DNA from: Planomonospora sp. ID67723
GTDB taxonomy: Bacteria; Actinomycetota; Actinomycetes; Streptosporangiales; Streptosporangiaceae
NCBI RefSeq assembly: GCF_015711605.1
Contig: NZ_JABTEZ010000002.1
Coordinates: forward strand, 1,550,001-1,614,000
Length of the DNA stretch: 64,000 nucleotides
Direction: 5' to 3'
How positions within the stretch are numbered: position 1 is the first letter of the stretch; each line of letters opens with the position of its first letter. The position numbers were made by a program, and so were the translations under genes. This document shows, one piece after another, positions 1-64,000 of the stretch. The notes below the pieces were generated by a model. That model did no database searches. It saw only the letters and a program-made list of their open reading frames with translations, and had not been told where the DNA came from.

Positions 1-394
1 CCCGGCCGCAGTCCCAGAACAGGTGGTTGAAGTGGGTCACGTGGACCACGGGGATGTCGTCGCGCTCGGCCAGCGGGTGCCGGGTGGCCGGGACCTCGCC
101 CTTGGGGGTGTTGTGCTCGACGTAGACGGCCGGCACGTCCCGGCCCGGGCGGCGGCCCAGCCACTCGGCGGCCAGCTCCAGCTCGTGCGGACGCTGCAGG
201 ACGACCAGGTCCACGTCCTCGTCGCGGAGCCGGTCGGCGGGCACCTCGCGGGCGGCCTCCGGCCAGGGATAGGTCTGCGCCCGGCCGCGCCCGTCGGGGC
301 CCCGGTCCGGGGTGAGGGGCACCAGGTAGTCGTGGGCGCCGTGCACGAACGACGTGGTCCACGAGCCGTGCACGTGCCAGAGCAGGACTCTCAC
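1..394 (-). CDS. Glycosyltransferase (family 4-like), 3' end outside window
   Basis: The first 131 codons are present; the C-terminus lies beyond the left edge. The GTG start at 392-394 overlaps the stop of the upstream phosphatase gene by 4 bases (GTGA), so the two are translationally coupled. The N-terminus begins VRVLLWHVHGSW and later carries VDLVVLQRPHELELA and VPAVYVEHNTP, the Rossmann-like first half of GT4 enzymes that use nucleotide sugars. Because it sits with heptose-phosphate and other glycosyltransferase genes, it probably adds a sugar to the glycan made by the locus. Family is moderately sure; donor and acceptor are unknown. Confidence 0.7.
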   Translation of the reverse strand, partial: MRVLLWHVHGSWTTSFVHGAHDYLVPLTPDRGPDGRGRAQTYPWPEAAREVPADRLRDEDVDLVVLQRPHELELAAEWLGRRPGRDVPAVYVEHNTPKGEVPATRHPLAERDDIPVVHVTHFNHLFWDCGR

Positions 395-1008
395 GATGCG
401 ACCTCCCCGGCCGTCTGGATCTTTTCTCCGCCCGGTACGGCGAGCGGGGGCCGCTCCACCGCCGCGGGCTCCGCGGTGCGGCCGAGGACCAGGTCGACCG
501 CGGCGGCGAGGTCGGCGGCGACCTCCCCGGCGGCGGCGACCTCCCCGGGCAGCGTCACGGCCGTGGGCACCAGGATGCCCCGGGCCCCGGCCGCGCGGGC
601 GGCCTCGACGTCCCTGCCGATGTCGCCGATCACCACGCAGTCGCGGGCATCCACGCCGAGGGCCGCCGCCGCGCGCAGCACCAGCCCGGGGGCGGGCTTG
701 CGGCAGGCGCATCCGTCGGCGTCGTCGTGCGGGCAGATCGCCCACACGTCGAACGGCCCGAGCAGCTCCTCGACGCGGGCGTTGACCGCCTCCAGCTCCC
801 GGGGCCCGATCAGGCCCCTGGCGACGCCGGACTGGTTGCTCACCACCCCCACCGGCACGCCCGCCCGGCGGAGCCGGTCCACCGCGGCGCGCCCGCCCGG
901 AACCGCCTCGACCAGTTCTGGATCGTTGTTGTAGGGGACGTCGTGAACGAGTGTTCCGTCACGATCGAACAGCACGGCGGCGGGCCGTTTCCCGTGCGGC
1001 ACGAGCAC
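391..1008 (-). CDS. gmhB: HAD-IIIA phosphatase, D-glycero-D-manno-heptose-1,7-bisphosphate phosphatase-like
   Basis: A 205-aa HAD-IIIA hydrolase. Motif I is FDRDGTL (D15 and D17), followed by SNQSGVARG and a zinc-binding Cys/His cluster CPHDDADGCACRKP, the combination typical of GmhB and histidinol phosphatase relatives. GmhB removes the C7 phosphate of heptose-1,7-bisphosphate between the kinase and nucleotidyltransferase steps of HldE; gmhA and hldE lie on the other strand 5 kb away, which supports this role. The start is uncertain: GTG at 1008 sits directly against GGAG, while the in-frame GTG at 1002 has GGAG six bases upstream and may be the true start. It is divergent from the carbamoyltransferase operon. 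Confidence 0.82.
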   Translation of the reverse strand: MLVPHGKRPAAVLFDRDGTLVHDVPYNNDPELVEAVPGGRAAVDRLRRAGVPVGVVSNQSGVARGLIGPRELEAVNARVEELLGPFDVWAICPHDDADGCACRKPAPGLVLRAAAALGVDARDCVVIGDIGRDVEAARAAGARGILVPTAVTLPGEVAAAGEVAADLAAAVDLVLGRTAEPAAVERPPLAVPGGEKIQTAGEVAS

Positions 1009-1140
1009 CTCCGGAGGGATTGTTCGCTGGTCTCGGGTCGCTACCCGGTCGTCCGAAAACTAACCCTAAAAAAACTACTTAGCGTAACAAGTCGCAGCTC
1101 GCAGCCTTTCTAGCTGCACTTCTACCCAATGATGGTGTTT

Positions 1141-1154
1141 GAGAAGCGCTTCTC
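1141..1154. promoter_or_regulatory. Palindromic LacI-type operator candidate
   Basis: GAGAAGCGCTTCTC is a perfect 14-base palindrome with the central AAGCGCTT core typical of LacI/GalR-family operators. It lies 36 bases before the carbamoyltransferase start, in the 181-base AT-richer divergent region between the two arms of the glycan locus, so it could control one or both arms. No LacI-family gene is seen in the window. Confidence 0.5.
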
Positions 1155-1189
1155 TCGGTAGTGGTTAAGCATCTGCGGGAGGCGAATCC

Positions 1190-2830
1190 ATGAACTTTCT
1201 GGGATTAAACGCGATTTTTCATGACCCGGCAGCGGCGCTCGTAGTGGACGGCGAAGTGGTGGCCGCCGCCGAGGAGGAAAGGTTCAGCCGTCGCAAGCAC
1301 GGCAAACGTCCCGTTCCCTTCTCCGCCTGGGAATTACCCGAGCAGGCCGCCGCCTGGTGCCTGAAACAGGCGGGTCTGCGGCCCGAGGACCTCGACGCCG
1401 TCGCCTACTCCTACGACCCCGCGCTCGTCCGGCCCGGCCAGCAGGGGCTCGACGAGCGCTGGGAGGACCTGCGCACCACCTACGCCCACCGGGCTCCCGC
1501 CTTCCTGGCCACCGCCCTGCCCGGCCTCGACCCCGCCCAGGTCCGCTACGTGCCCCACCACGTCGCCCACGCCGCCTCCGCCGGGCTGGCCGCGCCGTAC
1601 CGGAACTCGGCGGTGCTGGTCTGCGACGGCCGAGGCGAGGCCGTCTCCCACCTGGCCGGGCGCTACCTCGACGGCGAGCTGGACATCCTGGCCACCCAGG
1701 AGCTGCCGCACTCCCTCGGGCTGATGTACGAGGAGGTCACCGAGCACCTGGGCTTCCTGCGCTCCAGCGACGAGTACAAGGTCATGGCCATGGCCTCCTA
1801 CGGCGAGCCCCGCTTCCTGGGCGAGCTGCGCGAGCTGATCCACACCACCGGCGACGGCGGTTTCCGCGTCGAGCCGATCAACTGGGGAGGTTACGCCAAG
1901 GCCCTCGGCAGAGGAGAGGAGTGGTCGGCCGACCACGCCGACCTCGCCGCCAGCGTGCAGAAGCGGCTGGAGGAGGTCCTGCTCGACCTCGCCCGCTGGC
2001 TGCACGAGCGCACCGGCGAGCGGTACCTGACCATGGCCGGGGGCGTGGCCCTCAACTGCGTGGCCAACACGCGCCTGCTGGCCGAGGGCCCCTTCGAGGA
2101 GATCTGGGTGCAGCCCGCCGCCGGAGACGCCGGCACCGCGCTCGGCGGGGCGCTGCACCTGGCCCAGGCGGCCGGGGAGCCGGCCGCGCCGATGCCCGGC
2201 GCCGACCTCGGCCGCGGCTGGACCGACGAGGAGCTGGCGAGCTGGCTGGAGGTCGCGCGGGTGCCGTACGAGCGCCCCGCCGACCTGGCCGCCGCCGTCG
2301 CCGCGGAGCTGGCCGCCGACCGGATCGTCGCCTGGTTCCAGGGCCGCAGCGAGTACGGCCCGCGTGCGCTCGGCCGCCGCTCCCTGCTGGCCCACCCCGG
2401 CCGGGCCGCCAACACCGAGCGGCTCAACGATGTCAAGGGCCGCGAGCAGTTCCGCCCGATCGCCCCGATGGTGCTCGCCGAGCGCGCCGGGGAGATCTTC
2501 GAGCGCGGCCCGGTGCCCAGCCCTTACATGCTCTTCGTCCACGACGTGCGGCCGGAGTGGCGCGAGCGCATCCCCGCCGTCGTGCACGTCGACGGCACCG
2601 CCAGGATCCAGACCGTGGACCGGGCCGACGACCCGCTGATGGCCAGGACGCTGGAGGAGTTCGAGGCCAGGACCGGGATCCCGGTGGTGGTCAACACCAG
2701 CCTCAACACCGCCGGGCGGCCCATGGTCGACGACCCCAGGGACGCGCTGGAGTGCTTCGGGTCGGCCCCGGTCGACCTGCTGGTGCTCGGGCCGTACCTG
2801 ATCCGGCGGGGGCAGGTGTTCGCGTCGTGA
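1190..2830 (+). CDS. Carbamoyltransferase (NodU/CmcH/TobZ family)
   Basis: A 546-aa enzyme close in length to TobZ and NodU. The N-terminal Kae1-like half starts FLGLNAIFHDPAAALV, keeps the EEERFSRRKH segment and the HHVAHAASAG metal/ATP motif near residue 123; the C-terminal YrdC-like part has GRSEYGPRALGRRS and REQFRPIAPMVL. Family members make carbamoyl-AMP from carbamoyl phosphate and ATP and carbamoylate a hydroxyl on a sugar or natural product. The start has a GGGAGG ribosome site. It is first of a nine-gene operon; its stop overlaps the next GTG by 4 bases. Likely substrate is a sugar (perhaps heptose) of the local glycan; this is inference. Confidence 0.88.
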   Translation: MNFLGLNAIFHDPAAALVVDGEVVAAAEEERFSRRKHGKRPVPFSAWELPEQAAAWCLKQAGLRPEDLDAVAYSYDPALVRPGQQGLDERWEDLRTTYAHRAPAFLATALPGLDPAQVRYVPHHVAHAASAGLAAPYRNSAVLVCDGRGEAVSHLAGRYLDGELDILATQELPHSLGLMYEEVTEHLGFLRSSDEYKVMAMASYGEPRFLGELRELIHTTGDGGFRVEPINWGGYAKALGRGEEWSADHADLAASVQKRLEEVLLDLARWLHERTGERYLTMAGGVALNCVANTRLLAEGPFEEIWVQPAAGDAGTALGGALHLAQAAGEPAAPMPGADLGRGWTDEELASWLEVARVPYERPADLAAAVAAELAADRIVAWFQGRSEYGPRALGRRSLLAHPGRAANTERLNDVKGREQFRPIAPMVLAERAGEIFERGPVPSPYMLFVHDVRPEWRERIPAVVHVDGTARIQTVDRADDPLMARTLEEFEARTGIPVVVNTSLNTAGRPMVDDPRDALECFGSAPVDLLVLGPYLIRRGQVFAS

Positions 2831-3837
2831 TCACTGTGGTCATCCCGACGATCGGCCGGCCCACCCTCGCCGCGACCCTCGCCGCCCTGGACCCGAAGAC
2901 CGAGGTCATCGTGGTCGACGACCGCCCCGACGAGCTGGCCGTCGACCTCCTGCCCGAACCGTCGGTGGACGGCCCGCTCCTGACGGGAGCGGCGTCGGTG
3001 GAGCGCGACGCGGACCTCCTCGGCGCGCTGCGCGCGGCGGACGGCCGGGTCAGGGTCCTGCGCTCCGGGGGGCGGGGCCCCGCCGCCGCCAGGAACACCG
3101 GATGGCGCGCGGCCGGAACGCCGTGGATCGTGTTCCTCGACGACGACGTGATCCCCGAACCCGGCTGGGACAAGGCGGTCCGCGCCGACCTGGAGGACCT
3201 GCCCGCCGACGTGGGCGGCAGCCAGGGCCGCATCGAGGTCCCGCTGCCGGCCGACCGCAGGCCCACCGACGCCGAGCGCAACACCGCGGGCCTGGCGACC
3301 GCCGAATGGATCACCGCCGACATGGCCTACCGGCGGGCCGCGCTGGAGCGGACCGGCGGGTTCGACGAACGCTTCCCCCGGGCCTACCGGGAGGACGCCG
3401 ACCTGGCGCTGCGGATGCGGGCGGCGGGCTACCGGCTGGTGCGCGGCGAGCGCGTCACCCGGCACCCGGTCCGCGACGACGGATTCTGGGCCAGCGTGCG
3501 CTTCCAGCGCGGCAACGCCGACGACGCGCTGATGCGGCGCGTGCACGGCCCCGCCTGGCGGGCCGCCCTCGGCGGCGCGCCGGGACGGCTGCGCCGGCAC
3601 GCCCTGGTCACGGCGTTCGGCCTGCTCTCCATCGGGGCCGGCCTGGCCGGGCGGCGACGGGCGTCCGCGGTGGCGGGCGCGGTGTGGGCGCTGCTCACGG
3701 CCGAGTTCGCCTGGGCCCGCATCGCCCCGGGACCGCGAACCGCGGAGGAGATCCGGCGGATGGCGGTCACCAGCATGGTCATCCCACCGGTGGCCTGCGC
3801 GCACCGGCTCCGCGGAGAACTGCGGGTGCGCCGGTGA
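2827..3837 (+). CDS. Family 2 glycosyltransferase with C-terminal hydrophobic segments
   Basis: 336 aa from a GTG that overlaps the carbamoyltransferase stop (GTGA). The GT-A fold is shown by TVVIPTIGRPTL at the N-terminus, VIVVDD, AAARNTGWR, the FLDDDV metal-binding DxD-type motif and GGFDERFPRAYREDADL. Two hydrophobic stretches near residues 255-300 suggest membrane association of the C-terminus. A reading frame extends far upstream inside the carbamoyltransferase gene but has no coding meaning; the coupled start is preferred. It probably transfers a sugar to a lipid-linked or surface acceptor on the cytoplasmic face. Confidence 0.85.
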   Translation: MITVVIPTIGRPTLAATLAALDPKTEVIVVDDRPDELAVDLLPEPSVDGPLLTGAASVERDADLLGALRAADGRVRVLRSGGRGPAAARNTGWRAAGTPWIVFLDDDVIPEPGWDKAVRADLEDLPADVGGSQGRIEVPLPADRRPTDAERNTAGLATAEWITADMAYRRAALERTGGFDERFPRAYREDADLALRMRAAGYRLVRGERVTRHPVRDDGFWASVRFQRGNADDALMRRVHGPAWRAALGGAPGRLRRHALVTAFGLLSIGAGLAGRRRASAVAGAVWALLTAEFAWARIAPGPRTAEEIRRMAVTSMVIPPVACAHRLRGELRVRR

Positions 3838-4988
3838 CCGGTCCGGTGCCGGGCCCCCTCGGAGGCCGGGGTGCGGTTCCGGGTGCCGGTCGTGCCGTGA
3901 GTTCCGCCGTGAGTTCCGCTGTGAGTTCCGCTGCGGGCCCTGCCGGGGGACCCGCGCGGGGCACGGTGCTGGTGGCCCGCGTCGACAACGCGGGCGACGT
4001 CCTGCTGGCCGGTCCGGCGGTCCGGGCGGTCGCCGCCGGGGCGCGCGAGGTCGTCCTGCTGGCCGGGCCGCACGGCAGGGCCGCGGCCGAGCTGCTGCCC
4101 GGCGTGTCCCGGGTGATCGAGTGGCGTACGCCGTGGATCGACCCCGAGCCGCCGCCGGTGACCGGTGCGCACACCGCGCGGCTGATCAGATCCGTCCGGC
4201 GGGCCGCGCCCGAGGAGGCCCTGATCCTGACCTCCTTCCACCAGTCGCCGCTCCCGCTCGCCCTGCTCCTCCGGCTCGCCGGAGTGCCCAGGATCTCGGC
4301 GATCAGCACCGACTACCCCGGCTCGCTGCTCGACCTGCGGCGGGTCGTCGACGAGGACGCGGACGTGCCCGAGGCCGAGCGCATGCTCGGCCTGGCCAGG
4401 GCTGCGGGGTTCGACCTGCCGCCCGGCGACGACGGCAGGCTCGCCGTGCGGCATCCGCTGCCGCAGGTCCGGCATCTGGCCGGACCGCCCGGTTACGTGG
4501 CCGTGCACCCCGGCGTCTCGGCGCCCGCGCGGGCCTGGCCCGAGCAGAGCTGGTCCCGCCTGGTGGAGGAACTCACCGCCGCCGGGCTTCGGGTCGTGGT
4601 GACCGGCAGCCCCGGCGAGAGAGCACTGACCGCGCGGATCGCCGGAGCGGGGGCCGTCACCGACCTGGGGGGCGCGACCACCTTCGCCGAGCTCGCCGCG
4701 GTGCTCGCCGGGGCGAGCGCGGTCGTCGCGGCCAACACCGGCCCCGCACACCTGGCGGCGGCGGTCGGCACCCCGGTGGTCAGCCTTTTCGCCCCCGTCG
4801 TCCCGGCCGCCCGCTGGGCGCCGTACGGCGTACCGTCCGTGCTCCTCGGAGACCAGCACGCCCCGTGCCGGGGCACCAGGGCCAGGGTCTGCCCGGTTCC
4901 CGGCCATCCCTGTCTGTCGTCCGTGCCGGCCGGACAGGTCGTCGAGGCCGTCCGCCGCATGGCCGTACCGAGAGAGGCGGTTGTATGA
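3834..4988 (+). CDS. Family 9 (heptosyltransferase-like) glycosyltransferase
   Basis: 384 aa if it starts at the GTG overlapping the GT2 stop (GTGA). The GT9 core starts near residue 44 with VLVARVDNAGDVLLAGPAVR, continues with GYVAVHPGVSAPARAWP and the C-terminal ANTGPAHLAAAVGTPVVSLF signature used by ADP-heptose:acceptor transferases. The first 40 residues are low-complexity Gly/Pro/Ala/Ser and include three in-frame copies of VSSA, so a later GTG (3897 or 3963) is possible. Located with gmhA and hldE, it likely uses ADP-heptose as donor, an uncommon setting for a Gram-positive. A second GT9 lies downstream. Confidence 0.85.
   Translation: MTGPVPGPLGGRGAVPGAGRAVSSAVSSAVSSAAGPAGGPARGTVLVARVDNAGDVLLAGPAVRAVAAGAREVVLLAGPHGRAAAELLPGVSRVIEWRTPWIDPEPPPVTGAHTARLIRSVRRAAPEEALILTSFHQSPLPLALLLRLAGVPRISAISTDYPGSLLDLRRVVDEDADVPEAERMLGLARAAGFDLPPGDDGRLAVRHPLPQVRHLAGPPGYVAVHPGVSAPARAWPEQSWSRLVEELTAAGLRVVVTGSPGERALTARIAGAGAVTDLGGATTFAELAAVLAGASAVVAANTGPAHLAAAVGTPVVSLFAPVVPAARWAPYGVPSVLLGDQHAPCRGTRARVCPVPGHPCLSSVPAGQVVEAVRRMAVPREAVV
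3897..3932 (+). repeat. Three tandem 12-base repeats in the GT9 5' end
   Basis: GTGAGTTCCGCC followed by two copies of GTGAGTTCCGCT. Each unit is in frame and encodes VSSA, and each begins with a potential GTG start codon. It lies in the poorly conserved N-terminal tail, so copy number could vary without harm to the enzyme. Confidence 0.8.
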
Positions 4989-6193
4989 GGATCGCTCTGA
5001 TATCCGAGCACGCGAACCCGCTCGCCGCGGTCGGCGGAGTCGACGCCGGCGGGCAGAACGTCCACGTCGCGGCGCTGGCGACCGCCCTGGCCGACCGAGG
5101 GCACGAGGTCGTGGTGCACACCCGGCGCGACCGTCCGGACGTGCCTCGCCTCGTGCCGCTCCACCCGGGGGTGACCGTGGAGCACGTCCCGGCCGGTCCG
5201 GCGGCCCCCGTCCCCAAGGACGAGCTGCCGCCGTACATGCCCGCCTTCGCCGACCACCTGCGGCGGCGCTGGGCGGAGCGGCGGCCCGACGTGGTGCACG
5301 CCCACTTCTGGATGAGCGGCCTGGCGGCGCTGGAGGCCGCGCGTGAGCTCGGGGTGCCGGTCCTGCAGACCTTCCACGCCCTGGGCACGGTGAAGCGCCG
5401 CTGGCAGGGCGCGGCGGACACCAGCCCGCCGCAACGGATCGCGGCGGAGGCCGACATCGGGCGGCGGGCCCAGGGAATCGTGGCCACCTGCGGCGACGAG
5501 GTGGATGAGCTGCTCGCGATGGGCGTGCCCGGCGAGCGCGTCGCCGTCGTGCCGTGCGGGGTCGACCTCACCCGGTTCCACTCGCAGGGCCCGATCGCCC
5601 CACGCGGGTCGCGCTGCCGGATCCTCAGCATCGGCCGCATGGTCCCCCGCAAGGGCGTCGGCACCGTCGTCGAGGCACTGCGCCACCTGCCCGACGCCGA
5701 ACTGGTGATCGCCGGGGGAGCACCGGACGACGAGGAGGCCGTTCGGCTGACCCGCCTGGCCGCCGCGCATGGCCTGTCCGACCGGGTCCGCCTGATCGGC
5801 AGCGTCGGCCGCGCCGACGTTCCCGCCCTGATGCGCTCGGCCGACGTCGTGGTCAGCGTGCCCTGGTACGAGCCGTTCGGCATCGTGCCGCTGGAGGCCA
5901 TGGCCTGCGGCGTCCCCGTGGTCGCCTCCGCCGTCGGCGGCCATCTGGACACGGTGGCGGGCTGCGGGACGCTGGTCCCGCCGCGCCGCCCGCGCGCCCT
6001 CGCCCGCGCCCTGCGCGACCTGCTGGACCGCCCGGACCTGCGTGCCGCCCTCGCCCTGGCGGGTGAGCGCCGCGCCCGGTCCCGGTACGGCTGGCCCCGG
6101 ATCGCCGAACGCACCGAGGCCGTCTACCTCGACGTGATCGCCGGTCAACGGAACCACGACCAGAACCGGATCGCCGCCACGGCAGGAGGATGA
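4985..6193 (+). CDS. Family 4 glycosyltransferase
   Basis: 402 aa; the ATG overlaps the preceding stop (ATGA). N-terminal domain: MRIALISEHANPLA then GGVDAGGQNVHVAALA, as in sucrose-phosphate-synthase-like and MshA-like GT4 enzymes; VVHAHFWMSG follows. The C-terminal nucleotide-sugar domain has ILSIGRMVPRKGV, VVSVPWYEPFGIVPLEAMACG and PVVASAVGG, where the E-x7-E type motif binds the donor. A retaining, soluble enzyme of GT-B fold. It sits between the GT9 and gmhA genes, so it likely extends the same glycan. Confidence 0.87.
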   Translation: MRIALISEHANPLAAVGGVDAGGQNVHVAALATALADRGHEVVVHTRRDRPDVPRLVPLHPGVTVEHVPAGPAAPVPKDELPPYMPAFADHLRRRWAERRPDVVHAHFWMSGLAALEAARELGVPVLQTFHALGTVKRRWQGAADTSPPQRIAAEADIGRRAQGIVATCGDEVDELLAMGVPGERVAVVPCGVDLTRFHSQGPIAPRGSRCRILSIGRMVPRKGVGTVVEALRHLPDAELVIAGGAPDDEEAVRLTRLAAAHGLSDRVRLIGSVGRADVPALMRSADVVVSVPWYEPFGIVPLEAMACGVPVVASAVGGHLDTVAGCGTLVPPRRPRALARALRDLLDRPDLRAALALAGERRARSRYGWPRIAERTEAVYLDVIAGQRNHDQNRIAATAGG

Positions 6194-6195
6194 CC

Positions 6196-6792
6196 ATGCA
6201 CCCGCACCTGTCACGCTTGAGTACCGCGCTCGCCGCGGTGGATGCCGACACTCCGACGATCTCCGTATGGGGCCGCAAACTGGCCGCCGTACTCACCGGC
6301 GGTGGCAGGCTTCTGGCCTGCGGGAACGGTGGATCAGCCGCTGAAGCCCAGCACCTGACCGCCGAGCTGGTCGGCCGCTTCCGCGACGACCGCCGCCCGT
6401 ACGCGGCGATCCCGCTGCACGCCGACACCTCCGCGGTCTCCGCGATCGGCAACGATTTCGGCGCCGAGGAGGTGTACGCCCGCCAGGTGCGGGCGCACGG
6501 CCGTCCCGGTGACGTCCTGCTCTGCCTGTCCACCAGCGGGGCCAGCCCGAACATCCTCGCCGCCGCTCTCGCCGCCAGGGAGGTCGGCGTCACGACGTGG
6601 GCGTTGACCGGCCCGGCGCCCAACCCGCTCGTCGAGCTGTGCGACGACGCCTTCCCGGTCGCCGTGGCGGACACCGCGACCGTGCAGGAGGTGCACCTCG
6701 CTGTGATCCACATGCTCTGCGACGCGATGGAGGAGGCGTGCGAGGAGGCCGGGGAGACCTGCGCGGACATGCTGGAGGAGGCGTGCGGATGA
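6196..6792 (+). CDS. gmhA: Sedoheptulose-7-phosphate isomerase (SIS domain)
   Basis: 198 aa SIS-domain protein with GGRLLACGNGGSAAEAQHLTA, the phosphosugar-binding signature of GmhA, then LCLSTSGASPNILAA. GmhA converts sedoheptulose 7-phosphate to D-glycero-D-manno-heptose 7-phosphate, the first step to ADP-heptose. An AGGAGG at 6184-6189 touches an ATG at 6190 but stands six bases from the ATG at 6196, so 6196 is chosen; either way the gene is coupled to the GT4 end. The Cys/Glu-rich C-terminal tail is unusual. Its stop overlaps hldE by 4 bases. Confidence 0.9.
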   Translation: MHPHLSRLSTALAAVDADTPTISVWGRKLAAVLTGGGRLLACGNGGSAAEAQHLTAELVGRFRDDRRPYAAIPLHADTSAVSAIGNDFGAEEVYARQVRAHGRPGDVLLCLSTSGASPNILAAALAAREVGVTTWALTGPAPNPLVELCDDAFPVAVADTATVQEVHLAVIHMLCDAMEEACEEAGETCADMLEEACG

Positions 6793-8237
6793 GGCGCGGA
6801 CCGCTCGTGGTCGTCGGGGACAGCCTGCTCGACGTGGACGTCGAGGGCGACGCGGAGCGCTTGTGCCCCGACGCGCCCGTGCCTGTCGTGGCGGGGACCC
6901 GCGAGCACCGGCGCCCCGGCGGCGCGGGACTCGCCGCCCTGCTCGCGGCCGACGAAGGGACCGAGGTCGTGCTGGTCACCGCGGCCGGTGACGACGAACC
7001 CGGCCTGCGGCTGCGGGAACTGCTCTCCGGCGCGGTGGAGACCGTCAGGCTCCCGCTGAGCGGCGGCACCGTGACCAAGACCCGGATCCGGGCACGCGGC
7101 CAGACGCTGCTGCGGGTCGACACCGGTGACGGCCGGGCGGAGACCGGCGAGTGCGGGGGCCGGGCGCGCGGGCCGGAGCTGCGCCGGGCCACCGATGCGA
7201 TCAGGAACGCGGGAGCGATCCTGGTCTCCGACTACGGGCTCGGAACCGCGGCGGTCCTGCGTGAGGCGCTGGCCGGGGCCACCGCACCGCTGGTCTGGGA
7301 CCCGCACCCGCGCGGGCTCACCCCGGTCCCCGGCTGCGCGCTCGTCACGCCGAGCGAGGCCGAGGCCCGGCTGCTGTGCGGAGAGGCGCACGCCTCGCCC
7401 GAGCAGGCGGCCCGGCGCCTCGCCCGCGATCTGGACGCCGAGGCGGTCGCCGTCACGCTGGGCGCCCGCGGCGCCGGGGTGGCGCGGCGGGGTGGCCGGT
7501 TCACCCAGGTGCCCCCGCCCTTCCCCGTGACGGGGGCGGACACCTGCGGGGCCGGCGACCGGTTCGCCGGGACCGCCGCACTGGCGCTGCGCGACGGGTC
7601 CTCGGCCGAGGACGCCGTGAAGGCGGCGGTCGGTCAGGCCACCCGGTTCGTGGAGGGCGGGGGAGCGGCCGCCGTCCGGTCGCTCGCCCCGGACGGCCGG
7701 TTCTCGGGGCCCGGCCGGAGCGCCCGGCTCGCCGTGCGGGAACCGGGCGAGCGGCTCTTCGGGCCGGAGCTGGGAGACCGCCCGCGCACCCCCCTGGAGG
7801 TCGCGGAGGTCGTCCGGGCACGCGGCGGCAGGCTGGTGGCCACCGGCGGCTGCTTCGACCTGCTGCACTCGGGTCACGTCAGCCTGCTGCGCCGGGCCCG
7901 CGCCCTGGGCGACGCGCTGATCGTCTGCGTCAACTCCGACGAGTCCGTCCGCCGCCTCAAAGGGCCGAGCCGTCCCGTCGTCGGCGAGGAGGACCGGGTC
8001 GAGGTGCTGCGCGCGCTGGAGTGCGTGGACGCCGTGGCGGTCTTCGGCGAGAGCACCCCCACTTCGCTGATCGAGCGGATACGGCCGGATGTGTGGGTCA
8101 AGGGCGGCGACTACACCGAATCCGACCTGCCGGAGGCGGAGGCGGTGCGTCGCGCCGGCGGCGAGACCGTGATCCTGCCCCTGGTCCCCGGCCAGTCCAC
8201 CACCAATCTGATCGCCGCCGCCCGGGCGGCCCTGTGA
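6789..8237 (+). CDS. hldE: Bifunctional heptose-7-phosphate kinase / heptose-1-phosphate adenylyltransferase
   Basis: 482 aa with both HldE domains. Residues 1-315 are a ribokinase (PfkB) domain: VVVGDSLLDVDVEG near the start and GADTCGAGDRFAG with the catalytic base D257. Residues 340-482 are a cytidylyltransferase fold with the HSGH motif (360-363) in GGCFDLLHSGH, then NSDESVRRLKGPSRPV and VKGGDY. The enzyme phosphorylates heptose 7-phosphate at C1 and, after GmhB, adds AMP to give ADP-heptose. ATG overlaps the gmhA stop. No clear hldD epimerase is present, so the D-glycero form may be the final sugar. Confidence 0.92.
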   Translation: MRRGPLVVVGDSLLDVDVEGDAERLCPDAPVPVVAGTREHRRPGGAGLAALLAADEGTEVVLVTAAGDDEPGLRLRELLSGAVETVRLPLSGGTVTKTRIRARGQTLLRVDTGDGRAETGECGGRARGPELRRATDAIRNAGAILVSDYGLGTAAVLREALAGATAPLVWDPHPRGLTPVPGCALVTPSEAEARLLCGEAHASPEQAARRLARDLDAEAVAVTLGARGAGVARRGGRFTQVPPPFPVTGADTCGAGDRFAGTAALALRDGSSAEDAVKAAVGQATRFVEGGGAAAVRSLAPDGRFSGPGRSARLAVREPGERLFGPELGDRPRTPLEVAEVVRARGGRLVATGGCFDLLHSGHVSLLRRARALGDALIVCVNSDESVRRLKGPSRPVVGEEDRVEVLRALECVDAVAVFGESTPTSLIERIRPDVWVKGGDYTESDLPEAEAVRRAGGETVILPLVPGQSTTNLIAAARAAL

Positions 8238-8253
8238 GACCGGAGGAACAACC

Positions 8254-8934
8254 ATGGTCGGGAACATTCTGATCACCGGTGGCGCGTCCGGCCTCGGCCT
8301 GGCCACCGCCGAGGCCGTGGCCAAGGCGGGCGGCCGGCCGCTGGTCGTCGACGTCACCGCGCCCGGTTACGAGGTCGACCACGTCCTCGCCGACCTGTCC
8401 GACCGGGCGGAGGCGGAGCGTGCCGTGGCCGAACTGGCCGGACGGGCCGGCGGGCTGGACGGCGTCGTCACGGCCGCGGGCATCGACGCCTGCGGGCGCC
8501 TGGCCGACGTGCCCGCCGACCGCTGGGAGCGGGTGGTCCAGGTCAACCTGTTCGGCACCGTCTCGGTGGTCCGCGCGGCACTGCCGTACCTGACCGCATC
8601 CCGGGGGAGGGTCGTGACCTGCGCCTCGACCCTCGGCCTGCGGGCGGTGAGCGACGCCACCGCCTACTGCGCGTCCAAGTTCGGCGTGGTCGGCTTCACC
8701 CGCGCTCTCGCGGCCGAGCTGGCCGGCCAGGTGGGGGTGACCCTGCTGGTCCCCGGCGGCATGCAGACCCACTTCTTCGACGACCGCGACGAACAGTACA
8801 AGCCGGGGCCCGACGCCCGGCTCAACAAGCCTGAGGACGTGGCCGCGACCATCGTGTTCGCCCTCGGCCAGCCGGCGGGATGCGAGATCAGGGAGCTGCT
8901 CGTCTGCCCGTCCACGGAGACGTCATGGCCGTGA
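8254..8934 (+). CDS. Short-chain dehydrogenase/reductase
   Basis: 226 aa classical SDR. The cofactor motif is TGGASGLG near residue 8; TAAGID corresponds to the NNAG motif, and YCASK carries the catalytic Tyr and Lys. It has a good GGAGG ribosome site nine bases before ATG. Within the heptose operon it may oxidise or reduce a nucleotide-linked sugar or the acceptor; the substrate cannot be read from sequence. Confidence 0.85.
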   Translation: MVGNILITGGASGLGLATAEAVAKAGGRPLVVDVTAPGYEVDHVLADLSDRAEAERAVAELAGRAGGLDGVVTAAGIDACGRLADVPADRWERVVQVNLFGTVSVVRAALPYLTASRGRVVTCASTLGLRAVSDATAYCASKFGVVGFTRALAAELAGQVGVTLLVPGGMQTHFFDDRDEQYKPGPDARLNKPEDVAATIVFALGQPAGCEIRELLVCPSTETSWP

Positions 8935-8962
8935 GCGTCGCCGTTGCCGTTGCGGAGCCCTC

Positions 8963-10009
8963 GTGACCGCCGACGGCCTCGGAGAAGCCGGTGGCGGCCG
9001 GAGGCGGGCGGACGGGCGCAGTGACGGGCGGGCCCGGGCGGGGGAGCGTGACGACGGCCGCCCGGTTCTGCTGGCGCTGCGCGGCCTCGCGCTCGGGGAC
9101 CTGCTCACCGCGGTGCCCGCGCTGCGGGCGCTGCGGCGGGCGTTCCCGGAGCACCGGCTCGTGCTGGCCGCACCGTCGGCCCTGGCGGAGCTGCTGCCGA
9201 TGATCGGCGCCGTCGACGAGCTGCTGGACGTCTCGGGACCGGGACCGGTGCCCCTCGGCTCTCCCGGCATCGCGGTCAACCTGCACGGTCGCGGCCCGCA
9301 GAGCGTCGAGGCGCTGAGCCGTACCGGTCCGGGACGGTTGCTGACCCACGCCCACCCCGATTTCCCCGCCGTGCCCGGCCCCGAGTGGCGGGCCGGCGTG
9401 CACGAGGTGCGGCGATGGTGCGACCTGCTCGGCTGGTACGGCATCCCGGCCGACCCCGCCGACCTGCTCCTGACGGATCCCTCCGGCCCCTCCGGTCCTC
9501 CGGTCGCCGGGCCGGCCGGGGCGCGAACAGGGCCGGTCGTGGTCCATCCGGGAGCGGCCTCCCCTGCCAGGCGCTGGCCCCCGACACGGTTCGCCCTGGT
9601 AGTGGCAGGTCTGCGCCGTGCCGGGCATGATGTGGTGATCACGGGCAACGCCTCGGAACGGGAGCTCGCCCGCCAGGTGGCCGCCCTGGCGCACCTGCCC
9701 GCCGAGCACGTGCTGGCGGGCCGTACCGGGTTGCGGGAGCTGGCCGCGGTGGTGGCCGGCGCCCGGCTGGTCGTCTGCGGCGACACCGGGGTCGCCCACC
9801 TGGCCAGCGCGTGCGCCACGCCGTCCGTGGTGCTGTTCGGGCCCGTCGCACCCGCGCTCTGGGGCCCGCCGCCCACCGGGCCGCACATCGCCCTGTGGGC
9901 GGGGCGGTCCGGGGACCCCCATGGAAGCGAACCCGATCCCGGGCTGCTGCGGATCGACGTACCGGAGGTCCTCGACGCGGCCCTGAACCTGCTGGAGGTG
10001 AGCGTCTGA
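8963..10009 (+). CDS. Second family 9 (heptosyltransferase-like) glycosyltransferase
   Basis: 348 aa beginning at GTG 8963, with a disordered Gly/Arg-rich first 30 residues. The GT9 core has LLALRGLALGDLLTAVPALRAL, the donor-side VVVHPGAASPARRWP and CGDTGVAHLASACATPSVVLFGP, close in pattern to the first GT9. Two GT9 enzymes in one operon suggest two heptose (or related) additions. It is followed by a one-base TGATG overlap with the epimerase gene. Confidence 0.85.
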   Translation: MTADGLGEAGGGRRRADGRSDGRARAGERDDGRPVLLALRGLALGDLLTAVPALRALRRAFPEHRLVLAAPSALAELLPMIGAVDELLDVSGPGPVPLGSPGIAVNLHGRGPQSVEALSRTGPGRLLTHAHPDFPAVPGPEWRAGVHEVRRWCDLLGWYGIPADPADLLLTDPSGPSGPPVAGPAGARTGPVVVHPGAASPARRWPPTRFALVVAGLRRAGHDVVITGNASERELARQVAALAHLPAEHVLAGRTGLRELAAVVAGARLVVCGDTGVAHLASACATPSVVLFGPVAPALWGPPPTGPHIALWAGRSGDPHGSEPDPGLLRIDVPEVLDAALNLLEVSV

Positions 10010-10977
10010 TGAGCACACGACGTGCGGTGGTGACCGGCGGGGCCGGATTCCTCGGCTCCTACCTGTGCGAACGGCTGGTGGAACGGGGGACGGAGGTGAT
10101 CTGCATGGACAACTTCCTCACCGGCTCGCCGGACAACGTCGCCCACCTGATGGGCGGGCCGCTGTTCCGGCTCGTCGAATGCGACCTGACCGGGTTCGTC
10201 CACGTGTCCGGCGACGTCGACCTGGTGCTCCACTTCGCCTCCGCGGCGTCCCCGCTCGACTATCTGCGTCACCCGATCGAGACGCTCAAGGTCGGAAGCC
10301 TCGGAACGCTGCACGCCCTGGGCCTCGCCCGGGAGAAGGGCGCCCGGTTCGTGCTCGCCTCCACCAGCGAGGTCTACGGTGATCCGCTGGAGCACCCGCA
10401 GCGGGAGAGCTACTGGGGGAACGTCAACCCGGTCGGCCCGCGCAGCGTCTACGACGAGGCCAAACGCTTCGCCGAGTCACTGACGACGGCCTACCGCAAC
10501 TCCCACGGGACCGACACGGCGATCGTGCGGATCTTCAACACCTACGGGCCGAGGATGCGCCCGCACGACGGCCGCGCCATCCCCACCTTCATCCGCCAGG
10601 CGCTGTCCGGCGAGCCGATCACCGTGACCGGTGACGGCAGCCAGACCCGCTCCATCTGCTACGTGACCGACACGGTCGCGGGCATCCTCGCCCTGGCCGA
10701 CAGCGACTTCGCGGGCCCGGTCAACATCGGCAACCCCGCGGAGCTGACCATGCTCGCTCTCGCCGAGACCATCCGCGAGCTGACCGGCTCGTCCTCGCCG
10801 ATCGAATTCGTCGACCGTCCCGCCGACGACCCGGCCGTCCGGCGCCCGGACACCACCCTGGCCGCCTCCCGGCTGGACTGGCGGCCGGAGGTGGAGGCCG
10901 TCGACGGGCTGCGCCGCACCATTACCTGGGTCGCCGACAAACTCGGCGAGGAGCGGGATGCCCTGGCCAGCCGTTAG
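10009..10977 (+). CDS. NAD-dependent epimerase/dehydratase (UDP-glucuronate decarboxylase-like)
   Basis: 322 aa extended SDR. VVTGGAGFLGSYLCERL is the NAD-binding motif, LHFASAASPLDYLRHP and STSEVYGDP follow, and VGPRSVYDEAKRFAE carries the YxxxK pair in the form typical of UXS enzymes. UXS converts UDP-glucuronate to UDP-xylose, so the glycan might contain a pentose; a nucleotide-heptose epimerase role is the alternative, because the operon lacks hldD. Last gene of the operon; no strong terminator follows before the sensor kinase gene. Confidence 0.82.
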   Translation: MSTRRAVVTGGAGFLGSYLCERLVERGTEVICMDNFLTGSPDNVAHLMGGPLFRLVECDLTGFVHVSGDVDLVLHFASAASPLDYLRHPIETLKVGSLGTLHALGLAREKGARFVLASTSEVYGDPLEHPQRESYWGNVNPVGPRSVYDEAKRFAESLTTAYRNSHGTDTAIVRIFNTYGPRMRPHDGRAIPTFIRQALSGEPITVTGDGSQTRSICYVTDTVAGILALADSDFAGPVNIGNPAELTMLALAETIRELTGSSSPIEFVDRPADDPAVRRPDTTLAASRLDWRPEVEAVDGLRRTITWVADKLGEERDALASR

Positions 10978-11039
10978 GGCGTGTCCCGCCAGGCGCGGGG
11001 AGCGGCCCGCCGTGACCTGAGCCGCGGCGACGCCGCCGT

Positions 11040-11056
11040 CCGCATGTGGCATGCGG
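11040..11056. promoter_or_regulatory. Perfect inverted repeat upstream of the PAS kinase
   Basis: CCGCATG-TGG-CATGCGG, 7-base arms, ends 28 bases before the kinase ATG at 11085. It is a candidate operator or, if transcribed, a small hairpin in the leader. No ribosome site precedes the ATG, so the site may overlap the promoter of a nearly leaderless message. Confidence 0.4.
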
Positions 11057-11084
11057 CGACCGCCCGGCCGTGCGAAGCTTTGGT

Positions 11085-12236
11085 ATGCCCGATGCTGAAT
11101 TGTTCGACGAGAGCGGGCGCTCGCGCGGGTCCGGCAGGGGAGGGCCGGACCCGACCGGGCAGCACCCCGCCGAGCAGGCGCTGCGCGAGAGCGAGGAGCG
11201 CTTCCGCCTGCTGGTCCAGAGCGTCGTCGATTATGCGATCTTCATGCTCGACTCCGACGGCCGGATCGCGAGCTGGAACGCCGGCGCACAGCGGATCAAG
11301 GGCTACACGGCCGCGGAGGCCATCGGCAAGCACTTCTCGGTGTTCTACCCGCCGGAGGAAGTAGCCGCCGACAAGCCCGGCAGGGAGCTGAAGACCGCCG
11401 TCGTCGAGGGGCGGCTGGAGGACGAGGGCTGGCGGGTGCGCAAGGACGGCACCCGGTTCTGGGCGAACGTGGTCATCACCCCGCTGTTCGACGAGACCGG
11501 GCGGCTGCGCGGATTCGGCAAGGTCACCCGGGACATGACCGAGCGGCGCACCGCCGAACGCGCCCTGGACGAGCGGGGCAGGCTGCTGTCGCGCCTCGTC
11601 CAGGCCCAGGAGACCGAACGGCGCCGCATCGCCTGGAACGTGCACGAGGACACGATCCAGGCGATGGTCGCGGTCGGAATGCGTCTGCAGCTCCTGGCCG
11701 GCCGGCTGCCCGGCGAGCACGCCCCGGCGATGCGCCGGCTCAACGACGCCGTGGACGAGGCCGTCAGCCGCCTGCGCGGGCTGACCTTCCGCCTGCACCC
11801 GCCGGGCATCGACCGCGGCGGGCTGGTGGAGGGACTGTCCGGCTACCTCGACCAGATGATGGGGGAGGCGGGTCTGGCCTACGAGTTCCGGCACGACCTG
11901 GACCGCGAGCCGCCGTCCGAGGCCGCGATCACGGTCTTCAGGATCTGCCAGGAGGCGCTGGCCAACGTCGGCAAGCACGCCCGGGCGAAGAAGGTGACCG
12001 TGTCGCTGGTGTCGGCCGGCCACGGCGTGCTGGTGCGGGTCGCCGACGACGGCGTCGGCATCGGCCGGCCGGTCGACGCGCTGGTCCGGCCCGACCACTT
12101 CGGCCTGATCGACATGCGGGAGCGGGCGGAGACGGCGGGCGGCTGGTGGAGGATGCACGGGCAGCCGGGCGCCGGAACGACCGTGGAGTTCTGGGTGCCC
12201 GCGCTGGCGCACGGCGAGGGGGGTCCCCTGCTGTGA
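11085..12236 (+). CDS. PAS-domain sensor histidine kinase (NarL/DesK-type)
   Basis: 383 aa from the ATG of MPDAELF. A PAS domain spans about residues 30-145 (FRLLVQSVVDYAIFMLD ... DGTRFWANVVITPLFDETG). The HisKA_3 dimerisation helix follows with ERRRIAWNVHEDTIQ, where His is the predicted phosphoacceptor, and an HATPase region with RICQEALANVGKHA and ADDGVGIG. No membrane segment, so it senses a cytoplasmic signal, possibly redox or gas through PAS. Overlaps the receiver gene by 4 bases. The start lacks a clear ribosome site; an in-frame upstream ATG exists at 11046. Confidence 0.85.
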   Translation: MPDAELFDESGRSRGSGRGGPDPTGQHPAEQALRESEERFRLLVQSVVDYAIFMLDSDGRIASWNAGAQRIKGYTAAEAIGKHFSVFYPPEEVAADKPGRELKTAVVEGRLEDEGWRVRKDGTRFWANVVITPLFDETGRLRGFGKVTRDMTERRTAERALDERGRLLSRLVQAQETERRRIAWNVHEDTIQAMVAVGMRLQLLAGRLPGEHAPAMRRLNDAVDEAVSRLRGLTFRLHPPGIDRGGLVEGLSGYLDQMMGEAGLAYEFRHDLDREPPSEAAITVFRICQEALANVGKHARAKKVTVSLVSAGHGVLVRVADDGVGIGRPVDALVRPDHFGLIDMRERAETAGGWWRMHGQPGAGTTVEFWVPALAHGEGGPLL

Positions 12237-12616
12237 ACGCCGTGCCCAGGCGGCTGACCGTGCTCATCGGCGACGACGAGCCGATGATCCGGGAGGTGCT
12301 CCGGGAGGTGCTGCAGGCGGAGCCGGACCTCGACGTGGTCGCGGTCGCCCCGGACGCCGCCGAGACCGTCCGGCTCGCCGAACGGCACGCGCCGGCCGTC
12401 GTCATCCTGGACGTGCGGATGCCGGGCGGCGGGGCCGGCGCCGCCCGCGAGATCCTGCGCCGTTCGCCGGGGACCCGGGTCATGGCGTTCTCCGCCTACG
12501 GCGACACCGGCATCGTGGCGGAGATGCGGCGCGCGGGCGTGGCCGATTACCTCATCAAAGGTGTGCCGAACACCGAGATCGTGGCGGCGGTGCGGCGGCT
12601 GGCCGCCACCGGCTGA
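12233..12616 (+). CDS. Single-domain response regulator (receiver only)
   Basis: 127 aa from the GTG coupled to the kinase stop. The receiver fold shows acidic pair DDE near residue 14, phosphoacceptor D60 in VVILDVRMPGG, and lysine in DYLIKGV. There is no C-terminal LuxR-type helix-turn-helix although the cognate kinase is of the NarL family, where regulators normally bind DNA. It likely acts by protein contact or phosphotransfer. Confidence 0.85.
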   Translation: MNAVPRRLTVLIGDDEPMIREVLREVLQAEPDLDVVAVAPDAAETVRLAERHAPAVVILDVRMPGGGAGAAREILRRSPGTRVMAFSAYGDTGIVAEMRRAGVADYLIKGVPNTEIVAAVRRLAATG

Positions 12617-12632
12617 GCGGGCCGTCCCGGGC

Positions 12633-13565
12633 TCACGACCGTTCGGCGGCCGTGCCGGCCACGCCGGGCCGGGCGGTCACCGGCCGGGTGACGCCGAGAA
12701 GCTCCCCGAGACGGGCGGCGTTGCGCTGGGCGTTGTCGCGGCAGCAGTTGTTCATCAGGACATGGAGGGTCTCCGCCCGGCCGGAGAACTCCCGGAGCCT
12801 GGCCGCCCACCGCTCCAGCTCCGACTCGGAGTACAGGTAGGCGAAACGCTCCTCGATCTTCTTGCTGGCCCACTTCTCCGAATGGCCGTGGAAGCGCACC
12901 ACGGCCAGGTCGGCGGTGGCGGCCAGGATCGGCGGGACCGACGACGGGTGACCCTGGGGCATGTCGACGCTGACGTAGGGGATGCCGTTGGCGGACAGGA
13001 AGCCGAGCGTCTCCTCCGCGCCGTCCCCCTCCATCCAGGTGCGGTTGCGGAACTCCACGCAGGCGCGCAGCGGGGCGCAGCGCCGTACGGACTCCAGGAC
13101 GTGACGCCGGTTGCGCTCCCCGGCCGGGAACCACGGGGGGAACTGCAGCAGGACGGCGCCCAGCTTGCCCGCCTCGTGCAGAGGCGCGAGCGTGCCGAGG
13201 AAACGCCGCCACACCTCGTCGACGACCTCCGGGCCGAGGTCACGCGCGTAGAGGGTGCCGTCCGGGTCGCCGAGCCGTACCCGGATGTCCTTGTAGAGCG
13301 ACCTGGCGGGAGTGGGATGACCGGTGAGCAGGGAGAACGCCTTGACGTTGAAGGTGAATCCCGCAGGCGTGCGGTCCCGCCACGCCTCCACCGTCCTGAG
13401 CGCCGGCGGGTGGTAGTAGGTGGCGTCCACCTCGACCAGCGGGAACCGCCCGGCGTAGTAGGCCAGCCGTTCTGCGGGGGTCGAGGCGTCGGAGGGGTAC
13501 CAGCCCGAGTCGAGCAGCGACCGGTCGGTCCACGAGGCCGTACCCACCAGGATCGTCTCCGCCAT
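12633..13565 (-). CDS. DUF72 family protein
   Basis: 310 aa starting at MAETILVGTASWTD; GTASWTD is the N-terminal hallmark of DUF72 (YecE-like TIM-barrel proteins). Further family marks are FNVKAFSLLT, LLQFPPWF, VEFRNRTWM and LHVLMNNCCRDNA. The biochemical role of DUF72 is not established; phosphatase or nuclease links have been suggested by fold. It converges on the receiver gene (16-base gap) and faces DUF4383 across a palindrome. Confidence 0.85.
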   Translation of the reverse strand: MAETILVGTASWTDRSLLDSGWYPSDASTPAERLAYYAGRFPLVEVDATYYHPPALRTVEAWRDRTPAGFTFNVKAFSLLTGHPTPARSLYKDIRVRLGDPDGTLYARDLGPEVVDEVWRRFLGTLAPLHEAGKLGAVLLQFPPWFPAGERNRRHVLESVRRCAPLRACVEFRNRTWMEGDGAEETLGFLSANGIPYVSVDMPQGHPSSVPPILAATADLAVVRFHGHSEKWASKKIEERFAYLYSESELERWAARLREFSGRAETLHVLMNNCCRDNAQRNAARLGELLGVTRPVTARPGVAGTAAERS

Positions 13566-13592
13566 GCGACTGCCCCTGCCCACGGAGGCGGC

Positions 13593-13610
13593 CGTATCAC
13601 CGGTGATACG
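13593..13610. promoter_or_regulatory. 18-base perfect palindrome between DUF72 and DUF4383 genes
   Basis: CGTATCACCGGTGATACG reads identically on both strands. It lies 28 bases upstream of the DUF72 start and 80 upstream of the DUF4383 start, in the only shared regulatory gap of the divergent pair, as expected for a homodimeric repressor site. The cognate regulator is not identifiable here. Confidence 0.55.
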
Positions 13611-13689
13611 GGAGACCGTCGTTTATGACTATCCGCGGTCAGGGAGGGTAGCGAGGCCGGTCCAGAGGCATTCACATATGGGAGGCGTC

Positions 13690-14139
13690 ATGAACCCCTC
13701 GCCCGCACGCACCACCCCCCGGTCGCCGCTGCAACTCGCCGCGCTGGTCGTGGGAATCGTATTCCTTCTCGTCGGAGTCCTGGGTTTCATCCCCGGCATC
13801 ACGTCCAACGTCGACGAGCTCGAGTTCGCCGGGCATCAGTCGGACGCGCTGCTGCTGGGAGTCTTCGAGGTGTCGATCCTGCACAACATCGTCCACCTGC
13901 TGTTCGGGGTGGCCGGCGTCGCCCTCGCCCGCACCTGGGCCGGTGCCCGCAACTACCTCATCGGCGGCGGGGCGGTCTACCTGCTGCTCTGGCTGTACGG
14001 CATGCTGATCGCCCATGACAGCCCGGCCAACTTCGTCCCGCTCAACGCCGCGGACAACTGGCTGCACCTGTTCCTCGGCCTGGGCATGGTCGCGCTGGGC
14101 TTCCTGCTCGGCCGCCGCGCCGTCACCTCTCGCATCTGA
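13690..14139 (+). CDS. DUF4383 integral membrane protein
   Basis: 149 aa from an ATG with GGGAGG seven bases upstream. Four hydrophobic helices: about residues 15-36, 62-85, 92-112 and 122-142. The motif ILHNIVHLLFGVAG in helix 2 and DNWLHLFLGLGM in helix 4, with conserved His, is typical of the DUF4383 family common in actinobacteria. Function unknown. A strong hairpin terminator follows. Confidence 0.85.
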   Translation: MNPSPARTTPRSPLQLAALVVGIVFLLVGVLGFIPGITSNVDELEFAGHQSDALLLGVFEVSILHNIVHLLFGVAGVALARTWAGARNYLIGGGAVYLLLWLYGMLIAHDSPANFVPLNAADNWLHLFLGLGMVALGFLLGRRAVTSRI

Positions 14140-14163
14140 GGCGACCGCGGAGCCGGAGAAGCG

Positions 14164-14199
14164 GAGAAGGTCCCATGCGATGACGCATGGGACCTTCTC
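14164..14199. terminator. Bidirectional intrinsic terminator
   Basis: A perfect 16-bp stem (14164-14179 with 14184-14199) and a 4-base ATGA loop lie between the convergent DUF4383 and catalase genes. Such long perfect hairpins without a U-tract are the usual actinobacterial terminator form. Confidence 0.85.
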
Positions 14200-14243
14200 G
14201 CTGCCGAGGGGCCGCGCATGCGCCCCGGTACGGGCCCTGCGGC

Positions 14244-16316
14244 CTACGCGGGAACGCTGTCGGCCGCGCGTTCCGGGTGGCGGTGGGCGGCCACGGCCGT
14301 GCCGAAGGCCTCGATGAAGTCCTCCATGTCCCCTGTGGTGCCGACCACCACGCCCGGGTGAGGACCGGGCCCGAGCCCGGCGGTCTCGAGCAGCAGGGAC
14401 CCGGCGCCGAGGGCGCCCACCGCCTTGCCGTGCTTGAACGCCTCGGCGACGTAGTGCACGGCCTCGCCGTCCATGCTCAGCGTCCGGGCCGACTCCTGTC
14501 CGCCGGGCACCAGGACGGCGTCGTAGAGCACCGAGGCCATGGTGTTCAGCGCGTGGGTCACCGGGACCGGCTCGCCGCCTTCTCCTCGTACGGCGCCGCC
14601 CCGCGGGGCCAGGACCTCGCACATCGCGCCCATGGTGACGATCGCCGCCCGTACGGCCTCCACCTGGGCGGCGTCCACGCCGTCGGCCACCAGGACCGCG
14701 ACTTTCCGGGTGGCGGCGCTCTGCACAGGGGCGTGCGCCTGGCTGAGCGCGGGGGAGCTGCGGCCGTGGTTGGGCACGGCGGGCGCGGGCGGGGCGGCGA
14801 CCCCGATGCCCGCGGCGACTTCGGCGGCCAGGTCGTGGTCGACGTTGTTGAGGTTGCGGATGACGCCCTCGCGGATGGAGGGCCGCACCACCCTGCCGAG
14901 CTCGAAGCGGAAGGCGGCGACGATGTGCTTCTTCTCCCAGGCGGACATGCTGTTCCAGAACAGGGTCGCCTGGCTGTAGTGGTCGGCGAAGCTCGCACTG
15001 CGCCTGCGGATCTTGTTGCCGTCCACCCGCTCCTGGAAGTGCGTGTAGGCGCCGGGCTCACCGACCGCGGGGCGGCCTCCGCCGGTGGAGTTGGGGTGGT
15101 AGCTCGCCTGTCCCCGCGGGATGGTCATCTGGTGGTAGCCGTCGCGGTGGTGGTTGCGCACGTCGGCCAGGGGCCGGTTGATCGGAATCTGCGGGAAGTT
15201 CGGGCCGCCGAGCCGGATGAGCTGGGTGTCGAGATAGGAGAAGAGCCGGCCCTGCAGCAGGGGGTCGTTGGTGAAGTCGATGCCCGGGACGACGTTGCCG
15301 ATGTGGAAGGCGACCTGCTCGGTCTCGGCGAAGAAGTTGTCGGGGTTGCGGTCGAGTACCAGCCGCCCGACCGGCCGGACGGGCACCTGCTCCTCAGGGA
15401 TGATCTTGGTGGCGTCGAGCAGGTCGAAGTCGAAGGCGTGCTCGTCCTCCTCGGCCACGAGCTGCACGCCGAGCTCCCACTCGGGGAGGTTGCCGGTCTC
15501 GATGGCCTCCCACAGGTCCTTGCGGTTGAAGTCCGGGTCCTTCCCCGCGATCTTCTGGGTCTCGTCCCAGACCAGCGAGTGGATGCCGAGCCTGGGCTTC
15601 CAGTGGAACTTCACGAACGTGCCCCGGCCGGCGGCGTCGACCAGCCGGAAGGTGTGCACGCCGAAGCCCTGCATCATCCGGTAGCTGCGGGGGAGCGCCC
15701 GGTCCGACATCAGCCACATCATCATGTGGGTGGTCTCCGGCTGGAGCTGCACGAAGTCCCAGAGGGTGTCGTGGGCCGAGGAGGCCTGCGGGACCTCGTT
15801 GTGCGGCTCGGGCTTGACGGCGTGCACGAAGTCGGGGAACTTGATCGCGTCCTGGATGAAGAAGACCGGGATGTTGTTGCCGACCAGGTCGAAGTTGCCC
15901 TGCGGGGTGTAGAACTTCACCGCGAAGCCGCGTACGTCCCGGACGGTGTCGGCCGAGCCGCGCGAGCCCGCCACGGTGGAGAAGCGGACGAACACCGGCG
16001 TCCGCGTCCCGGGCGAGGTGAGGAACTCCGCGCGGGTGAAGGCGGCCAGGGAGTCGTCGTAGGGCTCGAAGTAGCCGTGCGCGGCCGCTCCCCGGGCGTG
16101 GACCACCCGCTCGGGGATGCGCTCGTGGTCGAAGTGGGTGATCTTCTCCCGGAAGTGGAAATCCTCCATCAGCGTCGGGCCGCGCTCACCCGGGCGGAGT
16201 GAGTTGTCGGTGTCGTCCACCCTGGCGCCCTGGTCGGTGGTGAGGGAGGTGTCCTGGTAGTCGACCCGTACGTCGTCCAGTTGCCGGTCCTTGTCCGTGC
16301 GGCCGTCACCGATCAT
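14244..16316 (-). CDS. katE: Large-subunit catalase HPII with C-terminal DJ-1/PfpI-like domain
   Basis: 690 aa, the length class of clade 2 catalases. Start chosen at [10 protein letters not shown], preceded by AGGAGG. Heme-pocket residues: H73 in [16 protein letters not shown]147 in [13 protein letters not shown], and the proximal Tyr in RLFSYLDTQ. Residues about 540-690 form the flavodoxin/DJ-1-like C-terminal domain ([29 protein letters not shown]). It breaks down hydrogen peroxide in the cytoplasm, probably in stationary or osmotic stress. It stands alone, with a 175-base gap upstream that holds no gene. Confidence 0.95.
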
Positions 16317-16491
16317 CGATCCTCCTGGTGCGTGGTCGGGCAGGAGGCGTCCCGCCCACGGAGCGGCATACCCCTCGCGTGCCAGGGGAGGGGAAAGAGC
16401 ACGGCCTGATACCGTCTCCCGCCCGGCGCGGGACGGTCCGCCTCCGTCGGAGGATCCGAGGCCAGAGGGTCCGGGATCAGGGGGTCCGGGA

Positions 16492-17556
16492 TCAGGGGAT
16501 CCGGGCCATGTCCCGTTTCCCGGCCCCGCTCGCCAGCTCACCGATCCGCCCGGGTCCCCCGGTCTGCGGGGAGAGCGGCGGTGTGGCCATGCCGGCCACG
16601 GTGCGCAGGCCCTCCAGCAGCTCGCGGAAGGCGTCGGTCGCCGAGTACCGGGGCTGCCAGCCGAGCTCGGCCCGGGCCCGGGAGATGTCCATGATCGGCA
16701 GCGCGAGCACCATGTCGAGCAGTTCCGGGGCGGCGGGCACCAGTCGCATCCGCCAGGCGGCGGATACGGCACCGCGCAGCAGCCCGGCGGGGACGGGCAC
16801 CCGGCGGGCGCCGAGGAGCTCGGCCAGCACCGCGGGGTCGATCACCGGGTCCGCGGCGATGTTGAAGGCGCCCGAGGCGTCGCCGACCACCGCCAGGCGG
16901 TAGGCCTCGCCGATGTCGTCGCCGTGGACCGCCTGGAACCGGAGGGCGGGGATGTCCGGGACGAAGGGGATCAGGCCGGGCCGTACGAGCCGCTGGGGCA
17001 GGAAAGGTCCGGCGAACAGCCGCCGCTGCTCGGTGGCTGCCTCCCGCTTGAAGATGAAACCGGGGCGCAGCCGTACCACCCGGATCTCCGGATGGCTCTG
17101 CTCGAAGGAGTCCAGGGCTCGTTCCACGTAGGCCTTCTCCCGGCCGTAAGCGGCGCCGGGCCAGCCGTGGGTGGGCCAGTCCTCGGAGACGGGGCGGTCC
17201 TTCGGCCCGGGGGAGTAGGCGCCCACGGAGGAGGCGTACACCAGGGCGGGCACCTTCGCCCGGGCGGCCGCCGCGAAGACGCGGAGGCTGCCCAGCGCGT
17301 TGACGTGCCAGGTCGTCAGCGGGTCGCGGGTCGGCTGGAACAGCCAGGCCAGGTGCACGACCGCGTCCGAGCCCTCGAAATGCGGTGCCAGGTCACCGGT
17401 GGAGACGTCCACGGAACGCCATTCGGTCTTCTCCGGGCACCAGGAAGGCGTCCTGCGGGCCAGGCCGAGGACGGAGGTGACGTTTTTGTCGGCGATCAGG
17501 GCGGACACCACGCTCGTGCCCACGTTCCCGGTCGCCCCGACGACTGTTACACGCAT
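16492..17556 (-). CDS. NAD-dependent epimerase/dehydratase family protein
   Basis: 354 aa. The N-terminus MRVTVVGATGNVGTSVV is an NAD(P)-binding motif of atypical/extended SDRs; VYASSVGAYSPG and YGREKAYVE supply the Tyr-Lys pair. The family is common in actinomycetes and not linked to one reaction. Its 3' end carries an imprecise direct repeat of GGATCAGGGGxTCCG (about 16463-16500) that encodes little of importance and spills over the stop. It is transcribed toward katE. Confidence 0.82.
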   Translation of the reverse strand: MRVTVVGATGNVGTSVVSALIADKNVTSVLGLARRTPSWCPEKTEWRSVDVSTGDLAPHFEGSDAVVHLAWLFQPTRDPLTTWHVNALGSLRVFAAAARAKVPALVYASSVGAYSPGPKDRPVSEDWPTHGWPGAAYGREKAYVERALDSFEQSHPEIRVVRLRPGFIFKREAATEQRRLFAGPFLPQRLVRPGLIPFVPDIPALRFQAVHGDDIGEAYRLAVVGDASGAFNIAADPVIDPAVLAELLGARRVPVPAGLLRGAVSAAWRMRLVPAAPELLDMVLALPIMDISRARAELGWQPRYSATDAFRELLEGLRTVAGMATPPLSPQTGGPGRIGELASGAGKRDMARIP

Positions 17557-17608
17557 ATCCCCCGGATGCCCCGGGAGGGCCGGGATAAGCGCCCGGCCGC
17601 CGTCGGCG

Positions 17609-17977
17609 TCAGAACTCCGCCGAGGCGAATCTCTCCGGCTTTCCCCGGGTGAGCGCGGCGCCGAGCGTGGGGTAGAGGTCGAAGGCGGCGTCGAGCCCGG
17701 TGAGCCTCATGATCCTGCGGGGCACGGGGTTCAGGCAGCACAGGGCGCAGCTGCCGCCGCAGCGGTGGGCCCTGCTGGACGCCTGGACCAGGAGCCGCAG
17801 GCCGGACGAGTCGATGAAGTTCATGGACGACAGGTCGAAGAGCAACCGCGGCGGGGTGGCCGTGAACGCCTCGTCGATCTGAGCGCTGAGCATCGCCGCC
17901 TCGGTTTTGTCGACCTCCCCGACGATCGTGATGATGGTGAAGTCGTTGCGGTGCTCCCTGCTGATCTCCAGCGTCAT
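17609..17977 (-). CDS. STAS-domain anti-sigma factor antagonist
   Basis: 122 aa from MTLEISREH, with GGAG six bases upstream; a longer frame to 18079 is less likely. The STAS signature is LLFDLSSMNFIDSSGLRLLVQAS, in which the Ser of DSSG is the site phosphorylated by anti-sigma kinases. It likely partner-switches with a SpoIIAB/RsbW-type kinase encoded elsewhere. Located beside a catalase and stress enzymes, a sigma-B-like stress role is plausible but inferred. Confidence 0.87.
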   Translation of the reverse strand: MTLEISREHRNDFTIITIVGEVDKTEAAMLSAQIDEAFTATPPRLLFDLSSMNFIDSSGLRLLVQASSRAHRCGGSCALCCLNPVPRRIMRLTGLDAAFDLYPTLGAALTRGKPERFASAEF

Positions 17978-18223
17978 AGGTGGCTCCAGAGGCGGCATGA
18001 TCGCAGCGGTCCCGGAATCTCCGGACCCGCTCATGCGCCTGATCCCCCCAGTCTCGCCCCTGTGACGGTGCGGGCACAAGGCGGAGCGGGCGGCTGCCGT
18101 CTCCGCAGGTCCCCCGTCGGCCGGGCCGCCGCCGCTGCGCGATCCGCCTCGGCCGGAGTGATCTGTTTGTCCCTTTCCTCAAGGGTATGGAGAAGCCCGT
18201 GCAGCTCAGGCCAAGGAGGAGAT

Positions 18224-19177
18224 GTGGCTAAATTCGGATATTTCCTGTCGAGCGAGGAGCACGGCCCCAAGGAGCTCGTGCGGCAGGCGAAGCTCGCCGA
18301 GCAGGCGGGGTTCGAGGGCCTGTGGATCTCCGACCACTTCCACCCGTGGTTGGACGAGCAGGGCCAGAGTCCGTTCGTCTGGTCGGTGATCGGCGCGATC
18401 GCCGAGGCGACCTCGCTGCCGATCACGACCGCCGTCACCTGCCCGCTGGTCCGCATCCATCCGGTGATCATCGCCCAGGCCGCCGCCACCAGCGCGGTGC
18501 TGACCGGCGGCCGGTTCCGGCTGGGCGTCGGCACCGGCGAGGCGCTCAACGAGCACGTCGTCGACTCCCGGTGGCCTCCGGCGGAGGAACGCCTGGAGAT
18601 GCTGGAGGAGGCGGTCGAGATCATGCGGGAGCTGTGGAGCGGCAAGCTGGTGACGCACCGCGGCGAGCACTACGACGTGGACACCGCCCGCATCTACACG
18701 CTGCCCGACGAGCCGCCGCCGATCTACATGTCCGGCTTCGGGGACAAGTCGGTGGAACTGGCCGGGCGCATCGCCGACGGCTACATCACCACCGGTCCCT
18801 CGTCCGAGATGGTCGGCAGGTTCCGCACGTCGGGCGGGGCGGGCAAGACCGTGCAGGGCGGGCTGAAGGTCTGCTACGCCGAGGACGAGGGGACGGCGCG
18901 CAAGACCGTGCACCGGCTCTGGCCGACCCAGGGCGTCCAGGGCGAGGCGGCCCAGTTGCTCCCGCTGCCCCGGCACTTCGAGCAGCTCGCCCAGATGGTC
19001 ACCGAGGAGGAGGCGAGCAAGGGCTCGCCGTGCGGCCCCGACCCCGAGGTGCACGTCAAGGCGATCAAGCAGTACCTCGACGCCGGCTTCGACGAGGTCT
19101 ACATCAGCCAGATCGGCGAGGAGCAGGACGCCTTCTTCGACTTCTACGCCAGAGAGGTCCTGCCCCGCCTGCGCTGA
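18224..19177 (+). CDS. LLM-class F420-dependent oxidoreductase (glucose-6-phosphate dehydrogenase-like)
   Basis: 317 aa from a GTG with AAGGAGGAG upstream. The (beta/alpha)8 bacterial luciferase-like fold starts KFGYFLSSEEHGPKELV, then GLWISDHFHPW, TAVTCPLVRIHP and FRLGVGTGEALNEHV, the pattern of the F420-G6PDH subfamily. It transfers hydride to deazaflavin F420. Substrate may be a sugar phosphate or another alcohol. It heads a plus-strand set with a zinc dehydrogenase and hemerythrin. Confidence 0.87.
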   Translation: MAKFGYFLSSEEHGPKELVRQAKLAEQAGFEGLWISDHFHPWLDEQGQSPFVWSVIGAIAEATSLPITTAVTCPLVRIHPVIIAQAAATSAVLTGGRFRLGVGTGEALNEHVVDSRWPPAEERLEMLEEAVEIMRELWSGKLVTHRGEHYDVDTARIYTLPDEPPPIYMSGFGDKSVELAGRIADGYITTGPSSEMVGRFRTSGGAGKTVQGGLKVCYAEDEGTARKTVHRLWPTQGVQGEAAQLLPLPRHFEQLAQMVTEEEASKGSPCGPDPEVHVKAIKQYLDAGFDEVYISQIGEEQDAFFDFYAREVLPRLR

Positions 19178-19241
19178 CCGTTTACCCGCCCGACAGCGGG
19201 TAGCCGGTCTTTTTCCGGCCGGATCGAAGAGGAGACAGACC

Positions 19242-20423
19242 ATGAAGGCCGTCACCTGGCACGGCAAGCGCGACGTACGGGTCGAGGAGGTCTCCGACCC
19301 CGCGATCAAGGAGCCGACCGACGCGATCATCAAGGTCACCACCACCGCGATCTGCGGCTCCGACCTGCACCTGTACGAGGTGCTGGGCCCGTTCATCGCG
19401 GAGGGCGACATCCTCGGCCACGAACCCATGGGGATCGTCGAGGAGGTCGGCGCCGACGTCGGGCAGATCAAGCCCGGCGACCGGGTCGTCATCCCGTTCA
19501 ACATCTCCTGCGGCCACTGCCACATGTGCGGCATGAAGCTGTTCGCCCAGTGCGAGACCACCCAGGTCCGCGACCACGGCATGGGCGCCGCCCTGTTCGG
19601 CTACACCAAGCTGTACGGCGAGGTTCCCGGCGGACAGGCCGAGTACCTGCGGGTCCCGCAGGCCCAGTTCGGTCCCATCAAGGTGCCCGAGGGCCCGCCC
19701 GACGAGCGGTTCGTCTACCTGTCGGACGTGCTGCCCACCTCCTGGCAGGCGGTGGACTACGCCGACATCCCCGACGGCGGCAGCGTCACGGTCTTCGGCC
19801 TCGGGCCGATCGGCCAGATGAGCGCCCGCATCGCCAAGCACCTCGGCTACCGGGTGATCGGCGTCGACGGGGTCCAGGAACGGCTCGCGATGGCGCGCCG
19901 GTACGGCGTCGAGGTGCTGGACGCCTCTGCGACCCCCGACGTCGCCGAGGCGGTCCGCGAACTGACCGGCGGCCGCGGCACCGACTCCGTCATCGACGCC
20001 GTCGGCATGGAGGCCCACGGCTCCCCCGTGGCGAAGTTCACCCAGACGCTCGCCGGGTTGCTGCCCGACGCGATCGCCGCCCCGCTGATGTCGCACGCGG
20101 GCGTGGACCGGCTGGCCGCCCTCTACCAGTCCATCGACACCGTACGGCGCGGCGGCACCATCTCGATCAGCGGCGTCTACGGCGGCATGGCCGACCCCAT
20201 GCCGATGCTGAGGATCTTCGACAAGGGCGTCACCCTGCGCATGGGGCAGGCCCACGTCAAGCGCTGGATCGACGACCTGATGCCGCTGGTGACCGACGAC
20301 GCCGATCCCCTCGGGGTGATGGACCTGGCCACCCACCGGCTTCCGCTGGACCAGGCCCCGCACGGCTACGAGATCTTCCAGAAGAAGCGCGAGGGGGCCG
20401 TCAAGGTCCTGCTCAACCCGTGA
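19242..20423 (+). CDS. Zinc-dependent alcohol dehydrogenase (glutathione-independent formaldehyde dehydrogenase-like)
   Basis: 393 aa MDR enzyme. Catalytic zinc: AICGSDLHLYE and the GHEPMG motif; structural zinc Cys cluster in FNISCGHCHMCGMKLFAQCE; cofactor site VFGLGPIGQMSARIA. The long form with SISGVYGGMADPMPM is typical of the FDH-like subgroup. Ribosome site GAGGAGA precedes ATG. It probably oxidises an aldehyde adduct or alcohol with NAD. Confidence 0.87.
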   Translation: MKAVTWHGKRDVRVEEVSDPAIKEPTDAIIKVTTTAICGSDLHLYEVLGPFIAEGDILGHEPMGIVEEVGADVGQIKPGDRVVIPFNISCGHCHMCGMKLFAQCETTQVRDHGMGAALFGYTKLYGEVPGGQAEYLRVPQAQFGPIKVPEGPPDERFVYLSDVLPTSWQAVDYADIPDGGSVTVFGLGPIGQMSARIAKHLGYRVIGVDGVQERLAMARRYGVEVLDASATPDVAEAVRELTGGRGTDSVIDAVGMEAHGSPVAKFTQTLAGLLPDAIAAPLMSHAGVDRLAALYQSIDTVRRGGTISISGVYGGMADPMPMLRIFDKGVTLRMGQAHVKRWIDDLMPLVTDDADPLGVMDLATHRLPLDQAPHGYEIFQKKREGAVKVLLNP

Positions 20424-20469
20424 ACCCCCCGAACCCGTGAACCCCATCGAACCAGAGGAAGGGAACCCC

Positions 20470-20943
20470 GTGGACGCCATCGTGCTCCTGAAGGACGACC
20501 ACAAGACGGTCGAGAAGCTGTTCAAGCAGTTCGAGAAGGCGGGTGAGGACGCCTACGACGAGAAGCGCAAGCTCGTCGACCAGATGATCGAGGAACTCAC
20601 CGCCCACGCCTACATCGAGGAGCAGATCTTCTACCCCACCGTCCGCGCCGAGGCGCCGGAGGTCTGCGAGCACGTCCTGGAGAGCATCGAGGAGCACCAC
20701 GTGGTGGTCTGGATGCTCTCCGAGCTCAAGGACATGGACCCCCGCGACGAGCGGTTCGACGCCAAGGTCACCGTTCTCATGGAGAATGTCCGCCACCACG
20801 TCGAGGAGGAGGAGGACGAGTGGTTCCCCGAGGTGCGTAAGGCGATGGGCCGCAACAGGCTCCAGGAGCTCAGCGAGCAGATGGCCGAGGCCAAGGGGAA
20901 GGCGCCGTCGCAGCCGCTGGCCGTACCCAGCGCCAGGAAGTAG
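20470..20943 (+). CDS. Hemerythrin-domain protein
   Basis: 157 aa from GTG 20470 (VDAIVLLKDDHKTVEKLF), preceded by GAGGAAGGG; an upstream GTG at 20437 has no ribosome site. Iron-ligand pattern: DDH near residue 9, HAYIEEQIFYP, EEHHVV, and HHVEEEEDEWFP. Such bacterial hemerythrins bind a di-iron centre and may sense or store O2, NO or iron. It follows the dehydrogenase by 46 bases and may be co-transcribed. Confidence 0.87.
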   Translation: MDAIVLLKDDHKTVEKLFKQFEKAGEDAYDEKRKLVDQMIEELTAHAYIEEQIFYPTVRAEAPEVCEHVLESIEEHHVVVWMLSELKDMDPRDERFDAKVTVLMENVRHHVEEEEDEWFPEVRKAMGRNRLQELSEQMAEAKGKAPSQPLAVPSARK

Positions 20944-20968
20944 GACCGAGGAGACGGGACACGGCCGT

Positions 20969-20995
20969 CCGGCGCCCGCCGGGAGCGGGCGCCGG
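20969..20995. terminator. Bidirectional hairpin terminator
   Basis: CCGGCGCCCGC pairs perfectly with GCGGGCGCCGG (11 bp, loop of five). It lies between the convergent hemerythrin and GAF kinase genes. Confidence 0.7.
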
Positions 20996-21054
20996 GGCCG
21001 GTGAGGCCCGCGGCGCTCCGGGAGCGAGGACCAGCGAGGACTCCGGACGGGGCG

Positions 21055-22272
21055 CTACGACCTGGGCGGGTCGGGCAGGCTGATCTGGACGCAGGTGCCC
21101 TCGTGCGGCTTGCTGTTCATCCGGATGGCCCCCCCGTGCAATTGGATGATCTTGTTGACGATGGACAGGCCCACGCCGGTACCGCCGATCGCCTGGCTCT
21201 CCGCCTCCGGGGCCCGGTAGAAGTCCTCGAAGACGTGCTCCAGGTCCTCGGCCCCGATGCCGATCCCGGTGTCGTGGATCTCCACTCTCGGCCCGGGCCC
21301 GGGAGTGACGACGACGTCGATCCTCCCTCCGGCGGGGGTGAACTTGACCGCGTTGTCCAGCAGGTGGACCAGGGCGTGCCGCAGCCGCCCGGCGTCGGCC
21401 CAGACCGGCACCTCGGCGGGCGCGTGCATGCGCAGGGCCTGGTCCCTGCGCCCGGCTTTGGCCATGGAGATGTCCACCGCCTCGCGGGTGACGGCCGACA
21501 GGTTGGCCCGTTCGGGGGTGAAGACGGCGGTGTGGGCGTTGAGGCTGGCCATCAGGAGGAGCTCGTCCAGCAGGCTCAGCAGGCGCTCGCTGTTGCGCTC
21601 GATCACCCCGAGGAAGTTCCGCTCGGTGGGCTCGTCCAGCCCGCCGTCCTGGATGAGCTGCAGATAGCTGCGGATGGAGGTCAGCGGGGTGCGTAGCTCG
21701 TGGTTGACGCTGCGCAGGAACTGCTGCTTGAGCTCCTCCACGTCCTGCAGCCGCCGGGCGACCTCGCCGGCCTGGCGGGCATGGCGGTGCAGCTCCAGCA
21801 GGGCGGCGGCGTGGGAGGCCAGAACACCCAGGGTGCGGTGCTGTTCCGGGGCCAGCCGCCGGGGACGGTAGTCCAGCACGCACACCGTGCCCAGCGTGTG
21901 GCCCCGGCCGCCGGACAGCGGCACCCCCGCGTAGTAGCGCAGGTGCGGTTCCCCGGCGACCAGGGGATCGTCCTGGAAACGCGGGTCGGCCAGCGCGTCG
22001 GGGACCTCCAGCGGCTCGCCGCCGGAGACGACGTACGGACAGAACCCGATTCGCCGCTCCAGCTCGGGGGTGTCGAAACCGCTGCGTCCCCGGAAGTGCT
22101 GCCAGTCCTTGCCCACCAGGGTGACCAGTGCTATCGGGGTCCGGCAGATGGAGGCGGCGAGCTCCGCGATCGACTGGAAGTCGGGCTCCAGCGGAGCGTC
22201 GAGTGCCTGCAGATCCTCCAGTTCCCGCAACCGGGCGGCCTCGTCGGGCGGGACCGGCATCATCGTCGTCAC
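21055..22272 (-). CDS. GAF-domain sensor histidine kinase
   Basis: 405 aa. A GAF domain occupies about residues 25-165 (SICRTPIALVTLV, GVPLSGGRGHTLGTVCVLD). The H-box is FLRSVNHELRTPLTSIRSYL and the ATPase part has HLLDNAVKFTP, DTGIGIG and GGTGVGLSIVNKI. No transmembrane helix, so the stimulus is cytoplasmic. No regulator gene adjoins it, so it is an orphan. Start codons cluster (GTG 22272, ATG 22263 and 22260); a GAGGGGG stretch overlaps the first, so one of the ATGs may be used. Confidence 0.87.
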   Translation of the reverse strand: MTTMMPVPPDEAARLRELEDLQALDAPLEPDFQSIAELAASICRTPIALVTLVGKDWQHFRGRSGFDTPELERRIGFCPYVVSGGEPLEVPDALADPRFQDDPLVAGEPHLRYYAGVPLSGGRGHTLGTVCVLDYRPRRLAPEQHRTLGVLASHAAALLELHRHARQAGEVARRLQDVEELKQQFLRSVNHELRTPLTSIRSYLQLIQDGGLDEPTERNFLGVIERNSERLLSLLDELLLMASLNAHTAVFTPERANLSAVTREAVDISMAKAGRRDQALRMHAPAEVPVWADAGRLRHALVHLLDNAVKFTPAGGRIDVVVTPGPGPRVEIHDTGIGIGAEDLEHVFEDFYRAPEAESQAIGGTGVGLSIVNKIIQLHGGAIRMNSKPHEGTCVQISLPDPPRS

Positions 22273-22567
22273 CCCCCTCGGGCGCTCCCTGTGTCTTCAC
22301 GGCCACTTCTATCCCGTTCCCTGCCCGTGGGCCGCGGCGCACGCGCCGGAGGCGAGGTAAAGGAGAGGTCATGGAGGTGAGGCCGGGCCCGCCCTTCCCG
22401 GGAGAGAAGAGAAACGCGCGGAAAACCGGGGCGGATGAAAAGCGATTCAGTTCTGCGCCGTCAGCGAAAAGCGCTGAAAGCGAACGAGGGGAAAATGCGG
22501 AGGTCTCCGGCGTTATGGTCGCATGGATTCGCTTCGCCGGATTTCCGGCTCGGGACAGGGAGAGAAG

Positions 22568-23146
22568 ATGGCCAGTCCGCACCCCGCGTACGAGGATCAG
22601 CTCTATCAGCGCCTGCTGCGCAACCGGATCGTCGTGCTCGGCAGCGAGGTGAACGACGAGGTGGCCAACCGGATCTGCGGGGAACTGCTGCTGCTCTCCG
22701 CCGACGACGACCGGCGGGACATCTCGCTCTACGTCAACTCGCCCGGTGGCTCCGTGATGGCCGGGATGGCCATCTACGACGTGATGCAGTACGTCCCCAA
22801 CGACGTGGTAACCGTGGCCATGGGCATCGCGGGCTCGATGGGGCAGTTCCTGCTCTGCGCGGGAGCCCCCGGCAAACGGTACGCCCTGCCGCACGCGAGG
22901 ATCATCATGCACCAGCCCTCCGGCGGCCTGGGCGGTACCGCCACCGACATCGCCATCCAGGCCGAGCAGATGCTCTACACCAAGCAGATGATGCGCGAGA
23001 GGATCGCCTTCCACACGGGCCAGGCCCTGGACCGCATCGAGGCGGACTGGGACCGCGACCGCTGGTTCACCGCCACCGAGGCCAGGGACTACGGATTCGT
23101 CGACCACGTCGTCCGGAGCACGAGCGAAGCACTTCCGGAACGTTAG
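22568..23146 (+). CDS. clpP: ATP-dependent Clp protease proteolytic subunit paralogue
   Basis: 192 aa from MASPHPAYED, with GGGAG at a good distance. Catalytic Ser in GIAGSMGQFLLCAGAP, His in ARIIMHQPSGG, and Asp in the D-rich stretch DRIEADWDRDRW. The gene stands alone, without trigger factor, a second clpP or clpX, so it is an accessory ClpP such as the ClpP3-5 types of Streptomyces. The 295 bases upstream are AT-richer than average and hold its promoter, but I see no clear consensus. Confidence 0.9.
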   Translation: MASPHPAYEDQLYQRLLRNRIVVLGSEVNDEVANRICGELLLLSADDDRRDISLYVNSPGGSVMAGMAIYDVMQYVPNDVVTVAMGIAGSMGQFLLCAGAPGKRYALPHARIIMHQPSGGLGGTATDIAIQAEQMLYTKQMMRERIAFHTGQALDRIEADWDRDRWFTATEARDYGFVDHVVRSTSEALPER

Positions 23147-23283
23147 GATTCCGCTTTCCGAATAAATTTACCGGGCCGTTCTCCATTGGCCGCCGATCGG
23201 ATTCTTCGGCCGTTCCCGATGACGCGGAGTTCGCCGGCGCGGCCGGTGCCGCGCCGGCGGGACGGGGCCCGGCCGCGCCGCCG

Positions 23284-24024
23284 TCAGCGGTGGCAGAGCA
23301 GGCAGTGCAGGGCCGCCTCCAGGGAGTCCGCGTCGGTGACGGGCGCGGGCCAGGGCAGGCGGACCAGGGTGGGCCGGTCGAGGGCGCCTGAACGCACGGT
23401 GACGCCGAACCGGTCCAGCTCCCACAGCCAGGCGTCGGCGACCGGGGCGGCCATCAGGGAGGCCAGCGCGGTCTCCAGCCGGTCCCGGTGGGCGCCGTTG
23501 ATGTGGCGGATCATGCGCTCGGCGTCGGCCAGGAGAGGGTCGGGCGCGGCGCCGAGATACTCCTCGGCGTCCAGCACGCCGGACTCGGGGCCGGTGAGAT
23601 ACACCACCTGGCCGACGTCCACGCGGAGCAGCCGCGGGCAGCCGGGGCTCCCCGGATCCTCCACCGCCTCGAACAGGGCCTCGTCCGGGCAGCGCTCGGC
23701 GATCGCGACCGCGGCCTCGCGCAGCTCGCCGGCGGGCACGGTCTGCACCCATCCCTGCACCTTGAGCAGGCCGCGGGAGAGCTCGGCGCCGCCGAGCGAG
23801 CGGCTCGCGGTCAGATCCACGGTCACCACCGGTTCGTCCCGCACGCCGTACAGCGGGTCTCCCGGCAGGACCAGCAGGACGGGACGGCCGGAAGCGTCCA
23901 CGCCGCCCCGGGCGGGCCGGGCGGGCCGGGCCGTGCCGGCGAGGGAGACGTGAGTGGGCGTGGCGGTCGCGGCGAGCGTGCGGACCCGTTCGGGGATCGG
24001 CGGAGCGGTGACGGGGTGCTGCAT
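23284..24024 (-). CDS. DUF2470 / pyridoxamine-oxidase-like protein (HugZ-type heme-iron handling)
   Basis: 246 aa. The N-terminal two thirds resemble the split-barrel FMN-binding fold (VLLVLPGDPLYGVRDEPVVTVDL, GWVQTVP); residues 165-240 are a DUF2470 domain (DAERMIRHINGAHRDRLETAL). Proteins with this pair include HugZ-type heme oxygenases. Ribosome site AAGGAGAG precedes ATG. The divergent promoter holds two DtxR/IdeR-type boxes, so iron limitation probably induces it, which agrees with a heme-iron role. Enzyme activity is not proven by sequence. Confidence 0.78.
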   Translation of the reverse strand: MQHPVTAPPIPERVRTLAATATPTHVSLAGTARPARPARGGVDASGRPVLLVLPGDPLYGVRDEPVVTVDLTASRSLGGAELSRGLLKVQGWVQTVPAGELREAAVAIAERCPDEALFEAVEDPGSPGCPRLLRVDVGQVVYLTGPESGVLDAEEYLGAAPDPLLADAERMIRHINGAHRDRLETALASLMAAPVADAWLWELDRFGVTVRSGALDRPTLVRLPWPAPVTDADSLEAALHCLLCHR

Positions 24025-24061
24025 GGACCGGCTCTCCTTGAGATCGGGCGACGGTTACGTC

Positions 24062-24095
24062 TAAGGTAAGCCTTACCTCAGTAAGGCACACCTAA
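24062..24095. promoter_or_regulatory. Two overlapping iron boxes (DmdR/IdeR/DtxR type)
   Basis: TAAGGTAAGCCTTACCTCA at 24062-24080 matches the DtxR-family consensus TTAGGTTAGGCTAACCTAA at about 14 of 19 positions and has a near-perfect 15-base palindromic core. A second, weaker box lies at 24077-24095 and shares four bases with the first. They sit between the divergent DUF2470 and S4 genes, 38 bases from the first start and 16 from the second, where a repressor bound to Fe(II) would block both. Confidence 0.8.
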
Positions 24096-24110
24096 CCACA
24101 AGGAGCGATC

Positions 24111-24725
24111 GTGCGCTACACCGGACCCAAGGTGCGGCTCTCCCGCCGTGCCGGCGTCCCGCTCACCCGCAAGGCCGTCCGCTACTTCGAGGAGCGGCCC
24201 TATCCCCCGGGCGAGCACGGCCGTAAGACCAACCGCCGCCAGACCGGCGACTACGGTCTTCGGCTGATGGAGAAGCAGAAGCTCCGCTGGTACTACGACG
24301 TCTCCGAGCGGCAGATGCGCCGTTACTGGGACATGGCGCTGCGCAGCCCCGGCCGGTCCGGCGCCGAGCTGGTGGTGCTGCTGGAGAGCCGCCTGGCCTC
24401 CCTGGTCCTGCGCTCCGGTCTCGCCCCGTCCATCTACGCCGCCCGCCAGTACGTCGCGCACGGCCACATCACCGTCGACGGCCGCAAGGTGGACATCCCC
24501 AGCTACCTGGTCAAGCCCGGCCAGGTCGTCGCGGTACGGGAGCGGTCCCGCCGGATGCAGCCGTTCGTCGCCGCCGCCGAGGGCGTCTACGCCGACGAGC
24601 GGATCGCCTCCTATCTGGATGTCAGCCACGCAGACCTGCGTTTCACGGTGGTCAGCCGCCCGCTGCGCGAGCAGATCGTGGTCCCGGTGGACGAGCAGAT
24701 GGTCGTGGAGTTCTACTCCCGCTGA
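24111..24725 (+). CDS. rpsD: 30S ribosomal protein S4 (cysteine-free, likely paralogue)
   Basis: 204 aa from a GTG with AAGGAG six bases upstream. The N-terminus MRYTGPKVRLSRRAG, RPYPPGEHGR and the S4 RNA-binding domain (LESRLASLVLRSGLAPS ... ARQYVAHGHITVDGRKVDIPS) are clear. There is no Cys anywhere, so it cannot hold the zinc knuckle of some S4 proteins. It stands alone beside an iron box instead of in a ribosomal or alaS neighbourhood, which suggests a second, conditionally expressed S4. S4 nucleates 30S assembly. Whether another rpsD exists in the genome cannot be seen here. Confidence 0.9.
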   Translation: MRYTGPKVRLSRRAGVPLTRKAVRYFEERPYPPGEHGRKTNRRQTGDYGLRLMEKQKLRWYYDVSERQMRRYWDMALRSPGRSGAELVVLLESRLASLVLRSGLAPSIYAARQYVAHGHITVDGRKVDIPSYLVKPGQVVAVRERSRRMQPFVAAAEGVYADERIASYLDVSHADLRFTVVSRPLREQIVVPVDEQMVVEFYSR

Positions 24726-24739
24726 CGGTTCTGCTCCCG

Positions 24740-24775
24740 TCGGTCGGTCGGTCGGTCGGTCGGTCGGTCGGTCGG
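24740..24775 (+). repeat. Tetranucleotide microsatellite (TCGG)9
   Basis: Nine perfect consecutive TCGG units directly after the S4 stop and before a terminator. The array is untranslated and likely length-variable by slippage. Confidence 0.9.
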
Positions 24776-24816
24776 GCGCGGCGCGGTGCCGCCCGGCCGG
24801 GGAGCCGCTCCGCCCC

Positions 24817-24841
24817 GCCCCGGCCGGTGCCGGGCCGGGGC
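24817..24841. terminator. Bidirectional hairpin terminator
   Basis: GCCCCGGCC and GGCCGGGGC pair over 9 bp with a seven-base loop, between the convergent S4 and F420-reductase genes. Confidence 0.65.
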
Positions 24842-24850
24842 GCTCAGGGG

Positions 24851-25339
24851 TCAGCGGATGGGGGAGAGGCGGAAGACGCGCAGCTCGCGGCCCGACTTCT
24901 CGGTGTAGCGGTCATAGACCGGCCAGATCCTCAGCAGCTGTTCCCACGCCCGGTCCCGCTCCTCGCCGTCCAGCAGGCGGCCGGTGACCGGGACCACCCG
25001 GCCGCGGAAGGAGACCTCCGCCTGCGGGGTCTTGAGCAGGTTGCCGCTCCAGGCGGGGTGGTGCTCCCGGCCGAAGTTCGAGCCGACGACCAGGAAGGAG
25101 CCGCCTGCCTCGGGCAGGCAGGCGAGCGGGGAGACGCGGGGCTCGCCGCTCTTGCTGCCGGTGGTGGTGAGCAGGAGGGTGGGGATCATCCGATCGCTCA
25201 TGACCCGCCGGCCGCCGGTCAGGCGGTGCACGGCCCGGTCCAGCCGGGGCACGATCTTCGGCCCGGCCTTCATGAACGCGTCGGTCGTCGCCAGCCACTG
25301 GAAGATCGGCTTGAGTCTCTCGACGAGGCGTGAACCCAT
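24851..25339 (-). CDS. Deazaflavin (F420)-dependent nitroreductase family protein (Ddn-like)
   Basis: 162 aa from ATG 25339 with AGGAGG upstream. The split beta-barrel family marks are TLLLTTTGSKSGEPRVSPL, GSNFGREHHPAWSGNL and VSFRGRVVPVTGR. Ddn-type proteins reduce quinones or nitro compounds using F420H2 and often contact the membrane. A basic, amphipathic N-terminus fits that. The 197 bases upstream to the TetR gene hold no further gene. Confidence 0.87.
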   Translation of the reverse strand: MGSRLVERLKPIFQWLATTDAFMKAGPKIVPRLDRAVHRLTGGRRVMSDRMIPTLLLTTTGSKSGEPRVSPLACLPEAGGSFLVVGSNFGREHHPAWSGNLLKTPQAEVSFRGRVVPVTGRLLDGEERDRAWEQLLRIWPVYDRYTEKSGRELRVFRLSPIR

Positions 25340-25536
25340 GGTGGCCTCCTGTTTCCCGGGCGGCGCATGAGGGGCCCGCGGTACCCCGGGCGGCCGGGGC
25401 GACCACCCGTCCTGGATCGTAGCAAGCGCTAGGTTTATTGCCGACACCCCCGCCTCGGCGGCCGGGGGCGGCCGACCGGCTGCCCGGCCTCGCCGCTGGG
25501 GACCTCGCCGTCCCCGGCGGTGCGGAGCCCGCTTCC

Positions 25537-26172
25537 CTATCCGCGGACGCAGTAGCCGCCGATCCCCGTCTCCAGCAGGGAGAAGGCCTGCTCGGCCCGT
25601 TCGCGCAGGTCCGGGGCGATGGCCTCGACGGTCTCGCCGGCCATCATCCGCCGTACGGCGTAGCCCACCACGGTGCGCAGGGCGGCGCCGATCTGCGCGG
25701 CGACCACGGCGGGGGCGAGGTCGTCCGGGTCGGCGTCGATTTCCCCGGCGATCTCCTGCGCGAGCCGGCGGTCCCTCGTCTCGTTCAGCTCGCGGACCCG
25801 GGCGACGAGAGACGGGCTGGCTTCGATCATCCGGGTGAAGGCGTCGCTGCCCTCGTGGAACCCGTAACGCTCGTGGCGGCTCTCCAGCGCTTCCATGAAG
25901 TCCCGGCGCACCGCCTGCAGCACGCTCTCTCCCGGTCTGCGCTCCCGCGCCACCCGGGCCAGGGTGTCCTCCATCTCGGGAGTGCGGTCCAGGAGCAGGT
26001 CCTCCTTGGCCGCGAAGTAGTTGAAGACCGTGTTGACCGACACGTCGGCGGCCCGGGCGACCTCGGCCACGGTCACGTTGTCGAACCCGCGGGCCAGGAA
26101 CAGCCCCGTCGCCGTGTCGGAGATGCGCAGCCGGGTCTCCCGCTTCTTGCGCTCGCGCAGGCTCTCGCTCAT
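25537..26172 (-). CDS. TetR-family repressor
   Basis: 211 aa. Residues 10-58 form the HTH: RLRISDTATGLFLARGFDNVTVAEVA followed by VSVNTVFNYFAAKEDLL. The C-terminal ligand domain is unassigned. Its gene is divergent from a DrrAB-like exporter across a 76-base AT-rich gap with an inverted repeat, the classical arrangement in which the repressor controls the pump and itself and is released by the exported drug. Confidence 0.9.
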   Translation of the reverse strand: MSESLRERKKRETRLRISDTATGLFLARGFDNVTVAEVARAADVSVNTVFNYFAAKEDLLLDRTPEMEDTLARVARERRPGESVLQAVRRDFMEALESRHERYGFHEGSDAFTRMIEASPSLVARVRELNETRDRRLAQEIAGEIDADPDDLAPAVVAAQIGAALRTVVGYAVRRMMAGETVEAIAPDLRERAEQAFSLLETGIGGYCVRG

Positions 26173-26203
26173 CCCGGCATTCTATGGGGCCGGACAAATA
26201 TTG

Positions 26204-26229
26204 CAGTGACTTAAAATTTAGTGTTACTG
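26204..26229. promoter_or_regulatory. Probable TetR operator and shared promoter
   Basis: CAGTGAC (26204-26210) and GTTACTG (26223-26229) are inverted over 12 bases with one mismatch. The spacer TTAAAATTTAGT is strikingly AT-rich for this genome and can hold -10 elements for both directions. It is centred between the TetR and ABC genes. Confidence 0.55.
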
Positions 26230-26248
26230 TAAATTTGGAGGCGATGAA

Positions 26249-27055
26249 ATGATCAAGACATCGGGTCTGAGCAAGACCTTCAGGGGCGGCGTCCGGGCCG
26301 TCCGCGGCGTGGATCTGAGCGTGGATTCCGGAGAGATCGTGGGCTTCCTCGGTCCCAACGGCGCGGGCAAGACGACCACCATGCGCATGCTGACCACCCT
26401 GCTCCGCCCCACCGCGGGCACCGCCACGGTCGCCGGGCGCGACCTGCTCACCGATCCGCAGGGCGTGCGGCGGCACATCGGCTATGTGTCCCAGGACGGC
26501 GGGATCGGCCCGTTGAATCCGGTGGGAGAGGAGCTCGAGCTGCACGCCATGCTGTACGGCATGCGCCCGGCCCAGGCACGCGAGCGGGTCGCGCAGACGC
26601 TGGAGCGCCTGGAACTGGCGGGCCTGGCGGACCGGGCGGGCGGCGCGCTCTCCGGCGGCCAGCGCCGCCGCTTCGACCTGGCGTTCGGCCTGGTCCACCG
26701 GCCGGCGCTGCTCTTCCTGGACGAGCCGACCACCGGCCTGGACCCGCAGAGCCGGGCCAACCTCTGGGACCACATCCGCCGCCTGCGGGACGAGGACGGG
26801 CTGACGGTGCTGCTCAGCACCCACTATCTCGACGAGGCGGACGCGCTGGCCGACCGGCTGGTCATCATCGACCACGGCGCGGTCGTCGCGGAGGGAACCC
26901 CTGCCGAGATCAAGGGGGGTGCCGGCACTCTCGACGACGCCTTCCTGGCCATCACCGGCCGCTCCCTGAGGGAGGACGGCGGGACCGGGGAACCCGGAGC
27001 GGCGGGGAACGGGACGGCGGCCGCCGGCACGGCGGGGAAGCGAGGGGCGGCGTGA
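26249..27055 (+). CDS. ABC transporter ATP-binding protein (DrrA family)
   Basis: 268 aa. Walker A GPNGAGKTTT, Q-loop YVSQDGG, signature LSGGQRRR, Walker B ALLFLDEPTTGLDP and switch His in LLSTHYLDEADAL. DrrA-type NBDs energise export of antibiotics or lipids together with one ABC-2 permease. The last 35 residues are a Gly/Ala-rich tail. Ribosome site GGAGG; the stop overlaps the permease GTG by 4 bases. Confidence 0.93.
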   Translation: MIKTSGLSKTFRGGVRAVRGVDLSVDSGEIVGFLGPNGAGKTTTMRMLTTLLRPTAGTATVAGRDLLTDPQGVRRHIGYVSQDGGIGPLNPVGEELELHAMLYGMRPAQARERVAQTLERLELAGLADRAGGALSGGQRRRFDLAFGLVHRPALLFLDEPTTGLDPQSRANLWDHIRRLRDEDGLTVLLSTHYLDEADALADRLVIIDHGAVVAEGTPAEIKGGAGTLDDAFLAITGRSLREDGGTGEPGAAGNGTAAAGTAGKRGAA

Positions 27056-27783
27056 ACGCGATCCGCGACACCTGGCTGGTCTTCCGGCACAACACCCGCA
27101 TCGCCCTGCGGCAGAAGGCGGGCATCGTCTTCGGGGTGCTGCAGCCACTGCTCTACCTGGTGCTGTTCGGCCCGCTGTTCGCCACGATCGGCACCTGGGA
27201 GACGCTGGTCCCCGGACTGCTGGCCCAGGTCGCCCTGTTCAGCGCGGGCCTGGCCGGGTTCGGCATCGTCATGGACGCGCGCTCCGGCGTGCTGGAGCGG
27301 CTCCGGGTCACCCCGGCGCACCGCACGGCCCTGCTGCTCGGCCGGGTCCTGGGCAGCTCGTTCACGCTGCTGATCCAGTCGGTCGTGCTGCTCGCGGCCG
27401 GCTACGCCTTCGGCCTGCGCGCGCCGCTGCCCGGCGTACTGGCCGGGCTCGTCCTCATGGCGCTGCTCGGCGTCGGCCTGGCCGCGCTGTCCAACGCGAT
27501 CGCGCTGACCATGAACCCCGACCTCTTCGCGCCGGTCATGGGCACCGCGATCGTCCCGCTGGTCCTGCTGTCCGGAGCGTTCCTGCCGATGTCCATGGCA
27601 CCCGCCTGGCTGGACGCGATCTCCCTCGCCACCCCGTTCCGCCATGTGGTGGAGGCGATCCGCGACCTGTTCGCGGGCCGCTACGCCACCTGGACGGTGG
27701 CGGCGGGGGCCGCGGCGACCGTCGTGCTCACGCTGGCGTGCGTGGCCGTCGGCACCCGGATCTTCAACCGCGAGAACGCCTGA
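27052..27783 (+). CDS. ABC-2 type permease (DrrB family)
   Basis: 243 aa with six predicted helices; ABC-2 features are an N-terminal amphipathic segment (DTWLVFRHNTRIALRQKAG), FGIVMDARSGVLERLRVTP and the C-terminal LSGAFLPMSMAPAWLDAISLATPFRHVVEAIR. It forms the membrane pore with the DrrA-like NBD. Substrate is unknown, probably a drug-like compound sensed by the TetR protein. Confidence 0.9.
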   Translation: MNAIRDTWLVFRHNTRIALRQKAGIVFGVLQPLLYLVLFGPLFATIGTWETLVPGLLAQVALFSAGLAGFGIVMDARSGVLERLRVTPAHRTALLLGRVLGSSFTLLIQSVVLLAAGYAFGLRAPLPGVLAGLVLMALLGVGLAALSNAIALTMNPDLFAPVMGTAIVPLVLLSGAFLPMSMAPAWLDAISLATPFRHVVEAIRDLFAGRYATWTVAAGAAATVVLTLACVAVGTRIFNRENA

Positions 27784-27868
27784 CGGAAGACACGGGAAGA
27801 CGGAGGGAGCCCGCGCCGGCGGTCTACAGGGGCCCGCCCGCCTCCGTGCGCGATCATCCGCCGCGTCG

Positions 27869-28102
27869 CTACCGGGGCGGGCCGAAAGGCTCGATGGGCG
27901 GGTCGGAGTAGGGGCCCTCGCCCATGGCGGGATCGATCCGGCGGGCGGCGGCCTCGGTGACGCGCAGGCCGTACAGATCCTGGGTGGGGTCGATCAGCAC
28001 CAGGCCGTAACCGGTGTCGACGTCGTCCTCCGAGAGCCCGAGGCGCTCGATGGCCTGAGCCAGCGTCGCCTCGGGCGGGAGCCGTACCGTGACGAGGAAC
28101 AT
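27869..28102 (-). CDS. Small protein (77 aa) paired with an intracellular subtilase
   Basis: 77 aa, MFLVTVRLPPEATLAQAIERLGL at the start and a Pro-rich acidic end (GPYSDPPIEPFGPP). It starts 10 bases after the stop of the S8 peptidase gene, so the two are co-transcribed. I do not recognise the family. The short beta-strand start followed by a helix resembles small ferredoxin-like folds used by protease inhibitors or propeptides. It may be a regulator, inhibitor or substrate of the protease; this is inference from position. Confidence 0.7.
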   Translation of the reverse strand: MFLVTVRLPPEATLAQAIERLGLSEDDVDTGYGLVLIDPTQDLYGLRVTEAAARRIDPAMGEGPYSDPPIEPFGPPR

Positions 28103-28112
28103 GGACCCTACG

Positions 28113-29465
28113 CTACGCGTCTTTTCTGCGCCGCAGTGCGGCGAGGATGCCCTTCGCGTCGGTGATGCCGTAGCCGTAGTCGTAGTCGAACCCGGCGGTG
28201 CTGCGGTCGTCGGCGGTGCGGCGCAGCAGGGTGCGCAACTGGGCGGGGGACAGCCGGGAGGCGGGCCACTGGGTGCGGACGGCGGCCACCAGACCGGCGG
28301 CGACCGGGCAGGCCGCGGAGGTGCCGGAGTCGGGCTGGTCGTCGCCGAAGGCCTTGGAACCGGAGAAGTGCGTGTAGGAGCAGACGTCCGGCTTGCGCTT
28401 GGCCAGGCGGCCGGGTCCCTGGGAGGAGTAGCCGACCCGCTCGTTCTCGACGTCCACGCCGCCGATGGACAGCACGGCGGAGTGCGAGTTGGCGCCCACG
28501 ATCGGGCGGTCGGGGAAGGCGCACCGGCCGTCGCGGCAGTCGCGTCCGCAGTTGCCGGCGGCGAACAGGATGTCGGCGCCCGCCTGCTCCAGGCTGGCCA
28601 CGATCACGTTGAACGGGTGGGCGGGGTTGTCGGAGTAGTTGCCGGGGTGGCCCACCGGGAAGTCCCAGCGCGGGGAGAACGACCCCCAGCTGTTGCTGAC
28701 GACCAGGGCCCGGCTCTCCTCCGGCTGGGCGCCCAGCACCTCGCGCAGGTGGGCGAAGGCCGCGACCGCGTCGGAGAGCAGGCCGTCCAGGGCGGAACCG
28801 CCCTGGCGCCGGGAGAGCAGAACCGGAAGGTCGAGCAGCGTCGCCTTGGGCGCGGCGATGAGCGCGTCGAAGGCGCACATCGTGCCGTGGTCCACGTCGA
28901 ACCGGCCCGGCGTGCCGTCCACTCCGCCCGGGACCCAGCTGCGCTCGGCGTCCAGCGCCACCTCCCGGTCCAGGTGGCGGGAGACGTGGTCGAGGTTGAT
29001 CCCGGTGTCGAGCACCGCCAGCGCCACCTCCGAGCCGTCCAGGCCGCCGGCCGCGAGCTCCGCGACGGCCAGCAGGCGTTCCACGTCGTGCCAGTCGCCC
29101 ACCGGTGGATCGCCGCCGCAGGTGAGGTACGGCTCGATCACGGGGTCGGCGAAGACGCCGACGACGTCGGGCCGGGTGCCGGGCAGCAGGCTGACCCGGG
29201 TGGACAACTCGTCGTCGGAGATCTCCCCCCGCACCAGGACCGAGGCGTCCTCGGCCGCCAGGGAGAAGGTCAGCGGACCGCTCATCGACAGGGGGTCGCC
29301 CCCGGCGGCGGGCACCGGGCGCGGCACCGCCACCGGCGCGAAGGAGGAGTCGAGGGCGATCCCGGGCAGGCCGCCGGCCACGTCGGCCGCGGTCACGCTC
29401 ACGGCCGGGTCGGTCACGGCCGCGACGAGGTCGGATGAGGGGCGGAGCTGGATCAGGACGCGCAT
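28113..29465 (-). CDS. Subtilisin-like (S8) serine peptidase without signal peptide
   Basis: 450 aa. Catalytic triad visible: D153 in ALAVLDTGINLDH, H193 in DHGTMCAFDAL, S383 in SGTSAACPVAAG, with oxyanion N305 in FAAGNCGRD. There is no signal peptide or transmembrane segment, so it is intracellular. Residues 1-140 form an unusual N-terminal domain unlike an I9 propeptide. Four to five Cys lie around 306-316, rare for secreted-type subtilases. The 77-aa gene follows immediately. Substrate is unknown; a conflict or regulatory-proteolysis role is possible. Confidence 0.87.
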   Translation of the reverse strand: MRVLIQLRPSSDLVAAVTDPAVSVTAADVAGGLPGIALDSSFAPVAVPRPVPAAGGDPLSMSGPLTFSLAAEDASVLVRGEISDDELSTRVSLLPGTRPDVVGVFADPVIEPYLTCGGDPPVGDWHDVERLLAVAELAAGGLDGSEVALAVLDTGINLDHVSRHLDREVALDAERSWVPGGVDGTPGRFDVDHGTMCAFDALIAAPKATLLDLPVLLSRRQGGSALDGLLSDAVAAFAHLREVLGAQPEESRALVVSNSWGSFSPRWDFPVGHPGNYSDNPAHPFNVIVASLEQAGADILFAAGNCGRDCRDGRCAFPDRPIVGANSHSAVLSIGGVDVENERVGYSSQGPGRLAKRKPDVCSYTHFSGSKAFGDDQPDSGTSAACPVAAGLVAAVRTQWPASRLSPAQLRTLLRRTADDRSTAGFDYDYGYGITDAKGILAALRRRKDA

Positions 29466-29650
29466 GATGCCACCACCTGCTGGTCGGGAAACCGGTTAGG
29501 GGAAACGCACCCCACCACATTCCTTCATCATGACGATCACGTCCACCGGTCCAAATCGCCTCTCACCAGCATCCTCGGGTGCGAACTCCGCAAACCATCG
29601 TGGTCATTTTTCCTTCCCCGGCGGGACAGGGATCACTAGCGTTTGACGGC

Positions 29651-31696
29651 ATGACAGCAGCGGCGCAGACCACGCCACCTCCCCGCCACGACGTCCGCGC
29701 GCACTGGCTGGCCACCCGGCCCAGGTTGATCGTGGCCAGTGCCTTCATGCTCTTCCTGGAACTGGCGCTGATCCGGTGGACCGGGTCGAACATCGTGCAT
29801 CTGAGCTACTTCACCAACTTCGTGCTGCTCGGCTCGTTCCTGGGCATCGGGCTGGGGTTCCTGAGAGTGGGCCGCACGGCCCGGCAGCCGTACTACTCGC
29901 CGATCACGCTGGCCGTCCTGGTCATGGTCGTCCTGGTCTTCCCGGTCACCGTCGACCGGCAGACCGAGGGCGTGCTGTACTGGACCAGTCTCAGCACCGC
30001 CGGACCGCCGGCCTGGCTGATCCTGCCGGTGGTCTTCGCCGCCGCGGCGATCGTGCTGATGGGCCCGGCCGAGCTGGTCGGGCGCTGCTTCCCCGAACTG
30101 GGGCGGCTGGAGGCCTACCGCTACGACCTGATCGGCAGCCTCACCGGCATCGGCCTGTTCACCGCGCTGTCGTTCCTCGGCGCGCCCCCGGTGGTGTGGG
30201 GAGTGATCGCCGCGCTCGCCTACGCCGTCCTGCTGCGGCCCAGGCGGGTCTGGGCCCGGGTCGCGCTGGCCGTGCCGTCGCTGGTGGTGGTCGCGGCGCT
30301 GGCGGCCGAGACGCTGACCGCCGGGGCGCTGTGGTCGCCGTACTACAAGGTGACCCACAGCCGCTTCACCGAGCAGGACGTGCCGGTGATGGACATCCAG
30401 GTCAACGGGATCCCCCACCAGCGGGCCGTCCCGGCGGACAGGCGGCTGGAGTGGGAGCGGCAGTACGCCCTGCCGTACGAGCGCTCGGCCGCCGGGCGGC
30501 TGGACGACGTGCTGATCGTGGGCGCGGGCAGCGGAACCGACGTGGCGATCGCGCTGTCCAAGGGCGCCGGGCGGGTGGACGCCGTGGAGATCGACCCCAA
30601 GCTCCGGCAGCTCGGCGGGACCTACCACCCGGACCGGCCCTACGACGACCCCCGGGTCACCACGCACGTCACCGACGGGCGCGCGTTCCTGGAGCAGACC
30701 GGCCGCAGGTACGACCTGATCCTGTTCGCGCTGCCCGACTCGCTCACCCTCGTCTCCGGCGCCAGCTCGCTGCGGCTGGAGAGCTACCTGTTCACGAAGG
30801 AGGCGATGGAGGCGGCCAGAGATCGCCTCAAGCCCGGCGGCACCTTCTCGATGTACAACTACTACCGGGAGAGCTGGCTGGTGGACCGGCTCGCCTCCAC
30901 GGTGCAGGCCGCCTTCGGTCACAAGCCGTGCGTGGACATCGTCAGCGAGACCGGCCAGCAGGCCGTGATCACCTCCGGGCTCGGCGCCGCCGACCAGGCC
31001 TGCGGCGCCGAGTGGGCGGGGGCGACCGCGGCGACCCCGCCGCCCTCCGGTGACGACCGGCCCTTCCTCTACCTCAAGGACCGGACGATCCCGGAGATCT
31101 ACGTCATCACCCTGCTCCTCATCCTGATCGTGAGCGTGCTGGCGGTCCGCGCGGTCGCCGGGCCGTACGCCCGGATGCGCCCCTACGCCGACCTGTTCCT
31201 GCTGGGAGTGGCGTTCCTGCTGCTGGAGACCAAGAGCGTGACCGGGTTCGCGCTGTTGTTCGGCACCACCTGGGTGGTCAACGCGATCGTGTTCGCCGGG
31301 GTCCTGGTCGCGGTGCTGGCCGCGGTGGAGGTGACCCGCCGCTTCCGCACCCCGTCGCTGCCCGTCATGTACGGCGTGCTCCTGGCCGGCCTGGTGCTGG
31401 CCTGGCTGGTGCCGAACTCCTGGCTGCTGGGTCTGCCGGTGCCGCTGCGCGCGGTGGTCGCCGTGGTCGTGGCGTTCCTGCCGATCTTCGCGGCCAACGT
31501 GGTGTTCGCCAAGCGCTTCGCCGACTCGGCCGACGGCACCACGGCCTTCGGCGCGAACCTGCTCGGCGCGATGGTCGGCGGCTGCCTGGAGTACCTGGCG
31601 CTGGTCGTCGGCTACCAGGCGCTGCTGGTCGTGGCGGGCGCGCTCTACCTGGGCGCGTTCGCCCTGCTGCCCAGGGGCGCCCGGACCGCGGGCTGA
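29651..31696 (+). CDS. Polytopic membrane protein with spermidine-synthase-like domain
   Basis: 681 aa from MTAAAQTTPPP. About six N-terminal helices (from VASAFMLFLELALIRW) are followed by a soluble methyltransferase/spermidine-synthase fold (about 290-450) with VLIVGAGSGTDVAIAL and VDAVEIDPKLRQLG, then six or more C-terminal helices including LLETKSVTGFALLFG. The SAM-like pocket is present, but the aminopropyl-acceptor residues cannot be confirmed. Such fusions are widespread and uncharacterised. No ribosome site precedes the ATG, so a leaderless message is possible. Confidence 0.8.
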   Translation: MTAAAQTTPPPRHDVRAHWLATRPRLIVASAFMLFLELALIRWTGSNIVHLSYFTNFVLLGSFLGIGLGFLRVGRTARQPYYSPITLAVLVMVVLVFPVTVDRQTEGVLYWTSLSTAGPPAWLILPVVFAAAAIVLMGPAELVGRCFPELGRLEAYRYDLIGSLTGIGLFTALSFLGAPPVVWGVIAALAYAVLLRPRRVWARVALAVPSLVVVAALAAETLTAGALWSPYYKVTHSRFTEQDVPVMDIQVNGIPHQRAVPADRRLEWERQYALPYERSAAGRLDDVLIVGAGSGTDVAIALSKGAGRVDAVEIDPKLRQLGGTYHPDRPYDDPRVTTHVTDGRAFLEQTGRRYDLILFALPDSLTLVSGASSLRLESYLFTKEAMEAARDRLKPGGTFSMYNYYRESWLVDRLASTVQAAFGHKPCVDIVSETGQQAVITSGLGAADQACGAEWAGATAATPPPSGDDRPFLYLKDRTIPEIYVITLLLILIVSVLAVRAVAGPYARMRPYADLFLLGVAFLLLETKSVTGFALLFGTTWVVNAIVFAGVLVAVLAAVEVTRRFRTPSLPVMYGVLLAGLVLAWLVPNSWLLGLPVPLRAVVAVVVAFLPIFAANVVFAKRFADSADGTTAFGANLLGAMVGGCLEYLALVVGYQALLVVAGALYLGAFALLPRGARTAG

Positions 31697-31725
31697 GCCG
31701 TTCCCCTGCGGGGTCCTGATCGGGC

Positions 31726-31767
31726 CCCCGGGCCCGCGCCGCCGGCGGACGGAGCGCGGGCCCGGGG
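31726..31767. terminator. Bidirectional hairpin terminator
   Basis: A 14-bp perfect GC stem (31726-31739 with 31754-31767) and 14-base loop, between the convergent spermidine-synthase-like and LCP genes. Confidence 0.75.
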
Positions 31768-31798
31768 CGGCCGGAAGGCCCCGGGCGTCACGGCTCCG

Positions 31799-33628
31799 TC
31801 AGATGCCGCAGAGCTCGTCGAGGGACTGGGCGCTCTTGTTGGCCGTGGGGGTCCTGCTCGGCGCGGTGAGCGTCGGGGTCGGGGAGGCACCGGTGGCGCC
31901 CGGCGTGGGCGTCGCCCGGCCGGCCAGGGAGCGGCGGCTGGGCTGAAGCGACTGGCGCAGGGCTCTGGCGGTCGCGGCGCGGATCTTCTGCCAGTCCGGG
32001 GAGCCGGTGTAGAACTCCGGCGGCACGAACTGCAGGCTGGTGATCTTCGCGTCCTTGACCTTCAGTGCGAGGTTGGTCAGGTGCTCCAGCATGTCACGCG
32101 GGATGTTGGTCTGGGCCGCCTTCTTGGCCACGCCGGCGATCTTGGTGAAGTTCGTCAGGACGGTGCCGGGGGTGGCCTGCTTGGCGAAGGCCCCGATGAC
32201 GCAGCGCTGGCGGGCCATCCGGGAGAAGTCGTCGCTGCCGACGCGCGAGCGGCCGTACCACAGAGCCTCCTCGCCGGAGAGCGTGCGGTAGCCCGCCTTG
32301 ATCGTGCCGGCGGTGCCGAACGAGCCGCCGTACTTCACGTCCTGGTCGATCCTGATCTTCAGCCCGCCGATGGCGTCCACCAGGTGGGCGAAGCCGTACA
32401 TGTTGATCAGGGCGTAGTAGTCGATCTTCAGGTTGAGCGTGTAGCCGATCGCGTCCATGAGCGCCCGCGGCCCCTGGTGCTTGCGGCCCATGATCTCCGG
32501 GTGGTCCTCGGCGTACTGCCAGACCTCGTTGAGCAGGCCGCCGTTGGGCAGCTCGCGCATGAATCCGTCGGGGAACTGCTTGGCCAGCGGGCTGGACGGC
32601 GGGAAGCGCACGTGCTGCAGGTTGCGGGGGAGGCTGAACATGACGGTGTTGCCGGTCTTGATGTGGATGCTGGCCACGTTCATGCTGTCGGTCCGCACGC
32701 CCTCTCGGTTGCCCGCGCCGTCGCCGCCGATGAGCAGGAAGTTGACCCGGTCCTGCCCGTTCCACGGGTCCTCGGGCTTGAACGTGGGGGCGGCCGGGTC
32801 CTGCGGCGCGTTCGGGAAGATGTCGTTGATCGTCTCCTTGGCGGTCAGCACCGTGCTGGCGGCCAGCGCGAAGGGGGCCATCACTGTCACGCAGAGCGTG
32901 CCGATGACGATGCCGGAGACGATCTGGCCGGTGCTGTTGAGCCGGTTGGGGCCGAGCGCGATGTAGGAGGAGATCACCAGCAGGAACCAGCCGAGCGCGC
33001 CGAGCGCAGCCAGGCCCGCGACCAGGCCGAGCACGCCGTCCCGGGAGGCGATGCCGGTGTTGCCCTCGCCGGTGAGCGTGATCCCGGCGATCACTCCCAG
33101 GACCAGCAGCACGCCGAAGGCGCCGAGCAGGACGTAGCCGGTACGGCGGCGCCCCGCCCGCAGGTGCGCCATGCCCGGCAGGATCGCCGACAGCGCGGTC
33201 CAGCCGATGAGCGAGCCGGTCGTCAGCGGCCGGGCGAACCTGGGCCGCGCGGCGGAGCCGCCGGTGCCGGGGGCGGCCGGGCCCGGTGCGGGCGGGTGAG
33301 GGCGGCGGTCCCGGGAGGGTCCGCCGTCCTGCGGCACGGGCTCCGGATCGTGCTTCACCTGGGTGGCGGTCCCGCCGCGCGCCGCCGCGCCGTGCTGCGC
33401 CCGGGCGGCCGGCGCCTGCGCGGGGAGCGCTCCGTGCTCCGCCGCGGAGGCCGCGGTCGCCGCCGCCCCGGCGCGATCCCCCGGGGTGTGCTCCGGAGAG
33501 GAGGCGGGAGCGCGGTCGGCACGCGCGTCGGGCACGCCCGCAGGCCGGGCCGCGCGGCTCCCGCGCCGGCGAGGGCGCCGTTTCCCGGCCTCACCGGAGA
33601 GATCCCCCGAGTCCTGCCCAAGGCGCAT
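31799..33628 (-). CDS. LytR-CpsA-Psr (LCP) family protein
   Basis: 609 aa from MRLGQDSGD (GTG 33634 is an equally good start). Residues 1-130 are disordered and basic/Pro-rich, cytoplasmic. Four hydrophobic segments lie at about 135-260. The extracellular LCP domain (about 293-470) shows FLLIGGDGAG, RTDSMNVASIHI, MFSLPRNLQHV, DAIGGLKIRIDQDV and LSGEEALWYGRSR with the Arg and Asp residues that bind polyprenyl pyrophosphate. LCP proteins attach wall polymers to peptidoglycan. The tail is Thr/Pro-rich. Four helices instead of one is unusual. Confidence 0.9.
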   Translation of the reverse strand: MRLGQDSGDLSGEAGKRRPRRRGSRAARPAGVPDARADRAPASSPEHTPGDRAGAAATAASAAEHGALPAQAPAARAQHGAAARGGTATQVKHDPEPVPQDGGPSRDRRPHPPAPGPAAPGTGGSAARPRFARPLTTGSLIGWTALSAILPGMAHLRAGRRRTGYVLLGAFGVLLVLGVIAGITLTGEGNTGIASRDGVLGLVAGLAALGALGWFLLVISSYIALGPNRLNSTGQIVSGIVIGTLCVTVMAPFALAASTVLTAKETINDIFPNAPQDPAAPTFKPEDPWNGQDRVNFLLIGGDGAGNREGVRTDSMNVASIHIKTGNTVMFSLPRNLQHVRFPPSSPLAKQFPDGFMRELPNGGLLNEVWQYAEDHPEIMGRKHQGPRALMDAIGYTLNLKIDYYALINMYGFAHLVDAIGGLKIRIDQDVKYGGSFGTAGTIKAGYRTLSGEEALWYGRSRVGSDDFSRMARQRCVIGAFAKQATPGTVLTNFTKIAGVAKKAAQTNIPRDMLEHLTNLALKVKDAKITSLQFVPPEFYTGSPDWQKIRAATARALRQSLQPSRRSLAGRATPTPGATGASPTPTLTAPSRTPTANKSAQSLDELCGI

Positions 33629-33712
33629 CGTCACACCGCTTCCTACTCGGTCTTCGTCCCGGTTCACCTGGCAAAACGGCCGAGGTCCCCCGATTGCACA
33701 GAATTGCCCTGG

Positions 33713-33740
33713 ATTCTAGCCCCCATACCCGGACATGACA
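33713..33740 (-). promoter_or_regulatory. Possible promoter of the LCP gene; 33629-34049 has no gene
   Basis: On the minus strand TAGAAT (33713-33718) is a good -10, 16 bases after TGTCAT (33735-33740), a fair -35. It lies about 85 bases before the LCP start. The rest of the 421-base gap up to the LysR gene holds no supported coding sequence; it is AT-richer near 33910-33990 and must contain the LysR promoter. Confidence 0.35.
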
Positions 33741-34049
33741 GACAGATGCCCAAGCTAGGGTGAATGGCCGTTTAATCGATGGAGGCCGGGGGAAGGCGGC
33801 CGCCGCGGGTGTCTGTGGGATGAGGGTGACGCTGGAGGGTGCTGCCCGTTGACTGCCGTTCCGTGGCTCTACGGCGCTGGAGGTCCGGTACGGCCGAATC
33901 GCCGGGGCCTTTGCATAATTCTGGACGTAAGCCCCCAGATTTATCACCCGTCACGGATGTGACCGTATTCGGCTACGGTCCGAAATCATTCGAGGTGATC
34001 TCCGCGATGTGCCGGACCCGGCCGCTTCCGTTGTCCTAGCTTCGGAGCC

Positions 34050-34919
34050 ATGAATCTGCAGCAGCTCCGCTACGTGGTCGCGACGGCGGAGCACCGCACC
34101 ATGACCGACGCGGCCAGGTCGCTGTACATCGCACAACCTGCGCTCTCCCGTGCGATCAGAGACCTGGAACGAGAGCTCGGAATGACGTTGTTCGCCCGTT
34201 CGGGGCGCGGCGTGGTCGTCACGGCGCAGGGGCGCCGGGTGGTCAAGCTGGCCCGGGAGGCGCTCGACGCCGTTCACGAGATCGAGGCGCTGTCCACCCA
34301 CGGCCACTCGTCCGAGGCGGAGCTCCGCATCGCCTCGACGCCCAGCCTCGAGCCGGGACTGGCCGGGCGGATCCTCCCCGCCTACACCGCCGAACACCCA
34401 GGGGTGCGAGTGCACATCGTCCGTTGCGACGGACGGGACGGCGTGGTGAACGCCATCAGGAACCAGCGGGCCGACATCGGCCTCACGGACCTGCCCGTCC
34501 CCACCGATCTGATCAGCCATCCGCTGGAGCGGCAGGAGATCGTGCTGATCTCCCCGCCCGGCCTCGACCTGCCCGACCCGGTGCCGATGAGCAGGCTCAA
34601 CGGCATGCGGCTGGTGCTGCCGGTTTCCGGCAGCGCCCGGCGCAGGGAGTTCGACTCGCTGTTCGCCAAGTACGGCGTCGCCCCGGTGGCGGCCCTGGAG
34701 ACCGAAGAGCGCGGCAACTGGCTGGGGCCGGTCCGCGCGGGCGCGGCCTCCCTGCTCTGGTACCGCGGGATGGCCGAGCAGGCCGCCAGGGCCGGCCTGG
34801 TGGTCCGGCCCCTCGATCCCTCGGTCCGCCGGGTGATCGCCATCGTGCACGCGCGGCGGCGGCTGCCCGCCGTCGCGCAGGAGTTCCTGACCGTGGCCGA
34901 GGGTGGGTCGGCCGCGTAG
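34050..34919 (+). CDS. LysR-family transcriptional regulator
   Basis: 289 aa. The N-terminal HTH is standard: MNLQQLRYVVATAEHRTMTDAA, then IAQPALSRAIRDLERELGMTLFARSGRGV. The effector-binding domain (about 90-285) is PBP-like. LysR proteins usually regulate a divergent gene; here the divergent gene is the LCP protein, but the gap is long. The ligand is unknown. Confidence 0.9.
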   Translation: MNLQQLRYVVATAEHRTMTDAARSLYIAQPALSRAIRDLERELGMTLFARSGRGVVVTAQGRRVVKLAREALDAVHEIEALSTHGHSSEAELRIASTPSLEPGLAGRILPAYTAEHPGVRVHIVRCDGRDGVVNAIRNQRADIGLTDLPVPTDLISHPLERQEIVLISPPGLDLPDPVPMSRLNGMRLVLPVSGSARRREFDSLFAKYGVAPVAALETEERGNWLGPVRAGAASLLWYRGMAEQAARAGLVVRPLDPSVRRVIAIVHARRRLPAVAQEFLTVAEGGSAA

Positions 34920-35024
34920 GACCGCCGCGGGCACGGCGCCCGTGAGAACCGTTGTGACACCCCACAGAGGCGGCGCAGGTGGGAGCGCCGGCCTCTCCGG
35001 CACCGGGCGATAGGCTCGGTCCCG

Positions 35025-35885
35025 ATGACTATCTTGCGCCTGCGTGGCCGTGAGTTCCGGCCCGATGAGTTCGCGATCATGGCGGTGGTCAACCGCACCC
35101 CCGACTCGTTCTTCGACAGGGGGAGGACCTACGGCTTCGAGGCCGCCCTGGAGGCGGTGGACGGGGCCGTCCGCGGCGGTGCGGACATCGTCGACATCGG
35201 CGGCGTCAAGGCGGGCCCCGGTGACGAGGTGGACCCGGCCGAGGAGATCCGCAGGGTGGCCGACCTGGTCGCGGCGGTCCGCGATCGCTATCCCGATCTG
35301 ATCATCAGCGTCGACACCTGGCGGGCCGAGGTCGGCGAGGTCGTGGCCGCGGCGGGCGCCGACCTGCTCAACGACACCTGGGGCGGGGTCGATCCGGCCC
35401 TCGCGCGGGTCGCCGCCGACCATGGCCTCGGCCTGGTCTGCGCGCACGCCGGACGCGTCGCCCCGCGCACCCGTCCGCACCGCATCGCCTACGACGACGT
35501 GGTGGCCGACGTCATCGGCTACACCACCGAGCTGGCCGAGCGGGCGGCCGCCGCCGGGGTCCCCCGCGAGTCGATCCTCATCGACCCGGCGCACGACTTC
35601 GGCAAGAACACCTACCACTCCCTGGAGGTCAGCCGCCGCCTCGGCGAGATGACCGCCACCGGCTGGCCGGTTCTGGTCGCGGTCTCCAACAAGGATTTCG
35701 TCGGCGAGACCCTCGGCGGCCTGCCGGTCGACGAGCGTCACGCCGGTACCATGGCCACTCTCGCCGTGTCCGCGTGGCAGGGCGCCCGGGTGTTCCGGGT
35801 CCACGACGCGGCCTCGGCCCGTACGGCCCTCGCCGCCGTCGCCCGTCTCCGCGGGCTCTCCGAAGAGAGGACGACCGTTGCCTGA
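35025..35885 (+). CDS. folP2: Dihydropteroate synthase-like protein (FolP2 type)
   Basis: 286 aa. DHPS family marks: AIMAVVNRTPDSFFDRGRT, VDIGGVKAGPG, VDTWRAEV, LLNDTWGG and LIDPAHDFGKNT. The conserved pterin-binding region is altered relative to FolP1 (NRTPDSF for NVTPDSF, WGG for SGG), as in actinobacterial FolP2, which in mycobacteria lacks DHPS activity. Its true reaction is unsettled. Its 3' end overlaps the trkA gene by 8 bases. Confidence 0.85.
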   Translation: MTILRLRGREFRPDEFAIMAVVNRTPDSFFDRGRTYGFEAALEAVDGAVRGGADIVDIGGVKAGPGDEVDPAEEIRRVADLVAAVRDRYPDLIISVDTWRAEVGEVVAAAGADLLNDTWGGVDPALARVAADHGLGLVCAHAGRVAPRTRPHRIAYDDVVADVIGYTTELAERAAAAGVPRESILIDPAHDFGKNTYHSLEVSRRLGEMTATGWPVLVAVSNKDFVGETLGGLPVDERHAGTMATLAVSAWQGARVFRVHDAASARTALAAVARLRGLSEERTTVA

Positions 35886-36540
35886 CGCCAGGAACGATCC
35901 CGTCGTGGTGATCGGGCTGGGCCGGTTCGGCAGCTCGCTCGCGGCGGAGCTGGTACGCCGGGGCACCGAGGTGCTCGCCATCGACCACCGGCCCAAGGTG
36001 GTCCAGAGCATGGCGGGAAGGCTCACCCACGTGGTCGCGGCCGACTCCACCGACCTGGAGGCGCTGAACCAGCTCGGTGTGCCGGACTTCTACCGGGCCG
36101 TGGTCGCCATCGGCACGGACATCGAGTCCAGCATCCTGACCACCTCCCTGCTGGTGGAGCTGGAGATCGAGGACGTCTGGGCCAAGGCCATCAGCCGCGA
36201 CCACGGCCGGATCCTGGAGCGGGTCGGCGCCCACCACGTGATCCTCCCCGAGCACGACATGGGGGAACGGGTGGCGCACCTGCTCAACGGGCGGATGCTC
36301 GACTACATGGAGGTCGACGAGAACTACGCGCTGGTCAAGACCCGCCCGCCGCGCGACTACATCGGGGTCCCGCTCGGGGAGACCAACCTGCGCCGCAAGT
36401 ACGGCGTGACGGTGGTCTGCGTCAAAGGACAGGGCGAGGAGTTCACCTACGCCGGGGCGGACACCGTCCTCGGCTACGGCGACGTGATCATCATCGCGGG
36501 GAAGATCGAGCAGGTCGAGCGCTTCGCCGAGCTGCCCTGA
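35878..36540 (+). CDS. Potassium-channel regulatory protein, TrkA/KtrA family
   Basis: 220 aa from a TTG start with GAGAGG upstream, overlapping folP2 by 8 bases. RCK_N Rossmann domain: VVVIGLGRFGSSLAAELV, VVAADSTDLEALNQLGV; RCK_C from about 140: LVKTRPPRDYIGVPLGETNLR. It binds nucleotides and gates a K+ transporter; no trkH/ktrB gene adjoins it, so the partner is elsewhere. Confidence 0.87.
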   Translation: MPDARNDPVVVIGLGRFGSSLAAELVRRGTEVLAIDHRPKVVQSMAGRLTHVVAADSTDLEALNQLGVPDFYRAVVAIGTDIESSILTTSLLVELEIEDVWAKAISRDHGRILERVGAHHVILPEHDMGERVAHLLNGRMLDYMEVDENYALVKTRPPRDYIGVPLGETNLRRKYGVTVVCVKGQGEEFTYAGADTVLGYGDVIIIAGKIEQVERFAELP

Positions 36541-36550
36541 CGGGGCGGGG

Positions 36551-36582
36551 CCGTGCGGACAGAAGACCGTGCGGACAGAAGA
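36551..36582 (+). repeat. Perfect 16-base tandem duplication
   Basis: CCGTGCGGACAGAAGA occurs twice in direct succession, right after the trkA stop and before two hairpins. It looks like a recent slippage duplication in non-coding DNA. Confidence 0.85.
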
Positions 36583-36591
36583 CGGACAGGA

Positions 36592-36624
36592 CCGGGCCAC
36601 CCGCGGGGGGAACGGGTGGCCCGG
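36592..36624. terminator. Strong hairpin terminator
   Basis: CCGGGCCACCCG pairs perfectly with CGGGTGGCCCGG (12 bp, nine-base loop) between convergent trkA and the secreted subtilase. Confidence 0.8.
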
Positions 36625-36628
36625 CCAG

Positions 36629-36650
36629 GTGAGGCGGGGTGGAGCCTCAC
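36629..36650. terminator. Second hairpin with T/C-rich tail
   Basis: GTGAGGC and GCCTCAC (7 bp, eight-base loop) followed on the plus strand by ACTTCTTCC; backs up the preceding terminator. Confidence 0.6.
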
Positions 36651-36682
36651 TTCTTCCGGAGGTCTCCGGGTTCTCCGAAGGG

Positions 36683-38455
36683 TTACTGAGCGGTGATCCT
36701 CACGTCGTCGACTCCGGCCTCGACCAGGCTGGCGCCTGAGGCGTCGGCGGCGTCCACCACGATGCGGACGGTCTGGCCGGCGTGGCCCGAGACGTTCGCG
36801 GTTGCGGTGGCGTAGGCGGCGGCCCGGTTGGACGCCGCGCCCCGCTGGTCCAGCACGGTCGTGGTGGTCGTGCCGACCACGCGGACCCGGATGTAGTCGG
36901 CGCTGCTGGCGTTGGTGAGGTGGCCGAGATACCACGAGAACGACAGCGTGAGCGTGCCGCTCGCGGGAAGCGTGATGGCCGGTGACTGGGCGCTCGTCAC
37001 GCCGCCGTCGATGTCGCCGGCTCCCACGCTCGACCCGGCCGCGGCACCGGTGACCAGGGCGTTGCTCCCGCTGGGCGTGGTCCCCGGCTGCATCACCGTG
37101 CCGCCGTTGGTCGTCTGCCCGGGGTCACCGCGCTCGAAGCGGCCCGTGGACGCGGTGTCGGAGCCGCCCGGGTTGACCGTCCAGCCGCGGTCGGCCTCGA
37201 AGTCGTCGGAGTAGACCACGGTCGGGTCGGGGCCGCCGCCGCCCCCTCCGACGAACAGCAGCCGGTTGGGGGAGCCGGCGCCGGGATTGCTCACCACGCC
37301 GGTGGTCGCGGCGGTGACCATCGCGTCGCGGACCTGCGCCGGGGTGGACGACGGGCCGGCGTTCAGCAGCAGGGCCGCGGCCCCCGCGACGTGCGGGGAG
37401 GCCATCGAGGTGCCGCTGATGGTGTTGGAGGCCGTGTCGCCGTTGTGCCAGGCCGAGGTGATGGACGAGCCGGGGGCGAACAGGTCCAGGCAGGTGCCGT
37501 AGTTGGAGAAGGAGGAGCGCGCGTCGGTGTTGGTGGTGGCGCCTACGGTGATCGCCTCGGCGACCCGGGCGGGGGAGCGCGTGCAGGCGTCGGTGTTCTC
37601 GTTGCCCGCGGCCAGCGCGTAGACGACGCCGGAGTTGATGGAGTTGCGCACGGAGGTGTCCAGCGCGGCGCTCGCACCTCCGCCCAGGCTCATGTTGGCC
37701 ACGGCGGGTTTGACCGCGTTGGCCGTCACCCAGTCCACGCCCTCGATGATGATCGAGGTGGAGGTGGTGCTGCCGCAGCCGAACACCCGCACGCCGACGA
37801 GCGTGACGGCCTTGGCGATGCCGTACTGGCTTCCGCCGACCGTGCCCGAGACGTGGGTGCCGTGGCCGTTGCAGTCGGCCACGTCGTTGTCGTCGTCGTA
37901 GACGTCGCGGCCGTTCTGCGCCCGCCCGCCGAAGTCGGAGTGGCTGATCCGGATTCCGGTGTCGATGATGTAGGCGCGCACGCCCGAGCCGTTGTTCGGC
38001 GGGGTGTAGTTGCCGTCCAGCGGCAGGTTGCGCTGGTCGACCCGGTCCAGACCCCACGACGCGACGGCCTGCGCCACGCTCTGCCGCGCGGGCTGCTCGA
38101 TCAGGCTGAACTCCTGGTCCTGCTCGACGTAGGCCACGTCGGAGCGGGCCGCGACGGCCCGGGCCTGCGCCTCGGTCGCCTTCATGGCGAAGCCGTTGAG
38201 GGCGCGCTGGTAGACGGCGCTCACCGAGGCGCCCTCGGCGTCGGCGACCTCGCGCGCCCTGCGGTCCCGGTCGGCGCGGGTGAGCTGGCCCTTGAGGACC
38301 ACGATGTAGCTGCCGGCGACGGCGGTGGGGCTGTCGGCGGCCGTGATCGCGCCCTGGGGCGCGGGGTCGGCGGAGGAGGGCTGGGCCGTCCCGAGGACGA
38401 GCGCCAGCGCCGCGGCCGTGAGTCCGGTTAATCGGGCGGGGGAGATCCTGCTCAT
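36683..38455 (-). CDS. Secreted subtilisin-like (S8) protease with C-terminal beta domain
   Basis: 590 aa from MSRISPARL with AGGAGG upstream. A signal peptide covers residues 1-29, an I9 propeptide about 47-118 (YIVVLKG ... ALNGFAMKATEAQA). Peptidase: D165 in AYIIDTGIRISH, H198 in NGHGTHVSG, N285 in ALAAGNENT, S350 in SGTSMASPHVAG, proteinase K-like. After a Gly stretch near 420, residues 430-590 (SDDFEADRGWTVNPGGSDTAS ... VEAGVDDVRI) form a beta-sandwich accessory domain for substrate or wall binding. Confidence 0.93.
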   Translation of the reverse strand: MSRISPARLTGLTAAALALVLGTAQPSSADPAPQGAITAADSPTAVAGSYIVVLKGQLTRADRDRRAREVADAEGASVSAVYQRALNGFAMKATEAQARAVAARSDVAYVEQDQEFSLIEQPARQSVAQAVASWGLDRVDQRNLPLDGNYTPPNNGSGVRAYIIDTGIRISHSDFGGRAQNGRDVYDDDNDVADCNGHGTHVSGTVGGSQYGIAKAVTLVGVRVFGCGSTTSTSIIIEGVDWVTANAVKPAVANMSLGGGASAALDTSVRNSINSGVVYALAAGNENTDACTRSPARVAEAITVGATTNTDARSSFSNYGTCLDLFAPGSSITSAWHNGDTASNTISGTSMASPHVAGAAALLLNAGPSSTPAQVRDAMVTAATTGVVSNPGAGSPNRLLFVGGGGGGPDPTVVYSDDFEADRGWTVNPGGSDTASTGRFERGDPGQTTNGGTVMQPGTTPSGSNALVTGAAAGSSVGAGDIDGGVTSAQSPAITLPASGTLTLSFSWYLGHLTNASSADYIRVRVVGTTTTTVLDQRGAASNRAAAYATATANVSGHAGQTVRIVVDAADASGASLVEAGVDDVRITAQ

Positions 38456-38635
38456 GATGACGATCCTCCTGGTGGGGGGTGAATCCGGAGCCCTCGTAGG
38501 GTGTTCCGGACGGAGGTGAGCGCCCTTATCGTGAACCGCCACGATTTTTGCTGCAATATCCTGACTGACGTAAATTTATTTGTTACATACTCCGTTCCGG
38601 ACAGAGGCGTGGACGTAACGGCGTGCGCCGGCTGC

Positions 38636-40054
38636 TCAGCCGTAGATGACCGAGAGGAAGCGGATCAGGACCGCCTCCCGCCGGTCGGCGGGCAGCGCGT
38701 CGAGCACCGCGTTGACCACCGCCATCTCCGGCTGGCCCGAGCCGTTCAGGTCCACCCCGACCGAGGCCGCCAGCTCGCCGAAGGCCGCGTCGTCCAGCGC
38801 CTCCAGGTCCAGCTCCGCCACCAGCTCCACCAGCCCTTCCGGCAACTCGGCCGGTCCCCGCTCCCGGGCGGCCGCGGCCGATTCCGCGATCACCTCCAGC
38901 ATCGCCTCCACGCCGCCCAGCGTCACCCCGGTCACGGTGATGTGGATGTTGGCCGGGATGCCGGCGTAGGACAACTGCGGCTGCAGGAACCAGCCGCGCC
39001 TCCTGGCCTCGTCCGAGAGCACGAACACGTCGATCTCATCGGAGGTGAAGGCGACCAGCGACGACTCGGGCTCGCCGAGCACCCGCAGGCCGCCGATCGC
39101 GGCGACGCCCTCGCGCAGGCGGCGGGCGGCCGCCAGGGTGGTGCGGCCCAGCTCCAGGTAGCCCTCCCGGCCGAGGGCCTGCAGGGTCGCCCAGGCGCCG
39201 CCGAGCGGGCCGGCGGACTTGGAGCTCTGCACGGTGGCGTTGATCACGGTGTAGCCCGGCCACGACGCCGACGCGAAGTAGGCGGCGCGGCGCAGCGCGG
39301 GGTCGGCGAAGAGCACGACCGAGGCGCCCTTGGGGGAGTAGCCGAACTTGTGCAGGTCGCAGGAGATGGAGGTGACCCCCCGCACCGACAGGTCGAACGG
39401 CGGGATCTCGGCGCCGGCCTCGCGCAGCCAGGGCAGCAGCCATCCGCCCACGCACGCGTCCACGTGGCAGAGCACGCCGCGCGCCGAGGCGGCCGCGGCG
39501 ATCGCCTCGACCGGGTCCATCACCCCCTGCGGGTAGGAGGGCGCCGAGGCGACCACCAGGACCGTGTCGCCGGTGATGGCGTCCTCCACCGCGGCGGCGT
39601 CCGCCCGGAAGGTCACCGGGTCCACCGGCACCGCGTCCACCACCACCCCGAGATAGTGCGCGGCCTTGTGGAAGGCCGGGTGGGCGGTGACCGGCACCAC
39701 CATCCGGGGACGGCCCGCGACCGGGCGGGAGTCGCGCGCCGCCTTCACCGCCAGCATGATCGACTCGGTGCCGCCGCTGGTGAAGATCCCGGTGCCGCCG
39801 CCGAGCAGGTCCGCGACCGCGCCGACGACCTGCCGCTCCATCTCCACCACGCTGGGGAAGGCCGTCGGGTCGAGCGTGTTGACCTCCAGCATCTCGACAT
39901 AGGCCCGCGTCGCCGCCTCGTGCACCTCCGGGCGGCCGGTGTCGTAGACGTAGGCGGTCACCCTGCCTCCCCGCACCGGCAGGTCGGCCTCCTTCAGCCG
40001 GGCGATCTCCGTCAGCAGCTCGCCGGCGTCGCGGCCCTTGTCGGGCAGGTTCAT
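38636..40054 (-). CDS. PLP-dependent decarboxylase/lyase (sphingosine-1-phosphate lyase or GAD-like, group II)
   Basis: 472 aa. PLP contacts: FTSGGTESIMLAV, HVDACVGG, and the Schiff-base lysine K236 in SCDLHKFGYSPKG. The order and the TAHPAFHKAA segment are closest to the S1P lyase/tyrosine decarboxylase branch. Residues 410-472 are an extra Leu/Ala-rich C-terminal part not needed for catalysis. The likely substrate is an amino acid or a phospho-amino alcohol. A palindrome about 190 bases upstream may be its operator. Confidence 0.83.
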   Translation of the reverse strand: MNLPDKGRDAGELLTEIARLKEADLPVRGGRVTAYVYDTGRPEVHEAATRAYVEMLEVNTLDPTAFPSVVEMERQVVGAVADLLGGGTGIFTSGGTESIMLAVKAARDSRPVAGRPRMVVPVTAHPAFHKAAHYLGVVVDAVPVDPVTFRADAAAVEDAITGDTVLVVASAPSYPQGVMDPVEAIAAAASARGVLCHVDACVGGWLLPWLREAGAEIPPFDLSVRGVTSISCDLHKFGYSPKGASVVLFADPALRRAAYFASASWPGYTVINATVQSSKSAGPLGGAWATLQALGREGYLELGRTTLAAARRLREGVAAIGGLRVLGEPESSLVAFTSDEIDVFVLSDEARRRGWFLQPQLSYAGIPANIHITVTGVTLGGVEAMLEVIAESAAAARERGPAELPEGLVELVAELDLEALDDAAFGELAASVGVDLNGSGQPEMAVVNAVLDALPADRREAVLIRFLSVIYG

Positions 40055-40371
40055 GGAGACTCCTTCTGTCGTACGGCTGGGAAGACCCCGGCGCCCACCG
40101 GGCCCGGGCGGGGCGGGCGTCCGCGGCCGGGCGGAGGGCAGGCGATCACCGAGGGCTCCCCGGGAGGAGGGCGGGGCGGGGACGCGAGGCCGAGACGTTC
40201 CCGCCAGGCACGCGACGGAAGTGACAGTATGTCTGCCCTTCCTGCCTAATCAATTGATTGATTGAGATATGTCGGCCATGGGGGTCACGGAATCGCGCCG
40301 GCCCTCTCACCGGGAGGAACGGACGACCGCGGGTTGCCTGAGCGTGGCCGGCCGGCCGGCCGGTGGGGCGG
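40055..40371. other. 317-base gap with palindrome AATCAATTGATT
   Basis: No gene is supported here. Bases 40248-40259 form the perfect 12-base palindrome AATCAATTGATT, extended by a further GATTGA, so that TCAATTGATTGATTGA contains overlapping half-sites. It is much AT-richer than its surroundings and lies upstream of the PLP enzyme gene, as a TetR- or MarR-type operator would. The opposite side is the 3' end of a histidine kinase gene. Confidence 0.45.
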
Positions 40372-41847
40372 TCAGGACAGCGGCAGCCGCACCACCGCGC
40401 GCAGGCCGGGGGAGGCGTCCTCCAGATGGACCGCGCCGCCGTGGGCGTTGACCGTCTCGCGGACGATCGCCAGGCCCAGCCCGGCCCCGCCCTCGTCCCG
40501 GCTGCGCGCGCTGTCCAGCCGGGTGAACCGGTCGAAGACCCGCTCCCGGTCGGCCTCGGGGATGCCCGGCCCGTCGTCGGTGACGGTGAGCAGCGCGTCC
40601 GCGCCCTGTGCCCGCAGCTCGACCACCACAGGGGCGGCGGTGTGCCGCAACGCGTTGTCGACCAGGTTGACCAGCACCCGCCCCAGGTCCAGGGCGTCCC
40701 CGGCCACCACGATCGGGTCGCCCGCCCGGGAGCCGTTCCCCGCCGGGTCCCCGGGCCGGGCCGCCGGGCCGCCGCCGATCCTGAACACCACGGCCCCGCC
40801 GTACCGCTCCAGGGTCTGGGGGACCAGATCGTCCAGCCCGACCGGCTCCCTGCGGGCGAGCGCGCCGCCGCGCTCGTCCAGGCGGGCCAGGGCGAGCAGA
40901 TCCTCGGCCAGCCGGGTCAGGCGGGTGGTGTCCTCCAGCACGCCCTCGGCGGTCTCCCGCCAGTCGTCCTGCCCGCCCGGATGGCCGAGCGCCACCTCCA
41001 GTTGGAGCCTGATGCTGGCCAGGGGGCTGCGCAGCTCGTGCGCGGCGTCGGAGACCAGGGCCCGCTGGCGGGCGTCGGCCCGCTCCAGCCGGTCCAGCAT
41101 GGCGTTGAGAGTGGTGGCGAGGCTGTGCACCTCGTCGCGGGACTCGGGGACCGGCAGGCGGCGGGAGCGGGCGGTGCCGGTGATCTCCTCGGCGCCCCGG
41201 CGCAGCGCGGTGATGGGCCGCAGCGTCCGGCCGATGATCACCCAGCTGACCCCGGCGAGCAGCACGAGCAGCAGCGGGGTGCCGACGAACAGCACGTGTC
41301 CCGCGGTGCGGAGGCTGGTCTCGACCTCGCTGAAGGGCCGGGCCGCGATCACCGTCCGCCCCTCGTCGGCGCTGAGCACCCGCACGCGCAGCATGTGCGG
41401 GATCCCGTACGGCCCGCCGTGCAGGAAACGCGCCCGCTTCTCCGCGATCGCCGCCGACCGCTCCGCCGCGTCCAGCAGCGGGACCAGCCGGTCGGTCCCG
41501 GTGGTGGCGTGGGTGATGCGACCGGCGGAGTCGATCACCTGGATCAGGACGCCGTCGGGCGAGGCCAGCTCGTCCGGTACCTGCCCGGCGTCGGCCTGCG
41601 AGACGATCTCCCGGGCCCGCTGGTAGATCGAATCGTCGATCGTGGCGATCAGCGCCTGACCGAGCACCCCGATCATCACGTAGGCCGAGACCGCCAGCGC
41701 CACCGCCAGCACCGCCGAGGCGGCCGCGGTCAGCCGGAAGCGCAGGCTCTTGCGCCGCCACCACCCGGCGGTACGGCGGGCGCCCGCCTCCTTCCGGGGC
41801 CGCCCGGCCGGCCGGAGTCCGGCTCCGGAGCCCGGCTCAGCCTCCAT
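40372..41847 (-). CDS. Two-component sensor histidine kinase (EnvZ/CutS type)
   Basis: 491 aa. Basic N-terminal cytoplasmic tail, TM1 about 38-62, extracytoplasmic sensor about 63-180, TM2 about 183-207, HAMP, then H-box RALVSDAAHELRSPLASIRLQ and ATPase motifs NLVDNALRHT, DDGPGIPEADR and GGAGLGLAIVRE. It senses an envelope signal. It is translated after, and overlaps by 11 bases, the response regulator gene; together they probably control the divergent LolA-like/ABC operon. Confidence 0.92.
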   Translation of the reverse strand: MEAEPGSGAGLRPAGRPRKEAGARRTAGWWRRKSLRFRLTAAASAVLAVALAVSAYVMIGVLGQALIATIDDSIYQRAREIVSQADAGQVPDELASPDGVLIQVIDSAGRITHATTGTDRLVPLLDAAERSAAIAEKRARFLHGGPYGIPHMLRVRVLSADEGRTVIAARPFSEVETSLRTAGHVLFVGTPLLLVLLAGVSWVIIGRTLRPITALRRGAEEITGTARSRRLPVPESRDEVHSLATTLNAMLDRLERADARQRALVSDAAHELRSPLASIRLQLEVALGHPGGQDDWRETAEGVLEDTTRLTRLAEDLLALARLDERGGALARREPVGLDDLVPQTLERYGGAVVFRIGGGPAARPGDPAGNGSRAGDPIVVAGDALDLGRVLVNLVDNALRHTAAPVVVELRAQGADALLTVTDDGPGIPEADRERVFDRFTRLDSARSRDEGGAGLGLAIVRETVNAHGGAVHLEDASPGLRAVVRLPLS

Positions 41848-42511
41848 CGCCGGCCAGCCGGTATCCGGCGCCCCGCACGGTCTGCAGCGCGTTGCGCGAG
41901 AACGGCACGTCGATCTTGCGGCGCAGGTAGCCGACGTAGACCTCGACCACGTTGGGATCGGTGTCGAAGGTGTCCCAGACGTGCTCCAGGATCTCGGTCT
42001 TGGAGACCACCTCGTCGTGCCGGCGCAGCAGGTACTCCAGCAGGGCGAACTCCCGGGGGGTCAGCTCCACCGGGGTCTCCCCCCTGGCCACCCTGCGCCG
42101 GGCCGGGTCCAGGGAGAGGTCCCCGGCCTGCAGCACGGCGGGCCGGCGGCTCCCGCCGCGGCGCAGCAGCGCCCGGAGCCTGGCCACCAGCACCACGTAG
42201 GAGAACGGCTTGGTGAGGTAGTCGTCGGCGCCCAGGTCGAGCCCGTCGGCCATGTCGTACTCGCCGTCCTTGGCCGACAGCATCAGGATCGGCACCCAGT
42301 TCTCCTCGGCGCGCAGCTGCTTGCAGACGTTGTAGCCCGACAGCCTCGGCAGCATGATGTCCAGCACGACCACGTCGTACTCGCCCTGCCTGGCCAGGTG
42401 CAGGCCGTCCTCGCCGTCGTGCGCGAGGTCGACCGCGAACCCCTCGGCCTGCAGCCCGCGCTGGAGCGCCGCGGCCATCCGCCGCTCGTCCTCCACGACG
42501 AGAACCCGCAT
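41837..42511 (-). CDS. OmpR/PhoB-family response regulator
   Basis: 224 aa. Receiver: VVEDERRMAAAL, phosphoacceptor D51 in VVVLDIMLPRL, switch Lys in YLTKPFS. The winged helix from about 125 has LTPREFALLEYLLRR and VEVYVGYLRRKID. It starts with the usual MRVLVVEDE. A set of 11-base-spaced repeats in the divergent promoter is the probable binding site. Confidence 0.94.
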   Translation of the reverse strand: MRVLVVEDERRMAAALQRGLQAEGFAVDLAHDGEDGLHLARQGEYDVVVLDIMLPRLSGYNVCKQLRAEENWVPILMLSAKDGEYDMADGLDLGADDYLTKPFSYVVLVARLRALLRRGGSRRPAVLQAGDLSLDPARRRVARGETPVELTPREFALLEYLLRRHDEVVSKTEILEHVWDTFDTDPNVVEVYVGYLRRKIDVPFSRNALQTVRGAGYRLAGDGG

Positions 42512-42555
42512 CTGTTGCCCCTTTCACCTGACCCGCCCATTGTCGGGCAGCGCGC

Positions 42556-42601
42556 CTGAGACCCGGCTGAGAAGTCTGTGAGCCCTCTCAGTCTGTCTCA
42601 G
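42556..42601. promoter_or_regulatory. Phased direct repeats, probable OmpR-type operator
   Basis: CTGAGA (42556), CTGAGA (42567) and GTGAGC (42578) recur with exact 11-base spacing, one DNA turn, as bound by head-to-tail OmpR/PhoB dimers. CTCAG then occurs inverted at 42587 and 42597. All lie in the 158-base gap between the divergent regulator and LolA-like genes. Confidence 0.65.
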
Positions 42602-42669
42602 CTCCCGCACAGGAGCGTTCACGCAGGCTGCTGGTGAAAGGCAGTGACGGCATACCGTTGAGGAGTGAC

Positions 42670-43896
42670 ATGTCAGAGCAAACACAGCAGCGGCGAGCGC
42701 GTCGAGGGCGCGCCGTGAGGTGGGGCGTACCGATCGCCGCGGTCGCGGTGGTCGCCGGGGCCGTCGGCGCCGGACCCGTCATCGCCGCGGTCCAGGGAGA
42801 TCCGGTGCTGCCCGAGCGCACGGCCGAGCAGCTGCTCGCCGACGCGCTGCAGGCCACGAAGTCCGGTCCGACGCCCATGTCGGGCACCGTCCTGCAGACC
42901 GCCTCCCTCGGCGTTCCGGGGCTGCCGGAGGTGTCGTCGGGGATGGGCGGCACCTCGCCCGCCGCCCTGCTCACCGGCTCCCACGAGCTCAAGGTCTGGT
43001 ACGGCGGCGACGAACGGCTCCGCCTCGCGATGCCCGGCCGGATGAGCGAGACCGACCTGATCGTCAACGGCGACCAGGCCTGGCTCTGGGAGAGCGACTC
43101 CAGCACGGCCACCCGGATCAAGGACACCGGCGAGGCCGCCGGGCACGCGTCCGGGAAGGGGCCGGGGCACGAGTCGGGGCACGAGTCGGGGCACCCCGAG
43201 GCCCTGCCCACGGCGGCCACGCCGCAGCAGATCGCCAAGGAGGTGCTCCAGCGGGCCGACGCCGACACCGCCGTCGGCGTGAGCTCCAGCGAGAAGGTCG
43301 CCGGGCGTGACGCCTACCAGCTCACCCTTGCCCCCAAGGACGCTTCGTCCCTGGTCAAGGAGGTCAAGCTGGCCCTCGACGGGGAGACCTTCGTCCCGCT
43401 GAGGGTCCAGGTCTACGCCAAGAGCGCGGCGGAACCCGCCTTCGAGGTCGGCTTCACCTCGGTGAGCTTCACCCCGCCCGCCCCGGAGAACTTCACCTTC
43501 ACCCCGCCGCCCGGCGCCAAGGTGAAGGAGCAGTCGCTGGACGAGCTCGCCAAGGGCCTGGGGGCCGATCCGCAGGCCCGGCAGGAGAAGGGCGGGAAGA
43601 TCGCCGAGGGCATGCGGACCGTCGGCAAGGGCTGGACCGCGGTCGCGGTGCTCCCCTTCTCCGCGCAGGACCTCAAGGGCCTGGCCCCGCAGGGGCAGAC
43701 GGGTGAGGAGGCCGGGTCCCCCGAGGCCCAGGCGGTGACCGACGCCCTGCTGAAGTCCGCCACCCCGGTCAGCGGGCCGTGGGGCAGCGGCAAGGTCGTC
43801 CGGACCAAGCTGGTCTCCGCGCTGCTGACCGACGACGGGCGCCTGCTCTTCGGCGCGGTCACCCCGGAGAAGCTGACCGAGGTGGCCGGGCGGTGA
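42670..43896 (+). CDS. LolA/LppX-like secreted or membrane-anchored carrier protein (DUF2092-type)
   Basis: 408 aa from MSEQTQQRR with GGAG upstream. An N-terminal signal anchor spans about residues 20-40 (WGVPIAAVAVVAGAVGAG). The exported part has repeated beta-strand patterns of the LolA fold: ELKVWYGGDERLRLAM, SETDLIVNGDQAWLWESDSSTATR, and AGRDAYQLTLAPKD, EVKLALDGETFVPLRVQVY. A His/Gly/Ser insert (GHESGHESGH near 170-182) could bind metal. It is coupled to an ABC exporter by a 4-base overlap, so it may act as extracytoplasmic partner or sensor for it. Confidence 0.82.
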   Translation: MSEQTQQRRARRGRAVRWGVPIAAVAVVAGAVGAGPVIAAVQGDPVLPERTAEQLLADALQATKSGPTPMSGTVLQTASLGVPGLPEVSSGMGGTSPAALLTGSHELKVWYGGDERLRLAMPGRMSETDLIVNGDQAWLWESDSSTATRIKDTGEAAGHASGKGPGHESGHESGHPEALPTAATPQQIAKEVLQRADADTAVGVSSSEKVAGRDAYQLTLAPKDASSLVKEVKLALDGETFVPLRVQVYAKSAAEPAFEVGFTSVSFTPPAPENFTFTPPPGAKVKEQSLDELAKGLGADPQARQEKGGKIAEGMRTVGKGWTAVAVLPFSAQDLKGLAPQGQTGEEAGSPEAQAVTDALLKSATPVSGPWGSGKVVRTKLVSALLTDDGRLLFGAVTPEKLTEVAGR

Positions 43897-44840
43897 CGAC
43901 GGAAGCCGGAGACCACTCGATCGTCACGCGCGGGCTGACCAAGCGGTTCCGCGGCGGCCAGGTGGCCGTGGACGATCTCCATCTGTCCGTGCCGCGCGGG
44001 TCGGTCTTCGGCTTCCTCGGCCCGAACGGCTCGGGGAAGACCACGACCATCCGCATGCTGCTCGGGCTCGTCGCGCCGACGCAGGGCGGCTGGGATCTCC
44101 TCGGCACACCGATGCCGGGCGGGGTGTCCGCGGTGCTGCCCCGGGTGGGTGCGCTGGTCGAGGGGCCGGCGTTCTATCCCTACCTGTCGGGCGAGGCCAA
44201 CCTGCGCCGCTACGACGCCGCCGACCCGGCGGCCGACCCGCGCACCGCCTCCCGGCGGATCGGGCTCGCCCTGGACCGGGTCGGGCTGACCGCGGCGGCG
44301 GGCAAGCGCTACCGGGCCTACTCGCTGGGCATGCGCCAGCGGCTGGCCATCGCCGCCGCGCTGCTCGGCCCCAGGGAACTGCTGGTCCTGGACGAGCCGA
44401 CCAACGGCCTGGATCCGCAGGGCACCCGTGAGGTGCGGGCGCTGGTGAAGGAGATCGCGGCCGACGGGACGACCGTGTTCGTCTCCTCCCATCTGCTCGC
44501 CGAGGTGGAGCAGATGTGCACCCACGTCGGCGTCATGCGGACCGGCAGGCTGGTCGCCGAGGGACCCATCGCCGGGCTTCTCGGCGGGGAGGCGGTCAGG
44601 GTCCGGGTCGAGACCCCGGACACCGCCGAGGCGGCGGCCGTGCTGTCGGGACTCGGCCTGGCCGGGGTGCGTACCGGAGCCGGGGAGGCCGCCGCCGAGC
44701 TGGGCGAGCAGGCGCCGGAACGCGTCACCGCCGCGCTGGTGGCGGCGGGCGTCGCGGTACGCGGGCTGGCCGTGCAGCGGCCGAGCCTGGAGGACGTGTT
44801 CGTGGGACTGACCGGGGAGGGTTTCGATGTCGACGGTTGA
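43893..44840 (+). CDS. ABC transporter ATP-binding protein
   Basis: 315 aa from a GTG overlapping the LolA-like stop. Walker A GPNGSGKTTT, signature YSLGMRQRL, Walker B LLVLDEPTNGLDP, switch VSSHLLAEVEQM. BcrA/CcmA-type NBD with a C-terminal extension (about 230-315) typical of bacitracin- and lipid-type exporters. Overlaps the permease gene by 14 bases. Confidence 0.92.
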   Translation: MTTEAGDHSIVTRGLTKRFRGGQVAVDDLHLSVPRGSVFGFLGPNGSGKTTTIRMLLGLVAPTQGGWDLLGTPMPGGVSAVLPRVGALVEGPAFYPYLSGEANLRRYDAADPAADPRTASRRIGLALDRVGLTAAAGKRYRAYSLGMRQRLAIAAALLGPRELLVLDEPTNGLDPQGTREVRALVKEIAADGTTVFVSSHLLAEVEQMCTHVGVMRTGRLVAEGPIAGLLGGEAVRVRVETPDTAEAAAVLSGLGLAGVRTGAGEAAAELGEQAPERVTAALVAAGVAVRGLAVQRPSLEDVFVGLTGEGFDVDG

Positions 44841-45777
44841 CGTCACGGGAGTCACGGCCGAGGCGGGTCCCGCCCCCGTGCCGGACGCGGCCCCCGGCCT
44901 CCGGGAGGACACGCCCGCCTCCCGGAGGCCGGGAGCGGCGCGCGCCTGGCTGCGGCTGCTCGGCTCGGAGGCCGGGCTGACCTTCCGCCGCCCGCGCAAC
45001 CTCGCCGTGCTGGCCGTGCTCGGGATCATCCCGGTGCTGATCGGGGTCGTCATGCGGCTGTTCGCCGAGCCGATCGCGGCCGAGGCCGCGGACGGGCCGG
45101 GGAACGGCGGGGCCATCTTCGCGCAGATCACCGGGAACGGTCTCTTCCTCACCTTCGCCGCGCTCTCCGTGCTGGTGCAGCTCATGCTCCCGGTCGCCGT
45201 CGCGGTGGTGGCCGGTGACGCGGTCGCCGGGGAGGCGGGCGGCGGCACGCTGCGCTACCTGCTGACCGCCCCGGCGGGGCGGACGCGCCTGCTGGCCGCC
45301 AAGTACGGCAACGCGGTCCTCTTCTGCCTGGCGGCCGTCAGCGTGATCGCGCTGTCGGCCCTGGTGACCGGGCTGGCGCTGTTCCCGATCGGGCCCATCA
45401 CCCTGCTGTCGGGCACGACGATCTCCTTCGCCGAAGGACTGCTCAGGATCGGCCTGGTCGTGCTCTACGTCACGGCGGGGATGGCCGCCCTGGCCGCGTT
45501 CGCCCTGGCCCTGTCCACGCTGACCGAAGTGGCGATCGGCGCCATCGCCGCGACGGTGGTGACGGTGATCGTGATCCAGGTCCTGGGCGTGATCCCGCAG
45601 CTCGCCTGGCTGCAGCCGTACCTGCTGACGCAGTGGTGGAACGAGTTCGACGGCGTCCTGCGCGATCCGGTCGCCGCCGGCGAGATGGGTCAGGGCCTGC
45701 TCGTCTTCGCCGCCTACGTCGTGATCTTCGGTTCGATCGCCTGGGCCCGCTTCACCGGCAAGGACATCACCTCCTGA
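44827..45777 (+). CDS. ABC-2 type permease subunit
   Basis: 316 aa with six helices after a 45-residue cytoplasmic N-terminus (from about 55, RNLAVLAVLGIIPVLIGVVM). DAVAGEAGGGTLRYLLTAPAGRTRLL is the usual coupling segment of Bcr/Nat-type permeases. With the preceding ATPase it forms an exporter likely induced by the adjoining two-component system on envelope stress. Confidence 0.87.
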   Translation: MSTVDVTGVTAEAGPAPVPDAAPGLREDTPASRRPGAARAWLRLLGSEAGLTFRRPRNLAVLAVLGIIPVLIGVVMRLFAEPIAAEAADGPGNGGAIFAQITGNGLFLTFAALSVLVQLMLPVAVAVVAGDAVAGEAGGGTLRYLLTAPAGRTRLLAAKYGNAVLFCLAAVSVIALSALVTGLALFPIGPITLLSGTTISFAEGLLRIGLVVLYVTAGMAALAAFALALSTLTEVAIGAIAATVVTVIVIQVLGVIPQLAWLQPYLLTQWWNEFDGVLRDPVAAGEMGQGLLVFAAYVVIFGSIAWARFTGKDITS

Positions 45778-45793
45778 GCGCGCCCACGCGGGC

Positions 45794-46040
45794 ATGGTGG
45801 CCGAGCTGACCAAGTGCATCCAGTGCATCCGCACCAACATGGCCTGCGCCGACATCTGCGCGACCACCGCCCGGGTGCTGTCGCGGCACACCGGCTACGA
45901 CGCCGGCATCAGCCGGACCCTGCCGGAGGCCTGCGCCATGGCGTGCAAGTCCTGCGGGGACGAGTGCGCCGGCCACGCCGACGCCCACCGGCACTGCCGC
46001 ATCTGCGCCGATGCCTGCCGCGTCGGCGAACCCCGGAGGC
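45794..46040 (+). pseudogene. Truncated four-helix-bundle copper-binding (Csp/DUF326) gene
   Basis: The frame from ATG 45794 encodes MVAELTKCIQCIRTNMACADICATTA and further CxxxC helices (ACAMACKSCGDECAGH, HCRICADACR), the middle of a Csp copper-storage protein. The first helix pair is absent; the frame begins 16 bases after the permease stop. After ADACR the usual last Cys helix is replaced by an Arg/Pro-rich read-through that would run to 46336 across a terminator and antisense to ycnI. It looks truncated at both ends. A short expressed copper chelator cannot be excluded. Confidence 0.6.
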
Positions 46041-46042
46041 GC

Positions 46043-46076
46043 CCGGCCCGGCCCGTTTCCGCACGGGCCGGGCCGG
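46043..46076. terminator. Very strong bidirectional hairpin
   Basis: CCGGCCCGGCCCGT pairs perfectly with ACGGGCCGGGCCGG (14 bp, six-base loop), between the Csp remnant and the convergent ycnI gene. Confidence 0.8.
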
Positions 46077-46082
46077 AGCCGG

Positions 46083-46877
46083 TCATGCGACCGGTGCCTG
46101 ATCCGGGCCCGCGGAGGCCCCGCGGCTCCCGCGGCGCAGGCCGAGGGCGCCGATCACGGTGCCGACGAGCCCGGCGAGCAGGCCGCCCGCGCCGAGCAGG
46201 CGGGCGGTGCCGTCGGCGGAGGCCGTATCGGCGGCCGCGACCGGGGTCACCGACGGCGCGGATCCGGAGGCGGGTCCGGCCGACGGGGTGGCCGAGTGGC
46301 CGGAACCGTGGCCGGCGCCGCCGGAGGCGGGGGTGAGCTTGAGGACCGGGGCCGGCCGGGCGGGGTCGGAGCCGTCGGCCTTGGGCTCGTCGGCCCACTT
46401 CACGACCTCGCCGCCGGTGTAGGTCTGGGTCGCGGGGAAGACCAGCTGGTCGGTGTCCTTGGGCAGCATGCCCATCGAGACCTCGAACTCCTGGAACTGG
46501 CCGGGCTCGATCCTCCCGCCGGACCAAGTGATCTTCGTGACCGCCTCGGTGATCTCGCCGTACTCCGTGGTGACGGGCGTGCCGAGCTTCTCCTCGGTCA
46601 CCTCGACCTTCCAGCCGGGCACCGGCCTGACCGAGACGAACGGCAGCGGGTGGTCGGCGGGGAACGCGACCTCGACCTTGCTGGTCGAGGCGTCGTCACG
46701 CTCGTTGGGCACCCGGAAGGCGACCTTGGTGAAAGCGCCCTGTTCGGCGCTTCCGGGGTTGATCGTGACGTGTGCGAGGGCGGGTGCGGCCAGGGCGACG
46801 GTGAGGGCGGCGGCGGCCGCGGTGACCGCCGCGGCGCGGCGGCACACGGGGGAAAGGCGCACGGGGGAAAGGGACAT
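46083..46877 (-). CDS. ycnI: YcnI family (DUF1775) copper-binding membrane-anchored protein
   Basis: 264 aa. Signal peptide about 1-35 ends at ALAHV, so the mature chain begins with His, the copper ligand of YcnI-like proteins; HVTINPGSAEQG, FRVPNERD and ITWSGGRIEPGQFQEF are family marks. A Ser/Pro linker leads to a C-terminal helix (LLGAGGLLAGLVGTVIGALGL) and Arg-rich tail, anchoring it to the outer face of the membrane. It probably delivers or buffers copper. Downstream of the His-rich membrane protein gene by 84 bases. Confidence 0.88.
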   Translation of the reverse strand: MSLSPVRLSPVCRRAAAVTAAAAALTVALAAPALAHVTINPGSAEQGAFTKVAFRVPNERDDASTSKVEVAFPADHPLPFVSVRPVPGWKVEVTEEKLGTPVTTEYGEITEAVTKITWSGGRIEPGQFQEFEVSMGMLPKDTDQLVFPATQTYTGGEVVKWADEPKADGSDPARPAPVLKLTPASGGAGHGSGHSATPSAGPASGSAPSVTPVAAADTASADGTARLLGAGGLLAGLVGTVIGALGLRRGSRGASAGPDQAPVA

Positions 46878-46961
46878 GGATGTTCTCCGCTTCGGGGATT
46901 CGGGGTCGCCGGAACCCCGGGGCTCGCGGGAGCCCCGGCGGGGTCCGGGAAGGGAAGGAGC

Positions 46962-47549
46962 TCAGCAGGTGCGGAGCGGAGGGCCGCGCCTGCTGACGGT
47001 GTGGCGGAGAAGGGCCCGGACGGGAAGGGGGACGGTGCCGGGCGGGGTGGCGGGCGGTGCGGCCCGGAGGCTCGCCGGGACCGCCAGCAACCGGAACGCC
47101 GCGCCGGCGCGGCGCCCGGCGGCGGCGAGCCGGTGCCCTGCCGCGCGCAGCAGCGCCCACAGGGCGCTCTCGCCGCGGGCCAGCCACCAGCCGGTGATCA
47201 GCGTGGCGGTGAGGTGGGCCAGGAGCATGCCCAGGCTCTCGCCGAGCCCCTGGCCGTGCGGGTGGAAGCCCGGGGAGCCCCCGGAGGGGTCGCTGAGGGC
47301 GAACAGCTCGTGCAGGAGCAGTTGCGCGCCGGTGAGCGTGGTGTGGACGGTCGTGGCGGACCGCTCGCGCCCGGCGAGGGAGAGCGCCGTCATCGTGACG
47401 GCCGCCGTCCCGGCGGCCACCGCCCACGGCTCCGGCCCCGAGCCGCCCGCGGCCACGTGGCCGAGGACGGCGAGCGTCACGCAGACGGCCGAGAAGGCGG
47501 CCGAACGCATGAGGCGGAGCGGGAGGCGGGCACGCATGACGCCGGACAT
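46962..47549 (-). CDS. Membrane protein with His motifs, upstream of ycnI
   Basis: 195 aa from MSGVMRARLP (MRARLP at 47537 is an alternative). Four hydrophobic segments at about 15-35, 40-58, 100-118 and 150-165. His residues occur in or near them: VLGHVAAGG, TTVHTTLTGAQLLLHE, GFHPHGQG, LLAHLT. I do not recognise the family. Co-orientation with ycnI suggests copper handling, but the evidence is only position and His content. Confidence 0.65.
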   Translation of the reverse strand: MSGVMRARLPLRLMRSAAFSAVCVTLAVLGHVAAGGSGPEPWAVAAGTAAVTMTALSLAGRERSATTVHTTLTGAQLLLHELFALSDPSGGSPGFHPHGQGLGESLGMLLAHLTATLITGWWLARGESALWALLRAAGHRLAAAGRRAGAAFRLLAVPASLRAAPPATPPGTVPLPVRALLRHTVSRRGPPLRTC

Positions 47550-47780
47550 GGTCTCACGCCCGACCGCCGGTCCTCGACCCGAACGGCGCGAGCCACCCGG
47601 TCCGGCTGATCGGGGCGGCCGTCGGGGCCGGCTCTCGCGGTGCGGGCCGGATACCGGGACCGGGCGGAGGCGTCCGGGCATCGAGCGAGATAACCAATGG
47701 TGTGTGATGCCTGCCGTTTTGCGGCTTTTGTAGCTATGGTTGCCGCGACCGTGAAAGCACGTGGAGCCGGGGTGGTGGCG

Positions 47781-48275
47781 ATGCGGCACTTCTTCGGGCT
47801 GCTCATCGGGCTGGTGACGACGGCGGCCCTGCTCCTGGGCGGGGGCTGGGCGGCCGTGACGACCCTCGCGCGGCCCGTGCCCGGTGTGGACGGCGCACCC
47901 GTCTCGTCCACCGATGCGAAGATCTGGATCGCCCTGGGCGTCATGGCCGGGATCGGCCTGCTGCTCGGCCTGGTGATCGCCGGCAGGGTCTCCCCGCTGG
48001 CCGGGTTCGTCCCGTCCATGGTCCTGCTCGCCGGGACCGTGATCTACGCTCTCGACGCGCGGCGGGCCGTGAGCCTCCTGACCGAGACGCCCACCTTCCA
48101 CGAGGCGCTCGACACGGCGCCCGTGGGCATGAGCACCCTGCTCGCCAGCGGGGTCTACGCCATGATCGGCGTCGCCCTCTTCCTGCCCGTCCTGATGCCC
48201 TCCCGCTGGGCGGGGCGGCGCTCCGGCGAGGCCGAGGAGTACGAGGAGGAGGCCGGCGAGCCGTCCTACTACTGA
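47781..48275 (+). CDS. Small integral membrane protein
   Basis: 164 aa from ATG 47781; a GTG at 47772 with GGAG five bases ahead is an alternative start. Four hydrophobic helices (about 5-25, 45-65, 72-90, 112-135) and an acidic, Tyr-ending tail (EAEEYEEEAGEPSYY). No recognised family. It is divergent from the His-rich membrane protein across a 231-base gap that is locally AT-rich near 47690-47750. Confidence 0.68.
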   Translation: MRHFFGLLIGLVTTAALLLGGGWAAVTTLARPVPGVDGAPVSSTDAKIWIALGVMAGIGLLLGLVIAGRVSPLAGFVPSMVLLAGTVIYALDARRAVSLLTETPTFHEALDTAPVGMSTLLASGVYAMIGVALFLPVLMPSRWAGRRSGEAEEYEEEAGEPSYY

Positions 48276-48284
48276 CACGGCCGG

Positions 48285-48306
48285 ACCCGCCGCCGCTCCG
48301 GCGGGT
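48285..48306. terminator. Hairpin between convergent genes
   Basis: ACCCGCC and GGCGGGT (7 bp, eight-base loop), between the membrane protein gene and the ABC ATPase gene. Confidence 0.5.
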
Positions 48307-48311
48307 GAGGG

Positions 48312-49085
48312 TCAGCCGCCGGGCGCCGGTTCGCGCTCGCCGGTGTAGAGGCGGGCCACGACGTCCTCGAGAGAGTCCCCGCCGGGAGCGGTGGCCCGCA
48401 GGTCGTCGAGGGTGCCGTCGAAGCCGAGGCGGCCGCGGTCGATGAGCATGATCCGGCGGCAGAGCTTCTCGATGTCGCCGAGGTCGTGGGTGGTGAGCAG
48501 CACGGTGGTGCCGCGCTCGGCGTTGAGCCGGCGCAGGAACTCGCGCATGGCGGCCTTGCTCACCACGTCCAGCCCGATGGTGGGCTCGTCCAGGATCAGG
48601 ACGGAGGGGTCGTGCAGGAGCGCGGCGGTGATGTCGCCGCGCATGCGCTGGCCCAGGCTGAGCTGGCGGACCGGGGTGTGCAGGAAGCCGCCGAGGTCGA
48701 GGAGCTCGGCCAGCTCGGCCAGCCTGCTGCGGAAATCATCTCGATCTACTTTGTAAAGGTGGCGGACCAGTTCGAAGCTGTCCCTCAGCGGCAGATCCCA
48801 CCACAGGGTGGTGCGCTGGCCGAAGACCACCCCGATCCGGCGCGCGAGAGCCGTACGGCGGTGCGTCGGGTCGAGCCCGGCCACCTCGAGGCGGCCCGAG
48901 GTCGGTGCGAGGATGCCGGTGAGCATCTTGATGGTGGTGGACTTGCCCGCGCCGTTGGGACCGAGGTAGCCGACGAACTCCCCGGCCCCGACGGTGAACG
49001 ACAGCTCCCGCACGGCGTGCACGGTCCTGCGGGCCCGGCCGCGGCCGACGGTGAAGGAACGGCCGACCCGGTCGACTTCGATCAT
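48312..49085 (-). CDS. ABC transporter ATP-binding protein (viologen-exporter type)
   Basis: 257 aa. Walker A GPNGAGKSTT, Q-loop VVFGQRTTLWWDLPLRDSF, signature LSLGQRMRGD, Walker B VLILDEPTIGLDV, switch TTHDLGDIE. The QRTTLWWDLP segment marks the family that pairs with two DUF990-type permeases, as it does here. It is the third gene of a three-gene minus-strand operon. Confidence 0.9.
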   Translation of the reverse strand: MIEVDRVGRSFTVGRGRARRTVHAVRELSFTVGAGEFVGYLGPNGAGKSTTIKMLTGILAPTSGRLEVAGLDPTHRRTALARRIGVVFGQRTTLWWDLPLRDSFELVRHLYKVDRDDFRSRLAELAELLDLGGFLHTPVRQLSLGQRMRGDITAALLHDPSVLILDEPTIGLDVVSKAAMREFLRRLNAERGTTVLLTTHDLGDIEKLCRRIMLIDRGRLGFDGTLDDLRATAPGGDSLEDVVARLYTGEREPAPGG

Positions 49086-49089
49086 GCGG

Positions 49090-49878
49090 TCAACTCCCCG
49101 TGGAGCGGTAGCGGCGGATGCCCGTCCGCCAGGCGAGGGCGGCGGCGAGGGCGAGGGCGAGGGCCGCGGCGGGCGCGGCGAAACGCAGCCCGTACGGCAG
49201 GCCGAAGGGGTCGTCCCGGCCCAGCACGTACAGGGCGGGCTGCCAGTTGACGAACGCCAGCGGGACGATGAAGGTGACGGCCCTGACGAGGTCGCCGCCG
49301 TAGACCGTCAGCGGGTACTGGGTCAGGGTGCTGCCGCCGTAGGTGAAGGCGTTGCTCACCTCGGGCGCGTCGGTCAGCAGGAACTGCAGCGCGCCGCCGA
49401 TGGTGAAGATCGAGACGAAGATGACGAGCCCGCAACCGATCATCAGCGGGACCATCCAGAGCCGGCTCCAGGGCGGGTCGAGCCGGGGCAGGGCGATGCC
49501 GAGCACCACCGCGGCCTGGGCCAGGCGGCCGAACCGGTGCACACCGAACCGGTCGGTGGCCATCTGCACGAACGCGCTCACCGGGCGGATGAGCATGGCG
49601 TCGAAGGTGCCTGCCCGGATGTGCTGGCTGAGCCGGTCGACGTTGCCGAAGAGCATGTCGGCCAGGGCGAACGACATGCCCGCGGTGCCGTACAGGAACA
49701 TGACCTCGGCGAGCCCGAAACCGCCCAGCGATCCGGTGTGCTCGAAGATGATCCAGATCGCCGCGACGTCCAGCCCGTTCAGCACGAACGAGCCCAGGGT
49801 CATCATGACCAGCGGGATCGGGTACTGCGCCGAGGCGCGCAGCCAGGTCCAGGCGAGCAGGAGGTAGATCCTAGCCAC
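49090..49878 (-). CDS. ABC-2 permease (DUF990 type), second subunit
   Basis: 262 aa from GTG 49878, chosen because GGGAGG stands six bases upstream; an ATG at 49911 overlapping the preceding stop is possible. Six helices, with DMLFGNVDRLSQHIRAGTFDAMLIRPVSAF, the typical loop of this permease family in which RPVS is conserved. Forms a heterodimer with the next permease. Confidence 0.85.
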   Translation of the reverse strand: MARIYLLLAWTWLRASAQYPIPLVMMTLGSFVLNGLDVAAIWIIFEHTGSLGGFGLAEVMFLYGTAGMSFALADMLFGNVDRLSQHIRAGTFDAMLIRPVSAFVQMATDRFGVHRFGRLAQAAVVLGIALPRLDPPWSRLWMVPLMIGCGLVIFVSIFTIGGALQFLLTDAPEVSNAFTYGGSTLTQYPLTVYGGDLVRAVTFIVPLAFVNWQPALYVLGRDDPFGLPYGLRFAAPAAALALALAAALAWRTGIRRYRSTGS

Positions 49879-49907
49879 GGGCGGCCTCCCGCAGCGGCCC
49901 CGCGCGC

Positions 49908-50681
49908 TCATCCACCCTGGACCACCACCTTCCGTCGGGCGGCGCGGGTGGCCAGGGCGCCGAGGGCCAGCAGCGCCGCCGCCCACAGGGCCTGGAAGCC
50001 GAGGGCCTCCAGCACGTCCTTCTTGCCGAGGTAGACGTCGGCGGGGACCTGGACCATCGCGGCCCAGGGGAGGGACTGCGCCGCGGTGCCGAGCCAGCCC
50101 GGGAAGAGGTTCAGCGGCAGGACCATGCCGCTGAAGAACATCGACATGACCATGGACAGCGACTGCGTGCCCCGGTCGTCGACGATCCAGAACGACGACA
50201 GCGCCACCAGGTAGCGCCAGCCGAAGCTGACGACCACGCCGAGCACGAAGCTGGCGGCGAAGAAGGCCCACGTGGCCGGTTCCGCGGGGGTGACGATGCC
50301 GAACAGCGCGGCTCCGACGAGTGTCGGCGGTACGCTGCGCAGCAGGAACAGGTAGCCGGCGCGGCCCAGGTCGTCGGCGAGGTTCCAGGTCTGCAGGGAG
50401 GCCGGGCGCAGGAGGTCGACGGCGACGTCGCCGGTGCGCACGCGCTCGGCGAGCTGGACCCCGCCGCCGAAGAGCTGCATCGGGCCGATGAACGCCTGGC
50501 TGAGGAAGCAGAAGGTGACGGCGTCGGCGACGTCGTACCCGGCCAGGCCGGGGCGGGCCTCCCACAGGGCGATCAGGACGTAGGCGCGCAGGATCCCGAA
50601 GACGGTGTTGGTGAAGGCCCCGGCGAGGGCTGCGGCCCGGTAGGCGGAGTGGCGGCGGAAGCCGTACCAGGCGATGCGCAT
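49908..50681 (-). CDS. ABC-2 permease (DUF990 type), first subunit
   Basis: 257 aa from MRIAWYGFRRHSAYR; an upstream frame to 50891 is Pro/Arg-rich and unlikely to be translated. Six helices; GGGVQLAERVRTGDVAVDLLRPASLQ is the family loop matching the partner permease. First gene of the exporter operon. No close ribosome site is visible, only GGGAGG 15 bases upstream. Confidence 0.83.
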   Translation of the reverse strand: MRIAWYGFRRHSAYRAAALAGAFTNTVFGILRAYVLIALWEARPGLAGYDVADAVTFCFLSQAFIGPMQLFGGGVQLAERVRTGDVAVDLLRPASLQTWNLADDLGRAGYLFLLRSVPPTLVGAALFGIVTPAEPATWAFFAASFVLGVVVSFGWRYLVALSSFWIVDDRGTQSLSMVMSMFFSGMVLPLNLFPGWLGTAAQSLPWAAMVQVPADVYLGKKDVLEALGFQALWAAALLALGALATRAARRKVVVQGG

Positions 50682-50972
50682 GTAGAGAAGGAAGGCGGCC
50701 TCCCGGGACGCGTGCGGGCAACCGTCCCATCTTCCTCGCGGCCCGTGACCGCGGCAACGGATTATGGCGCGGCGCCTGCGGCCGGGGCCCGGTGCGACCG
50801 GCTCGGGGGCAGCGGTGGGGCGAGCGATCGGGACGGGCCGCGCGGGACGTACGGCCCGCGATGGAGGGGGGTGTTCGGGGCGGCGCGACACGCAGCCGTA
50901 ACCCTAGCGATATGTCCGATACATGATAGAACGAAGTTCTGGCTGGGAATCCTCCTCTCAGGAGGTTCCCGC

Positions 50973-51974
50973 ATGCGCGATGAGATCGACGTGGACGTCT
51001 GTCCCGGTTACCCCGTCAGCTGGCAGGCCTCGGCGCTCAACGCGATCATGCGTGGCACGGTCAAACCGATCTCCGGTCTTCTCTTGCGTTCCGACCTCAG
51101 CGTGCTCGCCGCCTCGCGGCTGGTCGCGGCCGCGGGCAGGGTGCCGCTCCGGCTGCCTGCGCACGTGAGCCTCGTGCCGGACCACGCCGGGGGGTGCCCG
51201 GGGGAGTGGGTCCGCGCCGGGCACGGGCTCGACGAGGGAAAGGTGCTGCTCTACCTGCACGGCGGCGGCTATTTCGTCTGCTCCCCGGCCACCCACCGGC
51301 CGATCACCTGGCGCCTGTCGGTCACCGCCCGCCGCCCGGTGCTGGCCGTCGACTACCGCCAGGGGCCGGTCCACACGCTGGCCGAGTCGCTGGAGGACGC
51401 CGTGGCGGCCTACCTGTGCCTGCTGGAGCGGGGCTACGATCCCGCCGACGTCCTGGTCGCCGGCGACTCCGCCGGGGGCCACCTGACCCTGGCCACCCTG
51501 CTGGCGCTGCGCGACCGGGGGGTGCCGCTGCCCGCCGCCGCAGTGTGCCTGTCGCCCTGGGCCGATCTCACCGACGCCCCGCGGCGGGTCAACCGGCTGC
51601 TCGACCCGGTGATCCCGGCGGGCCGGGTCGACTGGCTCGCCCGCCGCTGGACCTCCGGCCTCGACACCCGCGATCCTCTCGTCTCCCCGGTCTTCGGCGA
51701 CTACACCGGCCTGCCTCCGATGATGATCGTGACGGGCTCGACGGAGGTCCTCCGCGACGAGGGCCGGCGGGTCGCCGAACGCGCCCGCGCGGCCGGGGTC
51801 CCGGTCACCTACGAGGAGTGGCGGCGGATGCCGCACGTCTTCCCGATCCTCGCCGACGTCGTCCCCGAGGCCCGTAAGGTGTTCCAGCACATCTCCCGCT
51901 TCCTCGCGGCCGCCCAGCGGCTCACCGCCCGGGACGTCCAGGGGGATGCCGGAGACCGTACGGCCGCCGCCTGA
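50973..51974 (+). CDS. Alpha/beta hydrolase, hormone-sensitive lipase family
   Basis: 333 aa from MRDEIDVD with AGGAGG nine bases upstream. Oxyanion motif LYLHGGGYFVCS, nucleophile in VAGDSAGGHL (Ser of GDSAG), and the catalytic His in RRMPHVFPI; Asp is expected near TGSTEVLRDEG. Cytoplasmic esterase/lipase acting on acyl or acetyl esters. A 60-base AT-richer stretch upstream (about 50900-50940) is the likely promoter. Confidence 0.9.
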   Translation: MRDEIDVDVCPGYPVSWQASALNAIMRGTVKPISGLLLRSDLSVLAASRLVAAAGRVPLRLPAHVSLVPDHAGGCPGEWVRAGHGLDEGKVLLYLHGGGYFVCSPATHRPITWRLSVTARRPVLAVDYRQGPVHTLAESLEDAVAAYLCLLERGYDPADVLVAGDSAGGHLTLATLLALRDRGVPLPAAAVCLSPWADLTDAPRRVNRLLDPVIPAGRVDWLARRWTSGLDTRDPLVSPVFGDYTGLPPMMIVTGSTEVLRDEGRRVAERARAAGVPVTYEEWRRMPHVFPILADVVPEARKVFQHISRFLAAAQRLTARDVQGDAGDRTAAA

Positions 51975-52222
51975 CGGCCCCGCCCCGGGCCGGGGCCGGG
52001 ACACTGCGGATCCGCCTGCCGGGCCGCCCCGCAGAAGGCCGCGCCGCTCGGCGCTCCCAGCGGTCACATTCGCCTGTCCAGCCCCTTTGATCCCAATGGT
52101 TACTTACCTTGAGGGATGATTGGTCTTACCCGCTATATCCCTTATGACTAGTCAGGGGCGAACTCCTCTCGGATCCCGTCACAGTGTGCTTGCCGTAGCC
52201 CGTACAGAGAGGCTCGATCCGG

Positions 52223-53854
52223 ATGGCACGTGGCGGAACTGGCCCCATGAGCGGCATGCCACCCGGCGTGCGGCCCCTGACCGTCGGGGACCCGGTCATC
52301 ATCGGCCGTTATCTCCTGCTCGGCCGTCTCGGCACGGGCGGCATGGGTGTGGTCTACCTGGCCGAGCATCCCCAGGGCGGGGTCGTGGCGCTCAAGACGC
52401 CGCATCCGGTACACCTCAACGATCCCACGCTGCGTGCCCGTTTCGCGGAGGAAGTGGAGTTCTCCCGGCGGGTGACGCCGTTCTGCACCGCAGCGGTGGT
52501 GGAGGACGGCACCGACAGGGAGCGGCCCTACCTGGTCTCGGAGTACATCCCCGGTCCCGCGCTCTCCCAGGTGGTCGCCGCGCGCGGCCCGCTCACCCCG
52601 GACCTGGCCTACGGCGTTGCCCTCGGCGTGGCGGGCGCGCTGACGGCGGTGCACGAGGCCGGGCTGGTCCACCGGGACCTGAAGCCGGGCAACGTGCTGC
52701 TCTCGGAGACCGGTCCCCGGCTGATCGACTTCGGGATCGCCAGGGACGTGGACACCCTCGCCGCGCACACCCAGGCCGGGCAGGTGATGGGGAGTCCGGG
52801 ATGGGTCGCCCCGGAGCGGCTCACCGGCGGTCCCGCCCTGCCCGCCTCGGACGTCTTCTCCTGGGGCTGCCTGATCGCCTACGCGGCCACCGGCCACCAC
52901 CCGTTCGGCGCGGGCGAGCCCGACGTGCTGACCCGGCGGATCCTGGTCGAGCCGCCACGCCTGTCCGCGGTGCCCGAGCTGCTGCGCCCGGCGGTGGAGG
53001 CGGCGCTGGCCAGGGAGCCCGCACGCCGGCCCAGGGCGGCGGACCTGCTCGGGGCGCTGCTCGCCGCCGGCGGCATCGGCGACCCGTGGGACCTGCGCGA
53101 GGCGGTCGCCGAGGTGCTGGCCGAGATCTGGACGCCGGTGCCGTACCCGCCCGGAGGCGGTCGTCTCCGGCTGGCCTCCGGCGGATCGGCCGCCCCGGCG
53201 GACCGCCCGGAGCGGCCGGTCTCGGACCGGCCCCCGGCCCGGCGGTCCCGCCGGGCCGAGCCGCGCCGGGGGGCGCACCTGCCGCAGGCGAGCTTCGCGG
53301 CGCTGGCCACCGTGTCGATGGTGGCGTTCACCGTGGTCGCCGCGGGAAACGGCGGTCCCGGAGCGAGCCGCGGCGGGGTGCCCGAGCACGTCCCGATGGT
53401 GATCCCCGCCGATGGGACGACCGCGGGCGCGGCCTCCCGGGGGACCCGGCCCCCAGGAGGCCGCGTGGGGAGCCCGCCTCCGGTCAGCCCTTCCACGATC
53501 ATGGTCACCGCCACCCGGACCGTCCCGCTGCCCGGGACGACCGACCGGTTGCAGGAGCCCTCACCGGAGAATCCGCAGGGCTCGCCCGACGATCCGGGCG
53601 CCGGTGCACCTGACGATCCCGGAGAGCCGCAGACCTGCGCGGACGTGAACGCCAAGGGCAAGGGCAAGGGGAAGGGCAGGGGCGGGGCGAAGGGCTGCCC
53701 GACCGCGACGACCGGTCCCAAGCCCTCCTTCACCCAGATCCCGCAGACCGGTGACGGAGAGAGCCCGTCACCGACGCCGACGGCGAGTACGCCGGGGACG
53801 CCGGCAGCCACGGTGTCCCCGACGCCCAGCCCCTCGATCCAGATCGGAGGCTGA
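52223..53854 (+). CDS. Transmembrane Ser/Thr protein kinase (PknB type, non-PASTA)
   Basis: 543 aa. Gly loop GRLGTGGMGVVY (34-45), K58, HRDLKPGN with D152, DFG with D169, and GSPGWVAPER activation segment. Kinase domain about 30-285; one TM helix about 350-372 (SFAALATVSMVAFTVVAAG). The outer region is Pro/Thr-rich, with a lysine/glycine run KGKGKGKGRGGAKG near 480 flanked by Cys residues, and no PASTA repeats. It likely senses a wall or envelope ligand. ATG 52247 is an alternative start. The 248 bases upstream are AT-richer and hold the promoter. Confidence 0.9.
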   Translation: MARGGTGPMSGMPPGVRPLTVGDPVIIGRYLLLGRLGTGGMGVVYLAEHPQGGVVALKTPHPVHLNDPTLRARFAEEVEFSRRVTPFCTAAVVEDGTDRERPYLVSEYIPGPALSQVVAARGPLTPDLAYGVALGVAGALTAVHEAGLVHRDLKPGNVLLSETGPRLIDFGIARDVDTLAAHTQAGQVMGSPGWVAPERLTGGPALPASDVFSWGCLIAYAATGHHPFGAGEPDVLTRRILVEPPRLSAVPELLRPAVEAALAREPARRPRAADLLGALLAAGGIGDPWDLREAVAEVLAEIWTPVPYPPGGGRLRLASGGSAAPADRPERPVSDRPPARRSRRAEPRRGAHLPQASFAALATVSMVAFTVVAAGNGGPGASRGGVPEHVPMVIPADGTTAGAASRGTRPPGGRVGSPPPVSPSTIMVTATRTVPLPGTTDRLQEPSPENPQGSPDDPGAGAPDDPGEPQTCADVNAKGKGKGKGRGGAKGCPTATTGPKPSFTQIPQTGDGESPSPTPTASTPGTPAATVSPTPSPSIQIGG

Positions 53855-53908
53855 GGCACCGGAATAAAACGGGATGAACGTCATGGATCTTGTCGATACC
53901 CTGGCCGC

Positions 53909-54643
53909 ATGGCGACCAAGCTGAACCAGATCCTCGCCGTGGAGAAGGGCGTCAAGTCCGACACCCAACGCAAGGTGACCGACGCGTACCACACGATCCA
54001 GAAGAACGCCCTGCTCTCGGGCATCTCGCGGACCTATCAGCCGATCGACGACGACGGGGAGCACCTCCCGGCGGAGTCGACGCGGGTGCAGGTCCAGGCC
54101 GAGGATCTGCTCAAGCAGGTGGGAGCCGCGCTGACCCGGCTGTTCGACGTGACCGCCACCAAGGACTGGGCCAACCGCACCGCGCACGCCGACGTGAAGG
54201 TCGACGGCGTCGTCCTGCTGGAGCAGGTGCCGGTCACCTACCTGCTCTTCCTGGAGAAGCAGCTGGTCGACCTGCACACCTTCATCTCCAAACTGCCGGT
54301 GCTGGACGCGGCCGAGACCTGGGCGCTGGACGCCTCGACCGACTGCTGGCGGACCGAGCCGGTCAAGACGACCCGGACCAAACGGGTCCCGCGCAACCAC
54401 GTCAAGGCCGAGGCGACCGACAAGCACCCCGCCCAGGTCGAGGTCTACCACGAGGACATCGTCATCGGTTTCTGGACCAAGGTCGTCTTCTCCGGCGCCG
54501 TGCCCCGCAAGCGGGTCAACGAGCTGCTGGAGCGGGTGAGCAAGCTCCAGGACGCCGTGAAGTTCGCCCGCGAGGAGGCCAACGGCACCGAGGTCGCCGA
54601 CCAGCGGATCGGAGACAAGATCTTTGACTACCTCCTGAGGTAG
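53909..54643 (+). CDS. Conserved-looking 244-aa protein of unknown function next to two Y-RNA-like genes
   Basis: 244 aa, MATKLNQILAVEKGVKSD at the start. Mixed alpha/beta, many Lys/Asp/Glu, with TATKDWANRTAHADVKVDG, VTYLLFLEKQLVDLHTFI and VEVYHEDIVIGFWTKVVFSG. No signal peptide or membrane segment, so it is cytosolic. I do not recognise a domain with certainty; it resembles a small actinobacterial DUF family. A C-terminal coiled region (about 200-244) may oligomerise. Its stop codon lies in a perfect hairpin, and the structured RNAs start about 40 bases downstream, so it may bind or process them. Confidence 0.75.
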   Translation: MATKLNQILAVEKGVKSDTQRKVTDAYHTIQKNALLSGISRTYQPIDDDGEHLPAESTRVQVQAEDLLKQVGAALTRLFDVTATKDWANRTAHADVKVDGVVLLEQVPVTYLLFLEKQLVDLHTFISKLPVLDAAETWALDASTDCWRTEPVKTTRTKRVPRNHVKAEATDKHPAQVEVYHEDIVIGFWTKVVFSGAVPRKRVNELLERVSKLQDAVKFAREEANGTEVADQRIGDKIFDYLLR

Positions 54644-54645
54644 TC
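54626..54645 (+). other. Perfect hairpin over the stop codon of the 244-aa gene
   Basis: GACTACCTC and GAGGTAGTC (9 bp) are separated by CT and enclose the TAG stop. In the transcript this hairpin could act as a processing site separating the mRNA from the downstream structured RNAs, or as a weak terminator. Confidence 0.55.
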
Positions 54646-54685
54646 TCTGCAGACTCCCCGTGGGAGCGCGGGGACGCGCGAGAGC

Positions 54686-54829
54686 GCGAAAGCTGAAACT
54701 GAAAGATCAGACTGACACGCGGCATCGGTGGGGGTTCGAGTCCCTCTCCCGGCACTTCCACGCCGGGATGGCCCAACAGGCAGAGGCGGCCGCTCAAGCT
54801 CAGACTATCGCTCCAGATTCAGCATTCGC
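54686..54829 (+). ncRNA. Y-RNA-like / permuted tRNA-like RNA, copy A
   Basis: A tRNA-like module in permuted order. The T-arm (54730-54746, GGGGG-TTCGAGT-CCCTC) and acceptor 3' strand TCCCGGC (54747-54753) come first; an 8-base linker follows; then acceptor 5' strand GCCGGGA (54762-54768), TG and a D-arm (54771-54787, GCC ... GGC with AGG in the loop). GCGGC 54719-54723 pairs with GCCGC 54789-54793 like an anticodon stem. Outside, leader and trailer form a long stem: CTGA/TCAG, AG/CT, GAT/ATC with C54708 bulged, then CTG/CAG, GCTGAA/TTCAGC and GCGAA/TTCGC separated by A-A mismatches. This is the layout of bacterial Y RNAs. Ends are estimates. Confidence 0.72.
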
Positions 54830-54835
54830 CGCCGA

Positions 54836-54972
54836 GCGCCGGATCGACCGAGGGCAGGCGAAGATCGTCGGGTGTGGGTTCGAGTCCCACTGGACGCTCC
54901 ACGTGCGTCCGTAGCTTAACGGCAGAGCACGACATCATCACGGATGACCGGCCCTCTTAAACGTGCCGGCGC
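54836..54972 (+). ncRNA. Y-RNA-like / permuted tRNA-like RNA, copy B
   Basis: Same permuted order as copy A but different sequence. T-arm 54874-54890 (GTGGG-TTCGAGT-CCCAC), acceptor strand TGGACGC (54891-54897), linker TCCACGT, acceptor strand GCGTCCG (54905-54911, one G-T pair), TA and a textbook D-arm 54914-54928 (GCTT-AACGGCA-GAGC). The closing helix is GTCG 54867-54870 with CGAC 54930-54933, then C54866 bulged, then GAT 54863-54865 with ATC 54934-54936, as in copy A. Further out GAGGGC 54850-54855 pairs with GCCCTC 54951-54956 and GCGCCGG 54836-54842 with CCGGCGC 54966-54972. No workable anticodon loop can be built, which favours a Y RNA over a functional tRNA. Confidence 0.72.
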
Positions 54973-54992
54973 CGCGACATGGCGGCACAGAC

Positions 54993-55025
54993 GGCCCCCG
55001 GGGAATGGACACTTCCCCGGGGGCC
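54993..55025. terminator. Bidirectional terminator after the RNA pair
   Basis: GGCCCCCGGGGAA pairs perfectly with TTCCCCGGGGGCC (13 bp, seven-base loop). It ends the RNA transcript and, on the other strand, the HU gene. Confidence 0.85.
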
Positions 55026-55060
55026 ACCGCCTTTCCGGCGTAGGCGGGCCGGGAGCCGGG

Positions 55061-55348
55061 TCAGTCCTTCTTGCGCTGGCGGATCAGTCCCATGAAGCCC
55101 GGGCTCGGCTTGAACTTCGCGGTCCAGGTCTCGGCGATCTCCAGGGGCTCGCCGGTCTGCGGGTTGCGCCCGGTGCGGGCGGGCTTGTGCACGATCTCGA
55201 AGGAGCCGAAGCCGGGGATCGCGACCTTGTCCTCGCTCGCGACGGCGTGCTGGATGGTGTCCAGGATCGCGTCCAGGGCGGCGGCGGTCTGCCGCCGGGT
55301 GAGGCCCGCCTCCGCCGCGGCCTTCTCGATCAGCTCGCGCTTGTTCAT
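55061..55348 (-). CDS. hup: HU-family DNA-binding protein
   Basis: 95 aa from MNKRELIEKAAAEAG. The DNA-bending arm region IPGFGSFEIVHKPARTGRNPQTGEP and the C-terminal TAKFKPSPGFMGLI are standard for HU; no Lys/Ala-rich tail of the HupS type is present. It binds DNA as a dimer and organises the nucleoid. An upstream extension to 55384 is unlikely. Confidence 0.93.
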   Translation of the reverse strand: MNKRELIEKAAAEAGLTRRQTAAALDAILDTIQHAVASEDKVAIPGFGSFEIVHKPARTGRNPQTGEPLEIAETWTAKFKPSPGFMGLIRQRKKD

Positions 55349-55410
55349 GTTCTCGTCCTCGTGTGTGCCCGGGAGGGCCAACACTACGGGGAACGCCCCG
55401 GCCGGTAGAA

Positions 55411-55448
55411 CCCGTGCCCGCCGCCTCGGAGAAGGCGGCGGGCACGGG
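55411..55448. terminator. Hairpin terminator after the 36-aa gene
   Basis: CCCGTGCCCGCCGCC pairs perfectly with GGCGGCGGGCACGGG (15 bp, eight-base loop), nine bases downstream of the small gene on the minus strand and upstream of hup. Confidence 0.8.
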
Positions 55449-55456
55449 AGGGTCGT

Positions 55457-55567
55457 TCAGGGGCGGGCGGGCTGTGCGGCCAGCCGTTCCGCCTCCAGGT
55501 ACAGGGCCTCGACGAGCACGAGCTCCAGGCGGAGGTCTTCGTCGGCGAGGCCGTCCAGAACGTCCAT
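55457..55567 (-). CDS. Very small protein (36 aa)
   Basis: ATG 55567 is preceded by AGGGAGG at four bases and the frame (MDVLDGLADEDLRLELVLVEA ...) ends nine bases before a strong terminator. The product is acidic and Leu-rich, and forms one amphipathic helix after an LADEDLR turn. I do not recognise it. The ribosome site and terminator are the support for translation. It follows the 70-aa gene by 59 bases in the same direction. Confidence 0.5.
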   Translation of the reverse strand: MDVLDGLADEDLRLELVLVEALYLEAERLAAQPARP

Positions 55568-55626
55568 CGGGCCTCCCTGATTACACCGACGCCCCACGAG
55601 CCACAAAAGTTCACGCTCTATTCGGA

Positions 55627-55839
55627 TCAGACCGGTGCGTGACCCGGCGTCGTCTTCTTCCCGGTCTCCACCGGCACCAGCGCTGCCAGGTCCACGTACC
55701 GTCCCACCTCGCGCACCCCGGCGCAGTACGCGATCAGCAGCCGTTCCCCGCCGACCATGCGCGTGACACGCAGGCACGGCTGGTCGTCGCGGACGATCGC
55801 CTCGACCTGGATGCCGTCCGGCCCTTGCCAGATCCCCAT
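55627..55839 (-). CDS. Small hypothetical protein (70 aa)
   Basis: 70 aa from MGIWQGPDGIQVEAIV; a beta-rich chain with LRVTRMVGGERLLIAYCAGV and a polar tail TGKKTTPGH. Similar small proteins occur beside regulators in actinomycetes, but I cannot assign a family. The frame runs upstream to 56055 without good codon pattern. The 268-base gap to aceA holds no other supported gene. Confidence 0.55.
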   Translation of the reverse strand: MGIWQGPDGIQVEAIVRDDQPCLRVTRMVGGERLLIAYCAGVREVGRYVDLAALVPVETGKKTTPGHAPV

Positions 55840-56107
55840 GGGTCCGAGGCTACGGAGAGGGGGGTAAGCATGGGGTAACCAATAGGGCATATCGGGATGG
55901 ATTAGTGGCAACCAGGGCAATCGCGTGAAATCCATGGAGTACGCGCGAGACCCCGCCGTGCGGACTCGGGGGGGAAGTCCGTACGGCGGGGCCTCGTTCG
56001 ACGACCTGGTCGTCAAACGGTCATCGGGGGTCATCGAGCCCGCCCGGGGAACCATCCCATGCCCTGGAAGTGTTCGGGCGGGCTCGACGCGAAGACCGCG
56101 TCCGAGA

Positions 56108-57397
<1,290 letters not shown>

Positions 57398-57710
57398 TTT
57401 TTCACTCCTTGTCGTCCCCTGGGTGCCTTGCCCTGAGTCTGTGCCCAGACGAAACGGGCAAACAAGGCTGATTTTGCGGAAAGAATCTCATTTCTTCTCT
57501 CCTTGGGAATACTGGCGGGTATTTGGCAGAGAAGAACTTCCCAGTTTTCGCTATGGACTAGACCAATCGGGCCTGTGGTGCAGACCACTCCGGACGCCGG
57601 GCGTACGAGAGCGAGAAGTGGGACGCGTCGCGCCGTGGTCGGCGGACGGGGAGCCCGGGGCGGTCTCACCCGGTGGAAAATACGGGGAAATTTCGCTTAG
57701 GATCGGGGTC
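57398..57710. promoter_or_regulatory. aceA/ramB divergent regulatory region
   Basis: This 313-base gap has no gene. Bases 57398-57560 are markedly AT-richer than the flanks. TTTTGCGGAAAG at 57472-57483 partly resembles the TTTGCAAAGT-type RamB site of Corynebacterium, and AACTTCCCAGTTTTCG near 57535 may be another. The identity of either site is a guess from the pairing of genes. Confidence 0.35.
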
Positions 57711-59180
57711 ATGGGATCCTTGGTGGGTGAAGAACCGCTTTCTTTGACGCAGGAGCTCGATCTCATCGCCTTCGGGCAGCGCCTGCGCCATCTGCGCAAA
57801 CAGCGCGGCCTCACCCTCTCCGACCTGGGTGAACGCGTCGGCCGCGCGCCGAGTCAGCTCTCCCTGCTGGAGAACGGCAAGCGCGAGCCGAAGCTCTCGC
57901 TGCTCAAGGGACTCGCCGCCGCGCTGGGCGTACCGGTGGAGGAACTGCTGCGCAGGCAGGCGCCCAACCGGCGGGCGCAACTGGAGATGGCCCTGGAGGA
58001 GGCGCAGCGCGACCCGCTCTACTCCGCGCTCGGCCTGGCCAGGCTGAAGGTCTCCGCGCGCGTCCCCAACGACGTGCTCGAACACATCCTCGGCCTGTAC
58101 GGCGAGCTGCGCGCCCGCGAGACCAAGGGCACCGCGACCCCCGAGGAGGCCAGGGTCGCCAACGCCGAGCTCCGCCGCAAGCAGCGCGAGCAGGGCAACT
58201 ACTTCGCGGAGATCGAGAAGGCCGCGGCCGAGGCGCTGGCCGCGGTCGGCTACCGGTCGGGGGCGCTGTCCCAGAGCACCGTCCAGGCGCTGGTCACCCA
58301 CTTCGGCTACACCGTGCAGACCGTGCAGGACCTGCCCCGGACGGTCCGCTCGATCACCGACCTGCGCAACCGGCGCATCTACGTCAAGCACGAGCAGGTC
58401 GGCATGCACACCCCCCGCACGATCCTGCTGCAGACCATCGGCCACCTGGCCCTCGGCCACCACAAACCCCGCGACTTCGCCGACTTCCTGCGCCAGCGCA
58501 CCGAGGCCAACTACTTCGCCGCGGCCGTGCTCGTGCCCGAGGCCACCGCGGTGCCGTACCTGCGGGAGGCCAAGCAGGACCGGGCGCTCAGCGTGGAGGA
58601 CCTGCGCGACGTGTTCGCCGTCTCCTACGAGATGGCCGCGCACCGCTTCACCAACCTGGCCACGCACTTCCTCGACCTGACCTGCCACTTCGTCCGCAAC
58701 GACGCCGGTGGGATCATCTACAAGGCCTACGAGAACGACGGCATCGTCTTCCCCGCCGACGAGCAGGGAGCGATCGAGGGCCAGCGGATGTGCCTGCAGT
58801 GGTCGGGCCGCCAGGTGTTCGCCTCGCCCGACCGTTTCTCGGTCTTCTACCAGTACTCCGACTCTCCCACCGGCACCTACTTCTGCGTCGCCCACGTGGA
58901 CCCGAGCCGCGAGCGGGACTTCGCCATCACCCTCGGCGTGCCCTACCGCGAGTCACGCTGGTTCCGCGGCCGGGAGACCACCCACCGCACCAAGTCCAAC
59001 TGCCCCACCGGCGACTGCTGCCGCCGCCCGCCCGCCGAGCTGACCCAGCGCTGGGAGGGCTACGCCTGGCCCTCGGCCCGCGCCAACTCCCACGTGCTGG
59101 CCGCGCTCCCGCCGGGCTCCTTCCCCGGCGTGGACGAGGCCGACGTCTACACCTTCCTGGAGCGTCACGCCGTCGAGTGA
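57711..59180 (+). CDS. ramB: RamB-like acetate metabolism regulator (XRE + M78-like + ScfR domains)
   Basis: 489 aa. Residues 20-80 are an XRE HTH (FGQRLRHLRKQRGLTLSDLGERVGRAPSQLSLLENGK in effect). A central IrrE/M78-like domain includes LLQTIGHLALGHHKPRDF, in which the HExxH zinc motif is degenerate, and the C-terminal DUF2083/ScfR part has a Cys cluster SNCPTGDCCRRPP. RamB-type proteins repress aceA and related genes and sense acyl-CoA or acetate status. The divergent aceA supports this. The 3' end overlaps the convergent CHAT-like gene by 16 bases. Confidence 0.9.
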   Translation: MGSLVGEEPLSLTQELDLIAFGQRLRHLRKQRGLTLSDLGERVGRAPSQLSLLENGKREPKLSLLKGLAAALGVPVEELLRRQAPNRRAQLEMALEEAQRDPLYSALGLARLKVSARVPNDVLEHILGLYGELRARETKGTATPEEARVANAELRRKQREQGNYFAEIEKAAAEALAAVGYRSGALSQSTVQALVTHFGYTVQTVQDLPRTVRSITDLRNRRIYVKHEQVGMHTPRTILLQTIGHLALGHHKPRDFADFLRQRTEANYFAAAVLVPEATAVPYLREAKQDRALSVEDLRDVFAVSYEMAAHRFTNLATHFLDLTCHFVRNDAGGIIYKAYENDGIVFPADEQGAIEGQRMCLQWSGRQVFASPDRFSVFYQYSDSPTGTYFCVAHVDPSRERDFAITLGVPYRESRWFRGRETTHRTKSNCPTGDCCRRPPAELTQRWEGYAWPSARANSHVLAALPPGSFPGVDEADVYTFLERHAVE

Positions 59181-60703
59181 GGCGGGGTGAGAACGGCCGA
59201 CGGGTGGCCGGAGAAGCGGTAGGCCAGCGCCGCGGCCGAGCCCGCGCAGCGCAGCGAACGCAGGACGTCCGCGGGGGCCTCACCGGCCATGCAGCGCCGG
59301 TGGAGCTCCAGTGCGAGCTCCCGCGCGGCCTCGACGCCGACCGGCCAGAGCGGGGCGGCCACCCCGCCCGCTCCCGCCACCAGGAACGCCGGGGCCAGGT
59401 CCGCGGCGGCCTCCCCGGCGAGGAGGACGAAGGGCGCGCCCTCCAGGCGCTGCCCGGCGACCACGCGGGACACCGGCTCCGAGCCGCCGATCCAGAGCAG
59501 GCCGCCGGTTCCCCCGGGCACGGTCAGGCCGATCAGCTCCGACGGCTCGCCGTACGCCGCCAGCGTGCCGTGGAGCGCCGCCAGGCTGTCGCGGAGGCCG
59601 GCCGCCTCACCCCGGATGACCGGCGGCGGGGGCAGCTCCGGCCGGTGCCCGCCGAGGGACCACCGGCCCACCACCGCCTGGCAGTCGAGGGAGGCAGGCA
59701 GCGACGGATCGATCGGGCGCTCCAGCGCCGCGAGCTCCCACGGGACGTACGGATCCTCCGAGAGCAGGAGAATCCTCGGCGGACGCGGTGAGATCCGCGC
59801 GGCCACCGCCTCCAGCAGCTCCCGGAACCCGGCGGGGACCTTCGGCGCGAGCCGCCGCCCGGCGGCGCTCCGCGGGGGGAGGCCCGCTCCGGCGTGACCC
59901 GTCCCCGCAGCGACCTGCCCGAGCAGATCCCGGCCGAACGCCGGGGCCCGCGTGCCCAGGTCGCAGACCTCGGGCCGGTCAGGGGTGACGAAGTGCGGTG
60001 ACAGATAGGACCACCACAGCCGTCCCGGCCGGTCGCCGTGGGTGATGACGACGGTGATGTCCGCGAAGCCGCCGGGCGGGAACGGCCGGACGGGGGTGCC
60101 CGTGACCGGCGCCGGGACGGCGTCGCGGCCGAGCAGGCCGGGGGAGTCGAGGACCGCGACGGCCTGCGCCCCGCAACCGATCACCTGGCCCCGCACCGAG
60201 TAGACCGCCTGGATCCGCCGGACCACCGCCCGGGCGGCTTCCCGGTCCGGTGGCGGGTGAGGGGCCCGCGCGTCCCCGGGACCGCTGCGGCCCCCGCGCT
60301 CCGGCGGTTCGCCGGGGTTCTGCGGGCGCTGGGAGTCCAGCGGGAGGGCGACCAGGCGCAGGACCGCCCAGGGATACGGTGACGTCTCGTCCACGCGGAG
60401 CCGTACCCGCCAGCCGTCCGGCGCCTCGAAGCCCTCGGCGACGACCTGGACGTCCAGCTCGAACGGTTCGCCGGGCGCCGCGGCGCCCCGCGGGCCCGCC
60501 GTGACGTCCGGGACCGTGCCGGCCGTTATCCCGACCCGGAGCTCCAGGTCCCCGCCCGCCACGACCTCCCCGGCCGTGTCGATCAGCGGGAACGCCGCCC
60601 ACTCCGCCGGGGCCGCCCGGCCCCCGTCCGGCTTGCGGAAGGCTCCGGTCAGCCGGTGCAGCACCGAGGGCCGTTTCCGCCGGGCCGGGACTGCCGGATC
60701 CAT
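59165..60703 (-). CDS. CHAT-domain-like protein, catalytic residues apparently lost
   Basis: 512 aa. Residues about 300-505 follow CHAT caspase-like peptidases: ILLLSEDPYVPWELAAL, then AFLVAGAGGVAAPLWPVGVEAARELALELHRR and ADVLRSLR. The positions where CHAT proteases carry the catalytic His (HIACHG) and Cys (NACES) read GLLWIGGSEP and VLLAGEAAA, so both seem missing. The first 240 residues are beta-rich and unassigned. It may be a pseudo-protease acting as a binding or scaffold domain in a conflict or signalling system. Confidence 0.68.
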   Translation of the reverse strand: MDPAVPARRKRPSVLHRLTGAFRKPDGGRAAPAEWAAFPLIDTAGEVVAGGDLELRVGITAGTVPDVTAGPRGAAAPGEPFELDVQVVAEGFEAPDGWRVRLRVDETSPYPWAVLRLVALPLDSQRPQNPGEPPERGGRSGPGDARAPHPPPDREAARAVVRRIQAVYSVRGQVIGCGAQAVAVLDSPGLLGRDAVPAPVTGTPVRPFPPGGFADITVVITHGDRPGRLWWSYLSPHFVTPDRPEVCDLGTRAPAFGRDLLGQVAAGTGHAGAGLPPRSAAGRRLAPKVPAGFRELLEAVAARISPRPPRILLLSEDPYVPWELAALERPIDPSLPASLDCQAVVGRWSLGGHRPELPPPPVIRGEAAGLRDSLAALHGTLAAYGEPSELIGLTVPGGTGGLLWIGGSEPVSRVVAGQRLEGAPFVLLAGEAAADLAPAFLVAGAGGVAAPLWPVGVEAARELALELHRRCMAGEAPADVLRSLRCAGSAAALAYRFSGHPSAVLTPPHSTA

Positions 60704-60838
60704 GCCGTCTCCTCCCGCTCGGTCGGGCCTGAGCTGATCTTCCCATCTCGCGGCCGGAGACGGGAGCCGGTGCTTGGGGCGAATCAGTGCACCATAGGGT
60801 GATACCCGTGGATTCCGAGGTGATGGGAAGGGTGAGCT

Positions 60839-61795
60839 GTGCTGCCTGAGGTGGAGGCATGGCTGCGCAGCCGTACATCATCATCGGACGACTGGTCCCT
60901 GCCGTGGCTGCTGCAGGCCAAGGGCGGCACCACGATCAGCGTCGTGCTGCCCGCCAGGGACGAGGGAGAGACGGTCGGGGAGATCATCGCCGCGATCCGG
61001 CGCGAGCTGATGGAAGAGGTGCCGCTCGTCGACGAGCTGGTGGTCATCGACTCCCGCTCGACGGATGACACCGCCGCCCGCGCGGCGGCGGCCGGGGCCG
61101 TGGTGGTCGCGCAGGACGAGATCCTGCCGGACCTCAAACCGCTGGACGGCAAGGGGGAGGCGCTGTGGAAGTCCCTCGCCGTGACCTCCGGTGACCTGCT
61201 GGTCTTCATCGACGCGGACCTGCGGGAGTTCCGCACGTCCTTCGTGACCGGGCTGCTCGGCCCGCTGCTCGGCGATCCCGGCGTCGTCTACGTCAAGGGC
61301 TGCTACGACCGGCCGCTGCGCGACATCGGCAACGGCGGCGGCCGGGTCACCGAGCTGGTCGCCCGCCCTCTGCTGAACCTGCACTGGCCGCTGCTGGCCG
61401 GGTTCGTCCAGCCGCTGGCGGGGGAGTACGCCGGGCGGCGTGCGGTGCTGGAGCGGGTCCCGTTCGTCACCGGCTACGGGGTGGAGCTCGGGTTGCTGAT
61501 CGACCTGCTGGAGCTGGCCGGGCTCGACGCCCTCGCCCAGGTCGACCTGGGCCGCCGGGTTCACTCCCATCAGTCCACCGAGGCCCTCGGCGGCATGGCC
61601 GCGCAGCTCCTGCAGACCTCCTGGTCCCGGCTGGAGCGCCAGGACAAGATGATCCCCCTGCACGAGCCGTCCCCCCGGCTGGCCCAGTTCCGCCGGGGCG
61701 AGGGCGGGCACCGCGCGACGGTGCGGGACGTCGCCGTGGCCGAGCGTCCTCCGATCATCACCGTCCCCGGGTACGGCTCCCGCCCGGGGGAGTGA
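60839..61795 (+). CDS. gpgS: Glucosyl-3-phosphoglycerate synthase
   Basis: 318 aa from GTG. GT81 family: ISVVLPARDEGETVGEII, VVIDSRSTDDTA, metal-binding D125-x-D127 in FIDADLREF, VYVKGCYDRP, and GGRVTELVARPLLN. It makes glucosyl-3-phosphoglycerate from NDP-glucose and 3-phosphoglycerate, the first step to methylglucose lipopolysaccharides or glucosylglycerate in actinobacteria under nitrogen or osmotic limits. Phosphatase partner gpgP is not adjacent. Confidence 0.93.
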   Translation: MLPEVEAWLRSRTSSSDDWSLPWLLQAKGGTTISVVLPARDEGETVGEIIAAIRRELMEEVPLVDELVVIDSRSTDDTAARAAAAGAVVVAQDEILPDLKPLDGKGEALWKSLAVTSGDLLVFIDADLREFRTSFVTGLLGPLLGDPGVVYVKGCYDRPLRDIGNGGGRVTELVARPLLNLHWPLLAGFVQPLAGEYAGRRAVLERVPFVTGYGVELGLLIDLLELAGLDALAQVDLGRRVHSHQSTEALGGMAAQLLQTSWSRLERQDKMIPLHEPSPRLAQFRRGEGGHRATVRDVAVAERPPIITVPGYGSRPGE

Positions 61796-62004
61796 CCGGG
61801 CGGGCGGGGGTCGGCGAGGCGGAAGCCGTAGAGCCTGCCGACGTGCTGCGCCGGATCGTCGCCGGATGCCGCCGGGGCCCCGGCCACCTCGTCCGGGGCG
61901 TGGGCGCCGGGGCGTTCTCGTCTCGCCGCGGGGCAGGTAAGAGGGGGAGATCCAGCGGTCACCCACCTTGCGCGGAAGGCTGTACCGGCCAGTAAGGTAT
62001 GGGT

Positions 62005-62019
62005 GTTACCGTTGGTAAC
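62005..62019. promoter_or_regulatory. Inverted repeat upstream of the acyl-CoA dehydrogenase
   Basis: GTTACC-GTT-GGTAAC is a perfect 6-base inverted repeat 22 bases before the ATG. Position and form suit a TetR-family repressor of fatty-acid degradation. No such gene lies in the window. Confidence 0.5.
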
Positions 62020-62041
62020 GCAGCCCTGGAGGAGTGGAAGA

Positions 62042-63262
62042 ATGAGCGAGACCGGCTTCTGCCCGGAGTTGAGCGACGACGTGCGCGAGGTGCGCGACTG
62101 GGTGCACGAGTTCGCCCGTACGGTCGTCCGCCCGGCCGGTGCCGAATGGGACGAGCGCGAGGAGACGCCCTGGCCGGTCATCCAGGAAGCGGCCAAGATC
62201 GGCCTCTACTCGCTCGACTTCTTCGCCCAGCAGTGGTTCGAGCCCAGCGGCCTCGGCCTGATCGTGGCGTTCGAGGAGCTTTTCTGGGGCGACGCCGGGA
62301 TCGGCCTGTCCATCGTCGGCACCGGTCTGGCCGCGGCGGCCCTGTCCGCGAGCGGCACCCCCGAGCAGATCGGGCAGTGGCTCCCGCAGATGTTCGGTAC
62401 TCCCGACGACGTCAAGCTCGGTGCGTTCTGCGCCTCGGAGCCGGACGCCGGGTCCGACGTGGGGGCCATCCGGACCCGGGCCGTCTACGACGAGGCCTCC
62501 GGCGACTGGATCCTCAACGGGGTGAAGACGTGGGCCACCAACGGCGGCATCGCCGACGTGCACGTCGTCGTCGCCTCGGTCGACCCCTCCCTCGGCACCC
62601 GGGGCCAGGCCTCCTTCGTCGTCCCGCCGGGGACGCCCGGCCTGTCGATGGGCCAGAAGTTCAAGAAGCACGGCATCCGCGCCTCCCACACCGCCGAGGT
62701 CGTCCTCGACAACGTCCGCCTGCCCGGCTCCTGCCTGCTCGGCGGCAAGGAGAAACTCGACGCCCGGCTGGCCCGCGTGCGCCAGGGCGGCCGGTCCGGG
62801 GAGCAGGCCGCCCTGCGCACCTTCGAGACGACCCGGCCCTCGGTGGCCGCCATGGCGGTCGGCATCGCCCGGGCCGCCTTCGAGTACGCCCGCGACTACG
62901 CCCGCGAGCGCGAGCAGTTCGGGCGCAAGATCGGGGAGAACCAGGCCATCGCCTTCCTGCTGGCCGACATGGCCACCCGCGTCGACGTCGCCCGCCTGAT
63001 GACGTGGCGGGCCGCCTGGATGGCCCGTAACGGCAGGACCTTCGACCAGGCCGAAGGCTCGATGTGCAAGCTGGTGGCGGGGGAGACCGCGGTCTGGGTG
63101 ACGGAGCAGGCGATCCAGATCCTGGGCGGGGCGGGGTACACCCGCGAGCACCCGGTCGAGCGCTTCCACCGCGACGCCAAGATCTACACCATCTTCGAGG
63201 GGACGTCGGAGATCCAGCGTTTGATCATCGGCCGCGCGGTCACTGGCCTGCCCGTTCGCTGA
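62042..63262 (+). CDS. Acyl-CoA dehydrogenase
   Basis: 406 aa from MSETGFCPEL, with GGAGGAG upstream. FAD/substrate motifs CASEPDAGSDVGAIRTRA and GVKTWATNGG, then REREQFGRKIGENQAIAFLLADM and the C-terminal QILGGAGYTREHPVERFHRDAKIYTIFEGTSEIQ, where the Glu of YTIFEGT is the probable catalytic base. It catalyses alpha-beta desaturation of an acyl-CoA, chain length unknown. It lies alone and marks the end of the high-GC backbone. Confidence 0.95.
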   Translation: MSETGFCPELSDDVREVRDWVHEFARTVVRPAGAEWDEREETPWPVIQEAAKIGLYSLDFFAQQWFEPSGLGLIVAFEELFWGDAGIGLSIVGTGLAAAALSASGTPEQIGQWLPQMFGTPDDVKLGAFCASEPDAGSDVGAIRTRAVYDEASGDWILNGVKTWATNGGIADVHVVVASVDPSLGTRGQASFVVPPGTPGLSMGQKFKKHGIRASHTAEVVLDNVRLPGSCLLGGKEKLDARLARVRQGGRSGEQAALRTFETTRPSVAAMAVGIARAAFEYARDYAREREQFGRKIGENQAIAFLLADMATRVDVARLMTWRAAWMARNGRTFDQAEGSMCKLVAGETAVWVTEQAIQILGGAGYTREHPVERFHRDAKIYTIFEGTSEIQRLIIGRAVTGLPVR

Positions 63263-63306
63263 AATGTCCGCTTCCCGAAAGCGAGTCCTGACCCCTCGTT
63301 TTAGGG

Positions 63307-63328
63307 CCTGTTCAGTCCCTGTTCAGTC
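63307..63328 (+). repeat. 11-base tandem duplication at the edge of the AT-richer region
   Basis: CCTGTTCAGTC occurs twice in direct succession, 44 bases after the acyl-CoA dehydrogenase stop. GGGCCTGTTCAGTC-like ends are seen on some actinobacterial insertion elements, but no mate is visible. Confidence 0.7.
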
Positions 63329-63489
63329 AGAGCCGGAGACGCTTCCGAAGAAGAGATCGTCGGCTGACGAGAGGTGGACCCAGATCGGTTACGGACAGTA
63401 GTTGCTCACGGGGGTTCGGAAGGTCGTCTGAACTGTGCTCGGCTCGGTCTTCCCCGGAGGCGGCGACCTTCCCGGTAACCTCTGAGCTG

Positions 63490-64000
63490 ATGTCTGAGCA
63501 GATGTTCGCTGAAACTCCTGATGTGATCACCCAGATGGTGCGTTGGGCGCTTTCCCAGCTGCCGGTTCATAACGGGCATCACAAGTTTGAGGATGTATGC
63601 CGTGAACTCGCTCGTGCGACCATCAGCCGGAACATCCTTCCCGCGACCGGCCCTGTATCTGCGGGTGGTGATCAGGGCCGCGACTTCGAAACCTTCCGCA
63701 GCTTCGTACGCGAGTCCTTGCCTGGCGCCTTCGTCTCCCGGGAGGCTGGCAAGACGATCGTTTTCACCTGCACGTTGCAGCGCAAGGACATCGCGGGAAA
63801 GATCAAATCTGATGTCACCACGGTGATGGCCGGCCGGAAGGTCGACGTGGTGTACGCCTTCGTCGAGGCTGATGTGACAGTCAAGCTCCGACACGGCTTG
63901 CAGGAATGGGCGGATCGCACTCACGGCCTGGAACTGGAGATTCTCGATGGTGGCGCCATCGCCCGCAATCTGAGTGACCCCGAGACCCGCTGGATTGCCC
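63490..64000 (+). CDS. Partial gene with restriction-endonuclease-like N-terminus, probable defence protein
   Basis: 170 codons from ATG 63490, open at the right edge. Start MSEQMFAETPDVITQMV; then HHKFEDVCRELARATIS, PATGPVSAGGDQGRDFETF and TIVFTCTLQRKDI. The order E ... GGDQGRD ... CTLQ resembles a PD-(D/E)xK nuclease core as found at the N-terminus of large NTPase/TPR defence proteins. Codons such as GAA, GCT, CTT and TCT are far more frequent than in the rest of the window, a sign of transfer. No ribosome site is evident. The antisense frame at 63406-63924 is rejected. Confidence 0.65.
   Translation, partial: MSEQMFAETPDVITQMVRWALSQLPVHNGHHKFEDVCRELARATISRNILPATGPVSAGGDQGRDFETFRSFVRESLPGAFVSREAGKTIVFTCTLQRKDIAGKIKSDVTTVMAGRKVDVVYAFVEADVTVKLRHGLQEWADRTHGLELEILDGGAIARNLSDPETRWIA

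What the first reader, a model, noticed from the sequence alone, without database searches (positions are those of the whole stretch)
54686..54972. Two tandem circularly permuted tRNA-like RNAs, probably Y RNAs, with no Ro60 gene beside them
In each copy a T-arm with TTCGAGT loop and acceptor 3' strand precedes a short linker, the matching acceptor 5' strand and a D-arm. The acceptor strands pair 7/7 (A: TCCCGGC with GCCGGGA; B: TGGACGC with GCGTCCG, one wobble), only in this permuted order; mixing halves between copies fails. Both are closed by a leader/trailer helix with GAT, a bulged C, then a stem. Bacterial Y RNAs (YrlA) carry a tRNA-mimic module at the end of a Ro60-binding stem. The two copies differ in sequence yet keep the fold, which argues for selection. 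No TROVE/Ro60 (rsr) gene is visible in the 64 kb.
Basis: partly seen in the sequence, partly recalled or inferred. Interest (0 to 1): 0.93.

Follow-up and report, generated by a model that had tools for sequence, protein, structure and literature searches.

The report
Protein-linked RNA with twin tRNA mimics
Behind a gene for a protein of unknown function lies a structured RNA that usually carries two inside-out copies of half a transfer RNA; protein and RNA occur together in soil bacteria and large phages, which points to a protein-RNA machine that resembles, but has not been shown to be, the known Ro60/Y-RNA system.

Summary
In detail: two circularly permuted tRNA-like units (T-arm, 7/7 acceptor, short linker, D-arm) lie at 54730-54928, the only two found by a strict search of the window. 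The fold is conserved: in domain II 34 of 38 pairs show two-sided changes; 93% of cells pair against 39-46% when slid. A covariance model finds full-length copies (59 bits or more) in the same 69 of 150 genomes of one genus (probably Streptomyces) that carry DUF7873, and in the same 6 of 296 genomes of the phylum. Phages of Gordonia, Arthrobacter, Rhodococcus, Pseudanabaena and Klebsiella have the gene and two units; Rhizobium and Vibrio phages one unit. A TROVE (Ro60-type) gene lies elsewhere in this genome with permuted-tRNA modules of its own upstream; TROVE and DUF7873 are not significantly associated within the genus (p = 0.19). Best reading: a DUF7873-RNA particle presenting tRNA mimics, working like a Y-RNA particle without Ro60. 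Binding, expression and function are untested.

The parts
53909..54643 (+). DUF7873 gene (244 aa), presumed protein partner
   Evidence: Pfam PF25283 E 7.8e-116, residues 3-243; AlphaFold2 model mean pLDDT 90.6, pTM 0.74; the RNA occurs in the same genomes in two samples
54655..54674 (+). hairpin shortly after the stop codon (8 bp, 4-nt loop)
   Evidence: stem of 5 bp or more at this place in 64 of 73 loci; no control was made for this one
54675..54717 (+). 5' core: GCGC hairpin and hexamer repeat AAGCUGAAACUGA
   Evidence: conserved; complementarity to own 3' core above swapped partners on average
54730..54787 (+). permuted tRNA-like unit A: T-arm, acceptor 3' strand, 8-nt linker, acceptor 5' strand, D-arm
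   Evidence: by eye replaced by plain hairpins in ten relatives with the core kept
54793..54830 (+). 3' core CUCAAGCUCAGACUAUCGCUCCAGAUUCAGCAUUCGCC
   Evidence: conserved
54836..54972 (+). domain II: outer stem GCGCCGG/CCGGCGC, internal loop AUCGACC/UUAAACG, stem GAGGGC/GCCCUC, closing helix, unit B
   Evidence: 93.0% of cells paired, 34 of 38 pairs with two-sided changes; model R1 142.8 bits
54874..54928 (+). permuted tRNA-like unit B
54993..55025 (+). 3' hairpin, 13 bp with 7-nt loop, possibly a terminator without a U-tract
   Evidence: hairpin of 9 bp or more here in 67 of 73 loci against 26 of 219 control windows; the consensus scan, which needs a U-tract, found no terminator

Best explanation
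A DUF7873 gene and an RNA form one cassette. In the window the RNA (about 320 nt) begins within about 30 nt of the stop codon and ends before a strong hairpin, so it is most likely cut from, or is the 3' part of, the DUF7873 transcript (inferred; in other loci the spacing is often larger). Its conserved stems and core bind DUF7873 (inferred from strict co-occurrence). One or two tips carry a tRNA elbow (T-loop plus D-loop GG) and a capped acceptor stem in permuted order (shown in sequence and covariation). These tips offer a tRNA-like handle to enzymes that grip the tRNA elbow, so the particle tethers such an enzyme or acts as its decoy (inferred by analogy with YrlA, whose tRNA-like domain is reported to bind PNPase and to be modified by DusA and TruB). 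In phages, where the cassette sometimes lies among tRNA genes, protection of phage tRNAs is a possible use (speculative).
For: Identical genome sets for RNA and DUF7873: 69 of 150 and 6 of 296; same contig and strand, 151-347 nt behind the gene in the 17 of 69 pairs that I checked. Covariation: (34 of 38 pairs, 328 two-sided cells, 0 of 500 shuffles reach this); unit A domain 11 of 19 pairs, 93.1% paired against 43.5-61.6% slid. T-stem and acceptor pairs helped to select the units, but outer stem, stem b, closing helix and D-stem did not, and they covary too. GG in the D-loop stretch in 83 of 84 two-unit loci for each unit, not a selection criterion there. Model R1 finds full-length matches in loci it was not built from: L098, L094, L093, L103, L007, L104 at 78 to 54 bits. 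DUF7873 in 73 of 50,697 phage records at E 0.01. No other conserved neighbour: the next family occurs in 12 of 80 loci. YrlA facts: passages of PMC8394870 and PMC7790460.
Against: No binding, expression or phenotype data exist here. DUF7873 is near neutral (pI 6.4) and its model gives no match at E 0.001 or better in PDB or BFVD. The RNA could act in cis on its own mRNA. Unit A is missing in several relatives, so two mimics are not essential. The most diverged virus loci (L096, L097, L099, L105, L106, L107, L127, L128, L129) match the model weakly or partly (21-45 bits at best). The pairing of the two core segments is supported only on average: the own partner is the best of 16 in 3 of 16 cases. 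The 59-bit cut was chosen after seeing the list (next match 51.8 bits, beside a TROVE gene), and some genomes searched (at least that of L051, same contig as in G161) also gave sequences to the model.
Confidence: 0.55

Rival explanations
1. Cis-acting 3' untranslated element: the structure stabilises, processes or represses the DUF7873 mRNA and has no role in trans.
For: Same strand, close behind the stop codon: median 88 nt (80-316) from stop to the first unit found in 80 loci, leaving little room for a promoter of its own in most; promoter scan of 53700-55100 empty; no full-length match without the gene in 150 and 296 genomes.
Against: Very elaborate for a stability element. In Gordonia phage Keelan a small annotated gene and a tRNA-Thr lie between DUF7873 and the RNA (L103); in L129 and L106 the model matches lie about 0.7 kb and 1.8-2.1 kb behind the gene (41, 29 and 32 bits).
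Confidence: 0.22
2. A Y RNA of the Ro60 (Rsr) protein, encoded away from rsr.
For: Same permuted module; YrlA model 31.8 bits; TROVE gene present in this genome; in the phylum sample 5 of 6 DUF7873 genomes have TROVE against 4 of 290 others, p 4e-8. Not every TROVE gene has a module of its own that R1 can see: of the 7 actinobacterial TROVE loci fetched without regard to this (L001, L108-L110, L124-L126), L001 has four and L108 one (33 bits); the other five have none (best 12 bits, filters off).
Against: Within one genus the association is not significant (41 of 69 with DUF7873 have TROVE, 39 of 81 without; p = 0.19), and 28 of 69 DUF7873 genomes have no TROVE match. Four of the five TROVE loci without a module lie in genomes that also lack DUF7873 (G199, G023, G344, G446; the first two, the last two), so this RNA does not stand in for it there. 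In 13 genomes that I picked because a module match lay on the TROVE contig, it lies 1118-1182 nt upstream on the same strand; 12 of these matches cover only the tRNA-like part, one (G327, 45.6 bits) the whole model. TROVE in only 2 of 20 virus records that carry DUF7873, many of them fragments.
Confidence: 0.1
3. Phage-born counter-defence decoy: the tRNA-like caps soak up host anticodon nucleases or other tRNA-targeting defences; chromosomal copies are domesticated.
For: Many phage carriers; ARAGORN tRNAs within the fetched stretch of 10 of 22 virus loci; the authors of PMC7790460 suggest that the YrlA tRNA-like domain could inhibit an anticodon nuclease (passage).
Against: No anticodon loop is mimicked: that position is a helix. 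12 of the 22 virus loci show no tRNA. Chromosomal copies are frequent (69 of 150). PADLOC gives only a weak match (type II restriction enzyme model, E 0.0056).
Confidence: 0.12
4. Permuted tRNA genes that are circularised and opened into working tRNAs, or a relative of permuted tmRNA.
For: Order of halves; linker beginning with one base and then CCA in 23 of 84 unit A and 10 of 84 unit B; weak beta_tmRNA matches in three phage loci (24-25 bits, gathering 84).
Against: No anticodon arm would result: the ends run into a covarying stem. Linkers are 9 nt or shorter in 62 of 84 unit A and 73 of 84 unit B. ARAGORN finds no tRNA or tmRNA in the window.
Confidence: 0.03

Closest known systems
YrlA / bacterial Y RNA (Rfam RF02553) with Ro60/Rsr
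   Same: Permuted tRNA-like module (T-arm, capped acceptor, D-arm) at the tip of a stem broken by internal loops; encoded beside a protein gene.
   Different: Partner gene is DUF7873, not TROVE; usually two modules in one ~320-nt RNA; other conserved stem and loop sequences; below the Rfam gathering score (31.8 and 16.3 against 69).
Circularly permuted tmRNA (e.g. Rfam RF01850)
   Same: Acceptor 3' strand precedes the 5' strand across a linker; weak matches of three phage units.
   Different: No tmRNA call by ARAGORN in the window; CCA mostly absent; two modules; linked to DUF7873.
Permuted tRNA genes (algae, archaea; recalled)
   Same: 3' half before 5' half with a short linker.
   Different: No anticodon arm; the ends are a covarying helix.
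GOLLD / ROOL large ornate RNAs
   Same: Large structured RNAs of phages and bacteria, some near tRNA arrays (recalled; of PMC12286853 I saw the search listing only).
   Different: No Rfam match at gathering scores in the window; tied to one protein family.

Membership tests
Bacterial Y RNA (YrlA, RF02553) | Permuted tRNA-like module with T-arm, acceptor and D-arm | tested here: met
Bacterial Y RNA (YrlA, RF02553) | Rfam gathering score (69 bits) | tested here: not met
   31.8 and 16.3 bits; weak test, since the best module beside TROVE in this genome also fails, at 44.4 bits
Bacterial Y RNA (YrlA, RF02553) | Gene linkage to, and co-occurrence with, Ro60/TROVE | tested here: not met
   TROVE on another contig; 28 of 69 RNA carriers have no TROVE match, p = 0.19 within the genus; but associated across the phylum, 5 of 6 against 4 of 290
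Bacterial Y RNA (YrlA, RF02553) | Stem shared with Ro60-linked Y RNAs | tested here: inconclusive
   Near TROVE genes R1 matches only positions 37-100 in 7 of 8 hits; L108 and G327 give weak whole-model matches (33 and 45.6 bits); no model of Ro60-linked stems was built
Bacterial Y RNA (YrlA, RF02553) | Binding by Ro60/Rsr | not testable with these tools
   -
Permuted tRNA gene | Joining the ends gives an anticodon stem and 7-nt loop | tested here: not met
   The ends form the closing helix and stem b, which covary
tmRNA (permuted) | tRNA-like end with CCA, and a tmRNA call | tested here: not met
   ARAGORN none in the window; CCA at the linker start in 23 of 84 and 10 of 84; a tag reading frame was not tested formally
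DUF7873 (PF25283), protein part | Pfam cut-off of 27 bits over the family length | tested here: met
   386.4 bits, residues 3-243

The most novel reading that the evidence does not exclude
DUF7873 and its RNA are a second, Ro60-independent class of ribonucleoprotein built around circularly permuted tRNA mimics, usually two per RNA, shared by phages of several bacterial phyla and by actinobacterial chromosomes, with a conserved core whose 5' segment can pair with two alternative partners.
Probability: 0.6. Interest if true: 0.85.

Novelty: new variant of a known kind. Interest (0 to 1): 0.78.

Why it matters
It would show that the permuted tRNA mimic is a portable part used with different protein partners, give a context to a protein family of unknown function, and add a new structured RNA to large phages. 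Because RNA and gene coincide in the genomes sampled and the pair is absent from about half of one genus (69 of 150 have it), gene removal in harmless soil bacteria can test directly what tRNA mimics do in bacteria, an open question for Y RNAs as well.

Tried and rejected
Tandem canonical tRNAs: model R1 also gives 43-46-bit matches in many genomes of the genus (139 of 150 have some match at E 0.01); three of three that I opened are tandem tRNA-Asn genes, so only full-length matches of 59 bits or more were counted, a cut set after seeing the list. Two separate RNAs: thought unlikely because conserved core segments are complementary across unit A and the spacing is nearly constant; not proven. 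Conserved operon: no other recurrent neighbour. Tag peptide: the core repeats read as alternating Lys/Leu codons, but by eye the codons are conserved down to the third base in GC-rich genomes, so an RNA-level constraint is likelier; no formal coding test. Fold of DUF7873: no informative match. Lak megaphage matches are not significant (E about 4-5) and I saw no RNA by eye behind one of them. Core pairing: mean duplex energy own -21.2 against swapped -16.6 kcal/mol, 0 of 20,000 permutations; after correction for G+C, 2 of 20,000; yet the own partner is the best of 16 in only 3 of 16, and L104 and L090 do poorly.

Dropped rows: of 44 domain II stretches listed, L045 was left out before alignment A3 (diverged outer stem); A3 holds the window and 42 of 103 loci, picked by me for diversity and a recognisable unit B; the most diverged phages were left out and then searched with the model. 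A4 holds the window and 34 loci picked likewise. In one search, 12 of 88 loci were skipped because only one unit was seen. In one search, L006 (the window's own copy) and L095 (same stretch as L092) were dropped as duplicates, and L005 because its fetched stretch lay on the other strand. In one search, 84 of 103 loci with two strict units were counted.

Full report
WHAT WAS CLAIMED AND WHAT IS THERE. Both are present: T-arms at 54730-54746 and 54874-54890, acceptor strands that pair 7/7 in permuted order, linkers of 8 and 7 nt, and D-arms at 54771-54787 and 54914-54928. A strict search finds these two and no other in the window on both strands, and none in 30 mononucleotide shuffles. ARAGORN finds no tRNA, Rfam at gathering scores finds nothing, and at relaxed thresholds YrlA matches unit B (31.8 bits, E 4.1e-5) and unit A (16.3 bits, E 1.2), both below the gathering score of 69.

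WHAT LIES BESIDE IT. The gene upstream on the same strand, 53909-54643, is DUF7873 (PF25283, E 7.8e-116). I fetched 80 relatives from genome contigs out of 529 found, 12 viral contigs and 11 stretches of named phages with a sound DUF7873 match. With a loose motif search over the 1,000 nt behind the gene, 103 loci gave two units in 78, one in 16, three in 7, four in 1 and none in 1; some of the extra ones are canonical tRNAs or chance. With the strict search, 149 units lie in the 700 nt behind the gene in 80 loci, against 0 in 1.65 Mb of farther flanks, both strands counted.

ONE RNA, CONSERVED FOLD. Domain II (54836-54972) consists of an outer stem, an internal loop AUCGACC/UUAAACG, a second stem, a closing helix with a bulged C, and unit B. 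In an alignment of 43 sequences, 93.0% of cells pair (38.7-46.4% when the partner is slid by 1-3 columns), 34 of 38 pairs change on both sides, and 0 of 500 shuffles reach the observed values. T-stem and acceptor were search criteria and so are biased; outer stem (92.7%), stem b (93.8%) and D-stem (98.8%) were not. The closing helix is weaker (76.2%), chiefly in its three pairs beyond the bulge. The unit A domain shows 93.1% paired (43.5-61.6% slid) and 11 of 19 pairs with two-sided changes, its closing helix again weak (40% and 76%). A GG in the D-loop stretch, part of the tRNA elbow, is present in 83 of 84 loci for each unit. Around unit A, conserved 5' and 3' core segments are complementary: own partners give -21.2 kcal/mol on average against -16.6 for swapped ones (0 of 20,000 permutations, 16 sequences; 2 of 20,000 after correction for G+C), though the own partner is the best in only 3 of 16. 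The core admits two pairings that share the same 5' segment; which one forms, or whether it switches, is open. In ten relatives unit A appears, by eye, to be replaced by a short plain hairpin while the core is kept. A hairpin of 9 bp or more follows the RNA in 67 of 73 loci (26 of 219 control windows), and one of 5 bp or more stands right after the stop codon in 64 of 73 (no control). That the two units are one molecule is inferred from this, not shown. The single-sequence fold is not striking (z = -1.87) and misfolds unit B.

STRICT PARTNERSHIP WITH DUF7873. A covariance model of domain II (R1) was run over whole genomes. In 150 genomes of the genus of G128 (unnamed; record titles of relatives suggest Streptomyces), full-length matches of 59 bits or more occur in 69 genomes; DUF7873 occurs in 69 genomes; the sets are identical. 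The cut was set after seeing the list; the next match has 51.8 bits and lies beside a TROVE gene. In the 17 pairs that I checked of 69, the RNA lies on the same contig and strand, 151-347 nt behind the gene. In 296 genomes of the phylum both occur in the same 6. Some genomes searched also gave sequences to the model. No other neighbour family recurs in more than 12 of 80 loci.

PHAGES. DUF7873 occurs in 73 of 50,697 phage records at E 0.01 or better: Vibrio 29, Gordonia 12, Rhizobium 12, Klebsiella 7, Serratia (by name) 6, Arthrobacter 3, Pseudanabaena 2, Rhodococcus 1, Microcoleus 1. Six of the 11 named phage loci opened show two units (L100-L105). L107 shows one by motif and, by eye, L127 and L128 one each; L129 and L106 have weak model matches farther downstream (41.3, 29.3 and 31.7 bits). 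Pfam confirms DUF7873 in the seven diverged phage and viral proteins tested. Model R1 finds full-length matches in loci it was not built from: L098, L094, L093, L103, L007 and L104, 78 to 54 bits; L096, L097, L099, L105, L107, L127 and L128 match weakly or in part. Weak Lak matches are not significant.

IS IT A Y RNA? A TROVE match lies on another contig of this genome (C3, E 9.0e-16, a 63-position stretch in a 613-aa frame), with four permuted-tRNA modules upstream (the best scores 44.4 bits with the Rfam YrlA model). In 13 genomes that I picked because a module match lay on the TROVE contig, the module lies 1118-1182 nt upstream of the TROVE match on the same strand; 12 of those matches cover only the tRNA-like part, one (G327, 45.6 bits) the whole model. 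Of 8 R1 matches in L001, L139 and L140, 7 cover only the tRNA-like part; ARAGORN reads one of the L140 stretches as part of a tRNA-Met. But modules are not seen beside every TROVE gene: of 7 TROVE loci fetched without regard to this, L001 has four, L108 one (33 bits, whole model), and L109, L110, L124, L125 and L126 none (best 12 bits with filters off; L109 has only 532 nt on one side). In the phylum sample TROVE and DUF7873 coincide (5 of 6 against 4 of 290; p 4e-8), but within the genus they do not significantly (41 of 69 against 39 of 81; p = 0.19), so the wide association may be shared ancestry or lifestyle. TROVE is found in 2 of 20 virus records with DUF7873 (two of the 20 carry the same DUF7873 stretch, and several are fragments), and in both a YrlA-type module lies within 1.6 kb of TROVE, about 6 and 60 kb from DUF7873. 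So two systems use the same module with different neighbours. What it works like (a Y RNA) and what it is (not shown to be one) differ.

PROTEIN. AlphaFold2 gives a confident model (pLDDT 90.6, pTM 0.74): long helices and long strands, no match at E 0.001 in PDB or BFVD (the one BFVD row with probability 1.00, a 179-aa crAss-like phage protein, has E 0.018 and rmsd 14); PDB sequence searches are empty or not significant. pI is 6.4. A weak YicC-like match (E 9e-4, below its cut-off) in the Vibrio protein is a lead only.

MECHANISM. Shown: the cassette, the fold, the elbow features. Inferred: co-transcription and processing; binding to DUF7873; presentation of tRNA mimics to an elbow-binding enzyme. 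For YrlA, PMC8394870 (passages) reports that the stem holds Rsr, the tRNA-like domain binds PNPase, and DusA and TruB modify it; PMC7790460 (passages) suggests nuclease inhibition as a possible role; PMC11472068 (passages) describes the circular permutation between Y RNA and tRNA; PMC7824862 (passages) notes TROVE proteins in a subset of jumbo phages. By analogy DUF7873 takes the place of Rsr. The rivals are a cis element, a Ro60 Y RNA, a counter-defence decoy, and a tRNA or tmRNA.

LITERATURE. No paper in the held library contains 'DUF7873', none holds 'permuted tRNA' with bacteria and actinobacteria, and the listings (capped; titles and abstract starts only) showed none that describes this RNA. 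The key Y RNA survey (Chen et al. 2014) is not held, so earlier mention there cannot be excluded.

I corrected the TROVE loci without modules, the picked nature of the 13 genomes, the weak matches of diverged phages and the limits of the core test.

Noticed in passing
L001 (G000:C3) 106-606: Four permuted tRNA-like modules in tandem upstream of the TROVE frame of the same genome; ARAGORN reads one stretch as tRNA-Glu (65-135), probably a Y RNA half.
   Followed up: partly
window 54690-54717 and 54793-54822: Hexamer pattern A-R-N-Y-U-N repeated on both sides of the core, reading as alternating Lys/Leu codons; seen from actinobacteria to phages; meaning unknown.
   Followed up: partly
window 54675-54689 with 54793-54830: The 5' core segment can pair with two different 3' segments (GAGCG/CGCUC or GCGAA/UUCGC), as in a switch or pseudoknot; both kinds of pairing appear among distant phages.
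   Followed up: partly
L007, L027, L029, L054, L065, L070, L071, L077, L080, L087: Unit A appears, by eye, replaced by a short plain hairpin while core and unit B remain.
   Followed up: partly
L127 3958-4167: Vibrio phage K479 has a permuted unit with CCA and then a canonical tRNA-Lys where unit B would be expected.
   Followed up: no
L113 and L111: Two virus records with DUF7873 also carry a TROVE gene with YrlA-type modules at a separate place.
   Followed up: partly
L136, L137, L138: Tandem tRNA-Asn genes mimic a permuted unit and give 43-46-bit false matches with such models.
   Followed up: yes
L110, L124, L125, L126: TROVE genes without any module that R1 can detect nearby; their Y RNA, if any, is of another kind or place.
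   Followed up: no
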